The notes below the pieces were generated by a model. The model saw nothing but the letters and a program-made list of their open reading frames with translations. It had not been told where the DNA came from and did no database searches. Position numbers and translations under genes: made by a program. From the NCBI GenBank assembly GCA_016618085.1, contig JABLTG010000075.1, forward strand, positions 29,400 through 93,399: 64,000 bases of DNA. The letters run 5' to 3'. Shown one piece after another: positions 1 through 64,000 of this stretch (position 1 is the stretch's first letter; every line of letters starts with the position of its first letter). The stretch is from Neovahlkampfia damariscottae. Lineage: Eukaryota > Heterolobosea > Selenaionea > Neovahlkampfiida > Neovahlkampfiidae.

Positions 1-1
1 T

Positions 2-1135
2 GCAAACCAACACAATGTCACATATGGTGAACACTTAACTGAAGTTAAAATTCAAAATGTTGCCTATGGGAACCATTTCGTCGTAGACATTTATAACACT
101 CCAATGAGTGCGATTGAAGACGGAGATGAATTTGTCAGAACTATTAATGAAATCGTTTCATTCAACAATGGAACATGCGTCAACAGGTTTTTTCATTTTT
201 TTTTTCACTGAAAAACTTTTAGTAAAATCCATATGTTTGGAAATGAAAAATTAAACCCATACACTGCTTTATTTCTCTTAGCTGAATCACATATCAGTTT
301 CCATACATGGAATGAACACAATTATGTTGCTTTTGATTTATACACTTGTGGAAATAATATCAACACTTATAATGTTTTAGGCATGATTCTTCATTATTTT
401 AAATCAGATAATTATCGTGTAAAACATGTTGTTAGATCTACACTTGAAAACGTTGATACTTCAAAATATCCACACTATAAAAAAGGTGATTTAATGATTA
501 AAGATGCTTCTTTACCAGCTATTATTCACGACTCAAAAGTTATTTCATGGAAAAAAACTAAATTACAAAATGCTCTTTTCTTTGAATCAAAAACACTCGG
601 AAAAGGTCTTCTTGTCAACTCTAATTTACAATACTTGGAAAAATTAAATGAAAAGAATATTTATGTTGTTGATAAAGTAAAAGAATTTGGAGCAAAAAAA
701 ATTCTAATCATTGGAGAAAATGACATGAGTGTTTTAAAATCAGTTATCCAATCAAAACACGAATATGAAAGTTTAGATTTTGTTTATAATGATGAAGAAT
801 TAATCACAGAAACTAAAAAATCAATTCATCATGATTTTGATGCTTGGATGGACACTAAAAAATCAAGAATAATTATTCAAGATACATTCAAGTTTTTAAT
901 GGAATTATCAACAGATTCAAAATATGATTTAATTCTTATTGATGGAATTGAAATTAATAATTCACTTTTAAAATTATTTAAAATCATTAAAGATAATCAT
1001 TTAACTTCAAATGGAAAGATTTTATTAAAATCAATGGAAGAAACTTTAGAACAATCACCTTTAAAAGATATTTTCACAATTACTTATAAATGGATTGACG
1101 CTCCAAAAACACATAACTTTTACACTTTAGAATAA
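2..1135 (+). CDS. AdoMet decarboxylase-spermidine synthase fusion (5' partial)
   Basis: The 5' end lies outside the window. Exons are <2-186 and 223-1135, with a 36-nt intron; 365 residues are visible. The N-terminal ~125 residues match a bacterial-type (SpeD/SpeH) S-adenosylmethionine decarboxylase: the motif LLAESHISFHTW holds the Glu83-Ser84 self-cleavage site that makes the pyruvoyl cofactor, with the conserved His89 and Cys104 (LYTCG). This enzyme makes decarboxylated AdoMet for spermidine synthesis. The remaining ~215 residues resemble spermidine synthase (a block around ESKTLGKGLL), but the nucleotide-binding GGGDGG motif has become IGENDM and the DSSDP loop has become DGIEIN. I therefore infer a working decarboxylase joined to a non-catalytic synthase domain that may act as an allosteric or scaffold module. 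It converges on the related minus-strand gene, and the two overlap by 9 nt. Confidence 0.82.
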
Positions 1136-3650
1136 ATTTTTATGCTGCAAAATATAGAAAATTGAATGTCCTGTTAAATTTGGTGTGTAAAATGCAATAG
1201 TTTTTGTTTTGAAATGTTTCGTTAAAAATTTAGGATATTTTGATTGATGAACTGGAAAATCACCCTCTAAAGTAATATACCCAGAATTCATCAACATTTC
1301 TCCTGTTTTGCTCAAGTGAAACATTTTAATTTTTTCATAAAAATCTTCTGGAATTTCAGATTCATCAGGGATTTCTGAGTCATTGATGATCAAATCATAT
1401 TTCATTTTTTCATCAAGATCTATTATGAATTCATATGAATCTTTGATGATTATTTGAATTTTTTGATGATTAAAGATTTCATCTTGATTTGGGAACAAAT
1501 ATTTTTTTGATAATAGAATCACTTCAGGATCTAATTCAACCAATGTTATTGTATCAATTTTTTTGAACATTTCAGAACGAAATATTTTCGTAATGATTGA
1601 AAGATCACCTCCGAAAATTAATATATTTTTTGGTTTTAGTAATTCAACTTTTGAGTAGATAAAATCTGTATAGTTTTTTCCAGCATTTTCAAAATATTCA
1701 GCCATTCCATTAATAATCATTCCTTTACCTAAAATTGGATTTTGGATCATTAATATTTTGTGATAATCTGATTCTTTCCATTCCAAAATTTTTGTGTTAT
1801 GGAATAATGTTGGATTTGCTGTTGAATAAGCCATAATATCTCCATTTTGAATTTTTGTGTAGAAAGATTCTAATTTCAAAGATTCTCCAAAAAGTTCTTG
1901 GGAGATCTCGAATTTATTACCATTTAATATATCTATAATCATAGGAATTGCATTATAAACAAAAAATTCTGTTGAGTTTGATTTAATTTTCATCAAAACA
2001 CTATTCAAAGATTTCTTTGATTTAATTTCGATTTGAATCTTGTTGAAACTAAAAATATATACTTTTTCTTCTGTATTTGATTCATTAATAATTTCTACTT
2101 TTTGATTTTTCAATGAATTAAAATTAATAATTTCAATCATTTTCTCTTTGAAACTATCTAACTCAAAGTCAATTGATGCATTAAACATTTCAATCGAATA
2201 AATCACATCAGTAGGAAATAATGAATGCTTAACTGTGGAAATTTGATTTCCGAAAGTTAAATTATAACGATTCACTTGATAATTCAAATCAATAGTAGAA
2301 TTCTGTGAATGTTGAAAAAACTCATGAGGCTTCTTAGAGAAAATATAAAAAATTGTATGACCAACATATTCAGGTGTATATACTACTTTAAGTTTTGAAT
2401 TGAATATTTCAATGGAAGGAGGATGTTTAACTTTCTTTGCAAAGTCCTGATAAAATTAGAATATAAATTAAAAATACTCGATCAAAAATATCCTTCACTT
2501 GATCTTCCAACAAACCATATTGAAGCATTATTTTAGCATTTTCTGACATGTGATATTTTGATAATTTTCTAAAAAATTCTTTTTGAAACAATTTTGCCGA
2601 CAACAATATTTCTGGATCCGTTGTGTCCTTCAATTTTTCAATTTTTTGTTTAGTTTTACCATAATTATGAAATCAAAAACTTTATCTTTTTTCATTTCCA
2701 ATACTCTTTTATTTGCATCATCAATGATGATTTCAATTTTTGTATCATTCATCCATTCTTTAAAATCAGAATGAAATATTCTTTTTGATGCTTCAACAAT
2801 CTCCCCATCAATTTCTATAAGAGTTATAGATTCAATATTATTAAAATATGGTGATTTTACAATTGTCTTTAAAATAACTAAATCACCTCCACCTGTTTTG
2901 TGTTTTTAATATTATTTTGAATTGTTTTTTACCAATGATTAGAATTCGTTTTGGTGAATCACTATCAACATACTTCATGAATGCATTTGTATAATTTGTT
3001 AATCTTTCAAAATATTGAGTGATTCCATCCAGTATTAAACCTTTTCCAAGTGTTTTTGATTCAACAAAATGGGCTTGTTGGAATTTAGTTTTTTTCCATT
3101 CAATAATCTTGGTATCATGAAGAATAACAGGTGTAGTGAATCCTCCAGCTATAAAGTCTGTAATTTTGTACTCAGGAGGTGAATTTCCAATATAATTGTA
3201 TGTATAATTTTCTCCAAAGTGTTGGCATAATAATTGAAGTATTGGGTGGATTTTAAATCCTTGAACACCATAAATTGTTAAACTAACTTTAACTTCACCT
3301 TTTTCATTTGATTTTATGATGAGCATTGCATGGATAAAATGAAAAAATGATTTGAAAGTTTGGTTTCCTTCTTTCCCTGAAAATTGTTGAATATTGGTCA
3401 AGATTTTTCCTGAAAAATCTGCTATTTTGAATATGGTTGCATTAAAATTTTCTTCGTTCTTCACAAATGCTTTTGTAGAGTTTGTAAAAAATAATTTAAA
3501 ATGTGCAAATAAAGGGTTGTTTATCTGTGTAAAATGTGGACCAAAAGTTTTGTTTACAACATTGTTTTGTATGTCAACTCTTTCTAAAGGTTGTTGAATT
3601 TGACCATATGTCAGTAAAATGCAATAACAAAGAAAAAAAAGATACTTCAT
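1127..3650 (-). CDS. secreted tandem AdoMetDC/spermidine-synthase-like protein
   Basis: Four exons (3650-2933, 2892-2660, 2627-2478, 2446-1127; introns 40, 32 and 31 nt) give one 806-residue frame. Residues 1-19 form a signal peptide (MKYLFFLCYCILLTYG), followed by several N-glycosylation sequons. The protein then holds two copies, about 20-420 and 422-806, of the same two-domain unit as the facing gene. In copy 1 the decarboxylase part has lost the Glu-Ser cleavage pair and the Cys, but the synthase part keeps GGGD (240-243, split by intron 1) and DTTDP (318-322). Copy 2 has FGGD and a weak DSEIP. So the synthase fold, and possibly its activity, is kept while decarboxylase chemistry is gone. 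A secreted aminopropyltransferase would be unusual; a binding or pseudoenzyme role is the alternative. The start at 3650 is the first Met of the signal peptide. Confidence 0.78.
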
Positions 3651-3730
3651 TCTAATTGGATATTGAGAAAAGGCGTTTTTTTTTATTTGATCCACCCACG
3701 TCAACTGGAATCAGAAGGTTTGACTCTCAA

Positions 3731-6020
3731 ATGAAACAAACAACTATAAACAGTTTTTTCAACCAAAAATCAAATGAGAAAGAATTCACAGAAAATTTAA
3801 AAATATTAGAAAAGTAAATTGTGGTTGAAATTATTTTTAATTTTTTTAAAGTTTTTCACAACATGAATTGTTAAAAGAACTGAGGAAAAAAAGAACAATT
3901 CTTGAAAAAAATTTACTACTCCTGCAAGAAGAAAATGAAAACATTGACGACTCAAGACTAGGCAATATGTTTATTGAGGAAGAAATTATCACAGAAAAAC
4001 CAAAACAAAGAAAAAAAGAAAAAAAACAAGTTGTCACAACAAAAAGACCAAAAAGAAAGAAAATGACCAATTTTTCGTTGATAACTACACCTTATAATTC
4101 AAATCAATCACTTTTATTTCCAAATGAAAACTTTTATTATTTACCAGATGAAAGAGAAACCATTTTATCAAAATTATCCATCATTGAAAGTATTTTATTA
4201 AATTTGAATGAAGAAGAAAATAAATTAGATTTTACAAAAAAAATCCATTATAGAGATGTACAAGAAACAAATTTTGATTATTTTTATCAACTTGAATTAT
4301 CAAAATGTAATGACGAAAAACTAAAAAAAAATGTAGAAGATAATTTTTTAAGTATAAGTCGTCCTTATTTGAAATTATCGATTGCTAAAGATATAATGGA
4401 GAATAAAATATCATTGAACGAGTTTGGTTTGAAGAATGGTGATTTAATACATGTACCATTTTCATTGAGAGAAAAAACAATTGTTGAACAAGAAATGGCA
4501 AAAGAAAATTTTGATTTTTCCTCCATTAAAAAGTAACAATTAAAATTAATTCTCAAATTTAAATAGTTCATTACCAGGAAGAAAAGAAGAAGATTGTATT
4601 TTTTTTTTTAAAGACTACAAAGAATTTGATTGTCAATTTGAACAAATTATTGAATATGATGAAAAATTAGAAAAAAAAGGTATACAAAATTATGTACCTT
4701 TTATTTCACATCGTGAAATCCAATCAAAATTTTCAAGCATGATGGTAATATTTTAAATTTAAAAATTTTTTGAAAATAGCAACAATCATTAATATCGAGA
4801 TTAAAATGGACAGATATTCAATCTTTATATCATACTTCATCCAATTCAATGGAAGGTTGTGTAGTTGATATTAAATTTGATAAACAAAGAAATAATTTGG
4901 TATCCATTTCAACTGGTGAACAGAATAATCTTAAAATTTTTGAAATGAATTCTGGAAAATGTATTGATTTATCAGGACATAAAGAAACTGTTTCTGATGT
5001 TTTTTATTCATTGGATTCTTCTCAAATTGTAACTTCTTCTTTTGATAAAAAAATTAAAACTTGGAACTCTGTCACTGGAGAATTACAAAATACTTTTGAA
5101 AAAAATGAAGATGTAAATGGACATACAAAATCAGTTGTTCTTTTAGCACCTCATTCAAAAAAAAATGTGTTTGGTATGAGTTTATATTTTTAAACTTTTT
5201 AGCATCATCAGCAATGGATGGTCAAATTATTTTATGGGATTTACAAAATAAAAAATTTCTTTGGAATTTAGATTCTGATGATATTGATGAACAACATTAC
5301 TTTTCAGAAATTTATTTTGGTTTCAATGAAACGGAAAATAATTTGTATGGAATTAGAGATTCAAAAAACAATTTAGGTGGATTATTTTGTTGGGACATTG
5401 AATCAAAATTGAATTGGAATTATATTGACAAAGAAAGTATCATTGAAACATTCTCAGTTTCGCCATCAGGAAATTATTTGTCCATTGGATTGAACAATGG
5501 AAAAGCAAGAGTTTTTGATTCTAAAAGTGGAAAATTAATAACAAATATTGATAAACATAGGCATTATGGTTCTGAAGGAGTTACAAAAATATCATTTAGT
5601 CAATGTGAAACTTATCTACAAACTTGTGGAGATGATCGAAAAATTTTTATTTTTGACATTCGAATGCAAGGAAAGTTACTATTTAAATTTGAGCATGATT
5701 TACCATTAATCTCAACTGAAGAAGGTGTTACTAATGCTGATTGGAGTAAGAGTTTAGGAACTACATTGTTGGCATCAAGTGGATCAGATCAAGTTGTTAG
5801 GGTATTCGATATCTGTTCAGGTTCAGAATTAGGAATTTTGGAAGGACACAGTGATAGTAATATTTTTTCTGGTTTAATTTTTATTTCAGCAATTTCTTCT
5901 GTTAGATGGTCTCATGATAATAATTCTATTGCAAGTGGTGGTGATAATTCAATTTTACGTCTTTATTCAACAGACAAAAGTAAGAAACTTGAAAAAGATT
6001 ATCAATTTTACTGGCAATAA
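3731..6020 (+). CDS. PIP-box WD40-repeat protein
   Basis: Six exons (3731-3813, 3852-4532, 4567-4744, 4780-5173, 5203-5856, 5890-6020) give 706 residues. The N-terminus carries a textbook PCNA-interacting peptide, QTTINSFF (residues 3-10), followed by a lysine-rich helical region. From about residue 330 there are WD40 blades (for example FEMNSGKCIDLSGH, DGQIILWD, DQVVRVFDICSG), which make a beta-propeller. A replication- or repair-linked adaptor recruited by PCNA, possibly a CUL4-DDB1 substrate receptor, is inferred; I cannot name the orthologue. The last intron (5857-5889, 33 nt) has no stop and is a multiple of three, so a naive translation inserts 11 foreign residues inside a WD blade; removing it restores the GHSD...SSVRWSHD spacing. 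The next gene starts 184 nt downstream on the same strand. Confidence 0.75.
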
Positions 6021-6154
6021 ATCGATATTTCTCAGATAACGAAATTAATGGGCTAGAAAAAAAAAATTCATTTAACAGTGTTCATAATGCTAAAATAATA
6101 AATTATTCTTCTTCAATAAATTTGCAAAGCGAAATTCTTTATTTAGATTTTCCA

Positions 6155-6161
6155 CCAATAG
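6155..6161 (+). promoter_or_regulatory. CCAAT-type promoter element of the HECT ligase gene
   Basis: CCAATAG lies 43 nt upstream of the ATG at 6205. It matches the CCAAT[C/A]A element found before most genes in this window. A CTTCGCGC sequence, similar to half of an E2F site, lies between it and the start (6189-6196). Confidence 0.45.
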
Positions 6162-6204
6162 GCTTTCAGAAGAAGTTCAACAAAATACTTCGCGCACTTG
6201 AAAA

Positions 6205-9200
6205 ATGAAGATAAAAACGACCAAAAAAGTCAAAGAATTGGTAAAAAAAACTTGAACTATCTAACAGAAATAGGAAGAAAATTTGAAAAAAGTTGAACAA
6301 ACACTTTTAAGTTGCAAAGAAGAAGCAATTTCAAAAGAAATACAAAATATAATGTCCACAACAAAGTGGAAAAAAGGAGACTTATTACAATGGCAAAATG
6401 TTTTAAACAGATTTGATGAAATTTTGGAAAAGTTTTGTAAACAATTTCCGCAAACATTCAAAACAAAAAATGAAAACAATGTAACTGCGGACACCATCAA
6501 ACAAATTTTAAGAATGACTCTTTTGCTTGTTGCTTATAACAGGAACACCGCAAAATATGCTTCTTTAAATTGGGTAGGACTACTTTTAAGTTCAGAAAAA
6601 GAAGATATTGTTTATGATGCTTTACTCTTAATATATACACTTGTAAAGAAAGACAGAAACAATGGAAGTTATATTTTTGATGGTGGTGCAACTAACCAAA
6701 AATTACTCACATTATCATTTGGCTATGGAACAAACTCTTTGGAAACTGTTTGTCAAAAGGAATTGGAAGAAAAAGTTTTTTTTTTTTTTTTTAAATTTGA
6801 AATAGGTTTTAAACAAAGGTTCATCAGTTTTATTTCAATATTATCCAACAGATGGAAAGGAAAAGAATGAAAAAGTTGTTATACAAATTGAAAAAGTTCA
6901 TAAAAATAAAAAAACAGCGCTTCAATGTTTTAAAGAACTTATTGATACTCATAGTATTCCAGAAACCAAAATATTTCATTTATGGAACATAATACGTCAA
7001 GCGTATTCATTTCATTCTTTAGAACAAAGAGCTACTTGGACAAAAATTAGATTTTTAGCTCTCTCTAATTTATGTAAGGATTTAAAAAGTTTCTAAATGA
7101 TTTAGGTTACATGTCCAACACAGCTGCTTTCTTTCAAAGTCAACCAGATTTTATTGATGAAATTACTAGCATTCTAAGACCAGAAAAAGATATTCCAAAG
7201 GATGTACTTGAACATGCTTATAAAGCCCTTGGATCTATTGTTTCCTCAGGTTCTGTTTCAAAATTGGACACTATTCTTTCAAAATTACTTCCAAATGGAA
7301 GTTCATCATATCATGGAGTTTTACCAAGTGTTATTAGAGTGATGGTTAAAAATATTACAGAAACGGATCAAAAAGAAAACACCAAATTTGATTTATATGA
7401 AAGTTTAATCAGTTTTTTGACAGACATGACACCAAATCCTCATGGAGCAAAAGCTTTGAATGACTCTGGACTTTTTATAGAATTATTACCTTTATTAGCT
7501 GTTGGAGGAATAGAAAAATTAAATTCAAAAATTTTAAAAATGTTAGATTCATTCATTAGATCCAGTCGCAATTTAAATATTCAGCCACTTCAAAAACCGT
7601 TATTTGAACATGCAACCAAAATATTTTGCGATTTAGTTTCATATTGTGAAAATAAACTCTCTGAATCTGAAAAAAAAGTAGAAATGAAAGAATTAATCAA
7701 AGAAAACAAAATTAAACTCTTGCAAAACTCAATTAAAATAATCAACACTTTAGTTCAAAAATCAGTAGGAATTGACAGCAGAGATGTTTTAGAAGGAACT
7801 TTATTACAATCAATGAACAAAGTATTTGCAAATCCAAAATTTTATGGAGGTATTTTATTCATGTTGTGTGGATCAAGTTTAGAAGGACTAATCAACAATG
7901 ATCCAACTTGTTTACCAATTGTTTATGAATCAGGAACATTAAAATCAATATTTACAGCATTAGAAATTGGAGTATCATCTTCAGCAGAAATGATTTGCAC
8001 TGTCACTCCACTTATTAGTACATTATGTTTGAATGCAAAAGGATTGGAAGAAGTGAAGAATTTTAATCCATTTCCTTATATTATTAATAATATGCTTGAT
8101 GCAACAGCGAATCATGTTATTGTTTCAGAAGCTAGTCATCTTTTGGGTTCCGATTTAAATGATTTAATGAGACATCATCCGGAATTGGGTGATTTATGTA
8201 TCAAATCTGCAGTTGAAGTTATCTGTTCAGTTTATAACAAAGCTTTAAAAGAAAAATTGAAAGATGGAGAGAAATTAACAAAAGAAGGTGAAGAAATGCA
8301 AATCATCATTCTTCAACTTTTTAAAATTCTTTCATACCTTTTAAAAAATAACGTTAGACAAGGAAAGATATTTTTGAAAGATCAAGGTGTTTCAAAATTA
8401 ATCAAATTTTGTAATTTACCTTTTGGATTCACAAGCATGGTTTCAAATTCGTTGGTTATGGTTTTTAAAGTTCTTTCAACTCATTACTCAAATGATGTTT
8501 TCAAAATTTTGGTTGAGAATATTTCAAACCTCTTGGAAAATATTCCAAAAGCCGAATTACTTCAAGAAAACGATTTTTCAGATAATGAATTAACAAATGT
8601 CCATAATATTTCTTCATATTTGAATTTAGTTTTTAGTTTAGTTACATCAAAGAATGGGCCATTTTTAGCTGATTGGATCAGCTCAAAAGGTAAAGATGTT
8701 TTTCCTGCATTAGGTAAATTGGATGCCGTTATTACTTGGAAGTATGTGTCTCGTATGATTGAAAAAATTGAAGAAGTTGAAAAGAAAAATGAAGAAGAAA
8801 AAAAAGAAAAAAAACAAGGTGAAAAACCATTTGATGCAGTAGCTGAAGTATCAAAAGATAGGACACTAAAAATTTACAAATTCTTCACATCTTCAACTCA
8901 ATTACTCTACAAAACATTAGAGAATGCTATTGCTGGATCAGTTCAAAGATTCAATCGTGATATTGCTCCTGAATCTCAAATAAAAACTATTGCAGTCAAT
9001 TTAGCTTCAAACTTGCAATTTTACTTTAAATTCTATGATGAATTAAAATCTAATGAATTGAAGAAAAAATCATTATTTTGTTTTGAAGTTGTGAGAGTAT
9101 TAAAATCGATTATATTTGATCGTAGAAATTTCACAAATACCTTTATATTAAAACCGTTTGTCAACGATGGAGGATTGGATTCATCATTAAAAATGTTTCA

Positions 9201-12200
9201 TTCTTTATTTTCAGAAGTTAAAGACACTAAAGACAAAAACGTTGAAAAGGCATTAGTTGAATTTGGAAAATTCTACAGATCCCTTGCAGCTGCAAAAACT
9301 TTTGTCACTTCTCATCAAACATCCAGCTTAATGGCTTCAAAAGATGATAAACTTGATCCTATAAAATTTTTAGGAGAAATTCATCAAAAAATAGCTTCAG
9401 CAATCGTCAAAATTTGGAAATCTGAAAATTTGAAAACACAAACAACAGACTTTGTTATTTTGATGATTAATTGTGTTGCTCACATTGTGAAAGGAAAAGA
9501 AGAAGCAAAAAAAAAAAAAGAAGAACCAAAAACAAATTTCATTGTTGATCAATTTGCTCTTGGCCAATTAACAGACATGGGATTTTCTCAAAGAATGGCA
9601 ACAGAAGGTTTAAGAAGATACAGAAATAATTTGTCAATGGCAACTGAATGGATTTTGACATTTCCAGAACTTTCGGATGAAGAAGAAGAAGGTAAAGTGA
9701 AGTCAGAACAAGAAGATGAAAATGATGAAGATGAACTTGCTCTTGCATTAAAAATGTCATTACAAGGTTCTGGAACAACAGTTGAAGAAAATTCTATTGA
9801 AGTCATGAAAAAAGAATCACTTGATTGGGCTCTCAATATTATTGTGGAATCTAATGCTTTTGCTCTTCCTTGTTCTGATTTAATTATCGTTTATGGGACT
9901 TTATCAGAAGAAAACAAACAAGCAGCATTATCCTCAGTTTTAAAGAAAATGAAAGAAAATGAAAAGAATGAAAAAATTCTCTCAAAACTATTGAATTTGG
10001 TCGTTCATTTATTAAAAAAAAGAATTGATATCAATGAAATTCTCTTCCAAGACAAAGATCAAATTTCATCACTCTTATCAATTTTTGATCTATCAAGATC
10101 ATTAGATAATGACAATCAAATTGAAATTGCTCTTTATTCAACACAAATATTTGATTGTTTATCAAAAACTTATGAACCTGATGAATCAGACCAAATTGAA
10201 TTGGAAACGTTTTTGAAGAAAAAAAAAGAATCTGAATTGAGCAAAGATGTTTGTCAAAAATTACTCATTGGATGTCTTAGAATGGTAAAAAATTCAAAAT
10301 TGACAGTTGGTCTTCTTGAATCTGTGATTCGTGTTCTCAGCAATATCACAGTGAATGAAGAAATTGCAAAAGAAGCATTGAATCAACATTTGGTTCAAAA
10401 GATTTTATCTATTCCTTCAAAACTCAAATTCAAAGGATTTTCTAAGTCTGTTGAAATCACAATTCAACATTTATTTGAAGATCAGGTGACACTTTTAAGC
10501 TCAATGGAAAAAAGTATTAAAATGAAATTACCTCAAATTCTTCATTTAAATGGACAAGTTTCACCAAAAAATTATTTGGAACAATTCTCAAAATTTATTT
10601 CAAGAGATGTTGAATTATTCTTTCAAGCAACAAAAAATATGTGTCAACTCAAAGCTGGTGCATTTGAATTAAAAAAGGATTGCAAATATTCTGAAACTAA
10701 AAATAATGAAGCAATGAAAATGATAATCAATTCATTATTAGACTTTTATTTCAAATATCCAGAATCTGTTAAATCAAAGGAGAAAAATGAAGTACAAAAA
10801 TCATTTTATGCAATGGAAAAACATAATGTTATTGCAATACTCGCTCAATACTCAATTGTTTATCAAGAAATTGGAGAGTATATCACTTCCTATGAAAATA
10901 AAGAAATTGAAAAATACAAAGGAGAATCAAAATTTGTATCATATTTGCTTGATCAAGTACTTCCATATCGCAATGTTAGTGTTCAAAAAAAAGAAGATAA
11001 CAGTGAATATGAAAAAAAATCAAAATCAAACTGCAGCAAAATGACATCATTTTTACTCAGTGCTTTATTTCCTGGAAATTACAACATTATATTGAAAGAA
11101 ATTTGTGAAACATTATCAAGAACATCAGAATTAGATCAACCAATTGCTACAATTCATTCAATTTCTGAACTGATTAATTCAATTTTAATGAACAGAAATA
11201 AATCAAAATCAGCAGCAAAAATTGGCAAGGCTATGGTAGAAGCAGGAATAACAAAATCATTTGGTAATGCATTACGTGGATTGGATTTAAATCACCCAGA
11301 TTCTTATTCAGTTTGCGCTTCTATTTTGAGAACATTTGAAATATTATCTAAAGTTACTGGTGGTTCGATTGACGAAAAACATCAAGAAGTAATCGAATTT
11401 GAACTTAATTATGTTCAACAAATTGCAGAATATGAAAGAATTGAAGGTGATCCAAGAAGATTTCGCATCTCCGAAATGCATCAAGCATTAGAAGAGCCTT
11501 CTGATGATGAAGATAATGAAGATGATGAAGACAATGAAGACAATGAAGATGATGAAGAAGAAGAAGAACAAGAGGATGAAGAAATCGACAACATGTCTGA
11601 AGAAGAAGTTGATATTGTTGAAGAGGAAGAACATAATGTTGAAGGTGAAAATGATGAAATGAATACCACAAGATTTGAAAGATCGGAAAATGAAACAGAA
11701 GATTTAACTCATGATCTTTCAGATGAAGAATATGAAACAGTTGAAAATATCTATAGAGATCGTGTTGTTGATGAATACGATGAAGAAGATTATGAAAATG
11801 AATTTGAAAATAGAACAATTGAATTTCCAGAACTCACAAGACTTGCATCTCAAAATGATTCACAATTACCTGGATTCCTTGAAGATTTATTAAATTCTTC
11901 ATCACAAGAAACTCGTATTAGAAGAATTGAAATTGGTCAAAATAACAATATCAGATATGAAGAAGTTGGTGCTGAACCGACAACCACATCCACTACAAGA
12001 CCATCTGAAATGTTTCTAAATTATTTAGATTCAGCTAGTCGAGGAGAAGGAAGAGGAATTGAATTTTCATTCAGATCATTACTTGAAAGAGAAAATAGTA
12101 GAAATAATAATGTCAATAATTCGTCGTTATGTTTAGACAGAGCAATCACTAATTTTGTTAGAAGTGAAACTGGTTCACCAATGAATGAAACCATGAATGA

Positions 12201-15200
12201 GTCAACAACAGAAAGTGATACAATGAATGAATCTCGTGAGGAATCAAATATATTGTCAACAAATGAAGTTGAGCAATTGTTGGATGAAATTACTGAACTC
12301 TCGCATCACATGGACGATGACGAGGAGGATGAAGAAGAAGATGAAGAAGTTGAAGAAGAAGTTGAAGAAAATGAAGAAGATATTCAAGAACAAGAAACAA
12401 ACAATGAAGAAAGAATTGAGCTTGTTGAAACTATTCAACCAAATGGTAATCTTACATCAGAAAATGTTTCCAATCAAACAACACAAGAACCATCAATTGA
12501 TCCTGCTTTTCTTTCAGCTTTACCAGATTCATTGAGACAAGAAGTATTGGCTCAACATATTTCTTCATTAGTATCATTAGCACCAAATGAAAGTGGTGAA
12601 TCAACTATTTCCCAAGAATTTCTTCAAGCGTTGCCAGATAATATCCAACAAGAAGTTTTGGAGCAAGAAAGAATTTTAATACAATCCAGAAGACAAAGTG
12701 AAACTCAATCAAATCAAACAACTGAAACAACAACTCAAAATAATGAAACTTCAAATACGTCTACAACATCAACAGATCAACCTCAAGAACAGGTTCAACA
12801 ACAACAACAAACTATTGTTCCACCAAATCAAGATATGGATGCAGCAAGTTTCATTGCAAGTTTAGATCCAGAATTAAGAGAAGAAATTCTTTTGACATCT
12901 GATGAATCTGTCTTACGAACTCTTCCTCCTGATATGGTCGCAGAAGCTTTAAATCTTCGTCAAAACTATTTTCCTACAAGAAGAAGACATCCACTTGCAC
13001 ACACAAGACAAGAAACATCAACCACTGAAAACTCAAAAAAAGTTCACTTGCCAGCAAACAAAAAAGGTACACAAATTTTGGATGAAAAAGAAATTGTCGA
13101 AATTATTCGTTTATTATATGTTTCTGCTTCACATTTAAAACAAATTCAAAAAATCATGACAAATAACTGTTATCATGAAGAAGTACGTCTACAAGTAGTT
13201 TCAAAGTTATTATCAATTCTACAATATTTGAATGTTCCTGAAGTTATTCCAAAAGAATTGGAAAGAATAATTTCAACAGAAATGTTTGGAACTCAATCAC
13301 AATCTTCAATTACTTTAGATGAAAAAAAAAAAGAAATTCCAAAAACAGTAACAAAAAGAGTCTTAGAACTTTTAAATTACCTTTGTGTGAACAATGCTCG
13401 AGTAATCGTCAATATTTTAAAATCAGAAGAAACTAAACTATCTTCTGATAAATTATTGAATTTATTATCATCTAAATACATCACTGAAAACAATGATCTT
13501 TTACAAGATTATTTACAACTTTTGAATGTATGTCTAAAATTTTTAGTTTCTTCTGTTGAACAATATTCAATAGAAGTATTAAATATTGAAAAAAAATTCA
13601 ATAATGCAACTGAAGAACTTGAGAAAATGACGGAGAAAAATCAAAAAGAAAAAGAAACAGAAATTACAACAAAATTAACAAATGTAAAAAATGAATTGAC
13701 AAAATATAAAGAAGGACACAAAAAAGTTGTTGAAAATATGAAATCATTTTCAACTGAATCAACCATTAAAACATTGGTCAATATTTTAGTTCAAGAATCA
13801 TGCACTGAAAAATCATCCAAATATTCAATTTCAATATTAACATCAATTGCTTCATTAAATGAAAGTAGAAAATTAATTATTGAAGAATTAAGTCAAGCAA
13901 CATTATTACAATCAAAAGAAGTTGTTTATGGATTTAAAAAAATTGATAAAATTGAGTCAGTTGCATTTGAACAAACAAAAAAAGAAATGAAATTAAGTCG
14001 TATTTTAGAAACTTATTCTACTGTTTTATCAACATTGTCAAATGAAGAAAAAGAAAAACAAAATATTCTAAAAGAAGACTCATTAGATTTTGTTTGGAAT
14101 GTTCTCCAAAATTATGTTGAATTAGGTGAAAAAGAAATGGATTCTTCAAATTCAAATTCAACATCTTCAGTTTTAACTGCAACTATTTTACCTTTACTTC
14201 AAAGTTATTTCTGTTTTCAATTAGGTTTTCAATCTAACACATCAACACAATCAACTCAAGATGAATCACAACTTCTTTCACCAAGATTTATGAATTCACA
14301 AACATTTGAGTTAAAGAAATTTGAAAAATTTTTAGAATCAAATAGAAAAATTATCAATGGTATTATTAGATCAAAAACTGAGTTATTGAATTCAACATTT
14401 TCAATTTTAACAAAATATCCAAAATTCTTAGATTTTGATAATAAAAGAGGATGGTTTAGAGAGAAATTAAGAATTGAAGAAGAAGAAAATTCATATGGAG
14501 ATGTCAGATTGACAGTCAGAAGAGAACATATTTTTGTTGATTCATTTGTCAACTTTAGAAAGAGAATACCTGAAGAATTAAAAGGAACATTATCTGTTAA
14601 ATTTCAAGGTGAAGAAGGAGTTGATGCTGGTGGTTTAACAAGAGAATGGTTTTTATTATTATCAAAAGCAATGTTTGATCAAAATTATGGTTTATTCATT
14701 CAATCACCTGATAAACCAACATTTCAACCAAATCCACTTTCTTATGTAAACAATGAACATCTTTCATATTTTCAATTTATTGGAAGAGTTATAGCAATGG
14801 CTATTTTTAATGAAAAACATATTGAATGTTATTTTACAAGACCATTTTATAGACATATTCTTGGTATTCCATGTACATATCATGATATTGAAAATGTTGA
14901 TCAAGAATTATATAGAAATTTAAAATGGATGTTGGAAAATGATGTTACCAATATTATATTTCAATCATTTACAGCAGAAACAATTGAATTTGGTGAAAAA
15001 AAAACGATTGAGTTAAAAGAAAATGGTTCAAATATATTTGTTACAAATGAAAATAAAGAAGAATATATAAATCTATTCACACAAATGAAAATGACAACAT
15101 CAATTAAACAACAATTAAAATCATTTTTAGAAGGTTTTTATGATATCATTCCAAAAAAATTAATTTCAATTTTTAATGAAAATGAATTGGAATTATTGAT

Positions 15201-15570
15201 TTCTGGTTTACCTGAAATTGATTTTGATGATTTAGAAAAAAATACTGAATATCATGGTTATGGAAAAAAAGATCAAATTATTATTTCTTTTTGGAAAGTT
15301 ATTAAATCATTTTCAAAAAATCAAAAAGCATTATTTGTTCAATTTTTTACTGGAACTTCAAAGGTACCAATTGGTGGTTTCAAAGATTTAGTTGGAATGT
15401 CAGGTCTTCAAAAATTCAATATTCACAAAGCTCATGATACAAATCGTTTACCTTCAGCTCATACATGTTTTAATCAATTAGATTTACCAGCTTATGAATC
15501 TGAAGAAATTTTAAGACAAAAATTACTTTTAGCAATTCATGAAGGAAGTGAAGGATTTGGTTTTGTTTAA
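6205..15570 (+). CDS. HUWE1: HUWE1-like HECT E3 ubiquitin ligase
   Basis: Exons 6205-6240, 6274-6774, 6806-7073 and 7106-15570 give 3,089 residues. The N-terminus follows the HUWE1/Tom1 DUF908-DUF913 armadillo region (pattern MKIKTTKKVKEL then QWQNVLNRFDEIL). Next come a UBA domain (about 1081-1121, LTDMGFS), a UIM (about 1143, ELALALKMS), two long acidic Glu/Asp runs (about 1733-1775 and 2003-2035), and three ubiquitin-binding UBM-type motifs with the DPAFLSALPDSLRQEVL pattern (about 2065-2220). The C-terminal ~350 residues are a HECT domain with the catalytic Cys at residue 3056 (SAHTCFNQLDLP, codon 15466-15468). HUWE1/Tom1 ligases ubiquitinate nuclear and ribosome-related substrates. I saw no WWE or BH3 region. 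Nearly all introns lie in the first 900 nt. Confidence 0.93.
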
Positions 15571-15600
15571 AATAAATTTTAAGTTTTATATAAATCATTT

Positions 15601-17409
15601 TTATTTTTTCTCAGACAACATATCTTCAAAATAAGGTGATAAAATGAACCTTGAAAATGAATCTTGCATTATTCCATTTTTCAATTCCAATACAATTTTT
15701 TCAAATAATGAATCATTAAAATTTTCTATTTCATATTCTTTTCTAATTTTATTTTTCACACTGTTTGAGATATTAATTTCCTTCAAAGAATTTTCTTCAA
15801 AAAATTCATCAATAATTATTTTGCATATTTCTTTTCTTTTAAATTCATTTGTCTCTTCAACATATTCATCAACAGATTCTAAAAATAAAGCATTTTCTAA
15901 TGAATACTCTGATGCTAAATATAATTTAAAAAATTGAAAATATCTTTGATTTGCATAAATATCTAAATAATTAAATTCCATTATTGATTTCTTTTTTTTT
16001 ATTTCTTTGATATCCTTCTTTCTTTTATTCATATGAAGAAATAAATTCGAAATTGATTGACTTTTTAATAATTTTTTACTTCCAGTATCTTTAGTGAATA
16101 AATTTGAAAATGATCTATTTTTTTTTATCGTTTTTTCTTCTTCAACTTCTTCTTCATCTTCATTATCTGATAAACATTGATCAATTGTTGGTGACTCTTC
16201 ACCTAATTTTCTAGCCGATGATAGATCACTCTTTGAATTATTCGTATCTCGATTTGAAGATGGTGATGTTTCATCCCCAAAATCTAATTCGTTTTCGAAT
16301 AAACCAGATATTTTTAAACTAGCAATTGAATATTTTCTTTTATTTTCTGTTTGCACAACGTTTACATTCTCAGAAAAATACTGATTGAATTTTAATTCAT
16401 CAGCAAAATTTGGTGAGTTCAATTCCTCCTCTGCTAATATATTTTCTTTGTTTTTGTTAATTTCTTCGTTTGGTGTTGGTGTCATATTTGGTGTTGGAGT
16501 TGAATAAGATGATGTATTGTTATAAGAAAAATCGTCATCTTCACCCAGCGGAGTCAAAATCACATTTGGAGATTTCATTTCTAAATTCTCTTTTCTTTGG
16601 TCTTCCATTTTCTTAATACGTCTTGAATTGAATCTACCAAAATCATTATTTAAACCACCTATAAAACCATCTTCTTCATTAAAATCATCAATTTTCTCTT
16701 CATCAATTTTTTGTTCATATTTTTCATTTTTGGCTCTTGAATCTGAAAAAGGTGTTTTGATATGAATTGAAGTTCTTGTATTTAAATTTCTTGATTTTTC
16801 TGTGTTATTAAATGGACTTTTAATATGAATTGAAGTTCTTCCTTGAATATTTCTTTTTTTAATTTTAGAAGTTCCATCTGGATCAATCACTAATCTCCAA
16901 AAATTAATACTTGAATTTGAATCTATAGGTGAAATATAGTAATTTACAATTTCAAAGTTTTGAATCATGAAAGTAGCATTTCTATTCAATACTCCAAAAA
17001 ATTCGAAAAATTCTTGTTGTTGATCATAAATGACTGAAAATTTATGTGGAAAAAAATTTTGATTAAAATTCATTTCATGAGTTATTAATATAGGTATCGT
17101 ATTCAGTTGCATTAAACTTTTGTAGGATTTTTCAAAATCATTCAAAATGTTCATTCTTTTTTTTTCAGTTTTTTTTTTTTTTTTTTACCCAGTTTTTGAT
17201 TGTATATCCTTGATGAACAAAAGTACAATATTTTTGTTTTCTTTATTGAGTTGTTTGATAGTTTCATCTTTTGTTGTTTTAACTTTTGAGATTTTTTGAA
17301 GGTTTATTAGGTCTACAGGTATTTCTGTTTCTGTAGCAGATTGTCTTTTACATTCTTGAAACTTTCTGGTGGATTTCGTATCATTTATTTCGTTAACCGT
17401 CTGCTGCAT
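15601..17409 (-). CDS. RGS-domain protein with thioredoxin-like N-terminus
   Basis: Exons 17409-17189 and 17155-15601 (33-nt intron) give 591 residues. About residues 465-590 form a regulator-of-G-protein-signalling domain (FKLYLASEYSLENALFLESV ... DSFSRFILSPYFEDML), which speeds GTP hydrolysis by G-alpha subunits. The N-terminal ~50-190 region has the beta-alpha layout of AhpC/TSA-2 thioredoxin-like domains (IVLLFIKDI ... IPILITHE ... FSVIYDQQQEFFEFFGVL), but the redox Cys positions are absent, so it would be a non-catalytic fold; this assignment is tentative. Between them is a low-complexity Ser/Asn/Glu linker that includes a duplicated RTSIHIKxPF motif, perhaps a phosphorylation or docking site. 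A sense-strand CCAATCA lies 27 nt upstream of the start. Confidence 0.78.
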
Positions 17410-17436
17410 TGAAAAAAACGATTTAAAACGATGATT

Positions 17437-17443
17437 TGATTGG
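17437..17443 (-). promoter_or_regulatory. CCAATCA promoter element of the RGS gene
   Basis: TGATTGG on the plus strand reads CCAATCA on the minus strand, 27 nt upstream of the minus-strand ATG at 17409. It matches the recurring element of this window. Confidence 0.5.
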
Positions 17444-17628
17444 TCAATACCACCGGAAAAATAAGTCGGTCAATCAAACAGCCTTCGAATTCAAGAACAA
17501 ATATTTAATGCCTCATTTTGGATGGCAATTAGATCCTTGAATTTATCGAGAAATTAGCAGACTAACACAATTGCAAAAAAAGTTGTAATATATAATTTGT
17601 GAACAAAGATGGTTTGAAGATTTTATTT

Positions 17629-19096
17629 TCAAGTTTCAATGATATCTTGAACATCTAAATACTCTTCTTTTTCATCATAACTATCATCATCAACTACATC
17701 ATCAATGGTAGCATTTTGATATTGTTGATATTCAGATATTAAATCAATCACATTTGATTCAACTTCAGAAAATTCTGTTTCATCCATTCCTTCATCTGTA
17801 TATGAATGTAAAAATGCTTTTTTTGATAACATGAGTGAAAATTGATTTGTAATTCTTTTAAACATATCTTGAATTGATGTTGTATTTCCAATAAAAGTTC
17901 CACTCATATTCATTCCTTTTGGAGCTACATCACAAACTAATTGAAAGAATAAACAATTATTTTGTAATACCTGAACTCTTGATGTTATGCGGAATCCAAT
18001 CAACAAAATTTGGTGAATTCTTTGATTGAATGTTCTTCATTTGTTCATCAATTAGTTTTGTTGGTATATTTCCTCTAAACATTGCAGAAGCAGCTAAATA
18101 TTTTCCTTTTTTTGGATCAACAGCAGCCATCATATTATCAGGTGAAAACATTTGTTGTGTCAATTCAGAAACTGTGAGATTTTCATAATCTTTTGTTGTA
18201 TTTGAAGTCAAAGGTGCTGATCCAACCAAGAAAAAGTGTAACCTTTGAAATGGCACAAGATTAACTGCTAATTTTCTTAAATCTTGGTTCAATTGACCTG
18301 GAAATCTTAAACATGAAGTAACACCTGACATAACTGATGTGACTAATTTATTTAAATCTGAAAATTTTGGACTTTGAATTCTCAAAGTATTTTGACAAAT
18401 TGAGTACAAAGCTTCATTGTCAATACAAAAAACTTCATTTGCATTTTCAATCAATTGATGAGTTGAAAGTACTGTATTGTAAGGCTCTACTACGGTATCT
18501 GAGACTTTGGGTGATGGAAAAACTGAAAATGTCATTAACATTCCTATTGAAGAATTTTAGTAATTTGTTGATTTACTATCTGGATATTCTTCTCTTAATT
18601 TTGATAAAATTAATGTACCAAGACCTGAACCTGTACCTCCTCCTAATGAATGTGATAATTGAAATCCTTGAAGACTTTCACAAAGTTCTGCTTCTTTTCT
18701 CAAACCATCCATGATATCATCAATGAGTTCAGATCCTTCTGTATAAAATCCTTTTGCCCAATTGTTACCAGCACCATCTGTGCTATTAATAAAACTTGAT
18801 GGTTTGTATAATTTTCCATATTTTTGACCACGAATTGAATCTAAAGTCCCTGGTTCTAGATCAACAAATACTGAACGAGGTACATATCTTCCTTTTTTGG
18901 TTTCAGTGAAATAGACATTAAGACCATCTTTTAAGACATCATTTTTTCCTTTGTAATTTCCAACTTGATCAATAGCATGTTCTTCTGAAATTACTTCCCA
19001 GAATTTAGATCCAATTTGATTTCCTGCTTGACCTAAGAATATGATTAATAGTTGATATTATTGATTACCTGCTTGAACGCATACTATTTCTCTCAT
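17629..19096 (-). CDS. divergent beta-tubulin
   Basis: Exons 19096-19069, 19032-18577, 18543-17971 and 17936-17629 (introns 36, 33 and 34 nt) give 454 residues. The protein starts [10 protein letters not shown], with intron 1 splitting the conserved [10 protein letters not shown] motif, and keeps the GTP-binding GGGTGSG loop, [38 protein letters not shown] and an acidic tail. It is therefore beta-tubulin of the alpha/beta dimer. Several normally invariant stretches are changed: an inserted, altered segment after residue 40 ([14 protein letters not shown] instead of the usual DSDLQLERINVYY type), and VGSAPLTS in place of MPGFAPLTS. Such divergence is known for mitosis-specific or non-flagellar tubulins in some amoebae, so a spindle-specialised paralogue is a reasonable inference. 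No CCAAT element sits close to this start. Confidence 0.93.
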
Positions 19097-19275
19097 GGTT
19101 TTGATTTTTTTGATTTGATACTAAATCTGTGGTCCTAATTACTTTTATCTATAACTTTAACCGAAATTCTTTCTAAATTGAGCAAAGGTTCATTTTTGAC
19201 CTGAGATTGTTATTTCTTAATTTGGATAATGAGAGGGATGTAAAATTATGAGAAATTCTTTTATAAATGAATATT

Positions 19276-20421
19276 TCATTTTAACAAATCATCAAGTGAT
19301 TGAATTTTTCTTTTTTTTGCTTCTCTTGATTCTGAATAATCATATTCTGATATTTGCATTTTTTCTTCTTTTTCTTCATTTGAAAGAGCTCTGAATAATT
19401 TTTTTTTGTCTTTTGGATTATTGGTTGATGATGGTTCATTATTTTCAATTTTAAAAGATGTCATAACAAAACTATCATCAAATGAAGAACTATTATCCAT
19501 TGAAAATTTGATTATACCTTCTTGATCTGTTTCTTTTTTAATCTCTTCTATTTTGATTTGTTCATTTTTTTCTTCTTTTTCTTCTTCTTCTTGTTTGACT
19601 TCTTCTTTTTCAACTTCGTACTCTTCACAATCTTCCCATTTTGCTAATCCTGTTGTTGTATCCATTCTTTTTAAATATTCCTTTTCTTGTATTTGTTTTT
19701 CAATTTCCAATCTTTTTTTTCTTTCTTCTTCTTCTTTTTCTCTTTTTCGTTCTAATTTTTTTAATTTTAGTTCTTCTTCTTGTTTTTTTAATTCATCTTG
19801 ATCATATTCAGCTGATTCTTCTGTAAAAAAAAAATCTGGATTATTGTAGTAATCATCATCGTATTCTTCTTGTTTAGCTTTTAATTTTGATAATTCAATT
19901 TGTTCTTGAATATCTTCTTCATCTACTTCTTCTTTTTCTTCATATTCTACCTCTTCTTCTTTATTTGTTTTTTCTTCTTCTCCTAAAGATGGTGTTTTCA
20001 TGTAACTTTCATCAAGACTTAGAATATTACCCATTGGAAGTGATGTCGCAACATTTGAAGCACCAGAATTTCCTTTTGAATAATATTGGTTAAATTGATC
20101 TTGTCTCATTTGAGCTTTTAATTGAGCTTCTTTTGACTGTTTTTTTTTGAATTTTTGGTTTTTTTGTGTCGTTTTTTTTTGTTGTGTTGTTTGAGTATTT
20201 TGTGTTGTTTGGTTTAGATTTTGAAATTGAGTGACAGATTGAATTTGTTTTTTTCTTTGTTCTGTTTCTTGTGTTTTTCTTTTTTCTCTAATTTTTCTTT
20301 CAATACTTGACTTGTGTTTCGTTGATGCTTCATGTTTCTTTTTTTCTTGAGCTGTATCACGAACATACATTTCACAATAATCACAATAATATTTACTTGG
20401 TCCTCTCCATGGTTCACTCAT
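19276..20421 (-). CDS. WBP4/FBP21-like U1-type zinc-finger splicing factor
   Basis: A single exon of 381 residues ending in TGA. The N-terminus (SKYYCDYCEMYVRD...HEASTKH) is a matrin/U1C-type C2H2 zinc finger placed as in WBP4 (FBP21), a spliceosomal B-complex protein. The rest is highly charged: long KR/E and Q/K helical stretches, a short aromatic segment around KRMDTTTGLAKWEDCEE that looks like half of a WW-type module, and a conserved-looking C-terminus (REAKKRKIQSLDDLLK). No full WW pair is visible. A role in pre-mRNA splicing is inferred from the finger. Such a factor matters in a genome where nearly every gene carries ~35-nt introns. A minus-strand CCAATCA (20465-20471) lies about 43 nt upstream. 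Confidence 0.7.
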   Translation of the reverse strand: MSEPWRGPSKYYCDYCEMYVRDTAQEKKKHEASTKHKSSIERKIREKRKTQETEQRKKQIQSVTQFQNLNQTTQNTQTTQQKKTTQKNQKFKKKQSKEAQLKAQMRQDQFNQYYSKGNSGASNVATSLPMGNILSLDESYMKTPSLGEEEKTNKEEEVEYEEKEEVDEEDIQEQIELSKLKAKQEEYDDDYYNNPDFFFTEESAEYDQDELKKQEEELKLKKLERKREKEEEERKKRLEIEKQIQEKEYLKRMDTTTGLAKWEDCEEYEVEKEEVKQEEEEKEEKNEQIKIEEIKKETDQEGIIKFSMDNSSSFDDSFVMTSFKIENNEPSSTNNPKDKKKLFRALSNEEKEEKMQISEYDYSESREAKKRKIQSLDDLLK

Positions 20422-20540
20422 TATTGCCAGTTGGAATTTGAGTTGATTGAAAAAAAAATCAAAATGATTGGAAGAAAAAAAATAAAAGAAATAATGTTAT
20501 TGTAGAAAGGATAATTTTATTTTCAATCAATTTTTTCTTT

Positions 20541-20747
20541 TTAACAGTCATGAATCGTAATAGCATGTCTCCACTCTTTTGGAAGACCAGAGTAGGTTCC
20601 ATCTTTTTGGTCATACTTTACATTGATAATAGACTTGAAATCTTTTGGTGTGGTGATGTTGACCTCTCCTTTAATGTCTGAAAAGTGTTTTTTCAACAAA
20701 GAGTTTGGATCTTGTGATTTTGAATTCTTCCTATTGAAAATCTTCAT
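20541..20747 (-). CDS. small CRIB (Cdc42/Rac-binding) protein
   Basis: 68 residues from the ATG at 20747. The frame is open further upstream but without another ATG. Residues 30-66 match a p21-binding CRIB domain: ITTPKDFKSIINVKYD followed by GTYSGLPKEW, the pattern that binds GTP-loaded Cdc42/Rac. The N-terminus is basic (MKIFNRKNSK), suited to membrane contact. The architecture (CRIB alone, under 90 residues) recalls the mammalian SPEC1/2 small Cdc42 effectors, though that may be convergence. It would act as a competitor or adaptor for Rho GTPase signalling; the window also encodes a RhoGEF. The protein ends in HDC. Confidence 0.7.
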   Translation of the reverse strand: MKIFNRKNSKSQDPNSLLKKHFSDIKGEVNITTPKDFKSIINVKYDQKDGTYSGLPKEWRHAITIHDC

Positions 20748-20980
20748 TCTGATGTTTGATTGTTGTTTCAATAATTTCCAGTGCAATAAATACTTTTATT
20801 TGGTCGAACATCTTTAAAGTTCGTTGGAAAGTTCTTATTGGATAGTAATGTCTATTAATATATGTCCAATTTGGGTAAAGCAGAATAATTTTATAATTTT
20901 GTAATTTTTATTGAAAAGTTTTTGAATTTTTTGATTTTTTTTTAATTTTGATATTTTTTAATTTTTAATTTGTTTTTTTT

Positions 20981-21481
20981 TTATTCTTCAAAAATGTATT
21001 CTGAAAATTCAATTTCTATTTCCGATTTATACATAAATTTCTCTGTAATTTGATTTTTAAATTCTTCTTCCATGCTTCCAAAAGGATAAAATTCGAAATT
21101 ATCATTGAAGCCATTTGGCGACAATTCAAGAGTTTCGACTTTTTTGTTGAGATTATCTTCATAAAGTTTAATTAAATAATCATTTGAGTTTAGAGGAGCA
21201 TTTGGTGGTGTTTTTAATGATGACCACTTTTTTCTTTCAGAATTAAAAATATCATTGCTCTTTGGTTTTTGAACTGTCACTGTTGAGCTGTAAGTTGCAT
21301 TCTTGAAGTTCTTTCCTTTCGTGATAACTTGAAAATGCTTTTTTTGTGGTTTTTTTTGGTTTTGGTCTGCCATTCTGTCTTGTTTTTTTCCATAACTAAT
21401 AGAACGTTTCTTTGTATCGTATCTGTTCCAAGAAAGTGACCTTTTTCTTCTTGGAAACGTATCTCTTGTTCTTCTTTCCAT
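20981..21481 (-). CDS. orphan basic-then-acidic protein
   Basis: 166 residues from ATG 21481 (MERRTRDTFPRRKRSLSW). The frame stays open to 21748, but the upstream part reads as leader sequence and lies beyond a CCAATTGG element at 21571. The first third is strongly basic and rich in Arg/Ser/Lys. The middle holds a proline/asparagine motif PPNAPLNSNDYL, and the end is acidic (FMYKSEIEIEFSEYIFEE). No domain is recognised with confidence. The basic-motif-acidic order loosely recalls RNA-binding HEXIM proteins, but without their coiled coil, so I do not assign it. A nuclear RNA-binding role is only a guess. The gene is divergent from the M16 protease gene. Confidence 0.5.
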   Translation of the reverse strand: MERRTRDTFPRRKRSLSWNRYDTKKRSISYGKKQDRMADQNQKKPQKKHFQVITKGKNFKNATYSSTVTVQKPKSNDIFNSERKKWSSLKTPPNAPLNSNDYLIKLYEDNLNKKVETLELSPNGFNDNFEFYPFGSMEEEFKNQITEKFMYKSEIEIEFSEYIFEE

Positions 21482-21834
21482 GCTTTTTTGACTAAATTTG
21501 TTTCTTTGATTTTTTGCTGAGTTGGTGTTTGTTGACTTCAAATAGTTTTTGATTTGTTGTTGAATTTTGACCAATTGGAATAATAAACCACAAGCCAATG
21601 AGAAATGTTTTCTAAAATCGAACACATGAAGAATTATTAAAACAAACCCAATCTGCATTTGCTTCACAGAAGAACAAAGGAAAGAAAAACAAGAAAAATT
21701 TTTTTTACAAACCCATTTGATCCATTGAAAGAGGAATAAATCAATCAAAAGTGCAATTGTGAAAAATTAAATAATTTTTTATCTTTTTATTTTTAGAATT
21801 TTCACCGCCAATCAAAAATCCAACAACTTACAAA
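21482..21834. other. 353-nt divergent intergenic region
   Basis: This gap separates the divergent starts at 21481 (minus) and 21835 (plus). It holds CCAATTGG at 21571-21578, which reads the same on both strands, and CCAATCA at 21808-21814, 20 nt upstream of the protease ATG. I see no RNA gene or reliable ORF in it. Confidence 0.5.
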
Positions 21835-24800
21835 ATGAATCAAGAATACAAAGGATTTAAATGCGTTTCCAGTTTTGACTTTAAAGGAACACCACTTCAC
21901 TTGTATAAATCAGAAAAAACTGGTTTACAAATTGGAGTTGCAGAAGTAGAAGGACCTTTAGTCAATTCATTTTTAGCAGTTTCAACAGAAGCTGATTCTC
22001 ATGATGGATGTCCTCATGTTCTTGAACATTTAATTTTCCTTGGAAGTGAAGACTATCCTTATAAAGGAATGTTGGACCAACTTGCAAATCGTTGTTTTGC
22101 AAGAGGAACCAGTAAAAAAAAAATAATAATTCTTTTTACAAACAGATGCTTGGACTGATGTTGACCATACATGTTATACTTTGACCACAGCCGGAAGTGA
22201 AGGTACTTTAAATTTACTTCCTGTTTACATGGACCATATTTTGTATCCAACAATTACAGAAAGCGTATTTTTTTTTTTTAAAATTAACAAATTTTTTCAA
22301 GGGATTTTATACTGAAGTTCATCATATTGACGATTCAGGAGAAAACTCAGGCGTAGTTTATGGTGAAATGCAAGACTGTGAAAATACAGGAGATACTCTA
22401 GTTTATCATACTCTAATGGAAACATTATTTGAAGGAACTGGATACAGTCAAAATACAGGAGGTAGAATGGAAAATTTAAGAAAATTACAAGTCGACACTG
22501 GTTAGATACAAATAGATTAATTTCGTTTTTTAGTTAGAAAATATCATCAAGATTACTATAGACCTGATAATGTATGTGCAATTCTCACAGGTCAAATAAA
22601 AATTGAACAAGTTATTGATTCACTACTTCCAATTGAAGAAAAAATTTTAAAAAAAAATTTAAAATATAAACAAGAAAGACCTTGGTCAAAACCAATATCA
22701 AAACTTGAAAAATCAATTGAAAAGGAGATTTTATTTGCTTCTGATGATGATTCAGGTGGTGGTATTATTTCATTTGGATGGAAAGAACCAAACATCAAAT
22801 ATTCAGTAAGCACAAAAGGAAAAAATTAATTTTTTGTATAGGACTTTTTAGAAAAAGAATCAATTCAATATTTCTGGAAATATCTTTCACATAGTGCTGT
22901 TTCACCATTACAAAAAGAAATGGTTGAATTAGAAGATCCTTATTGTGGTGATATTTCATGTTGGAGTACTTGTTTTAGAGAATCTGGTTATGTAATTTTT
23001 TTTTTTTTAATTATTCTCATTTAGATGATTTCATTTTCAAATATTGAAACAGTTAAAATGAAACTTATCAAAAACAAATTTTATGAAGTTCTTCAAGATG
23101 TATTGAAAAAAGGAATTGATATGAAAAGAATGAAAAGTATCTTAAATCGTGAAAGAGTTAAGGTATTCATTTGTTTTTCATTTTACTTTTTTATTTTAAA
23201 GTTTTTAAGTAATTTTGAAGAAGATCCACATAATACTTATGCTATGCATTTCATCAATAATTTTCTTTATTGTAATAAATCATCTGAATTACAAGAATCA
23301 ATGGAAGAAGATGTCAGAATCAGTAAATTACTTGAACAAAATGAAAATTTTTGGTTAAATATTTTAAAAAAGTAATTTATTCATTATTTTTGACATTTCA
23401 ATAGATATATCATTGATTTACCATGTGTTTGTATTGTTGGAACACCAAGTTCAGAATATGGTGAAAAATTATCAGAAAATGAAAAACAAAGAATTGAAAA
23501 ACAAGCTGAAGATTTAGGTGATGATGGTCTTGATGAATTATCAAAAAAATTAGAAGCTGCAAAAGAAAAAAATGAACAACCAATTCCAAATGAAATCTTA
23601 GAATCATTTAAAGTACCTGATGTGAAATCAATATCATTCATACCAGTTTCTACTTATCGTTCAAATGAAAAACCAATTGATGAAAAAACGTAAAAAAAAA
23701 TTTTTTTTTGACATTTCAAAAGTGTTAAATTACAACAAATTCTTGGTGATGAAAAACAAGATATCCCTTATTTTGTTCAATTTGATCGTAATTTTATATT
23801 TCTTTTTTTTTGACTTTTTCCATAAGATATCAATACATCATTTGTTGAATTCAAAGTTTTTATGGATACTTCAGATCTTTCAGAACAATTAAGACTCTAT
23901 TTAGAATTATATCTTGAATGTTTATTTGAATGTCCAATTGAAAAGAAAGAAGTTAAATTGACACATGAAGAAGTTGTTCAACTTTTGAATGATGAAACAG
24001 TTTCTTTTTCTAATGGAACTGGATTAAGTGGTGGTAATTTTGTATGTGGATCATTTGCTCAATTGACATATTTTGAAATGAAATTTGATTCTTCAAAATT
24101 TGAAAGAGGACTTGAATGGATTCACGATATTCTTTGGAATACAAAATTTGATCCTGAAAGAATTAAAATTTCAGCTGTTAAACTCATCAATGATGTTTCA
24201 AATTTCAAAAGAGATGCAAAATCAATTTCAAGAGCAGCTATTAATAGATTGAATTTTAATGTCACAAAATCAAATCATAATGTTTGTGATTTTAATAAAC
24301 AACATGATTTCTTAACAAAACTTGTTGAAAAATTAGAAAAAGATTCAGAAAGTGTTATTAAAGAAATGAATGATTTTAGAAGTTTCATTACAGACCCAAG
24401 TAGAATTAGACTTAACATCATTACAAATTTCAATGAGAAAAAGAATGTCAAGTCTACACTTTTTGATAAATTCTTAAAATCAGAAAAGATTCATCAACCA
24501 AATTCATTCACATTTACAAAAGAGTTATTAACCAATGAATATCAAAATACTACAACTTCAAAAGATGGTGCTATTTTTGGAATTTCATCAACTGATAGTT
24601 CGAATTTATTCCAAACAACTACTGGTATTGATTCATATTCACATGATGATATTGCTGCTTTAATGGTTGTCATTGAATATTTAACTGGATTAGAGGGTCC
24701 ATTTTGGAAGAAAATCAGAGGTCTTGGATTATCTTATAGTTATTCAATTTATTCTTCTATTGAACAAGGATTGACTTATTTCATGTTGAGAAAATCAACA

Positions 24801-25193
24801 TCACTTGTCAAAGCTTATTTTGAAGCTAAAAAAATCATAGAAGAATATGTTGATGGTAGAGAACAATTTGATCAAACAATGTTGGACTCAGCAAAATCAG
24901 CTGTCATTTTTGCAATCATTTCAAGAGAAGAAACATTGTATGATGCTGCAAATCAACAATTTTATAATTATTTGAAAAATTTACCAAGAGATGGAAATAA
25001 AAAATTATTGGAAAAAATAGCAAAAGTCAACATGGATGATATTAAATTTGCTTTGAAAAAATATTTAGTGGATATTTTTGATGAAAAAAAATCAATTGCT
25101 GTTGTGACAACAAACACACAAAAAGTTAAAGAAATTACAGAAGAATTCAAAGAAACAAGAAATTTTAAAGAAAATGAAAAAATTTTTGAATAA
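21835..25193 (+). CDS. M16 metalloprotease, SDD3/C05D11.1-like
   Basis: Ten exons (21835-22111, 22146-22264, 22302-22500, 22534-22805, 22842-22991, 23025-23162, 23202-23371, 23405-23689, 23723-23787, 23827-25193) give 1,013 residues. Nine introns of 33-39 nt are packed into the first 2 kb, and the last 1.4 kb has none. The inverted zinc site HxxEH is at 61-65 (PHVLEHL), followed by GSEDYPYKGMLDQLANRCFA, TDVDHTCYT, and a second Glu region (VYGEMQD) typical of the two-lobed M16 peptidases close to presequence protease and yeast YOL098C (SDD3). These hydrolyse small unfolded peptides. No N-terminal targeting signal is visible, which suits a cytosolic member. Intron 3 starts with the unusual GTTAGA. 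Confidence 0.92.
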
Positions 25194-25222
25194 AGAAATT
25201 AGTTTTTCGTTTGTTAAATTAA

Positions 25223-25229
25223 CCAATCA
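25223..25229 (+). promoter_or_regulatory. CCAATCA element deciding the UNC93-like start
   Basis: CCAATCA lies 10 nt upstream of ATG 25240 and 29 nt downstream of the previous gene's stop. The frame is open further upstream (from about 25174), but that ATG would sit inside the preceding protease gene. The element supports 25240 as the true start. Confidence 0.55.
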
Positions 25230-25239
25230 ACACAATTTT

Positions 25240-26559
25240 ATGGAAGAGGATGAAGTTTTTGTTAGTCAGTTAAATGACCAAAAAATAATATCAGAAGAAG
25301 AAATATCAGATCCTGATTCAACATCTTCAATAATTGAAAAAGAAGAAAAAAACAAAGAAAATGAAAAAACTTCAACCTTTGTTGAATTGTTCAATATTAT
25401 ATTATTAGGATTATCATTCATGTTAATATTTTCAGCCTTCAATACAACAGCTAATTATATGAGTACTCTTCATCAAGACATTGGATACATCAGTTTAGGA
25501 TTATTATATTTTATCTTTTCACTTTCAAATTTTTTTTCACCAACTATTGAAAAATTTGTAGGTTCAAAAATATGTATGATTGCAGGTTCACTTGTATATA
25601 TTTTATACGTACTTTTTGCTGGATTTAATTTTGCTTGGCTTTTAATTGTTTTTTCAATATTTTTAGGATTTGCTGCTTCTATATTATGGACAGCTCAAGG
25701 GTTTAATTTTGAACTATTTTAATATTTTAGTAATTATATTTCAAGTGTGTCAAGTGAGGATAAATTAGGTTTCAATTCTGGTTTATTTTTTGGTTTATTC
25801 TTTTTGTCAATTATTTTTGGTAATTTAATTGTAGGAGTTTTATTTTCCTTTGATATTCCATTGTGGATGACTTTTTTAATATTATTTTGTATTGGACTTG
25901 TTGGAATTGTAATGTTATTTTTTATCAAAAATCCAAAAATTAAAAAAGAAAAAAAAATTAATATCCTTCAATCAATATTAAATTCAATTAAAATTCTGTT
26001 CAACTCAAAAATGATATTGTTACTTGGTTTTTGTTTTTATTCGGGATTTAGTCAATCATTATTTTCTGGTAAAATTCCAGAAATTATTGGAACAAAACTC
26101 GGAAAAGATTATGTTGGATATACCATGTCATGTTTTGGATTATCAGAATTCATTGGATCATTAACATTTGGGAGATTAATTGATAAATTAGGTATCAAAA
26201 TGATGATGATGATATCATTTTGTTTTCATTTGATCGCATTATTCTTTACTTTATTGTTATCAAAAGACATAATGATTTTTTATTTTATATCTACAACGTT
26301 AAATGGATTAGCTGATTCAAGTTTAAATCCAACTTTATATTCAATTTTAGGAGGTAGAATGTTTCAAAAAGAAGGAGTTTCCAATGCATTTGCTTCATTC
26401 AAATTAGTTCAATCACTTTCTTATGCATTTGGTTATTTTTCTTCAATATATTTTCAATTATACATTTTACAAATAATGGCAATTGTAATTTTATTAATAT
26501 CATTATTAATGTTTGTCATTTTGGATTTGATGATTGAGTCTGTTGACTCAAGAGAATAA
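25240..26559 (+). CDS. UNC93-like major-facilitator membrane protein
   Basis: Exons 25240-25700 and 25731-26559 (30-nt intron) give 429 residues. After an acidic N-terminal tail (about 45 residues) there are around 11-12 hydrophobic segments. The intron splits the family motif WTAQG-NYISS, followed by a Glu-Asp loop and GFNSGLFFG, the signature of UNC93-type MFS proteins that act as channel or receptor-trafficking regulators. A later loop GRLIDKLGIKM fits the MFS inter-lobe signature. The location would be the plasma membrane or endosome. The gene starts only 47 nt after the protease stop; a CCAATCA element in that gap implies its own promoter. It converges with the F-box gene, 22 nt between stops. 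Confidence 0.82.
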
Positions 26560-26581
26560 AAAAATTTTGTTATTTGTTTAT

Positions 26582-27133
26582 TCAAAAACGAACTTTTAAT
26601 TTAATACAACAGTGTTTGTCAATGATAATATCATGTTGGATATTATCAAAATCTTGAATACAACTATCCCAATTCAAAAATTTTCCAGTCATTTTTTCAA
26701 ATGATAGGTCAATTCCACAAACAACAATAAAATTCAATTTTTCAATTTCAAGTTTTTCAAAATTTTCAACACAATTCTGTAAAATATTTCTAAAAAAATA
26801 TTCTCTTGTTACGATATCAAAATTAAAAAGTTGAAATAAAACAACAAATTCATTGAGTAATCCGACAATCTCACGGATATTATTAAAGGATTCTTTTGGA
26901 ATTTCTTGGATATATTCATTCATTGATTTTGGTTTCTGTAGATCATTTTTCATCACAATTGTATGTTTGGATGATAAAAACACTTGTGAGTTGAACATTT
27001 TTTCTCTCCAAACTTTTGAGACTGTAGCAAGTCTAAAATGAATAGAACTTGGAGTGTATTCAAGAATTAAATCAAAACAATCTTCTGGAATGAATCCAAA
27101 TGAATAATTGTCTTCTTCCTCTTGACTAATCAT
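26582..27133 (-). CDS. F-box-like protein
   Basis: A single exon of 183 residues. Residues about 12-50 (FGFIPEDCFDLILEYTPSSI ... LATVSKVWREKM) have the F-box pattern that links substrates to SKP1-cullin ubiquitin ligases. The remaining helical region (LLNEFVVLFQLFNFD, NCVENFEKLEIEKLNFIVV) has no recognisable repeat. The assignment rests on the F-box pattern only. The start is fixed by the 27-nt divergent gap to the next gene, with a shared CCAATAA at 27145-27151. Confidence 0.65.
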   Translation of the reverse strand: MISQEEEDNYSFGFIPEDCFDLILEYTPSSIHFRLATVSKVWREKMFNSQVFLSSKHTIVMKNDLQKPKSMNEYIQEIPKESFNNIREIVGLLNEFVVLFQLFNFDIVTREYFFRNILQNCVENFEKLEIEKLNFIVVCGIDLSFEKMTGKFLNWDSCIQDFDNIQHDIIIDKHCCIKLKVRF

Positions 27134-27160
27134 TGACTAACTGACCAATAATATCCTTCA
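27134..27160. promoter_or_regulatory. 27-nt bidirectional promoter
   Basis: Only 27 nt separate the start codons of the divergent F-box (27133, minus) and Sel1-repeat (27161, plus) genes. The gap contains CCAATAA (27145-27151). Both transcripts must start within or very near this gap, or inside the neighbouring coding sequence, so leaders are at most a few nucleotides long or transcription units overlap. Confidence 0.6.
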
Positions 27161-28246
27161 ATGGATCAAGAACATCAATTGGAAGACATCAAGACAAGGA
27201 TAAAAAAATTCAGAGCTCATAATCAATGGAATAAAATTAATAGTTTAATAACATTGGAAAATTTAACTGGAATTTGGTTCAAAGTCTATCAAGCAGAAGC
27301 TTTACTATATTTATCCAGAAAAGAAGAAGGAGAAATTTTATTGGAAAAAGTGATAAAAGAAGCAGATAAAAATGATCCAAAACAAATGTTTTTACTCGGA
27401 AAAAGTTATGATATATTAAACCAAACTGAAAATGCTTTCTTTTGGTATGAAAAAGCTGCAAATCAAAATGAAGAAAACGCACAAAATAATTTAGCATTTT
27501 GTTTTGAAGTAAAAAAAAAAGAAATGATTAATGAAATATTAGCATTCTTGTGGAGCTGAAAAAAATCTGGAAAAAGCTTTTTATTGGTATGAAAGAGCAT
27601 CAAATTTAGGTAATCCAACAGCACAAAAGAACCTAGCAATTTGTTATCAACAAGGTGAAGGTACTCATAAGAATAAAGAATTAGCAGTGAAATGGTTCAC
27701 AATAGCATCACAAAATGGTGATGCTCAAGCTAAAAACTCATTAGGTTTGTGCTCATTTTAATTCTTAAAGTAATAGCTATTTGTTATGAAAATGGAGAAG
27801 GAGTTGAACAAAATTTAGAAATAGCCTTCAAATGGTATTTAGAATCAGCGGAAGGTGGTCATGATCATGGTCAACATAATGTTGCAATTGCATATGAAGA
27901 AGGTGATGGTGTTGAAAAAAATGATGAATTGTCATTTTATTGGTGCGAAAAAGCTACAAAACAAAATCATCCACAATCAATTTTAAGAATTTCTAGATTA
28001 CTCAAAGAAGGAATTGGATGTAAAATTGATTTTGAAAAATCTTATCAATACCTCCTGTTAGCTTCAAAAAGTGATCAAAGTGATATTGCAAAATATGCAC
28101 TGGAAGAAATTGAGAATTATCAAAAATCAAGTTTATGTTTATCTGCACATTTAGATTATCATAAAATGTATAAAAAAATTATTGAAAATCAATCAAAAAT
28201 TGATCAATTATTTAATTTGAGTTTCCATTTTTTAGAAGAAAAATAA
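27161..28246 (+). CDS. Sel1-repeat protein
   Basis: Exons 27161-27508, 27543-27744 and 27771-28246 (introns 34 and 26 nt) give 341 residues. From about residue 75 there are consecutive Sel1-like repeats: AFFWYEKAANQNEENAQNNLAFC, then copies reading AICYQQGEGTHKNKELAVKWF, AICYENGEGVEQNLEIAFKWY and AYEEGDGVEKNDELSFYWC. They form a helical solenoid for protein-protein contact, as in Sel1/Hrd3 or eEF2K relatives. No catalytic domain is attached. The 26-nt second intron (27745-27770) is the shortest convincing intron seen here, apart from which the structure is ordinary. Confidence 0.83.
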
Positions 28247-28307
28247 AAAAATCATTTGGAAAAGGTGGATGTTGAAATGAGATTTTATCGTTAGATTTGA
28301 TAAATTT

Positions 28308-28934
28308 TTATGTTAAATTTTGTGCACAAATTCTTATTTTTTCATTGTATGTTTCATTTTGATACATTACTAAATCTGTCAACAATTGAAAGTTCTGTTT
28401 TTTGTCGACATAGCAACATTTAACAGTACAATCTTCTGATTTATATTCAACAACAAATTTAGTCCCATCAATTTTCATAGTAACCGCTCTATGTTTTCCA
28501 CGTTTAACTTTGAAAATCATCTGTGGTCTTTTGAATTCATTAAAAAAACCTGTGTCAGTATCTTGATCATATTCACAAGGTTTTAGAGTATCTAAACAAT
28601 TTCCAAATTTTTGAGATCCTGAAATTGATGAATAACAATACTTGAAAAAAAAATTTCTTTTTTTTTGAACATTAAACAGAAAAATGAAACCAAGAATTGA
28701 AGAAGTTAAAAATATGGTACAAAAGATGAATATTACACCTCTTGCTATGTTTTTACGAATCCAAACTGAATAACTATTTTCATCGTCTTCTTCATCTTCA
28801 ACTTCAAATTCTTCTAAATTATACACATCACTTTCTGAGACATTTCGTAGCAGATTTCTGACTGAAACTGGTTGTGATCTATTCTCTAAAGAGTCACTTG
28901 ATGTTAACTCAACTTCGTCTTCTTTAATGGGCAT
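28308..28934 (-). CDS. single-pass membrane protein with Cys-containing ectodomain
   Basis: About 208 residues from ATG 28934 (MPIKEDEVELTSS). The frame extends upstream to 28985, but the CCAAT element at 28955-28961 points to this later Met. There is an acidic, serine-rich cytosolic part of about 65 residues, one transmembrane helix (GVIFIFCTIFLTSSILGFIF), then a ~120-residue external part with about eight cysteines (NCLDTLKPCEYD, DCTVKCCYVD, IRICAQN). A 30-nt stopless GT-AG segment around 28639-28668 (minus strand, Lys/Phe-rich) might be a further intron; it keeps the frame either way. No family is recognised. Confidence 0.6.
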   Translation of the reverse strand: MPIKEDEVELTSSDSLENRSQPVSVRNLLRNVSESDVYNLEEFEVEDEEDDENSYSVWIRKNIARGVIFIFCTIFLTSSILGFIFLFNVQKKRNFFFKYCYSSISGSQKFGNCLDTLKPCEYDQDTDTGFFNEFKRPQMIFKVKRGKHRAVTMKIDGTKFVVEYKSEDCTVKCCYVDKKQNFQLLTDLVMYQNETYNEKIRICAQNLT

Positions 28935-29116
28935 GAAGACGTTCGGATTGTTGACCAATAGAAATAATTTTCTCCTTAAAATCAAAAAAATTCCGAACTT
29001 GAAGTTGATTTTCTTGAGGTTTGAAATATTATTCTGGAAATTTATTAAATAATACCCTGATTAACTTTTGAAGCGAAAATTTGGAACAAAAATACAAAAC
29101 AATCACAAATTTTTTT

Positions 29117-31582
29117 TTAATTTTCGTCTTCATAAATGATACGAAAATCATCTTCCAAATCTGTCCAAATGTAACCAACACTTTTATTAGAAAATCTAGA
29201 GATTGGTTTCATTATTCTCCAATTTCCATCGTATTCTAAATTCGGTGATACTCCTCTAGCATAGAATTTAACTTCATTTCTTTCACCATATCCACCAACT
29301 AATGTTCCATTGAAATATTCTAAAGGAGCCACCAATTTCAATTTTGAGAGATGCACTCCACTTTTTAGATTAACCATTGTATTTGTTGAATTTAATTCAA
29401 TAAAATTCCTTCCGTTTCCAATTTGAAGATTAAGTTGAATTAAAGAACATTTTCTTGTGGCAATAAAATCACCAGCATCTCTTGTCACCAAATTCATGTT
29501 TACCGAGTTTGGAGCAAACAGAATTTCAGCAGGATTTTGGTTTGGAATTTTATTTTCTTTTATATAGTCATGAAATATTTTTGTCCACGGAAACAATTGT
29601 GGATTGGATTTTCGTTAAAATCTGTTGGTCTGACAGAATTTTCATCCAACAAAAATGCTTGGCCAAATTGATGATTGTGATGTTTGATTGAAATATTCAC
29701 TTTATCTCTTCCATTGGTTGGAAGAACTACAATAGATGACTTCACTGTTCCTAAACCACTTGTAAAACTTAAATCTTTGTTGGAGCATTCTTTATTATTT
29801 GGCTCGATAGTTCCAACGAAAACTCCTTTAATAGCAATATCTGATTGATAAGCTGTCCTACAAAATAAAATTTTTTGAGGGTTTGGAAAATATTCATCTG
29901 GAAATTTAAGAAAATAGCTAATCTTCATTCCTGTATGTGTGATACTTAAATCAGTGGTTATTTTTGTTGAAAATATGATTTCCATATTTGGAATATTTTC
30001 TGTGTTCACAAATAAATGATAGAGAGAATCATAAGAATCTCTTACATGAATCATATTTCCTTCTATTTTCCAGATCAAATACTATTCTGTATTGCTTGCA
30101 TCAACAACCACCCTCAATGGAGTTGTGTCTGTTCCGAAACCTGTTGCACATATATAACAATTTTTTCTTGAAATATCTCCATTTAAACCGATTCATACAA
30201 TTTGATCCCCTCCTTTTTTCAAATTATATCTGTATACACTGTTTCTTGAGCATTCTGAAGCATTAATTTTAACAATACCGCCATTATTTATTGAATTAAG
30301 AGCAAAATTCTCTTTTTTGATCTGATGAAACCTTCACTACAGTTTGGGTGTTTTTTTGAGTCCAAATTGTAAATCTTATTTTCAATATCAAAAGTTCTAA
30401 TTGTACGAGATTTTCCTTCTTTCTGAACAATTGAAATTGATGAAGTATAGTTAAATAAAAGGAATTTCGAATTTCCAGAATTCAATGTGACTTGAAGTGT
30501 GTCAGGTAAACCAAATAATCCATACAATAATATATCTTCTTCTCCATTGAAAAGATCAACAATTTTAATGATATCTGATTGATCTGAACCTATGAACGTG
30601 AAAACTTGATCTTTAATTCCTTTTATCACCAAATTTGTCGCTTTGAAAGCTTCAATTGTCATTGAAGTTGTTTTGTTGTATTGAAATAGTTCCACACTGG
30701 AAGAAATCACATTTTGAGGTGATACTACATAACTTTGTGAATTTGATCTAATTTGAATGTTTGAATTTCCTTGAATGAACCATTCTTTTTGGTAATTTGA
30801 TACCTCACCAGTAATCAGAACATTTGAGTCAGAAGCTTCAACATAATTTGTCGTGCAACTTGCTGCAGTAAAATGAATATTACGTTGAAAAGGAGAATTA
30901 AATAATTTCAAATATCCACAATTTCCACCAGTTCAAATTCCATTCCAATTTGAAGTATCAGTTGGTTTTCCTGACTCATGTGTTACTGCAAGATCTTGAT
31001 CGAATGGCTGATTTGCCAAATTCGTATGTATTAAAGTATTGATTGACGGTTTAAAATTTACTAATTCAGGGACTGAAAGATGTTTGAGAGTAGGATTTGT
31101 TGGTACTGCTTCAAAAGTATATTTATCAGCTTTGATTTCTTTGGAAATCGGAAATCTATGAGATTTGATTTTGGAATTTCCATTTCCTTTTGTGGTAACT
31201 TGTTTTCCATCTAAGTCAATAGTTCCACCATCTTTCAATTGAGGAGTATCTTTAATTTCACCTTTTTCAATAATTGGTGAAGGTGGAATATATTCACCTC
31301 CCCAAGCTTGTTTTCATAAAACAGAAGGTCCAAATCCCATCTTAAAATTGAAAAACACAGTCTAAAACATTTCATGGAGCAAATTCTAAAGCAAAATCGA
31401 AGAGACACTGAAACACCCCATGGCAGAGTCAACTGAAATCTAATTCCTTTGGACAAATGTCTTAACTCATCAAAACGAACTCTTGGGAGACCATTGATCG
31501 ATAAAACATAAACTTCTGCTATCAATTCTAGATATCCAGAAACGAATACTTCAAAAATGTAAACATTGATAGAAAACCTAGT
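29117..31582 (-). pseudogene. decayed secreted/surface beta-rich protein gene
   Basis: One long coding tract on the minus strand is broken many times. In-frame TGA codons fall at 31314-31316, 30933-30935 and 30193-30195, an in-frame TAG at 30082-30084, and the frame changes near 31340-31400, 30300 and 29570-29600. No GT-AG intron of normal size removes these breaks, and no start codon precedes the first open stretch, so the 5' end is also lost. Between breaks the translation stays coherent: Gly/Asn/Ser/Thr-rich, alternating beta-strand-like segments with regular cysteines (CSEGF, NCGYL, CSNKD), typical of a large secreted beta-helix or adhesin-like protein. The 3' end still stops cleanly at 29117. 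No domain family is recognised. Confidence 0.72.
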
Positions 31583-31587
31583 TTAAA

Positions 31588-31594
31588 CCAATCA
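31588..31594 (+). promoter_or_regulatory. CCAATCA element of the Tae4-like gene
   Basis: An intact CCAATCA lies 16 nt upstream of ATG 31611, at the same distance as in healthy genes of the window. This indicates that the broken coding sequence behind it was once an ordinary host-style transcription unit. Confidence 0.5.
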
Positions 31595-31610
31595 AATCAA
31601 TTTAAAGAGA

Positions 31611-32113
31611 ATGAAGAGTATAGTTGCTGTCCTTTTCTTAATAGTGATCTTTTGTTGCCAATCAAAGGGTACAAACATCAGTATGAACAACAAGCTGTCA
31701 AAACCACATTTTGAAACTATGTTTAGAAATCCAATTTTCAAAAAGGATGAGAATGAAGTGCCTCGTTAACTTGGAGGAAATCTTGCGGGTTTAACAAATT
31801 ATTGTGTTTTTAGATTCAGTAATGGCTTAATTTCAGCTAATCATCCGATTACTATCAATTCTGACTTCCATGATAAAGATGGAAACAAGTATATTATTAA
31901 AGTTCAAACATTGCTAGCTTATTTAACTTCGAAATATGGACCCCAATGGTTGTCGAGAACTATAATCCACCAAAAGAAAAAGGTATGGTTTTGTGGGAAA
32001 TATCTTTCGCAGACGCAACTGGTCATGTTGATCTTTGGGACGGAACTAAACCAGGACATTCTAGTTATTGGCACGATAGAAAAGTTAAAAGAGTAGTTTA
32101 TTGGTATTTATAA
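31611..32113 (+). pseudogene. broken Tae4-like (T6SS amidase) gene with signal peptide
   Basis: The first frame begins with a eukaryotic-looking signal peptide (MKSIVAVLFLIVIFCC) and is cut by an in-frame TAA at 31767-31769. The same frame then reads LGGNLAGLTNYCVF, which fits the catalytic-cysteine block of type VI secretion amidase effector 4 (Tae4). The frame is lost again near 31940-31955. The other key block, GHVDLWDG (32021-32044, with the catalytic His), lies in a different frame that ends at TAA 32111-32113, directly before AATAAA. Tae4 enzymes cut peptidoglycan peptides, and relatives captured by eukaryotes (dae genes) act against bacteria. I tested GT-AG introns by eye and none of acceptable size restores one frame, so I call a recent pseudogene; an assembly error at the second break cannot be excluded. 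Confidence 0.68.
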
Positions 32114-32801
32114 AATAAAATATTTTGTGAATTTCAAATGTGTTTCTTCCAGTCATGAAAGATGTCTGTCATATTTAAACATAGTGTTGGCAAATTTGAA
32201 TGCAAAACCGTTGAATAAAATGTTTTCTTCATTTTATTTCTCAAAAAATAATAAATAATTAGAGAAAATTGTGAATTTTTCAACTGAAACAACAAACAAC
32301 TAATCCAAAATTTGACAATGATAAACACATAAGCTGTATTTCAACCATGAGGAGATATCTGTATTTCACAGAAGTACCTTCATTTCGACAATAGTTTTAT
32401 TTGATTATTCCCAATCACATTCATATCATCTGCAATCATGTTATTGTGTATAAAACTCTGGGTAAAAAGATGCACCAAAAAGTTCCTGATACCGAATCCA
32501 TCCAAAACAAATCTACTTTGTATAATGGACTCTGGATTCTTTTGATAACAATTATATTTTTTTCATGAACATACCAAAGATTTGAACTTACAACAACTAC
32601 TATGAATGAGAGTAATGCAATTCCTTTCATGTTTTCGGTACTATTCTGATTTGTACCCAATCAACAGAGTTTAAACAATTGAAAGGTATCTAATTGCTTC
32701 ATGAACAAAATTGAATAAGGAAACTTTCATTTGAATTTCCCCCGTTTATTAAATGCTTCTAAATAATTCCACCAATTGAATAAATTAGAATTTTTTTATT
32801 T
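32114..32801. other. gene-poor stretch with a possible small secreted ORF
   Basis: This 688-nt stretch holds no confident gene. The best candidate is on the minus strand: ATG 32630 followed by a hydrophobic, signal-like MKGIALLSFIVVV, a GTAAGT donor, a 53-nt putative intron (32591-32539) and an open exon 32538-32380, giving 65 residues without a known family. The intron is longer than usual and the product may be debris like its neighbours. The stretch lies beside two pseudogenes, and the simplest view is continuing decay. Confidence 0.35.
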
Positions 32802-33450
32802 TTATAAATCTTGAAGAATTGATACAAACCCTGGGTTGGGATTAGCTTTGAAATACTGTTTGACAACTAAATGAAAGGCGTCTTCGGGAGAGTAATTCTT
32901 TTCCATTATCAAATAGGCACAAACAACGGCTGTTGATCTTGAAATACCTGAAATACAATGTACTAAAACTTTACCACCTGTTTTCTCAACTTCTTTAAGA
33001 AAATTGTTTGTTTGATCAAAGAATTTTGATATATCATAATCTAAAAATAAATAAGAATTCAAAATTCTTTCAAACCTTCTCTGTCCATTGCTAAAAACCC
33101 TAAATATTTATATTTAGTTTCATCATAAAGGTGTTTTCCATAAACTACCATGTTCTTTCTTTCCAAATGTTTCTTTGGAATTTGAGCACAATTTACTTGA
33201 TGATTAAATTTTGTTTTTTTTTTTTACTGATATTATAAATGTCTAGTTCTTCAAGTCTTTTCAAATTTACAGCTGCTTCAGCGCTTCCAATATAAAGAAA
33301 ATCAAGAATTTGATGTGGTTCGTTTATGTTATATTTTACAGTTGAAAATTCCTTTTTGTAAATTGAGTGATATCTGTCAAAAGGATTTTCTTTTGGATAA
33401 ACTTTTTTTTCAATTGTTTTATCTTTTTTTATTTCATTTGAAGAAGACAT
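32802..33450 (-). CDS. dual-specificity protein phosphatase
   Basis: Exons 33450-33228, 33195-33076 and 33040-32802 (introns 32 and 35 nt) give 193 residues. The active-site loop HCISGISRS (142-150) carries the nucleophilic Cys143 and Arg149 in the HCxxGxSRS form of DUSP/atypical MAP-kinase phosphatases. The upstream EPHQILDFLYIGSAEAAVNLKRL matches the DSP substrate-entry region (usually ILpfLYLGs), and the aspartate-rich MDREDYDISKFF segment supplies the general acid. It lacks a CH2 docking domain, so it is a small atypical DUSP acting on phospho-Ser/Thr/Tyr. An antisense CCAATAA lies at 33497-33503, upstream of the start. Confidence 0.9.
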
Positions 33451-33554
33451 TCAATCCTTTTTGTTGAAAAAAAACCAGTAAAAAAAAACAGTTCGACCAA
33501 TAAAAATCATTTTCTCAGATCTATTTGAAAAATAAATTTATTTTTAGGAAAAAT

Positions 33555-36500
33555 TTAATCTTTAAAGAAAATTCTTGAAGCAGAAAAAGAAAATAATAAT
33601 AATTCATTTTCTCTTAAATAAGTTTTAACTTTGTTTAAAGTTAATTTCATATAATTATCATGATCATCTTTTTCTTCTTGTTTTCTATCAATTTTTTGTT
33701 TTTTTGATTTCATTGATTCTTGTAATTTATCAAATTCTTCATTATATAATTTTTCAACTGATTCAAACCAATGTAAAGAATCAAAAGCAGAATTTTGATT
33801 TAAAATTTTTAAAATGAAAGCAACACCCAATGCAAAACCATCTTCTGTAAAATTTGCTTCTTTACCAGAACGAACCATTTTATCTTTTGCAATAATCATA
33901 TTTTCAATATAAGAAATAGTTAAAGGTGGAATGATTAAATAAAAATTTTTTAAATGTTGATTTTCTTCTTTGTTTAATTCAGTTGTCAATACTTTATCTA
34001 ACAATTTAAAATAATCAGATCCTTCTGCAAATTTCTTTTTCATATTAGTAACTGAATCTTTTAAATTTTTAGCTGCATTTATTGATTCTTCTGATAAATT
34101 ATCTTCTTTAACTAATTCATCAAATTCTTCAATATGATCTAAATTTGGAACATATTTTATTGCTTCTGAAATATAACGTAAACCACCTGCTCTAACCATT
34201 CTAACATATCCCAATGCATTTCCAATTTCAATAATTAAATTTCTGAATAAACCTAAATATGATTCTTTTCCTTCATGTAATCCTAATTTTTTAATATCTT
34301 TTAAAAATTTTTGTGCTCTTGATAATGGATATTTATTATCTAATTTTGATGCATTTTCTTTATAAAATCTTGAATCTTTAATCAATCTACTTTTGATATG
34401 ATCATCATATAAAAATTGTGAAAATATATAAAACTTCTTTCCAAGAAATTTATAAACAAAATTAACAGTTGTATTCATTATACCTGTACCATGTGTACGA
34501 ATTGAATTTGAAACATGTGAAATATTAATTGAATTTAAATTTTTTGCATCTGTAAATGAACATCTTTCAATGAATCCATTAACATTTAAATTATAAGAAT
34601 ATTTTGAAACAAAAATATGAATATTTTTTGTAATTAATAAAATATCTAATCCTTGTTCTAATGTTTGACTTGGTAAATAAACATTACTTAATTTTAATCC
34701 AAATTTTGATTGTGCTAAATTTCTCATTTGTTCATAAGATTTCCAATCTGAATTTGTAATTGCTGTTAAATCATAAAATAATTTGTTTAAATAAAATTCA
34801 ACTATTTTTTCAAAATCAATATAATTTTCAAAAAATAAAATTGGTCGAATTTTAAAAAATGAAGATAAATCTTTGGTTAATTTCATTGGTTCTTTTTGAG
34901 TTCCTAATACTGTTGTATGAATTAAAAGACGTAATTCTTTTTCAATTTCTTCACATAATGGATTTGAAATTGAATCTTCAATCAATTCATAAATATATTT
35001 TTCATAATTTATGAATAATTCATCATTTTTTAAATGTATTGCTGATTTTAATACTTGTTTACAATCTTGTAAGGCAGATAAAACATGACAAAGTTCTTGT
35101 GATCTAGCTGGATGTTTATAAATATCTTTGAAATAAATTTCAAATATTTCTCTACTCCAATAAATGAAAGAACAATCTGTTGCACTGGTTAAAAGATTTT
35201 CAAAATTTGATAAAATTTCTAATTTTGAAACTAAACTTCTAATTTCTTCATATGAAGTATCTTTTAAGAAAGTTGTTGATTGTGATAAGGCAATTGGTAA
35301 ACATAATCTTAATAATAAAATTCTCTTTTTTGAAGGTGGATTGCTTATAATTTCAAGTGATAGTAATATTGCAGTTAATTGATCATATTCTTGTGGTGTA
35401 TATTTCTTTTTTGCTTCAATTTTATGTTTAATAGGAACTAAAAGTTTTTGAATTTTATATGAAAGTAATTCAGTAACAAATGACATTAATTGTGCAATTG
35501 AACCACTTTTTCTTTGAAATGAACTTTCAATTGATTTTAACATTTCAATACATTTACATATATTAATAATATCATCAACTGATAATGCTTTATCACATTC
35601 AATGTGTAAATATGTAATAGTTTTTAATAAATCTGATAAATTGTATGCCATAAAAATACCTTCCATCATTAATGATCCTTCAATTCCAAGAACATCTCTT
35701 CCTTCATCTCCAACTGAAAATGATGATTCAATTCTTGATTCCCATTGACAAATTTGTGCATAATATAATTTTACTTTTTTTCCTAAATTATCATTTAATT
35801 GTTTTAAAACTGCATTTTTTGAATCTGAAACATCTTTCTTTGGATTTTTAACATAATTATTTTTTAACATGGTTTTGAAATATGTTGTATTATATAAAAA
35901 TTCACCAAAAGAAAATGTTGTATTTCCATAAATATGGATAAGTGGTATTTTCTTTGAAAGTGTCCAAACTTGCCAAAAGAATTTTTTATCATCTTCTCTA
36001 AATAAACGTTCATGTAAAATGTATAAAGCAGTAAATCCAATTAAATTATATCTTTTACCACATTCATCTGATTTATCAATAGAAGATACAATTGTTTCAA
36101 AAATTGTTTTTAAATTAAATCTGAATTCATTTTGAAAAAGTTGATTTGTTTGAACTTCAATTTTGTTATTTAAATCATCAAATGATCTGCTAATACATCC
36201 AATGAATATATTTTGTTCTAAAATATCACCTTCAATTTTTTGTAATAAGTATTGAATTTTTCCGGCTTTTGAAGCATCACTTCCATATTGTTCTGGATCA
36301 TCCATGACCTTTGAAATCATTCTTTTATAAAGAGTTAAAGAATTTCCTATAGTTTGATTTTGAGCAATCATTTCATCCAAAGCAATCAAAACACCTTTAA
36401 AATATTATTTTATTTTTTTTTTGCAAACCTAAAAATTCACCAAAAGTTTTGTAAACTGCTAAAAAATGAACATGTGAAAATCTCATTAAATCAAATCTAT

Positions 36501-37089
36501 CTTTTTCAAGTTTGTTGAATTTTGAGTATAACGAAGCTAATTGTTGAACTACGTTTTTTACTACAATATTACAACGTTCACAAAAGTTCCAGAGACTCAT
36601 AAATGTTGGCAGTGTCTTTGAAAACATGAGTTGTGGTTCACCATCTTCTAATTCTTTTATTGATTCTCCAAAAATATTTAAAATTGGATAGTAGTTTTCT
36701 TTGGCCTATTTTTTTGATTTTAAAATAAAATAATAATTAAAAATTACAATTTCCTGTAATGTATTCATTTCATTACATAAATAAGACAAAGTCATAACGA
36801 CTTTACGTAAAAGTTCATTTTCTGTGGTCAACAAGTCAGGAATCGCATCTTTTTGAGTAGGAACATGATTAAATTTAATAGGAAACTGTGTTTCATCCCA
36901 TACAGCTGAAAAATCTTCTTCAGAATTTGAGTAGTCAAGTAATTTTTGTTTCAGTGTCGTTTGATGAGTTTGAATGAATCCTTCAAAGTTATCTGTATGC
37001 GATTCTTGGATAGTTTTCTCAGCATTTTCAATGAATTTATCAAATAAGTAAACACTTTGACCTCCTCTTGGTGTTTTTTCAACACTCAT
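33555..37089 (-). CDS. WASHC4: WASH complex subunit SWIP (WASHC4)
   Basis: Exons 37089-36748, 36705-36429 and 36394-33555 (introns 42 and 34 nt) give 1,152 residues, close to the ~1,170 of animal SWIP. Diagnostic blocks include TGIMNTTVNFVYKFLGKKFY, FSQFLYDDHIKSRLIKDSRF, EIGNALGYVRMVRAGGLRY and, across intron 2, the LIALDEMIAQN segment. SWIP is a core subunit of the pentameric WASH regulatory complex, which drives Arp2/3 actin assembly on endosomes for retromer sorting. The protein is all-helical, as expected. It shares a 56-nt divergent gap with the complex I subunit gene, containing a CCAATAA read on the minus strand (37105-37111). The actin link fits the AIP1 gene elsewhere in the window. 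Confidence 0.95.
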
Positions 37090-37145
37090 AAATTTACTTG
37101 ATGTTTATTGGTTTATTTTTTCATTCAACCTTCCAAACATTTATT

Positions 37146-37612
37146 ATGTCCGTAACAAAACCTGCTATTGGTCTTTTATATAGAAAATGTTTGAAACAAT
37201 TGAAACATTATATTAGAGAAAATGATTTAGTTTGTAGAGAAGCTCAAAAAATCAGAGACGAATTTGACGAACACAGGTATTTAAAAAAAAAAAAAAATTA
37301 AATTAAAAAAAAAAGAAATGAAGTTGACCCTGGAAAAATAGATTTTCTTGTAAAAAGAACTGAATTTTGGTTATATGAAGTTCAACATCCAAGACCTTAT
37401 ATTAGTATTTTTTTTTTTATTTTAAAACTTTTTCAACAATAGTTCCTCATGATGAAGGTGGTACATTGTTTATGAGATACGTTCAAATGTCAGATGCGAT
37501 GCTGAAAGAAAATTCACAACTTTATGATTTTGATAAAGAAGTTCTTGCTTTTGAAAAGAAATATAATGATTTAAAACTTAAACAACAACAAGAAAGTACA
37601 CAAGAAAATTAA
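37146..37612 (+). CDS. NDUFB9: complex I LYR subunit NDUFB9-like
   Basis: Exons 37146-37276, 37316-37404 and 37443-37612 (introns 39 and 38 nt) give 129 residues. The start MSVTKPAIGLLYRKCLKQLK contains the LYR motif, followed by RDEFDEHR, and the later segment EFWLYEVQHPRPYI...PHDEGGTLFMRY matches the NDUFB9/B22 signature ([25 protein letters not shown] type). This accessory subunit sits in the membrane arm of mitochondrial NADH dehydrogenase and binds the acyl carrier protein. It is good evidence for aerobic mitochondria. The stop (37610-37612) lies 5 nt before the stop of the facing gene. Confidence 0.85.
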
Positions 37613-37617
37613 AAAAC

Positions 37618-38524
37618 TTAATTTTTTTTTCGAATACAATCATTACAAATCCATCCATTCGTATATTCTAATACTTCTTCGTTTGGTGTTAAACAAATGT
37701 AACAAAATCTTGATTGACAATTTGAGCAAACAAAAAAAGTCAATAGTTGCTGTCTTTTACATTGTTTACATTCATCAAAATAAGTTCGTTCATTTATTTC
37801 ACTTTTTCTAACTTTTGTGGGTTGAATTTCTGAAAGTTGTTTTTTTGGAGCAGCAACAACAGGAAGAGTTTTTTTTGTTTTGTTTGATTCTTTTAATTTT
37901 TGCTTCGGATTTCTGAAGTATTTTGAAACAAACTCAGAACGAAAAAAATTAGTTCCATTGTCAGTGTCAGCATTTCGAATTAAAGTAATAAAAAAATTAT
38001 AGTTCTCTGCAAAAACATTCAGATAATTTGGATACTTTGAGCTTAGCTATAGAATAATTTAATCAAAATTAAATTCTTTTTTTTACTTTTTCAAGTATTG
38101 ATTGTTCATCTTCTCCATCCAATAACAAAACAAATAAATCCATCCAAATATCAGACTTCTCTTTGAAATCTTTGTAAAAATCTACATAACTGGGATCTGG
38201 ATCCATTAATTTATAATATATTCCATTTTCTGTTAGTATCCAAATCCCATATAACGATTTATCAGTGCTTCCAAAATCATATGTATAATTTAAAGTCCTA
38301 CTTAAAATTACTTCAGCTTTTGGAGTATTTTCTTTTGACGGTATCAAAACTCCTTCAAAAGTTAAATTTTGAACTGTTTCTATATCTTCAATTTTCACCT
38401 TTTTTCTTCCATTTGTCATTTCATAAGCAGAGAAATTTGTTAAGTATCGTAATGGACCTTCTCCATCTTTTGCATAAAAATCGTAACTTGAAGGAATTGT
38501 TATTTCTTTAAAGTACTTTTTCAT
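37618..38524 (-). CDS. DNMT1-RFTS-like plus 4CXXC_R1 zinc-finger protein
   Basis: Exons 38524-38087 and 38046-37618 (39-nt intron) give 288 residues. The first ~190 residues match the replication-foci targeting domain of DNMT1 (RFTS): GPLRYLTNFSAYEMTNG, FEGVLIPSKE, then LYGIWILTENGIYYKLMDP and a helical region. The C-terminal ~50 residues hold a cysteine cluster, CKQC-x10-CSNC-x4-FCYICL...WICNDC, which resembles the 4CXXC_R1 zinc finger of CDCA7. No methyltransferase domain is present and the protein ends right after the finger. A chromatin reader that links DNA replication or methylation marks to a CDCA7-type DNA-binding module is inferred. It would be nuclear. The family calls are by pattern only. 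Confidence 0.65.
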
Positions 38525-38560
38525 TCAGCTCTTTGGCCAATAAGAAATCAAATCGATATT
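38525..38560. promoter_or_regulatory. 36-nt bidirectional promoter
   Basis: This gap lies between the divergent ATGs at 38524 (minus) and 38561 (plus) and contains CCAATAA (38537-38543). It is the second such minimal divergent promoter in the window. Confidence 0.6.
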
Positions 38561-38950
38561 ATGGGAAATTTATCAACTGAAGAGTTTGATGAAGAAGAAG
38601 CAATTGAAAGTTTTCAAAAAACACTCCATAAAAGTGGTTTACTAGTTCCTTTTGAAATGAGGTTGAAAAAAGAAGGTTTATACCCTAAACTTGAAATGTA
38701 CAGAGCAATTCAAAAATTCAAAAGTTTGGATGATGAAAAAGAAAGAGAAGATGGTGCAAAATTATTCACTGTGAAATTTGGCAAAGAAATACCAAAAAAT
38801 ATCAACTTAAAAGAAAAACAATTTGTGGATGAAAAATATTACGAAGAACTGGAACGAGATTGTCTTGAAAAATTGATTAGAAGTCATGAAAAATATCGAA
38901 TGTTGCCATATTACAAACAACATTCCGAAAATTTTTATCCTGAAGATTAA
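38561..38950 (+). CDS. small myristoylated RGS-like protein
   Basis: A single exon of 129 residues. The N-terminus MGNLSTEEF fits an N-myristoylation signal (Gly2, small residues at 5-6), suggesting membrane attachment. The remaining ~110 residues form an all-helical domain whose order and spacing (LVPFEMRLKKEGLYPKLEMY ... FKSLDDEKEREDGAKLF ... NINLKEKQF ... LERDCLEKLIRSHEKYRML) fit a compact RGS domain, the GTPase-activating module for G-alpha proteins. The typical RGS catalytic Asn residues are not obvious, so it may bind without activating. It could cooperate with the larger RGS protein at 15.6-17.4 kb. Confidence 0.55.
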   Translation: MGNLSTEEFDEEEAIESFQKTLHKSGLLVPFEMRLKKEGLYPKLEMYRAIQKFKSLDDEKEREDGAKLFTVKFGKEIPKNINLKEKQFVDEKYYEELERDCLEKLIRSHEKYRMLPYYKQHSENFYPED

Positions 38951-39034
38951 AACTGTAAATAAGAAAAATTAGAATTTTAAAGAAAATAAAAATTCAAATT
39001 TATTATTTAATCACTTCAACTTAGAATAGTTCGA

Positions 39035-39041
39035 CCAATCA
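39035..39041 (+). promoter_or_regulatory. CCAATCA element of the eIF5B-like gene
   Basis: CCAATCA lies 16 nt upstream of ATG 39058, on the coding strand, and is an exact copy of the window-wide element. Confidence 0.5.
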
Positions 39042-39057
39042 AAGCTCGGTTTACAAA

Positions 39058-40224
39058 ATGAAAAACTCAAAATTTTTTATGTTGTCAAATGCAAAAGGTG
39101 ATAAACCAAAAGTCAACAGTGCAAGAAAGGATTTTGTTAAAACAACTGAAAAAACAAAAAAAAAGACCGAAGAAACAAAAAAAACAGAACAAAAAAAACC
39201 AAAAAGTTCCGGACCAAATCTTGAAGCAATCAGAGCACAACAACAAAAAAAGAAAAATGAAGAATTAAAAAATCAAAAATTAAATGAAAAAGAAAAAGAA
39301 AATTTAAAAGAACTTGAAGAAAAAATTAAACATCAAGTTTTTATTTTTGAAGAAAAATACAAACCAAATTTTTTAAATATTTTATCATCACCAAATCAAG
39401 AAAAAGAAGAAAAACAAAAATCAATTTCAAAATTAAAAGAAATTTTAGAAGAAATTGAAGAAATTGAAGATGATGATCAATTTGAAAGACTCCAAAACTT
39501 TTCTTATCAATTAATTAAAATTATAAAATTAGAAAGAGGTTTTTATTTAAAAACAGATACAATCGAAAATCTTATTCTCATTTTAAATGATTTTTCAAAG
39601 CATAGAATTCCAATTTCAAATATCAGTTTGGATTCTTCTATTACTTCAAAAGATTTGGAAATTCCAATAAAAATTGGAAAAAAATTCCGTGAATTTGGTT
39701 TAATTCTTGGCTATAATACCACCATTGAAGAAGATTTAGATGAAAAATACATCATTCAATCAAAAAATACAGAAGAAATTATCAAAAGAGTCCAAAATCA
39801 CATTACGAGTTTCGATAAAAATGTACCAATTTTTCCTTGCGCTTTAGAAATTATAAATTTTAAAAAAACTGAAAAAAACATTGAAGTTGAAGTGAATATC
39901 GTTGATGGTAGAATTTCCATTTCAACTCCAATTTCGATGTACATTGAAGAAGATGAAGAAACATCAGAAGATACAATAGATTTTGGAGAAATTAAAGAAA
40001 TAATTTCTGATAACAAACAAGTTAAAGAATGTTTCCATGGCAATAAAGCCGTCATTAAATTCGATTTAATTGATATTCCTGATAACTTTGGAAAAAATCA
40101 TTTTCTTTATAGTAAAATCAGTAGAAAGTCTATTGATCAATTGAAGAGTGAATTTAAAGATGAAATCACATATCAAGATGCTATTTTAATTCAAAAAATT
40201 AAAAAGAGATTCAATGTCGAATAA
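39058..40224 (+). CDS. eIF5B-like protein lacking the GTPase domain
   Basis: A single exon of 388 residues. A Lys/Glu-rich N-terminus (about 1-100), as in eIF5B, is followed by a helical region. Residues ~165-255 resemble eIF5B domain III (ENLILILNDFSKHRIPISNI, FGLILGYNTTIEED, EIIKRV), and residues ~260-388 resemble domain IV, which contacts eIF1A and initiator tRNA. The end HFLYSKISRKSIDQLKSEFK...QKIKKRFNVE matches the conserved eIF5B tail (LVSKISRQSIDALKDWF type). The G domain and its GxxxxGKT motif are absent: there is no P-loop anywhere in the frame, and the start is fixed by a promoter element. The protein could bind eIF1A or the ribosome as a competitor or storage factor. That role is inferred. 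Confidence 0.7.
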   Translation: MKNSKFFMLSNAKGDKPKVNSARKDFVKTTEKTKKKTEETKKTEQKKPKSSGPNLEAIRAQQQKKKNEELKNQKLNEKEKENLKELEEKIKHQVFIFEEKYKPNFLNILSSPNQEKEEKQKSISKLKEILEEIEEIEDDDQFERLQNFSYQLIKIIKLERGFYLKTDTIENLILILNDFSKHRIPISNISLDSSITSKDLEIPIKIGKKFREFGLILGYNTTIEEDLDEKYIIQSKNTEEIIKRVQNHITSFDKNVPIFPCALEIINFKKTEKNIEVEVNIVDGRISISTPISMYIEEDEETSEDTIDFGEIKEIISDNKQVKECFHGNKAVIKFDLIDIPDNFGKNHFLYSKISRKSIDQLKSEFKDEITYQDAILIQKIKKRFNVE

Positions 40225-40256
40225 AACAACCTTTTTTAGAATCTTTTTTTTTTTAA

Positions 40257-40263
40257 CCAATCA
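40257..40263 (+). promoter_or_regulatory. CCAATCA element of the TPR-MYND gene
   Basis: CCAATCA lies 17 nt upstream of ATG 40281 and 32 nt after the preceding gene's stop, so the tandem gene has its own promoter rather than being co-transcribed. Confidence 0.5.
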
Positions 40264-40280
40264 ACAAACATTAGGTGAAA

Positions 40281-42357
40281 ATGTTCAATATGCTTAACAT
40301 GTTCTCTGGTTCTGATTATGAATGTCCAGATCCAAATTGTTTCTTTTGTATCATGAAAGAACAAGATAATGAAAAAAAAGGAAAAAAATTAACAAAATAC
40401 TTAAAAGAAGTACCAACATCATTAAAAGAAGGACACGTTTTTTTATTTAGTAGTTTATATAATAATCCAATGTCTGTCTACCCTTTTGTTCAATGTGGTG
40501 TTATTGAAAGTATTTTAAATATTCTAGATGTTTCAATTACAAATTCTCGATGGATTAATGAAGACCAAAATAGATATGTTCCTTTTTACTCCATTGAAAT
40601 ATTAACCATTTTAATTACAACTCAAAAGCACCCAGACTTTTTGAAAATCTTCAAAAAAAATGATGGACTAAAAATCATTTTACGTTGTTTAAGATTTTCA
40701 AAATATTTCAGCTGGCTTTGTATTCACTCTATTTTCAAGGTAATTTTAATTTTCATTCCAATTTTTTTTCCAGTTTTTAATGGCATACTCTTCATTTGTT
40801 TATAGTTTTGAAGCAGAAAAAGAAGACGTTCAAAATCTTCTTAGATATACAGCTTTTTCAAATGATGTTGTTTATTTGAGATTTTATCAATGGCCTTCAA
40901 GAAGAGATTGGACAGTTGATATGCTTTCAAAAATATACAGTAACAGACAACACATGGATTGTAAAAGAATAAAAAAAAAAATTAAAATTCTATTAATAGA
41001 TAACAAAGATAAAGAAGATGAAACAGCATTATCATTTGGAAGAGAAATTCAATTATCTGGGATTGTTTGTCTTGATAAAATATCATCAGATTCACTCAAA
41101 GATTCATTACCACTTTTTTTGAAATTATTCAATTCAATGTTTGAAAGAGCTACTAATTTACATTTTTTTATTCATTTTTTTGGTATGGTTTTGAAAGTTT
41201 TAGATGATTCTACTGTTGAAGATTTTTTAAAGTCAACAAATTTTTTTAAAATTTTAGATGATTGTTGTAGGTCAGCTTTGATGACTACTGATGAATTTCA
41301 TTTTTTAAAAATAATCAACTTTTTAATTTCAAACGAAAAGAGTTCAAAAATTGTTTTAGATCATATTGGAGATAGTTTAGTTCATTTATTTCCAGATAAA
41401 AATATTTTAAAAAAAATAATAGGATTAAACTATGATCAAAAAGTTATTAAAAAAGCAAAACAATTTTCAAAAAAGAAATTTGGAAAATTAGAAGAAGCTA
41501 AACATTTTAAAGATAAAGGAAATGCTGAATTAGTTAATAAGAATTTGTCAAAAGCAGTTGAATACTATTCAAAATCAATAGCATGTAATCCAAATGATGA
41601 ATCATTCATTTCAATTTGTTATTCAAATAGATCTGAATGTTATTTAAGATTAAACAAATATCAACTTGCAATTGAAGATTCAACAACTTCTATTGCTTAT
41701 AACCCAATGAATGGTAAAAGTTATTACAGAAGAGCAAAAGCATTAAATGAAATTGGAAAAGAAATATTTGCGTTACTTGATTTACAAAAATGTCAAAAAT
41801 TAAAAATGAATTTTGGAGCATTAAAATCATCAATTGAACAAAAACTCTTTGATAAAAATACTTTATTCTCTGAAATTAAGTATGGTAAAAAAGTACCTGA
41901 AGATGATGATAGAATGGGTGTAAAGAAAAATCTTCCAGTATGTCATTGTGATGATTATGATGATGATAAAATTCCTAAAATCAAAGATACATTCAAATAT
42001 ATTTTCAGTAAAATGAATGATAATTCAATTGTGAAAGTTGATAAAATGATAAAAGAAAGAATTGAAAAAGGAATTGAAGAAAAAGAACAAGTAGAAACAA
42101 AAAATGTTTATGAAGAAAAAATGTCGTTACTTTCTGATCCAAAATTCATTAAAAAAAGTTTAGATAAAATGAAAAAGGATTCATCTCCAAAGGAAACTCC
42201 AAAGAAACAATTTTGTAGTTGGTGCAAGAAGGAAGAACCAAATCCAAAAGATTTCTTATTATGTTCTGTTTGTCGCAAAGTTAGATATTGTGGAAAAGAA
42301 TGTCAATTAACTCATTGGAAAAATGGACATAAAAAAGAATGTGGAAATAAAAAATAA
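40281..42357 (+). CDS. TPR and MYND-finger protein
   Basis: Exons 40281-40739 and 40774-42357 (34-nt intron) give 680 residues. The N-terminal ~390 residues look like a helical ARM-type solenoid (HVFLFSSLYNNPMSVYPFVQ ...), with a small Cys cluster near the start (ECPDPNCFFC). A three-repeat TPR block follows at about 395-515 (KHFKDKGNAELVNKNLSKAV, ISICYSNRSECYLRLNKYQL), typical of HSP90/HSP70 tail binding. The last ~45 residues are a MYND zinc finger (CSWCKKEE...LLCSVCRKVRYCGKECQLTHW...HKKEC), a proline-peptide-binding module. A chaperone-linked adaptor is inferred. The next gene downstream also encodes a MYND finger. Confidence 0.83.
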
Positions 42358-42475
42358 ACTTTCAATTATTGATTAAATTTAATTAATAAATAATCGAACT
42401 TTGATTGGTATTGATGAAAGTTGGTTTTAAAAAAAAGAAAAAAAAAACTTTGATTGGTAAATTGTTCAACCTCCA

Positions 42476-43575
42476 ATGAAACAATGTTGTTCTTGCAAAA
42501 AACAAGACAAAAAGCTCATGAAATGTAGTTTATGTCTACAAGTATATTATTGTTCAAAAGAATGTCAAATAAAAGATTGGAAAAAACACAAATTATATTG
42601 CCAAAAAAACAAAAAAAAATTTGAAGAAAAAATTAAATTTGAAAAAAAAATTCCTCCAAATGATCTTGAAGACGGTAAATTGAATAAAAATTAACAAAAA
42701 TAGGATTTGATATTGATCTAAGAGATAAAAAAACCGGTTTTAGAGTTTATCCACCTTTCGAAACAGACGAATTGGACTCCAAATATCCTTCACCTTTTAA
42801 AAACTTCAATTTATCTCAAAAGTCATTTAAAATAATCAAAGAAGTTGATAAAAATTTAACACTTTTACCAAAATTATTAAAAATACCATTTGACTTAAAA
42901 CTATATTCAAAAAATGAAGAGAAATGTTATGAGTGTTATGAAAAAGCAATAGACCTTTTTTATACTAAAACACCAGAACAATTAAAACCTTACTCAGAAG
43001 AGATTTGGACTTTCATTTTAAATATTGTCACACTTTATGATATTGCTGATGAAAAAGAGACAGTTCCAGATAAAAATGTTCAAGAATGGTATTTTGAAGG
43101 ATTTTATCAAACAATTCACAATGCTCAAAAGAATCCATTTTTAACAGATTTGATATTTGAGAAAATTAAAAAATTCAAACCGAATGAAATTCCAAATGGG
43201 TTGATTGAAATGTTTGAAAATTTCATTCCAATTGACAAAGAAGAAATGATTTATGATTATTTTTCACAAATCTTGGAAAAAGCAGAAGAATTGAATCCAA
43301 TTACAGTTGCTAATATTGTTAGTGCATTGTTTGAAAAAGGTGCGAAATACAAAGATGTTGTTAGATCTGCTTATGAAAAGAATGCTGTCGATTTAAGTCA
43401 TGTTGGGTATTCAGAGTATTTAGGGTCAATCAATGAAGATGTTGATGAGAAAGATCCATTGATTGTTTACATGACGGCTTGCTCAGATATTTATTTTGCA
43501 GCAAGAAGAAAAAATTTTGAAATGATGCAATTATTTTCAAAAATATCGACAATGATGAATTTTGAAGGCAATTGA
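42476..43575 (+). CDS. MYND-finger helical protein
   Basis: Exons 42476-42674 and 42704-43575 (29-nt intron) give 356 residues, ending in TGA. The MYND zinc finger is at the very N-terminus (CCSCKKQDKKLMKCSLCLQV then YYCSKECQIKDWKKHKLYC). The remaining ~300 residues are helical and unrecognised (for example KPYSEEIWTFILNIVTLYDI, PNGLIEMFENFIPIDKEEM, LGSINEDVDEKDPLIVYMTA). No SET domain is present, so it is not a SMYD methyltransferase. Tandem placement next to another MYND gene suggests an old local duplication of the finger with divergent partners. An antisense CCAATCA copy (42450-42456) is upstream. Confidence 0.78.
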
Positions 43576-43601
43576 GATACTGCCTAGTTTTTATTCGTCA
43601 A

Positions 43602-43612
43602 TTTTTCGCGCC
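43602..43612 (+). promoter_or_regulatory. E2F-like site TTTTTCGCGCC
   Basis: TTTTTCGCGCC, with the exact E2F core TTTCGCGC, lies about 104 nt upstream of the RING-finger ATG. CG-rich 8-mers are rare in this AT-rich DNA, so the match stands out. An antisense CCAATCA (about 43626-43632) lies just downstream. Binding is inferred, not shown. Confidence 0.4.
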
Positions 43613-43715
43613 GTGTCATTAATTCTGATTGGATAACACTTCAAAATTTTTGTTGAAGTAGTTCTTTAAATAGGAACTAATCAGATTTTTATCTTACTGC
43701 ATTATTTTTTGAAAC

Positions 43716-44238
43716 ATGGAAAGCGTTTGTTGTGCTATCTGCCTAGACTCAGTTAAAAATGAAGCATCGTTAAGTCCTTGCCAACATTTGTTTTGTTATG
43801 AATGCATTCATTTTTGGTCAAATGTAGCGCACTTTGAATTTATTTAACTTTTAGAGATCAAACGTTTGCCCTTGTTGTCGATCAAGATTCACCAAAATAG
43901 TTCAAACTTCATCAGGGAAGAAAAAGAAAAAGATCACAAAAGTCAAGAACCAAGATTTTCAACCTGACGAAGATGAAGAAGAAATATTGTATTATTTGGA
44001 TGATGAATTCAACAGTGAAGATGAAGAAGACTTCATTGACGATTTGGATGATTATGGGAATGTTGAAGGACTCATTGATTACAGGAATGATTATTTCATT
44101 GTATCAGATGATGACACATTCGATTTGGGTGATGTCACAGAAAGTGATGAAGAATGGAAAGATGATGACATTGAAGAAATTGATTCGGACTCGGATTATT
44201 CTCCAGAAGACGAAGATGAAGTGATCATAATTGATTAA
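43716..44238 (+). CDS. RING-finger protein with acidic tail
   Basis: Exons 43716-43823 and 43855-44238 (31-nt intron) give 163 residues. The intron splits a C3HC4 RING finger: CCAICLDSV...SPCQHLFCYECIHFW, then NVCPCCRSRF. RING domains of this PHRF1/TOPORS style act as E3 ubiquitin or SUMO ligases. After a basic patch (GKKKKKITKVKN) the C-terminal two-thirds is extremely acidic (DDDTFDLGDVTESDEEWKDD), suited to histone or basic-protein contact. No PHD finger is present. A nuclear role is inferred from the basic patch and acidic tail and from the E2F-like site upstream. Confidence 0.8.
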
Positions 44239-44269
44239 TAAAAACTCTGTTTATTGTATTATTCAAAAT

Positions 44270-45552
44270 ATGGCATCATACTATGATTATTCTTCATTGA
44301 AATGCACTTTCCTCTGAACATTCCAAAAAAAAATTGAATCTGATTTGTGGAATCGATAGCCCAATCATCTCAATTTTTCTTGCTTTCAAAAAAAATGTTG
44401 AAGCTAAAGTTATTTCAAAAATTGAGAACACAAAAGTGGTCAAACAAATTCTATTCAAAAAAGACTCTTTATGAACATGAGGATATCAGTGTAACTGTTG
44501 ACACTAATTTGACCAAAACTCCAAAAGAACTTTTAAATTTATTTGCTTCTGTGAAATGGGTGACTCATTAAAAAAATTAATTCCAAAAGGGTACAAAAGG
44601 TGGACTTCAATTTAGTAAAAAAGATGAAGAATTTGACAAAATAAAAGTTGAAAGTCAAGGAAAATCAAACAAATTCCATTTTTTAGAATTAAATCATAAA
44701 ACTGATGGATTAATTGGAGCTGTCATTTTAAACGAATTCAATGAAGAAATTAAAAGAATATCAAGATATTTTCTTGTAATTTCCGAAAAGTTTCAAGGAA
44801 AAAAGCTTGGAAAACTATTAAGAAAAGTTAGTTCAGATTATACAGACGAAATCATCAAAGAAAAAGGTTATACCCATACATACATTGAAACTACAAATGA
44901 AAGATCTTATAATTTACAAATTGCGTCTGGAATGAAAATAATTGGGACTGTCAATATTATCCTAATTTTATTCTTGAAAAAGAAATACAATTATCAACTG
45001 GATGGTGAATTTTCTTTGATTCGAGGTGATGAATGGGATGGCTTCTATGAAAAATTCAAAAAATATTATCAAGATTATAAAATGTTTGATGCTGAAATTT
45101 CAGTCAAACCTGAATCATATTATGTTCAAAGAGATAAGAATGGAGAAATTATTTTTGGTGGGTATGTGAAAAAATCGGAGATGGAATTAATACATGTTCC
45201 AGGTTTTTTGGGACAAACACTCCAATTTTTTTCATTCATCCCAACAATTAGAAATTTATTAAAACATTTTAAAAGTATTTCAATTTCTGGAATTTATTGT
45301 AAGAAAGGAAATGAAAAGGATTTGTCAACTTTTATTGGGAAAGTTTATGAAAATATTGGATTTGGATCAAATGCGATGATATTTTTGGATGAAAGAGATC
45401 CTTTAAATGATTATGTCAATTTGAAAGGAGCATTGATTGTTGATAAGTCTTCAAAAATTTATTGCTTTATGAAAAGTAAAAATCTTAGTGAGAAAGAAGA
45501 AAAAGAAATTGAAGAGAAGTTAATATTTCCATCTGCTCTTGAAGTACAATAA
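44270..45552 (+). CDS. GNAT-type N-acetyltransferase-like protein, 5' end uncertain
   Basis: The confident part is exon 44590-45552 preceded by exon 44464-44559 (30-nt intron). It contains an acetyl-CoA-binding GNAT core (YFLVISEKFQGKKLGKLLRKV, then the THTYIETTNERSYNLQIASGM region), followed by a second ~190-residue GNAT-like half (KVYENIGFGSNAMIFLDER). Upstream, a 28-nt GT-AG segment (44436-44463) can join this to a coherent frame from about 44304 (LNLICGIDSPIISIF), but that frame has no ATG. The natural ATG (44270, MASYYDYSSLK) is one nucleotide out of register with it. Either a frameshift mutation, an error, or an unrecognised start explains this. Substrate unknown. Confidence 0.6.
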
Positions 45553-45770
45553 AAATTGAATAAATTGGTCACTATATCATAATGCAAAGATTTAAATATT
45601 TCTCTCAACATTCGATATTTTCCCTTGAGTATCAAAAGAAAATTAATATTATTGGTCAGAAAAAGTCGTTAAAAATATTTTTCTGTTTTTTGAGAATAAT
45701 GAAGGAATGTTGAAAATTTGAATGACACAATTTTTTAATAGTTCAAATTGATTGGTCATGACTTTTTTAA

Positions 45771-45777
45771 CCAATCG
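45771..45777 (+). promoter_or_regulatory. CCAATCG element of the LRR-RhoGEF gene
   Basis: CCAATCG lies 23 nt upstream of ATG 45801. An antisense copy (TGATTGG) sits 16 nt further upstream (about 45749-45755), so the site is duplicated as an inverted pair. Confidence 0.45.
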
Positions 45778-45800
45778 TATCGGTCTAATCTTCTGTTGAA

Positions 45801-48296
45801 ATGAGCAACAACATAAAAAAGCTTTTTTCGACTTTTAAAATTTTCAAGCCTGAGGCAGGAGTAGATACACCTAATCCAGTTATAACCGAAACAAAAGATG
45901 TAAATACAAATACTCCTGTGACAGAAGAATCAGCAAATACCGATGGATTAGATCTAGATGACCTCATTTCTTCTGGATCTGATGAAGAAAGTGGAAAAGA
46001 TATTAAGTCATCATACGCAAGTTCTTATATGAATAATCAAAATCAAAATGTTGTTCAGTCAAAAAGTAGCATCGAAAAAATTGGACAATGTGTTTTATCA
46101 AAAAGTACAGAATTAAATTTAAAAGGTGAAGGTTTAACAGTTCTACCTGAAAGTTTAAGAGAATGTAGACACGTCACAAAACTTAATTTATCAAGAAATA
46201 ATTTAACGTCTTTACCTGCTTGGTTTGGTGAAGTTTTTGTAAATTTAACTTCATTAAATTTATCAAAAAATGGATTATTTCATTTACCAAAAAATTTTGC
46301 TGCCTTAGATAAATTACGTGATTTAAATTTAGCTTATAACAAATTTGAATTTATGCCAAGACCTGTACTTCAATTAAAAAGCGCTCAACTTTTGAATCTT
46401 TCACATAATGTTATACTTTTTATTCCAAGTGATATTACCAGTATGGACTCTTTAGTTACTTTAGATATATGTGTCAATAGGTTAATGAACTTACCACCCG
46501 AAATGATTAAAATGAAGAATTTAAAACAACTTTATGTTGAAGGAAATTGCTTTTTACCAAGTGAAATGAAGTTTGTTATGAAAATTGCATCAACAAAATA
46601 TAATAATACTCAATCAGAACTTACAAGTGTTTCAGAACCTTCTTCAAATGAAGAAACAGAAATGCAAGAATTTGAAGTTGATGATAAAGAAGAATTAGAA
46701 AATTGGTTGAAAGATGAAATAAATTTAGACCCAGACGCTGAACTTGATCAACTTTTACCAACACCTCTTGGTTCTGCTCATAAATTACTTTCTCATCCTG
46801 ATTTACAAGAGGATAATGATATAAAACAAGTTGAAGCAACAGGTGAAGAAAAAAAAGATGAAGAAGACGAAGAAGATCCTGAAGGTAATTTAGCAAAAGC
46901 AAAATCAACAAGAAAAATTCAAATTCCAACAGCTAAAGAAATTCAAGATGAATTAAAAGAAGAAGTTGTACCAGAAGAAAAGGTAGCACCTGTAGTTGAA
47001 CAACAAAAAACACCTGAACAATCTTTATCACCTCAACAACAAACAGGTTCAGCAGGAACTTCTTTAAAGACACAAAAATCAGTTCTTGCTTCTGTTAAAC
47101 TTGGATTAAAATTAAATTTAGAAAAAGTTGATCAAACAACAGTTAAACAACCACAAGTTAAAACAGCAAGAAGATTAGAAAGAGAAGCAAAAAGAGCAAA
47201 AGAAAGAGTCAATTTATTATTTGAAATATTAGATAGTGAATCAAAATATGTACAATTTTTAAACGTTTGTCATGATTTATATTTTGTACCTTTGACAACA
47301 GGAACTGTTTATAATCCGAAAAACAAAAAGAAATTGTTAATTAGTTCTGAAAATGCAATGACTCTTTTTCCACCTGATTTAGCGACTATTATACAATTCA
47401 ATAATACATTAACACAAAACCTTCAAGATAAATTCAAAGAGAACAAAACAAATCCTATGGATATTTGTATTGGTGAAGTATTTAACAAATTTGGACCTTT
47501 TTTTAAAATTTATTCACGTTATATGCAACATTATCAAAAATCAATTGATAATGTTATGGCTCTGCAAGCAAAGAACGCAGAATTTAGCAGATGGTTAAAG
47601 TCAAATCAAAAAAAATCACAAAGTAATGGATTATCATTAAAATCATTACTTATTATGCCTGTACAAAGAATTCCGAGATACACATTACTTTTATCAAGTT
47701 TGATTAAAAATACAGAAAAGGATCATCCAGATTTTAAAAAGTTATGTGATGCTCTTATTGAAATGGAATCAATTGCTGAATTTCAAGACAAAAAAATTAA
47801 TGAAGCAACAAACAAAGTTATTGTAAAAGAAATTGCAGAAAAATTAAAAATTGTAATTTATAAATGGATTCTCTAACCACCCCTTCTATAGTCATTATTT
47901 CAACCACATAGAAAATTTGTAAGAGAAGGAAAAGCCAAAGTCAATGCAAGAAAATGTGATATTCATTTATTTAATGATTTAATTGTACTTACTTATCGAG
48001 AAGGATTTCAAAAGAAAAGTTTAAAATATGAATTATTAGCAGCAAATATAAAGACTATAAAAGAGAATGTAATATTACTTTTTCCATCTGGAACCATAGA
48101 TCCAATTTTAAATTTTCAATTTCCAACTGAAAGAGTAGCTTTAACTTGGACATCGGAAATTGAAAAATCAATTGGTGATAGTAAAAGAATTCATGGAATA
48201 AGAGAATCAGATATTAGAAATAATAATGTTAAGGTTCCAAGTAATGAAGTTGAAAAAATTGATTTGTCAATGGATATGCCAAGTGCACGAAAATAA
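45801..48296 (+). CDS. leucine-rich-repeat RhoGEF (LRR-DH-PH)
   Basis: Exons 45801-47852 and 47892-48296 (39-nt intron) give 818 residues. Residues ~90-260 hold about six leucine-rich repeats (LNLSRNNLTSLPAWFGEV, LNLSKNGLFHLPKNFAALD, LDICVNRLMNLPPEMIKM). After an acidic linker, residues ~470-690 form a Dbl-homology domain (VNLLFEILDSESKYVQFLNV ... LKSLLIMPVQRIPRYTLLLS, the most conserved DH helix), and a PH-like domain follows across the intron (HRKFVREGKAKVNARKCDIH, LFNDLIVLTYRE). DH-PH pairs load GTP on Rho/Rac/Cdc42; the LRRs would recruit the exchange factor or sense an input. The mini CRIB protein at 20.5 kb could read the same GTPases. Confidence 0.92.
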
Positions 48297-48332
48297 AAAT
48301 TCTGTCCAATAAAATTCTTTTCGTTTTTTTTT

Positions 48333-48339
48333 CCAATAA
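48333..48339 (+). promoter_or_regulatory. CCAATAA element of the P450 gene
   Basis: CCAATAA lies 31 nt upstream of ATG 48371, and a second copy at 48306-48312. Both fit in the 74-nt gap after the previous stop. Confidence 0.45.
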
Positions 48340-48370
48340 GCAGACGATCAAAGACGAAGAAATTTGAAAA

Positions 48371-49969
48371 ATGATTTATTTGTTATACTTGTTGATATTT
48401 ATATTTTCTTTATACTTGACTCATTATTTATTATGGAATTTAAATCAAAAATTGGAATTTTGGAAATTTAAAAATTTAGACGAAGAAAAGAATAAAAAAT
48501 CGCCGTATATACCTATAATTAATGGTTCTATCTCATATCCTAAGTAATATTGTTTGATTTTTATTAAAAACATCATCAGAGGAAATTTAAATACAACAGA
48601 AGATTTTTTAAATATTTTTTTAAAAGAATCAAAAAAGAATGAAATCTTTTCATTTTGGTTTGGATGTAAACCATGTATCATAATATCATCAAACGAAGAA
48701 ATTAAAAAAATTTTAAAAAATAATCAATTCGAAAAAGGAACAGATTATAAAGAAATAAAAAAACATTTTTGTAAGAAAAAAAAAAAATCGATTAAAAAGT
48801 TCAGATGGAGATTGTTTAATAGGTTTAGATGATAAAAAAGAAATTCAAATGCAACATCAACTTTTTAAAAAAGGTTTAAAGAATTTTAATTTCCAAAATG
48901 AAAATTTAATCACCAATTTAAAAGATGGAAAGAATTTAAATATTATTGAAGTCACCAAAGATATATTTACAAAAATTACACTTGAAAAATTCTTCAATGA
49001 TTTTGACACTTTTGAAGATGAATTAGAAGAATTCAAAGATTCATGTGAAGTTATTTCAAAATCATTTGAAGAAAATTTAAGAAATTATTATACATTTCCA
49101 CATTATTTTTGGCAATTCTTTAATGGATTAAAATTACAATCAAAAAATTTATCAAAAAGGAATTCACATACAACATTTGATCTTTCATTTCATTTTTTAT
49201 TGAATTATTCAGAAAGAGTTTGATTAATTAATTTTTAAAAGATCAAATAGATGATGGATGAAATTATTGATGGAAATCATCAAAAAATTGATAATTTAAT
49301 TGGGAATTTACTTGATTTGTATGATGTTAAAGAAGAAAATATTGAAGAGAAATTGAAAATTATTGATATTTTAACAACTTCTATTTTTAAGAATATTGAA
49401 AAGACATCATTTATTACATCTTGTTGTTTATTTGAATTATCAAGAAATGAAGAAATTCAAGAAAAATTAAGAAATGAAATATTGAATGAAAAGAAATTAG
49501 GTTTAAAAAATGATAATTATTTGAATATGGTTATAAAAGAAACATTGAGATTATATCCTTGTTTCTTTGCTTATGGTAGAACTACAAAAAAAGAAACTCA
49601 AATTTTGAATTATTTAATACCTAAAAATGTTTGTGTTTTAAAATGTTAACTTTTTTTTTGAAGACTTTTATTTTATTATTTCCATATGGTTGTCAAAAGG
49701 CAGAAGAATACTTTGAACAACCAAATGAATTTAAACCTGAAAGATTTGAAAAAGAACCTAAAGAAGGATACTTTCCATTTGGTTATGGAGAAAGAAAATG
49801 TTTAGGTGAGGATTTAGTTTATCAAGAAATTAAAATAGTTTTGATTCAAATTTTGAGCAAATTTAAAATAAGTACAGATAATTCAGAAGAGTTGGAAATA
49901 GTTTCAGAAGGATTGATGATGAAAATTAAAAATGATGAGCTTAAAATAAATTTAAAGAATTTATTCTAA
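48371..49969 (+). CDS. cytochrome P450 monooxygenase
   Basis: Exons 48371-48543, 48580-48770, 48805-49217, 49251-49634 and 49664-49969 (introns 29-36 nt) give 488 residues. An N-terminal membrane anchor (MIYLLYLLIFIFSLYLTHYL) is followed by the P450 fold: the ExxR motif (IKETLRLYP), the PERF block (FKPERFEK) and the haem-binding loop FPFGYGERKCLG, with the Cys that ligates iron. It would sit in the ER membrane and hydroxylate a sterol, fatty acid or xenobiotic; the family is not resolved. Intron 2's acceptor and intron 4's borders were chosen to keep family spacing and are less certain. The stop overlaps the facing gene by 9 nt. Confidence 0.85.
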
Positions 49970-50512
49970 TTGAACTTGTTTTGTGACACATCCAGCGATA
50001 CATTGAGCAACTGATTGCATTGCTTCTTGAACTTCTCTGATGTAACATTTCCAGTCGAGTCTACATTTAACAACAACTCTAGCTAATCTTTCTGGAGTGA
50101 AGTCAGCTTCTTCAACACATTTGTTGACACATTCTTCTCTTCTTCTAACTTCTTCACTGATGATTTTGTATGCAAAATCACAAGCTTCTTGTGGTGGTAC
50201 TTCTTTGTTGATAAAGTTTTTAACTAATTTTTCAACTGTTTCGTATGGAATTCTTGGGAATTGACCAGCAATTTGCATGATTGAATCTTCAATAAGTTTT
50301 GTTTGGATTGAAGGTGGAAGGAAGATCCAGATTTTTCTTAATTTTTCAGTTGATGCTGCGCATTCTGAATTTTTTTGTGTTTTCAAGATAGTTTTGAGTA
50401 AAACTTTTGAGAAGCCAGCTTGGATTTCATCCATGTCTTTTTGAGCTTGAACTTGGTTAGCGAAAGCACATGAAATAAGTGCGAAGAGTACAACGAGTAA
50501 TACGATTTTCAT
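49961..50512 (-). CDS. secreted cysteine-rich helical protein
   Basis: A single exon of 183 residues. A clear signal peptide (MKIVLLVVLFALISCAFA) is followed by ~165 helical residues with about nine cysteines arranged in pairs (ECAAS, EACDF, ECVNKCVEE, VVKCRLDWKCYI, AQCIAGC). The alternation of amphipathic helices and Cys pairs recalls saposin-like proteins, but the spacing does not match the SapB pattern, so I leave it unassigned. Codon choice looks more regular than in its neighbours, with no intron, which suggests high expression. A minus-strand CCAATAA (50550-50556) is ~38 nt upstream. It converges with the P450 gene, overlapping by 9 nt. Confidence 0.7.
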   Translation of the reverse strand: MKIVLLVVLFALISCAFANQVQAQKDMDEIQAGFSKVLLKTILKTQKNSECAASTEKLRKIWIFLPPSIQTKLIEDSIMQIAGQFPRIPYETVEKLVKNFINKEVPPQEACDFAYKIISEEVRRREECVNKCVEEADFTPERLARVVVKCRLDWKCYIREVQEAMQSVAQCIAGCVTKQVQLE

Positions 50513-50699
50513 TTTGTTGAAGGTTAGATTTTTTAAAAATACTCGGTTTTTATTGGTCGGTTTATTTATAGTGAATGATTAGAAGGTTCAATTATATATA
50601 TTAGGAAATTTTTTCGGTTAAATTGTTCATTATCATTTTTTTGCACTTTTCTTCAAACAACAATAAAAAGAGTCATTTATGAATCGAGTTCAGTTTATT

Positions 50700-51511
50700 T
50701 TATAATTTTGTAATTTTCAATTGACCATCAACAACATCAAAATTCAAATGATCTTCGTTGGCAATTGATAAATCTTCTTCAAACCTTAATATCAATTTTT
50801 TATCAACATCTTCATCTTCATCTCCTTCAAAAAAATTAATCAAAAAGTTTTCCCACCTAAAACTGAATAAGGTTTAATCAAAAAATCATTTGATTGTGAA
50901 ATATAAACATCATCTTCAATAGATTTCTGTTCCAAGTCTCCATTTAAAATTAAAAATTTTTCATTATTCACTGAAATAGCAAATGGAAAATCATCTTTGT
51001 ACAATTCAAATAAATTTTGATTCAAAGTAACTTTAACTTTAATTGAATTCTTAGCGAGAGTATCATCAACTAATTTCAAAAGAAATGTCTCAACTGAAAT
51101 GAAACGTTCTTGTTCTTTTGTTGTAAGTCCACCTCTTTCAGAAAGACGAACTTCTTTTCTTTCTTCTCCACATGAAATAATAATAGATTGTCCAATATCA
51201 GAACCACTTGTAACCATTTTTGATTTTTTTGTTGTAATTGAAGTGAACTCATTTTTTTCGATTTCTTCAATTAACTCTTTTAAAGTTTCTAATTTGAAAT
51301 GATTCACAATTTTTAAACTTCCCTTTTCAATATCTTTTGAACCTTTATCATTCACAATTGATATTACCATTCTATTTCCAACTATTTTTTTGAATTTTTT
51401 TTTTTTTTTACCTGTCAATTCTGATGAAGAAAAAGATTTGATATATTCTATTTTAGAATCTTTTCCTTGTTCAAATTTGAAACCTTTCTTCACAGAATCT
51501 TTTTGACCCAT
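50700..51511 (-). CDS. orphan protein with possible myristoylation signal
   Basis: Exons 51511-50857 and 50824-50700 (32-nt intron) give 259 residues. The N-terminus MGQKDSVKKG fits N-myristoylation (Gly2, Ser6, following Lys). Two beta-rich segments surround a helical stretch (GQSIIISCGEERKEVRLSER, FISVETFLLKLVDDTLAKN); the second half (FPFAISVNNEKFLILNGDLE, VYISQSNDFLIKPYSVLG) also looks beta-rich. The C-terminus, after the intron, is acidic (GDEDEDVDKKL...). I recognise no family. A sense-strand CCAATCA lies 28 nt upstream of the start (51540-51546). Confidence 0.62.
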
Positions 51512-51639
51512 ACCTCCTCACTTTTTTTCTCAACAACGATGATTGGATAAACCAACCAACATAACTCCCAAAATATTGTTGATTTTAGATTTGCAAATGG
51601 CAAATAAAATGCCTTCTTTTGAGAGAAAGAAAAATTTTT

Positions 51640-54600
51640 TTATTTTTTATTTTTTTTAGCAGCTAAAACATGTTGTTTCTTTTTATCAATCATTGCTTTT
51701 TCTTTATTTAAAAAGATCCATTGAGAAACAATATCATCAAAGAAGCAAAAACCTCTTTTTTTTGGATCTAAAACTTCAATTAAATGTTCAATTTGTTTAT
51801 CAGAAAAATCTAATTTTAAAGATTCAACAACAGGTTTAACAGTGTCAACATCTAAATTAACTCTACCATATTTATCTGCTTTGAATTTTTCAAATAATTT
51901 AGTTAAATCTTTTGTTGGTGTATCAACTCTAAAGATTGCTTTCCATTGTTTTGAATCATTTTCATTTGATTCAGATGAAGTTGCAGCACCATAAAATTTA
52001 GCCATAACAGCATCAACTTTTGTTCTTTTAAATAATTCTTGTTCAGTTGTAACATAAAATCTAAATCTCATAATAGCATCTAAAAGAGCGTCTCTTAATT
52101 TTTCAGAATCATTTGATCTAACAATATATGCTCTTTTTTGACCTTTTGACATAAAATGAATTGATAATTTATCTTTTTCGTCATGATCAACATAAAATGA
52201 TTGGATAGTTGAATATGGAATTTCCTTTTTAATAATTTTATCAGCAAAATTTAAAATTGAATCAGCAGTTAATTTTAAAATTCTTGGTTCTTTTTTTCCA
52301 TTTTCATTTTCTTTCATAATTTTAAAAGTTTGATTATGTTCTAATGAACAACTTCTAATTGAACTATCATAAATTGATTCAACAATAATATCACGTTGAT
52401 TTTCTGTAAAACAAGAATATCTTAATGTTTGTGGTGTTGATCCACCACTTGAACCTCCATCAGAATTCATTGAACTTTGTTTTGATTTTGTTACAATTAA
52501 TGAATTTTCATCTGAATGTGGTGTAAATTTAATTATAATTTCATTGGCTTCTTTTCTTGATCTAATTTCTTGAATTTTATCCAACATAATTTCATTATGA
52601 ACTGAACCATTTTTTGGATCAATATTTAAAAGTGAATCATGTCCAATTTTTAATAATCTTTCTTGTTTTTTATCTTTTGATGTAATTTTTACTAAATTAT
52701 ATGTGATTGGTACAAATTTTTTTGAAACGAATGGAATCCAAACTTTAGTTGGTTCAATAAGATCAGATAAATCTGTCCATTCATATGAATCTTTCATAAC
52801 TTTTGCTCTTGTTTGATCATCCATTAAATTTAAAATTTCTTCAATTGCTTCTAAATTCTTAATAGTTGGATGAAGAAGAAATATATTTTGACAATTTCTT
52901 AAATGATCTTTTTTCATTAATCTAATAAATGCAACAACAGCTCTATATAATGATGCTTGAATTTCATCTGTTAATTTTGCCCATGACATATCAATAATTA
53001 AAAGATAAGGTTCATCAACATGTTTCCAAATTGTTTTATATAAGAATACTGTTAATTTATCTGTTGATTCTAAAAATGATTTATCTAAACGATGTAAAAC
53101 TAAATAAAATACAGGAACATTTTGTTTTGAAGGTTTTCCAAGATAAAAAAAACGTGATTGTTCCAAATTTGATAAATTAAAACTTTTGATATTTGCCATT
53201 AAAACATCCAATGTTTTACTAATAATTGAGCTATCAATTTCATCAACTGTTTTTCCTGCCATTGTATCTCTTTGTTTTACTTGTCCTTTTTCTTTTGAAT
53301 CATCTACTTTTCCATCTTTTCCTTTTCCTTTTCCAAAAACACCACTTTCTTTTTTGGTTGATAATTGTTTTTCTGTTTGTGCTGGTTCTCTTCCAGGTGG
53401 TGGTCCTAACTCATGTACTAATGTTAAGAAATTAGTTTCCATAGAAACAATTGAAATTGGTCTTTTATCTTCTGTTAAAATAACTTCTGTTTGTAATGAT
53501 GAAATTAATTCAAATCCAAAATCAAAAATTAATCCATGTAAAAGTGTTAAATCATCAACTGAAAAGATTTTTAAATGAATATCTTGATATGTAATCTTTT
53601 TCATTAAATCTCCAAATGGTAATTTTCCTTCTTGTTTTTGAAGATCAAATGGAAGTGATTTTAAATATTTCATTAATTTTCCTCTATATTTTTCAATAAA
53701 ACGATTCATTGGCATTAAATGAGCTTCTGCAACTTCAAATTTTTCATTATTTCCTAATTTTTGTAAACATTTTGCGATATAGACAAAATTTGCTCTTGCA
53801 TTTCCAGTTGGTAAACTTGTCAGAATTCCGGAATTATTTGGCATCATAATTGCAGGACAAAGATATCTTAACATAACAAATCCTGAAATTAATGGATAAA
53901 CGAATTGATCTTTATCCAATTTAAATTGTTCTCCAGCAAGTTCAATGAAATAACAAATTGCTCTTAATTCTCTTGGCATTGCAGCAACAACGTCTTCATC
54001 AATAATTCTTTCAAAAAATTTTTCACAATAAGAAAATAATTTTTCCAAATTTTCTTCACCTTGTTTTTCGATATCATCACCTTGAAGTTTACTTAAGAGG
54101 TAAGTTTAACAAAAAATTTTTTTTTTCAAACTTTGGATTGACTTCAAGAGTAAGGTCTTTATCACCAGCAATTTCTTTAATTAAATCACCAAGTGATGTT
54201 CTGAGATAGTCATCACCAACTTTTTCTAAATGAATAGTTTTAGAATTTTATAAAATTGTTACTAGTATATTTTCCCATCATTTTTGTTACAATAGAGTTA
54301 ACTCTCAAAATAGTTGTTGGATGGTTAAATTTTCTTTCAAATTCTAAAAGAATTAAAGACTTGACAATGGAAAGTGATGCTCCGATTTCGTAACTGATGT
54401 TAACAAGTGATGAACTGAGTTTATCATGAACAGATGGTTGTGTAACTTCAGCAAGAGCTTTTGCATATCTAAAAATATAAACATTTTCAATGAAGGATTT
54501 TACCTTGGATCACTTGTTAAAATTTGAACCATAAGTTTATATTTTTTCCCAATATCTCCTGTAAGAGAACTTTCTTTTGGTTGTTTTGACTTTGTGTCTT

Positions 54601-54649
54601 TCGGTTTTGTGTCCGTCTTGACCTCAGCTTTGTTGTTCTTCTTGGACAT
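51640..54649 (-). CDS. neurofibromin-like RasGAP (GRD-SEC14-PH)
   Basis: Exons 54649-54504, 54468-54263, 54225-54132 and 54091-51640 (introns 35, 37 and 40 nt) give 965 residues. The RasGAP domain (about 30-330) keeps the arginine finger (TILRVNSIVTKMM) and the signature MLRYLCPAIMMP, so it should stimulate Ras GTP hydrolysis. A SEC14/CRAL-TRIO domain follows (PVFYLVLHRLDKSF ... PYLLIIDMSWAKL ... NCQNIFLLHP), then a PH-like unit (LVKITSKDKKQERLLKIGHD), in the same order as the neurofibromin GRD-Sec-PH core. The last ~250 residues add a further PH-like region (KEPRILKLTADSILNF) and a C-terminal EF-hand-like helical pair (EHLIEVLDPKKRGFCFFDDI). Expected at the cytosolic membrane. Confidence 0.9.
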
Positions 54650-54810
54650 TCGCTCAATTCTTGGTTCTCTCTGATTGGTTTATTTCGACCAACAATGACC
54701 AATAAAAAAATTGATGTACGGAAAATTAGATTTTCTCTGAATTATTGTATTTCAACGTTATAATTGTTCATTAATTTTTTTTGGTTTTCATTGGATATTT
54801 ACGTCAACAA

Positions 54811-54817
54811 CCAATCA
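54811..54817 (+). promoter_or_regulatory. CCAATCA element of the AIP1 gene
   Basis: CCAATCA lies 26 nt upstream of ATG 54844. The facing minus-strand gene has its own TGATTGG at 54670-54676, so this divergent gap carries one element per gene, each on its own coding strand. Confidence 0.5.
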
Positions 54818-54843
54818 AAAAATTTAAAAAAAACAAATCAAAA

Positions 54844-56775
54844 ATGTCAATGAAACAAGGTAAAAGAAGATTCCATAAATTGAACTTTTAGACCTCATCT
54901 ATGCTGGAGCTCCAAATACTGAAAGAGGAAGAAGTGCTATTCTTTCAGTTGATCCAAAAGGTAAATTTTTATTATATGGATCTGGAAACAATTTAATCTT
55001 GCGTGATTTACAAGACCCACTCAAAGTTGATTGGTACACAGAACATACTGCATCTGTTACAGCAGCTAGAGTTGCACCATCTGGATATTGGGTTTGTTCA
55101 GGAGACTCAGCAGGAAACGTTAGAATTTGGTCATGTACAAATGATGATAAAACTCTTAAATTGGAAATTAGACCAATTTCTGGTGCTGTTCGTGATGTTT
55201 GTTGGTCACCTGATTCGAAACGTGTCGCTATTGTAGGAGAAGGAAAATCAGCTTTTTCACACGTATTTTTGTGGGATACTGGTTCACCTGTTGGAACTTT
55301 ATCAGGACACAGTCAAGCTATATTATCAGTTGATCATAAACAAGTCAGACCATTTGCTATTGCTTCAGCTGGAGAAGGTAAAAAAAAAATAAAAAAAATT
55401 AACAAACTTAAAAAGATGGTTATGTCAAGTATGTGAATAATAATAAAAAATTAACTAACTTTAAAGTTTATATAAAGGACCACCATACAAAACACTCGAT
55501 GGATCTGAACGTTCAATTCATAAAAAATATGTTAATGGAATTAGATTTTCACCTGATGGATCCGAATTTGTCACTGTTTCAAGTGATAAAACAATTGCAT
55601 TCTTTGATGGAAAAACAGGAGCCTATTTACAACATATGGATAACACAGGTATGCATACAGGTAGTATTTTCTCAGTTGCTTGGAGTCTTGATGGAAAACA
55701 AATTATCACATGTAGTGCTGATAAAACAGTTAAATTCTGGGATTCTGCTACAAAAAAATTAATTTCAACTGTTACTCTCGGAAAAGCTATTGAAGATCAA
55801 CAACTTGGTGTTGCTTGGCCATTAGCTGATTTAGCTCTTTCAGTTTCACTTGCAGGAACTATTAACTATTTTGATACAAAAGATACATCAAGTCTTACAG
55901 CACCAAAACAATCACTTGTTGGACACAATACACCAATTTATAGCTTAATGTATGACGAAAAAACAAACAAAATGTATTCAACTGGATCACAAGGAGTCTT
56001 AATTGAATGGGAATATGGTACATCAAAAAATAGAGTTGTTCAAGGAAAACAAGAAAAAGGAAGTTTCTTCAATGTTGCAAAATGTGGAAAAGATAAATTA
56101 GCTGTTATCACAAGTGAAGGTACAATTCGTATTGTTGAGTTAGAAGGATTCTCTTATGTAGGAGATGCATTAAAACTTACAGCTGTACCAAATGATATTG
56201 CTTCATTATCAACTGGTGATTCTTCAATTGTATCAACACGTAAAGGTTTAGAATTCATTAATGGAGATAAACTTGGAAAATTCCATGCTTATAATTATGA
56301 ACCTTCATGTTTAGCTGTTTCATCAGATGATAAATTTGTTGCTGTTGGAGGTGGTGACAAAAAAATTCATATTTATTCATTAAACGGAGATGAATTAAAA
56401 GAAGAAAAAGTTTTATCAAATCATCAAGGAAAATTAACTTCAATCAAATTTTCACCAAACGGAAAATTCTTATGTTCTGGAGATTCAAACAAAGAAATTA
56501 TTTTATTTTCAACAGGTGATTGGGAAGTTATTCAAGATGAATTAACATTTCATGGTGCTTCTATTTCAGATATGTGTTGGTCACATGATTCAAAATATTT
56601 AGTTTCAGGTTCTGTTGATAAAAGTATCATTATTTGGGATTTTGAAAATAAAAAAAGAATCATAAATCCAAATGGTCATTTAGTTGGTGTTAAATCAGTT
56701 TGTTTCAAAGATGAAGAAACTATCATTTCAGCTGGTGGTGACTTTAGAATTGTTTCATGGAAATTTAAATTTTAA
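54844..56775 (+). CDS. AIP1: actin-interacting protein 1 (WDR1)
   Basis: Exons 54844-54859, 54892-55377, 55416-55428 and 55467-56775 give 607 residues, the usual AIP1 length. It is the double seven-bladed WD40 protein that works with cofilin to disassemble actin filaments. Family blocks are plain: APNTERGRSAILSVDPKGKF, YTEHTASVTAARVAPSGYWV, VAIVGEGKSAFSHVFLWD, NGIRFSPDGSEFVTVSSDKT, DQQLGVAWPLADLALSVSLA and SLDGKQIITCSADKTVKFWD. Exon 3 is only 13 nt (GYV and part of flanking codons) and is needed to join the GEG-DGYV-N-LYKGPPYKT stretch conserved in animals and fungi. The first exon is 16 nt. Convergent with the TTD14-like gene, 18 nt between stops. Confidence 0.96.
55416..55428 (+). other. 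13-nt microexon of the AIP1 gene
   Basis: Flanked by 38-nt introns on both sides (55378-55415 and 55429-55466). The exon supplies the conserved Asp-Gly-Tyr-Val of the WD40 loop before the YKGPPYKT motif. Without it the two large exons do not join in a family-consistent way. Confidence 0.8.
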
Positions 56776-56793
56776 AAAAAAATAAAAACACTT

Positions 56794-58313
56794 TTATGAA
56801 TAATTATTTGAAGACATATGATAAGATTGAAAATTTTGATCTTTTGTAACTTCTTGAGATACATTTAACCATGGTGGTATTTCAACTTTTGAATTTCCAT
56901 TACTGTTAGTAGCTAATACCCAAATATTTTTTTTTGGTTCTTTGAATTCAACAATTTGAAAATATTGATTTTTGTAAATGAAACAACGAACATTTTTTTG
57001 AATTGTAACTCTACCATGTTCCGCTAGATCTAATAATTGTTTATATTCTTTTCCTGAAATTTGACGTTCAATAATTGCTGATTTATCGTCTTTTACTCTT
57101 CTTCTTGAAAATGTATATGAATTAACACCATTTTGTCCTCTTCTTCTTACAAATGCAAATCCTCCTAAATCTTCACTTTCATCAAGTTTTGATAAATCTA
57201 AATAAGTTTGTTTTTGTTCAAATTCTTCATATTTAACTGGAATCTGTTGTGGTCTCTCTAATAACAAAAATTTTCTTTGAACATTTTTTTGTGGCATTGG
57301 TAAACCAACATGTTCACAAACTGCATCACTTTTTTGAAGATTAAAAAAAAAAATAAAATTAACATACCTGACTCTTTGAACTTTTCCTTGAAAATCTGTT
57401 GAATTATCAAAGATTTTTAAATGTTTATGACCAACCCATGCTGAAATCAACTTTAAATCCAATGCAGCAGCTTCTTCTTTTGTTTCTTTTCTGGCTGTAT
57501 TATTATCTGTTGTATAAAAGTCTTCAGCACTTTTTAGATGTTTAATTATGATTTCATTTTTACCCTATCGCAGCAGTTACTAAATGAAATATTGCGTCGT
57601 ATCTTTTATCTCTTAAACTTACAGTGCTCCAACCATAATCGTCTAATAAAAACTCCCATTCTTCTTTATTTATATAAGCACTTCCATCCATGAGTCCTCT
57701 GTCACAAAGAAGAATTGTTGGTTTATCTGTTGATTTTGCAATTTTTAAATATGCATCTTCCAAAGACATTTGAACTGAATTTTTGAAGGTAAAAAAATGA
57801 TAAAAAAATTACTTTTCATTAATGAAGCTTGAAACCTTACAAGTTGTTCTGGTGTCATTGAGAGTCTAATTTTAAAGAATAAAAAATAAAAAATTTGTTT
57901 TGAAAAATTACGAATAAAAACCATTTCCATTATGTAAAATAGTTGCTATATATTGAGGTTAAATTTAATTTTTTACCTGCTTCTGGTACTATTAGTACTT
58001 GAAATCCCAGATTCATGAGTCTGTTGGCAATATCACTCATAGCAGTGCTTTTTCCCGCACATGGTCCACCAGTTAAAACAAATTTGTATATAATTTGTCT
58101 TTTTTCATTATCTCTTTGAACATTTTCATCCATTTTATTTGTATCCTTTTCTTTTTTTTTTGCTCTTTTTTCTGTTTCTCCATATACTGTTTGTGTTGAA
58201 TTTGAAAAAGATTTTGAAAGTAAAGCAGCTCCTAATAATAATGGAAATGAAAATTTCAGGGCTGTTTTCATTTTTCCATTTTTGAAAAACGCTTTTGAGA
58301 CGTTGCGAAACAT
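56794..58313 (-). CDS. TTD14-like P-loop/CYTH protein
   Basis: Exons 58313-57977, 57945-57912, 57865-57813, 57774-57564, 57529-57368 and 57328-56794 (five introns, 31-46 nt; exons 2 and 3 are only 34 and 53 nt) give 443 residues. The AAA_28-type NTPase part has a Walker A FVLTGGPCAGKST (82-90), PEA and ILLCDRGLMDG as the DRG block, and LVTAAIGAEDFYTTDNNTAR. A CYTH-like C-terminal half follows (YTFSRRRVKDDKSAIIERQI, VRCFIYKNQYFQIVEFKE). The order and motifs fit Drosophila TTD14, a GTP/phosphoinositide-binding protein that moves membrane channels. The first 35 residues are basic then hydrophobic, possibly a membrane or mitochondrial anchor not typical of TTD14. Confidence 0.8.
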
Positions 58314-58439
58314 TTCCACCAAAAAAAAAGTGAATTTGATTGGACATTCAATTACACAGCATTTCTTAATAAAAAAAGAAAAGCAAATATTTCAAGAAAA
58401 CGTAGAAATTTAGGTGTTATTTCAAAATGGGATAACCAT

Positions 58440-58446
58440 CCAATCA
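58440..58446 (+). promoter_or_regulatory. CCAATCA element of the PEX11 gene
   Basis: CCAATCA lies 38 nt upstream of ATG 58485. The divergent neighbour has TGATTGG at 58337-58343, 23 nt from its own start, again one element per gene. Confidence 0.5.
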
Positions 58447-58484
58447 AAACAATTTCGAACGGAAAATTTACACAAACAAAAAAA

Positions 58485-59262
58485 ATGGACAGACCAAATT
58501 TTGTACAAAAAACAATCGCATTGACTTCAGATAAAGGAGGGTTTGATAAAGTTATCAGAACCTTCTCTTATGTTTCAAAATTATTTTTACACTTCTATGG
58601 AAATAAAGGTTCCACACTTGTAACCAGTTTAGAAAATATGTCATCAGCAATCTCTGACATGAGATATGCATTAAGGTAAAAAATAAAAATAAAAATAAAA
58701 AAAACAAAAAAGATTACCTGGAGTTTTTTCAACAGTCGATAGTGTCATGACTCAAAACACTGAAGACAGTTTTGTGAGAAAACTTCGTTATTTTCAAGAT
58801 TTTGTAATGATGTTATATCATCCAGCTGATGTTGGTTATTTTCTCAGTAGCAAACAAATTTTACCATTTTTTAATGAACAACAAAGAGATCAAATGTCAA
58901 AATTTGCCACACGATGTTTGAAAGAAAAAAAAAAATTAATTTTTGGAATAGGCTGGTTAATTTACATTGTTTGTGATTTAATAATTGATAGTTATGAATT
59001 ATATCAACTTTCAAACAGAATTAATGATGTGAAAAAACAATACATGAGAAGTGGTGAAAAAGAACTTCAATCAACAATTCAATCATTATTAGCAGAAAGA
59101 AGAAGATATTTCTTCAATTATGCTATTAATTTTAGTAATTTACCAATGGCTCTTGAATGGTCAACTGATGGATTTCTTCCAGATATCGGTATTCCAATCT
59201 TTGGTACTGTTGGTTCTTTTCTTGGTTTATATAGAAAATGGACTTCAATTACAAGAGTTTAA
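58485..59262 (+). CDS. PEX11: peroxisomal membrane protein PEX11-like
   Basis: Exons 58485-58675 and 58713-59262 (37-nt intron) give 246 residues. The layout is that of PEX11: an N-terminal amphipathic region (VIRTFSYVSKLFLHFYG), the SAISDMRYALR-LPG junction motif split by the intron, VRKLRYFQDFVMMLYHPAD, and hydrophobic segments near LIFGIGWLIYIVCDLIID and the end (GTVGSFLGLYRKW). PEX11 elongates and divides peroxisomes. It points to oxidative peroxisome metabolism in this organism. Confidence 0.88.
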
Positions 59263-59510
59263 GAAAATATTTAATAAATTCCTGGAATCTAAAATGATGT
59301 TTTAAATATTCCTTTGTATCTTGATTCATCTAAAATTTGAACTGGAAACATCAACAGTTTAATCAATTATATTTCATTTGTCTGATACAATCATTTTTTA
59401 AATGCCACATTAATCATTTTTGATAAATACACTCCAATTGGTTGATTTTTTCATTGGCCAAAATCACTTCATTCAACTGCACAGTTTTCGGGTGAAAAAA
59501 AGAAACAAAA

Positions 59511-60997
59511 ATGAAACTTTTTGGACTAGTAATAAAATCAATTGAAGAGTTTAAAAAAGAAGAAGAAAAAGAGGAAAAATTTTACTTTTCAGTTGTTTTT
59601 TCTTTGGGTTTACAAAAATTTGAAAAAAGAAGTGAATTTTTTACAATTGAAGATAACAAAACTGAAATTAATCAGATGATAAAATTCTTAGGATATGACG
59701 GAGAAAAAAGCAAACTACAAATGAAAAATGAAAAAGATGAAATTATATGGTCCAGTGACTTTCAAATTTCAGAAGGAGATAAAATTGAAGCTTTAGATGT
59801 ACAAAATCAACAAAGTACTTATATTCAATACTCAATTGAATCAACAAATTTTGAATGGGACAATGAACTTGAAAAGTTTATAGAAATTGAAAATAGTTTT
59901 ATTGAATTTGACAAGGAAAGAAGAATTCAAATTGAAGAAATTAATCAAGAGTTGAAAGATTTAAAATATGAATTACAAGTTAAAAATCAACAAATCAAAC
60001 AAAAAGAAAAAACTCATCAAGAAGAAATTGAAAAACAATTAAAACTCATGATTTCATTAGAATCAAGATTAAAAGATGTAAATTTAGATGATTCATCATT
60101 AGATTTAAAACAACAAAATCAAGTTTTAAATCAAAAAATTGAGGCAATGACAATGGTAAGAACAAAAAAATAAACAAAAAATTAAAAAAAAAAGTTACTT
60201 AATGATTTAAAGTTTCAATTGGATGAATATAGTTCATTTGAAAGAGAAAACAAAGAATTAAAAAAAAAACTTGAAAAATTTCAATCTTTTCAATTTGAAA
60301 AAAATTTTGATGTTGAAGAATTTGAAGAAGAAAGATTAGAGACAAATCCATTAAACTGTTTAAAAGAAGGAATAACTGAATTAATGGAATTCATATCATT
60401 TACACTGTCAAATGGAAAAGGTAAATCTATTTCTGATGTTTCAAATTCTCAAAATAATCCAAAAATTCAACAATACTTTGATTTAAAAATATTACCTCCA
60501 TTATTGATTTTTACAAAAAAAGATTTATGTACAAGTTGGTTAAAAGAAATTCATTTTTGGAAATTAATTGATGAAATGGATGACGAAATTATTTTGTACA
60601 TCAAAAAAAAAACAAAAGAAGATTTAGAACCATTTTTTAAAAAAAAACAAATGAATATACATGAGCAATATGAAGCATTGACATTATGCTTCATAAAACA
60701 TTGTATAAAGTACTCTAGATTTTTTTTAATTTTTCGTTTAGTGATCAAAATATAATTCATTGTTTTCAAAAAATTTCAATGGACAAAGAAAAAATATCTA
60801 GATATTTTACACCAGAATCTTCTCTTTCTAATACAAAAACTTTTTTAAAAATATTGAAAGTTTTGAAAATTTTAACAAAAATTAAAATTACAATTAATCC
60901 AATAAGTCATATGGTAAAAAAAGAACAAGAAGATCAAGAAAAAGAAAATGAATCCTTCTTTTCAACAACTTTGAATTCAATGAAAATTTGGAAGTAA
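59511..60997 (+). CDS. coiled-coil protein, family unknown
   Basis: Exons 59511-60155, 60195-60709 and 60742-60997 (introns 39 and 32 nt) give 471 residues. An N-terminal ~105-residue beta-rich region might be ubiquitin-like (FTIEDNKTEINQMIKFLGYD, SEGDKIEALDVQ). A long coiled coil follows (about 125-280, QIEEINQELKDLKYELQVKN), then an acidic linker and a C-terminal helical domain (LLIFTKKDLCTSWLKEIHFW, YEALTLCFIKHCIK) ending in a lysine-rich tail. I recognise no domain. The layout suggests an adaptor or cytoskeletal linker, but that is a guess. Confidence 0.65.
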
Positions 60998-61571
60998 AAA
61001 CTATTATATTGGTTTTTTTTTTTGTATTCTTTGATAAAAAGATGAGCAACTCTGTTTGTTCAGTGTTTTTATATATTTTGATTTTTCATGCATTTTAATG
61101 TAATTTGTTCACTTGATTAATCATTTTTGATTGTTTCTATCATTTGATCATCAATAGTGTTGAAAAGAATTCAAATCTGAAGTATTTTCTGAGTCATTCC
61201 TGTCTGATTGATAAAATATTGAGATTTTGTAGAATAATTTTTCAAACTGTATTTGGAAAAGTATGATTTTCTGCAATATCTAATTTCGACCATTTTCTGG
61301 TTGAATTTGAAGATTGATACAATTCTTCTGTTTGAACAGATCAAATTCATAAAAAAAAACAATTGGCACTAAGTTCTTTTGGGATTGCATTTTTTCTTTT
61401 TTTATTTTTTGGAAAACTTGTTCTCCCAATTTAAAAAAATTACCCAATAAAAAGTCTCGTTGTTTGATTTTTTAAGAAAGATAAAATGATTGGTTCGTTT
61501 GGTTGAATTTTTAAGCATAATTACTGGTTAACTTTGTCTAAACCAATCAAAGCCAATCTTACAAAGCAAAA
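60998..61571. other. 574-nt intergenic region
   Basis: This is the longest gap between confident genes. I see no supported coding sequence; the only long minus-strand frame (61171-61362) is Phe/Tyr/Lys-rich and looks random. No tRNA cloverleaf or snRNA motif was recognised. CCAATCA at 61543-61549 belongs to the next gene. Another CCAATAA occurs at 61444-61450, close to a TGATTGG at about 61489. Confidence 0.4.
61543..61549 (+). promoter_or_regulatory. CCAATCA element of the MADS-box gene
   Basis: CCAATCA lies 22 nt upstream of ATG 61572, with a second, degenerate CCAATCT 4 nt later (61554-61560). Confidence 0.5.
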
Positions 61572-62583
61572 ATGGACAAGCAAAACTTGCAAAGCACTTT
61601 ACCAAATTCGACGCTTCCAAAAACAGATGATTTTATTGTGTCTCAACAAACACAAGGTTCAAGTTCAAATCCATCTCAAACTCAAGGAAGCTTTGGACAA
61701 AAGTTTCAATTTCCTTATAACGGTCAAAATCAAACATCACCAGGAACAACTGGCTTAAAACCAGGCCAAACTCAAACTTTAAACCAACAACCTTTGACCC
61801 AACAACAATTACAAGGTCACTTCACTACTCAAACTGTTAATATGTCCAAACAACAAACTTATAATCCACAAAATACTGAAGGTGGAAATCAAAATGAAGA
61901 TGTCGATTCTGACGGAGAAAAAGAAGCACCAAAAAAAGCAAGAAGAAGAAAAATCAAAATTGAGTACATCAAAGATAAAAGTAAAAGACATATCACTTTT
62001 TCAAAAGTAAGTTCAAAAAATCAACAAAATTTAACTTTATCAACAGAGAAAAGGTGGTATCATGAAAAAAGTTTATGAATTAAGTACTTTAACTGGTACA
62101 CAAGCTCTTTTACTCGTTGCTTCTGAAACAGGTCATGTTTATACTTTTGCTACACCAAAGTAAGTTGTCAGTTATTTTTTATATTAAATTATCAATAGAT
62201 TACAACCTTTAATTACTAAAATCGAAGGTAAAAATCTTATTCAAGCATGTCTTAATGCACCTGATAATGCACCTGAAGATGAAGAAGGTGAAGAAGAAGA
62301 AGAAGATGATGAACAACCAATGATGGGAGATTTAAAAGGAAATCCAATGAATCAACAACAAATGTTACAACAATTTCAACAACAACAACAACAATTACAA
62401 CAACAACAATTGCAACAACAATTACAACAACAACAACAAATGCAACAACAACAACAACAATACATGGGTCAACAATCAGGTTCTAATCAAACAAATATGA
62501 ATGCTTTCAATCCACCTGTTATGAGAATCAGTATGAATCAACAAGGTCAAAATAAAATGAATCAATACAATCAAGATAATTAA
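61572..62583 (+). CDS. SRF-type MADS-box transcription factor
   Basis: Exons 61572-62006, 62047-62159 and 62199-62583 (introns 40 and 39 nt) give 310 residues. A Gln/Asn/Thr-rich N-terminus of ~115 residues leads into the MADS domain (about 122-180): RRRKIKIEYIKDKSKRHITF, then RKGGIMKKVYELSTLTGTQA and LLVASETGHVYTFATPKLQP. These are the type I SRF/MCM1 residues that bind CArG-type DNA. The SAM extension and an acidic run (EDEEGEEEEEDDE) follow, then a polyglutamine tract encoded by CAA repeats (about 62344-62460). SRF factors control actin and growth genes. The stop codon TAA shares its bases with the facing DPH5 stop. Confidence 0.95.
62344..62463 (+). repeat. CAA-triplet repeat encoding polyglutamine
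   Basis: About 40 codons, mostly CAA with scattered TTA, ATG and TTG, give a Gln-rich tract in the MADS-box protein. The interruptions suggest an old, stabilised repeat rather than a fresh expansion. Confidence 0.8.
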
Positions 62584-63582
62584 ATGTTTTTATAATAAGC
62601 TAAAATTTCTTCTTCTATAATGTGTAAACTTCCACAAATGACTAAAGAATGTAAAGGTTCGCCAAAATCAACTTTTAAAAGTTCTTCAATTGTACCAGCT
62701 ACAATTTTTTGATCTGGAGCTCCAATGCGAGCTGTTCCTATAGCCATAGTTTTCTTTGAAATTACATTTTCTTTTCTTGTTTCTTCAATTTCTAAAAGTT
62801 GTTCAAGTGCTGTATTAATTGTCATGAATCTATAATTTATTATTATTTATTGATTAAATTTACCTTGGAGGTTCATAAATTTTTTTTCCTTTTAAAAGAT
62901 TTTCTTCACTTTGTTCTTTCACTTTGATATCAAGTAAACCTTTGAAAAATTAAGTAAGATTTTAAATTGAATATTTACATCTATTAAGATTTTAGAAAAT
63001 ACTAATCTTACAATGTGTGTAAGTCCAATGTTAAATTTCCTTTAATGTAGTTGTAGAATGAATCTGGTTTCCAAGTTTCTGTGAAAAATACAATAGAAAC
63101 TGTTTGTCCAAAACGATAAAGTTGTAATCCACATGCTCCAATTGCATTCCTGAACTCAATTATTTCCAAATTTTTCTTCTTACATTATAGATGCGTTATG
63201 GACAACTTCAACACCAATTTCTAACAAATAAATAAATAAGGAATCATATGTTATTACTCAATGATTTTGCTCTAACCATTATATCAGCATGTGTAGTAGC
63301 TCCAAAAGGATCACCAACAACAAGCACTCCAACATTTTTTTTTGCTGACTTTTCAATGATTTTTTCATCACATTCTGACTCAATTAATTCTCTATCAGCT
63401 AATACGATTTCTATTTTTCTGCCTAATTGTTTTGAATAAAATTCTTCTAATTTTTCTTTTCCAACTGTTAAAATAGAAGTATAATGTTCAAGATAAAGAA
63501 TATCACATTTATCAACTGCTTCAAGCCCTTTTAAAGTTATATCTTTTTCATCTCCTAATCCTAATCCAATTAAATAAAGCAT
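62580..63582 (-). CDS. DPH5: diphthine methyl ester synthase DPH5
   Basis: Six exons are proposed: 63582-63258, 63220-63184, 63149-63012, 62980-62979, 62939-62864 and 62829-62580, giving 275 residues. Family motifs are unmistakable: [94 protein letters not shown] and [16 protein letters not shown]5 methylates the diphthamide precursor on elongation factor 2, so the organism should make diphthamide. Exon 4 would be 2 nt long; it is required for the invariant HTLCLLDIKV segment. The stop overlaps that of the MADS gene. An antisense CCAATCA is at 63636-63642. Confidence 0.93.
62979..62980 (-). other. putative 2-nt microexon of DPH5
   Basis: Between a 31-nt intron (63011-62981) and a 39-nt intron (62978-62940), both with GTAAG/GTAAA donors and AG acceptors, lies a single AT. 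Adding it completes a Leu and a Cys codon, giving the HTLC-LLDIK stretch that is conserved in the family. Every one-intron alternative tried puts a stop in the frame. Confidence 0.6.
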
Positions 63583-63670
63583 GGTTAAAAATCACTCCTG
63601 CTTCTGTTTACAAAAAAAAATTGAGCAAATATTGTCCAATCAATCTAATTCTTAAAATGAGTGTTTGGTG

Positions 63671-63729
63671 CGATTCATTCTGAATCGGAATATTTGATTT
63701 TTCCGTTACAAAGTGACCATTCTGAATCG
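63671..63729. repeat. hairpin and 12-nt direct repeat before the IS607-like gene
   Basis: CATTCTGAATCG occurs twice (63676-63687 and 63718-63729), 42 nt apart start to start. The first copy lies inside a perfect 7-3-7 inverted repeat, CGATTCA-TTC-TGAATCG (63671-63687). They sit 95-150 nt upstream of the recombinase start, where subterminal transposase sites would be expected. That role is inferred. Confidence 0.6.
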
Positions 63730-63823
63730 TTTGTGAACTATATATAGATTTTCTAAATTCCGAAAAATTATAAATGGATGGAAAAATCAGAAAAGACGCC
63801 AACAAAACAAATAGAGCAGGCTG

Positions 63824-64000
63824 ATGAGCAATAATGATCGATGCAATGAAAAATATATCACCAGTAAAAAAAACAGAGAACAGTACGGAGTTTGTAATTC
63901 AACACTCAAACGATGGGCAAATGAAGGAAAAATTAGTAGTATCCGAACAATCGGAAACAAAAGGCTCTATGGATGTGATGACATTAGAAGAGTCTTTGGA
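63824..64000 (+). mobile_element. tnpA: IS607-family serine recombinase (TnpA), N-terminal part
   Basis: The frame opens at ATG 63824, after an in-frame TAG at 63812-63814, and is still open at the window end (59 codons). It carries the MerR-like helix-turn-helix that precedes the serine-resolvase domain in IS607 transposases: QYGVCNSTLKRWANEGKI followed by SSIRTIGNKRLYGCDDIRRV. IS607 elements insert without terminal inverted repeats and often carry a tnpB gene; in eukaryotes they are mostly known in amoebae and fungi and in giant viruses. The catalytic resolvase part would lie beyond the window, so completeness cannot be judged. No intron is needed in the visible part, unlike most neighbours. 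Confidence 0.85.

Follow-up and report, generated by a model that had tools for sequence, protein, structure and literature searches.

A probable two-nucleotide exon in the DPH5 gene of Neovahlkampfia damariscottae, with further predicted very small exons in the same genome

The DPH5 locus and its neighbours

The window, i.e. the whole 64,000-nt stretch of DNA that was analysed, contains near its end a DPH5 gene on the minus strand (62580-63582), to which a gene finder that had learned codon use, splice-site weights and intron length solely from this genome assigned six exons (Table 1). The whole protein scores 318.4 bits against NCBIfam TIGR00522 (dph5; cut-off 114.3), which identifies it as a diphthine synthase, and, the AT site between exons 3 and 5 apart, conservation extends over 275 residues of an intact gene. 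A search of the genome with DPH5 gave four matches, all of them at this locus. Among the relatives of the protein (at least 120 listed), the top places are taken by the EukProt record P0001, a crayfish record, chytrids and Balamuthia.

The gene beside DPH5, on the plus strand, is glutamine-rich and has introns of 40 and 39 nt; from a reading of its translation, it looks like an SRF/MCM1-type MADS-box factor. The contig ends where the window ends, 419 bases upstream of the DPH5 start codon, and an open frame at this end contains a helix-turn-helix of the MerR type (22.2 bits against Pfam MerR_1, cut-off 21.6). This frame matches the NCBIfam IS607 transposase family weakly (20.5 bits, far under the cut-off), BldC and SoxR being weak too, and is possibly the start of an IS607-type transposase.

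Table 1 Predicted features of the DPH5 region and of the genes with very small exons or abutting introns.
Feature	Position or locus	Strand	Length	Content and basis
Glutamine-rich gene	61572..62583	+		introns of 40 and 39 nt
DPH5 exon 6	62580..62829	−	250 nt	stop codon inside; gene model
DPH5 intron 5	62830..62863	−	34 nt	gene model
DPH5 exon 5	62864..62939	−	76 nt	..GT TTA CTT GAT ATC AAA GTG.. (GTTTACTT); gene model and enumeration
DPH5 intron 4	62940..62978	−	39 nt	GTAAAT..AAAG; splice-site percentiles
DPH5 exon 4	62979..62980	−	2 nt	AT; single open, in-frame solution of 20
DPH5 intron 3	62981..63011	−	31 nt	GTAAGA..ATAG; splice-site percentiles
DPH5 exon 3	63012..63149	−	138 nt	3' end CAC ACA TT (CACACATT); gene model and splicing enumeration
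DPH5 intron 2	63150..63183	−	34 nt	gene model
DPH5 exon 2	63184..63220	−	37 nt	gene model
DPH5 intron 1	63221..63257	−	37 nt	gene model
DPH5 exon 1	63258..63582	−	325 nt	start codon inside; gene model and sequence
Open frame, MerR-type	63828..64000	+		contig end
PTGES2-like, exon TT	L016		2 nt	continuous in 12 of 12 aligned relatives, picked from 120
AASS, exon AT	C250		2 nt	KTMMRGTIRY vs HTLLRGTLRY; junction gap-free, 2-residue gap a few residues upstream
Rab, exon GTG	L020		3 nt	WDCGGEDR vs WDTAGQER, gap-free
Oxysterol-binding protein, exon GAATG	L020		5 nt	encodes GM of RPGMD, as in ORP8
Abutting introns	L020, C279:1-10000	−	35 + 38 nt	AG directly followed by GT
Abutting introns	L031-L033, C307:100001-130000	+	32 + 33 nt	AG directly followed by GT
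Rab7-like gene, tiny-exon chain	L023, C22:197200-197900		8, 7, 18 nt	introns of 30, 43, 37 and 33 nt

Splicing solutions at the AT dinucleotide

All solutions with GT/GC-AG borders, one to three introns and at least 15 nt per intron were enumerated for the 119-nt segment between the codons for LTLDLHT and DIKVK. Twenty were obtained (nine with one intron, nine with two and two with three), and a single one of these, the pair of introns of 31 and 39 nt with AT kept between them, is open and in frame into the conserved LDIKVK; the AT then supplies the third base of Leu TTA and the first base of Cys TGT, and skipping it would break the frame. The original prediction had located the dinucleotide and the two introns exactly, and its argument that the AT must stay if HTLCLLDIKV is to be encoded, one-intron solutions failing, agrees with the enumeration, whereby none of the nine one-intron solutions is both open and in frame. 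Its description of this segment as invariant is nearly correct: HTLCLLDIKV is exact in 11 of 12 aligned relatives (picked out of 120 listed, P0001 not counted), whereas the twelfth has HTLCLLDIRV, and PDB 3i4t has HTLVLLDIKV, with V for C.

Both introns have standard spliceosomal borders. Ranked among 239 introns of the genome, the donor and acceptor stand at the 95th and 60th percentiles for intron 3 and at the 69th and 79th for intron 4, in keeping with the good GT-AG borders first described. The gene finder, trained without homology, arrives at the same structure as the enumeration; the model loses 21.1 score units when the first donor is barred and 10.6 when the second is barred, and both resulting models drop conserved residues around HTLCLLDIKV.

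The sizes of the two introns are typical of this genome, in which 252 of the 287 introns called in the first 243 kb (328 of 372 after 50 kb was added) are of 25-45 nt; from a reading of 35 of the other 44, many of these seem to have arisen where separate genes were fused in error and the space between them was called as an intron. Only one of the 287 calls falls at 67-75 nt, and a single 72-nt intron would be an outlier here. An origin of neighbouring introns by tandem duplication found no support in the 11 pairs at tiny exons, whose members resemble each other no more than introns paired at random do (a fraction of 0.15-1.0 of random pairs reaches the same score; 0.35 for DPH5). Unusually strong splice sites were not seen beside the tiny exons (8 pairs), and the predicted RNA fold of the 100-nt DPH5 region is no better than that of shuffles (z 0.11). 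A 10-mer shared by both DPH5 introns, TAAAATCTTA, and the complementarity of the intron 3 donor with intron 4 were considered and, in view of this fold result, dropped.

Predicted very small exons elsewhere in the genome

Pairs of short introns less than 6 nt apart, for which the original prediction had proposed a genome-wide search, were looked for in a 286.7-kb sample of the 20.4-Mb genome (307 contigs), made up of this contig in full and parts of 14 others, masked bases uncounted. Eight such gaps were called, namely six internal exons of 2, 2, 2, 3, 4 and 5 nt and two abutting intron pairs (0 nt). Relatives back four of the six exons without a gap (DPH5, PTGES2-like, oxysterol-binding protein and Rab) and the AASS exon less firmly; the gene with the 4-nt exon (L014) has no Pfam match. 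For the PTGES2-like, AASS and Rab genes, the model with the tiny exon is ahead of the best alternative, with none or a shifted exon, by only about 3.5-6 units. A possible alternative for AASS has a 51-nt intron and a 6-residue insertion, and that for the PTGES2-like gene a 10-residue replacement or insertion, not present in the aligned relatives. The best named relatives of the latter gene are Heterolobosea, and the tree places the query in no starred set.

In the two abutting pairs the AG runs straight into a GT, as at a zero-nucleotide recursive splice site, whereas DPH5 has AG-AT-GT. Simulated at random, a single long intron carries AG|GT in the appropriate middle part in only about 0.4% of cases, and each of the two cases could be one long intron instead of a pair.

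Somewhat larger small exons were also called, among them an 11-nt exon of bystin, which fits relatives, and a 19-nt exon of a Rab gene (Ras family). Exons of 10 and 11 nt in two further loci (L010 and L022) were excluded from the counts for a neighbouring intron of 110 or 117 nt; the one in L022 joins an upstream stretch to an apparent SRP54 start and is probably an artefact. Among eight small Ras loci, which were picked for gaps in their matches and so are not a random sample, three have called exons of at most 13 nt: L023 (7 nt, then 18 nt), L026 (13 nt) and L028 (13 nt). L023 presents a chain of tiny exons, the 7- and 18-nt exons of which were called by the gene finder and the 8-nt exon read by eye; the latter reading gives RLIMMQIWDTAGQERF, as in Rab7 relatives. 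Outside the window, on contig C280 (positions ~1-17,700), genes were joined by the gene finder across oddly long gaps (L007 and L006). Stretches such as tttaatatattttaatat recur in the AT-rich spacers there, and the usual short introns seem to be missing from the genes; the region is possibly an insertion of foreign or viral DNA.

The 286.7 kb contain 201 internal exons that have an intron of 25-45 nt on either side, with 8 of 0-5 nt, 3 of 6-24 nt, 6 of 25-49 nt, 26 of 50-99 nt and 158 longer. Scaled to 20.4 Mb, the six exons of 1-5 nt correspond to about 430 or, with DPH5 left out as the reason for looking, five correspond to about 360 genome-wide (Poisson range roughly 120-830). For the first 243 kb, an exponential distribution with the observed mean predicts 3.4 exons of 0-5 nt and about 23 of 6-49 nt, where 6 and 5, respectively, were seen; the number of tiny exons is about what random intron placement gives, and the departure is the lack of exons of 6-49 nt. 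The 0-5-nt class makes up 8 of the 17 exons of at most 49 nt (p = 0.0004 under an even distribution of sizes). When DPH5 is left out it makes up 7 of 16 (p = 0.0015), and when the 0-nt pairs are left out as well, 5 of 14 (p = 0.010); these p values are to be read with small numbers and with size cut-offs set after inspection of the data in mind. Detection bias was rejected as an explanation for the scarcity at 6-24 nt, since simulated recall was flat across sizes: 194 of 240 at 0-5 nt, 610 of 760 at 6-24 nt and 167 of 200 at 30-50 nt.

Interpretation of the AT site and known systems

We assign a probability of about 0.88 to the reading whereby the AT is a constitutive 2-nt exon with an ordinary intron on either side (31 and 39 nt), the two being removed one at a time under intron definition. 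As judged from the genomic sequence, this is the sole canonical pattern that would yield HTLCLLDIKV, and both introns are usual in size and sites for this genome.

An unlikely alternative, although the one that fares best, is that a single 72-nt intron has been disrupted by a sequencing or assembly indel, with AG-AT-GT arising in mid-intron by chance. The closeness of the contig end speaks for it, but introns near 72 nt are rare here, and the error would have to coincide with an infrequent pattern. When 200,000 single introns of 72 nt were simulated with the outer ends of the DPH5 pair, an AG-[A/G]T-GT encoding Leu-Cys and splitting the intron into two of 25-45 nt occurred in 0.11%, any stop-free, frame-mending exon of 2 or 5 nt in 0.73%, and a Leu-Cys solution with sites scoring as high as the real ones in 0.001%. 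The recurrence of the same arrangement in other conserved genes also counts against an error, as do the controls for spurious calls. In error-free simulations (267.5 and 274.2 kb), 335 and 373 internal exons were called; none of these 708 was of at most 5 nt, and 3 and 1 were of 6-24 nt. With simulated indels, 26 produced one spurious exon of at most 5 nt, 90 produced none and 446 in 274 kb produced eight, so that indels could account for the observed tiny exons only at about 2 per kb.

The original prediction had also offered a nested twin intron (stwintron), in which an inner intron interrupts a splice signal of the outer one and the whole block is excised. Two short intron-like units do adjoin at this site, and stwintrons are described in fungi (PMC5639578, PMC12403724); however, none of the 21 nested two-step solutions enumerated with canonical borders keeps the frame, so that no such arrangement of an inner intron within an outer splice element, both wholly removed, fits DPH5. 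The twin intron finds no support because nested splicing excises one continuous block, and the sole workable block has AA..AG borders; we consider this reading very improbable.

That block, taken as one non-canonical 70-nt intron, is the sole single excision with any borders that restores the conserved protein. AA-AG is not a usual pair of spliceosomal borders, and such an intron would not account for the presence, at just this site, of two typical introns with canonical borders, making this, too, a most unlikely explanation. Equally doubtful is imperfect splicing or decay of DPH5 with no clean product, to which the absence of the conserved segment from P0001 might point, given that the gene is otherwise intact and has all its genome matches at one locus.

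P0001, the sole outside gene model, is apparently of the same gene and organism and speaks against the 2-nt exon in that it lacks the AT; it skips 26 conserved residues after HTL and has a different end, and in a second fault it takes a short piece of the last exon for an intron. We take the omission to be an annotation error, as expected from a pipeline unable to place a 2-nt exon and an instance of how annotation pipelines misread such genes; P0001, being a gene model, is no evidence for the AT.

Under the constitutive 2-nt exon, each intron would be recognised across itself, as a unit of about 25-45 nt. Two splicing complexes presumably cannot sit side by side on 2 nt, so one intron would be removed first and the other after, the exon formed by the first step then flanking the second intron when it is recognised; the order would be immaterial to the mRNA. 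Since further exons of 2-5 nt and abutting introns are called in the genome, tiny exons appear to be tolerated by its splicing in general and not in DPH5 alone, and exon size seems to have no lower bound here.

The closest known cases are the constitutive 1-nt exons of plant APC11 and VPS55, which are reported with RT-PCR support (PMC4674806, PMC8831610). Like these, the DPH5 exon would be far below exon-definition size, essential for the frame, missed by annotation and probably spliced stepwise. The claim that it would be among the smallest exons known is thus fair, but it is no record. The plant exons are proven by RT-PCR and conserved over land plants, whereas that of DPH5 is deduced from sequence and has 2 nt; in APC11 the exon sits inside an annotated intron of 422 nt, 333 nt from its start, in contrast to introns of 31 and 39 nt here. 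Other reported cases include a 4-nt exon in MPC1 (PMC9929638), a 3-bp exon in Drosophila homothorax (PMC7392893), a 1-bp exon in placozoan mitochondrial cox1 (PMC5436844) and 2,398 microexons of at most 15 nt across 10 plant species (PMC8831610). The DPH5 exon resembles animal and plant microexons in its few nucleotides and flanking GT-AG introns; however, many animal microexons are regulated cassette exons, whereas the AT shows no sign of regulation.

With fungal stwintrons (PMC5639578, PMC9024468, PMC12403724), DPH5 would share two short adjoining introns and sequential removal by intron definition, but stwintrons leave nothing after full removal, whereas DPH5 would keep 2 nt. At zero-nucleotide recursive sites, the acceptor is directly followed by a donor (PMC13149111); the abutting pairs found here (65 and 73 nt in total) resemble miniatures of these, which are described in very long introns, whereas DPH5 would retain 2 nt. 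In the open-access literature, with subscription papers mostly outside the search and other wording possible, we found no report of a 2-nt exon nor, among the papers listed on protists or short-intron genomes, anything similar to the tiny exons seen here. The DPH5 exon would be of a kind already known from the 1-base exons of plants; the apparent frequency in one compact genome would be new.

More broadly, and with about even odds, the genome may use pure intron definition with units of about 25-45 nt and no minimum exon size, zero included. It would then hold hundreds of exons of at most 5 nt in a two-peaked size distribution, 0-5 nt being tolerated as a stepwise-spliced double intron and 6-49 nt avoided, and some genes, such as the Rab7-like L023, would carry chains of tiny exons. 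How small an exon may become under intron-paired splicing has so far been studied through isolated and uncommon examples; if the 2-5-nt exons of this compact genome do perhaps run to hundreds, between introns of near-constant size, both this limit and the order of intron removal would become directly testable.

Among the splicing components of the genome, U1-like snRNA genes with CACTTACCT near the 5' end gave 4 matches, the best of 68.1 bits, just below the 69.5 of the family. An SF1-type gene is present, and the FF-domain genes may include Prp40, which is reported to be required for microexon splicing in C. elegans (PMC8378409).
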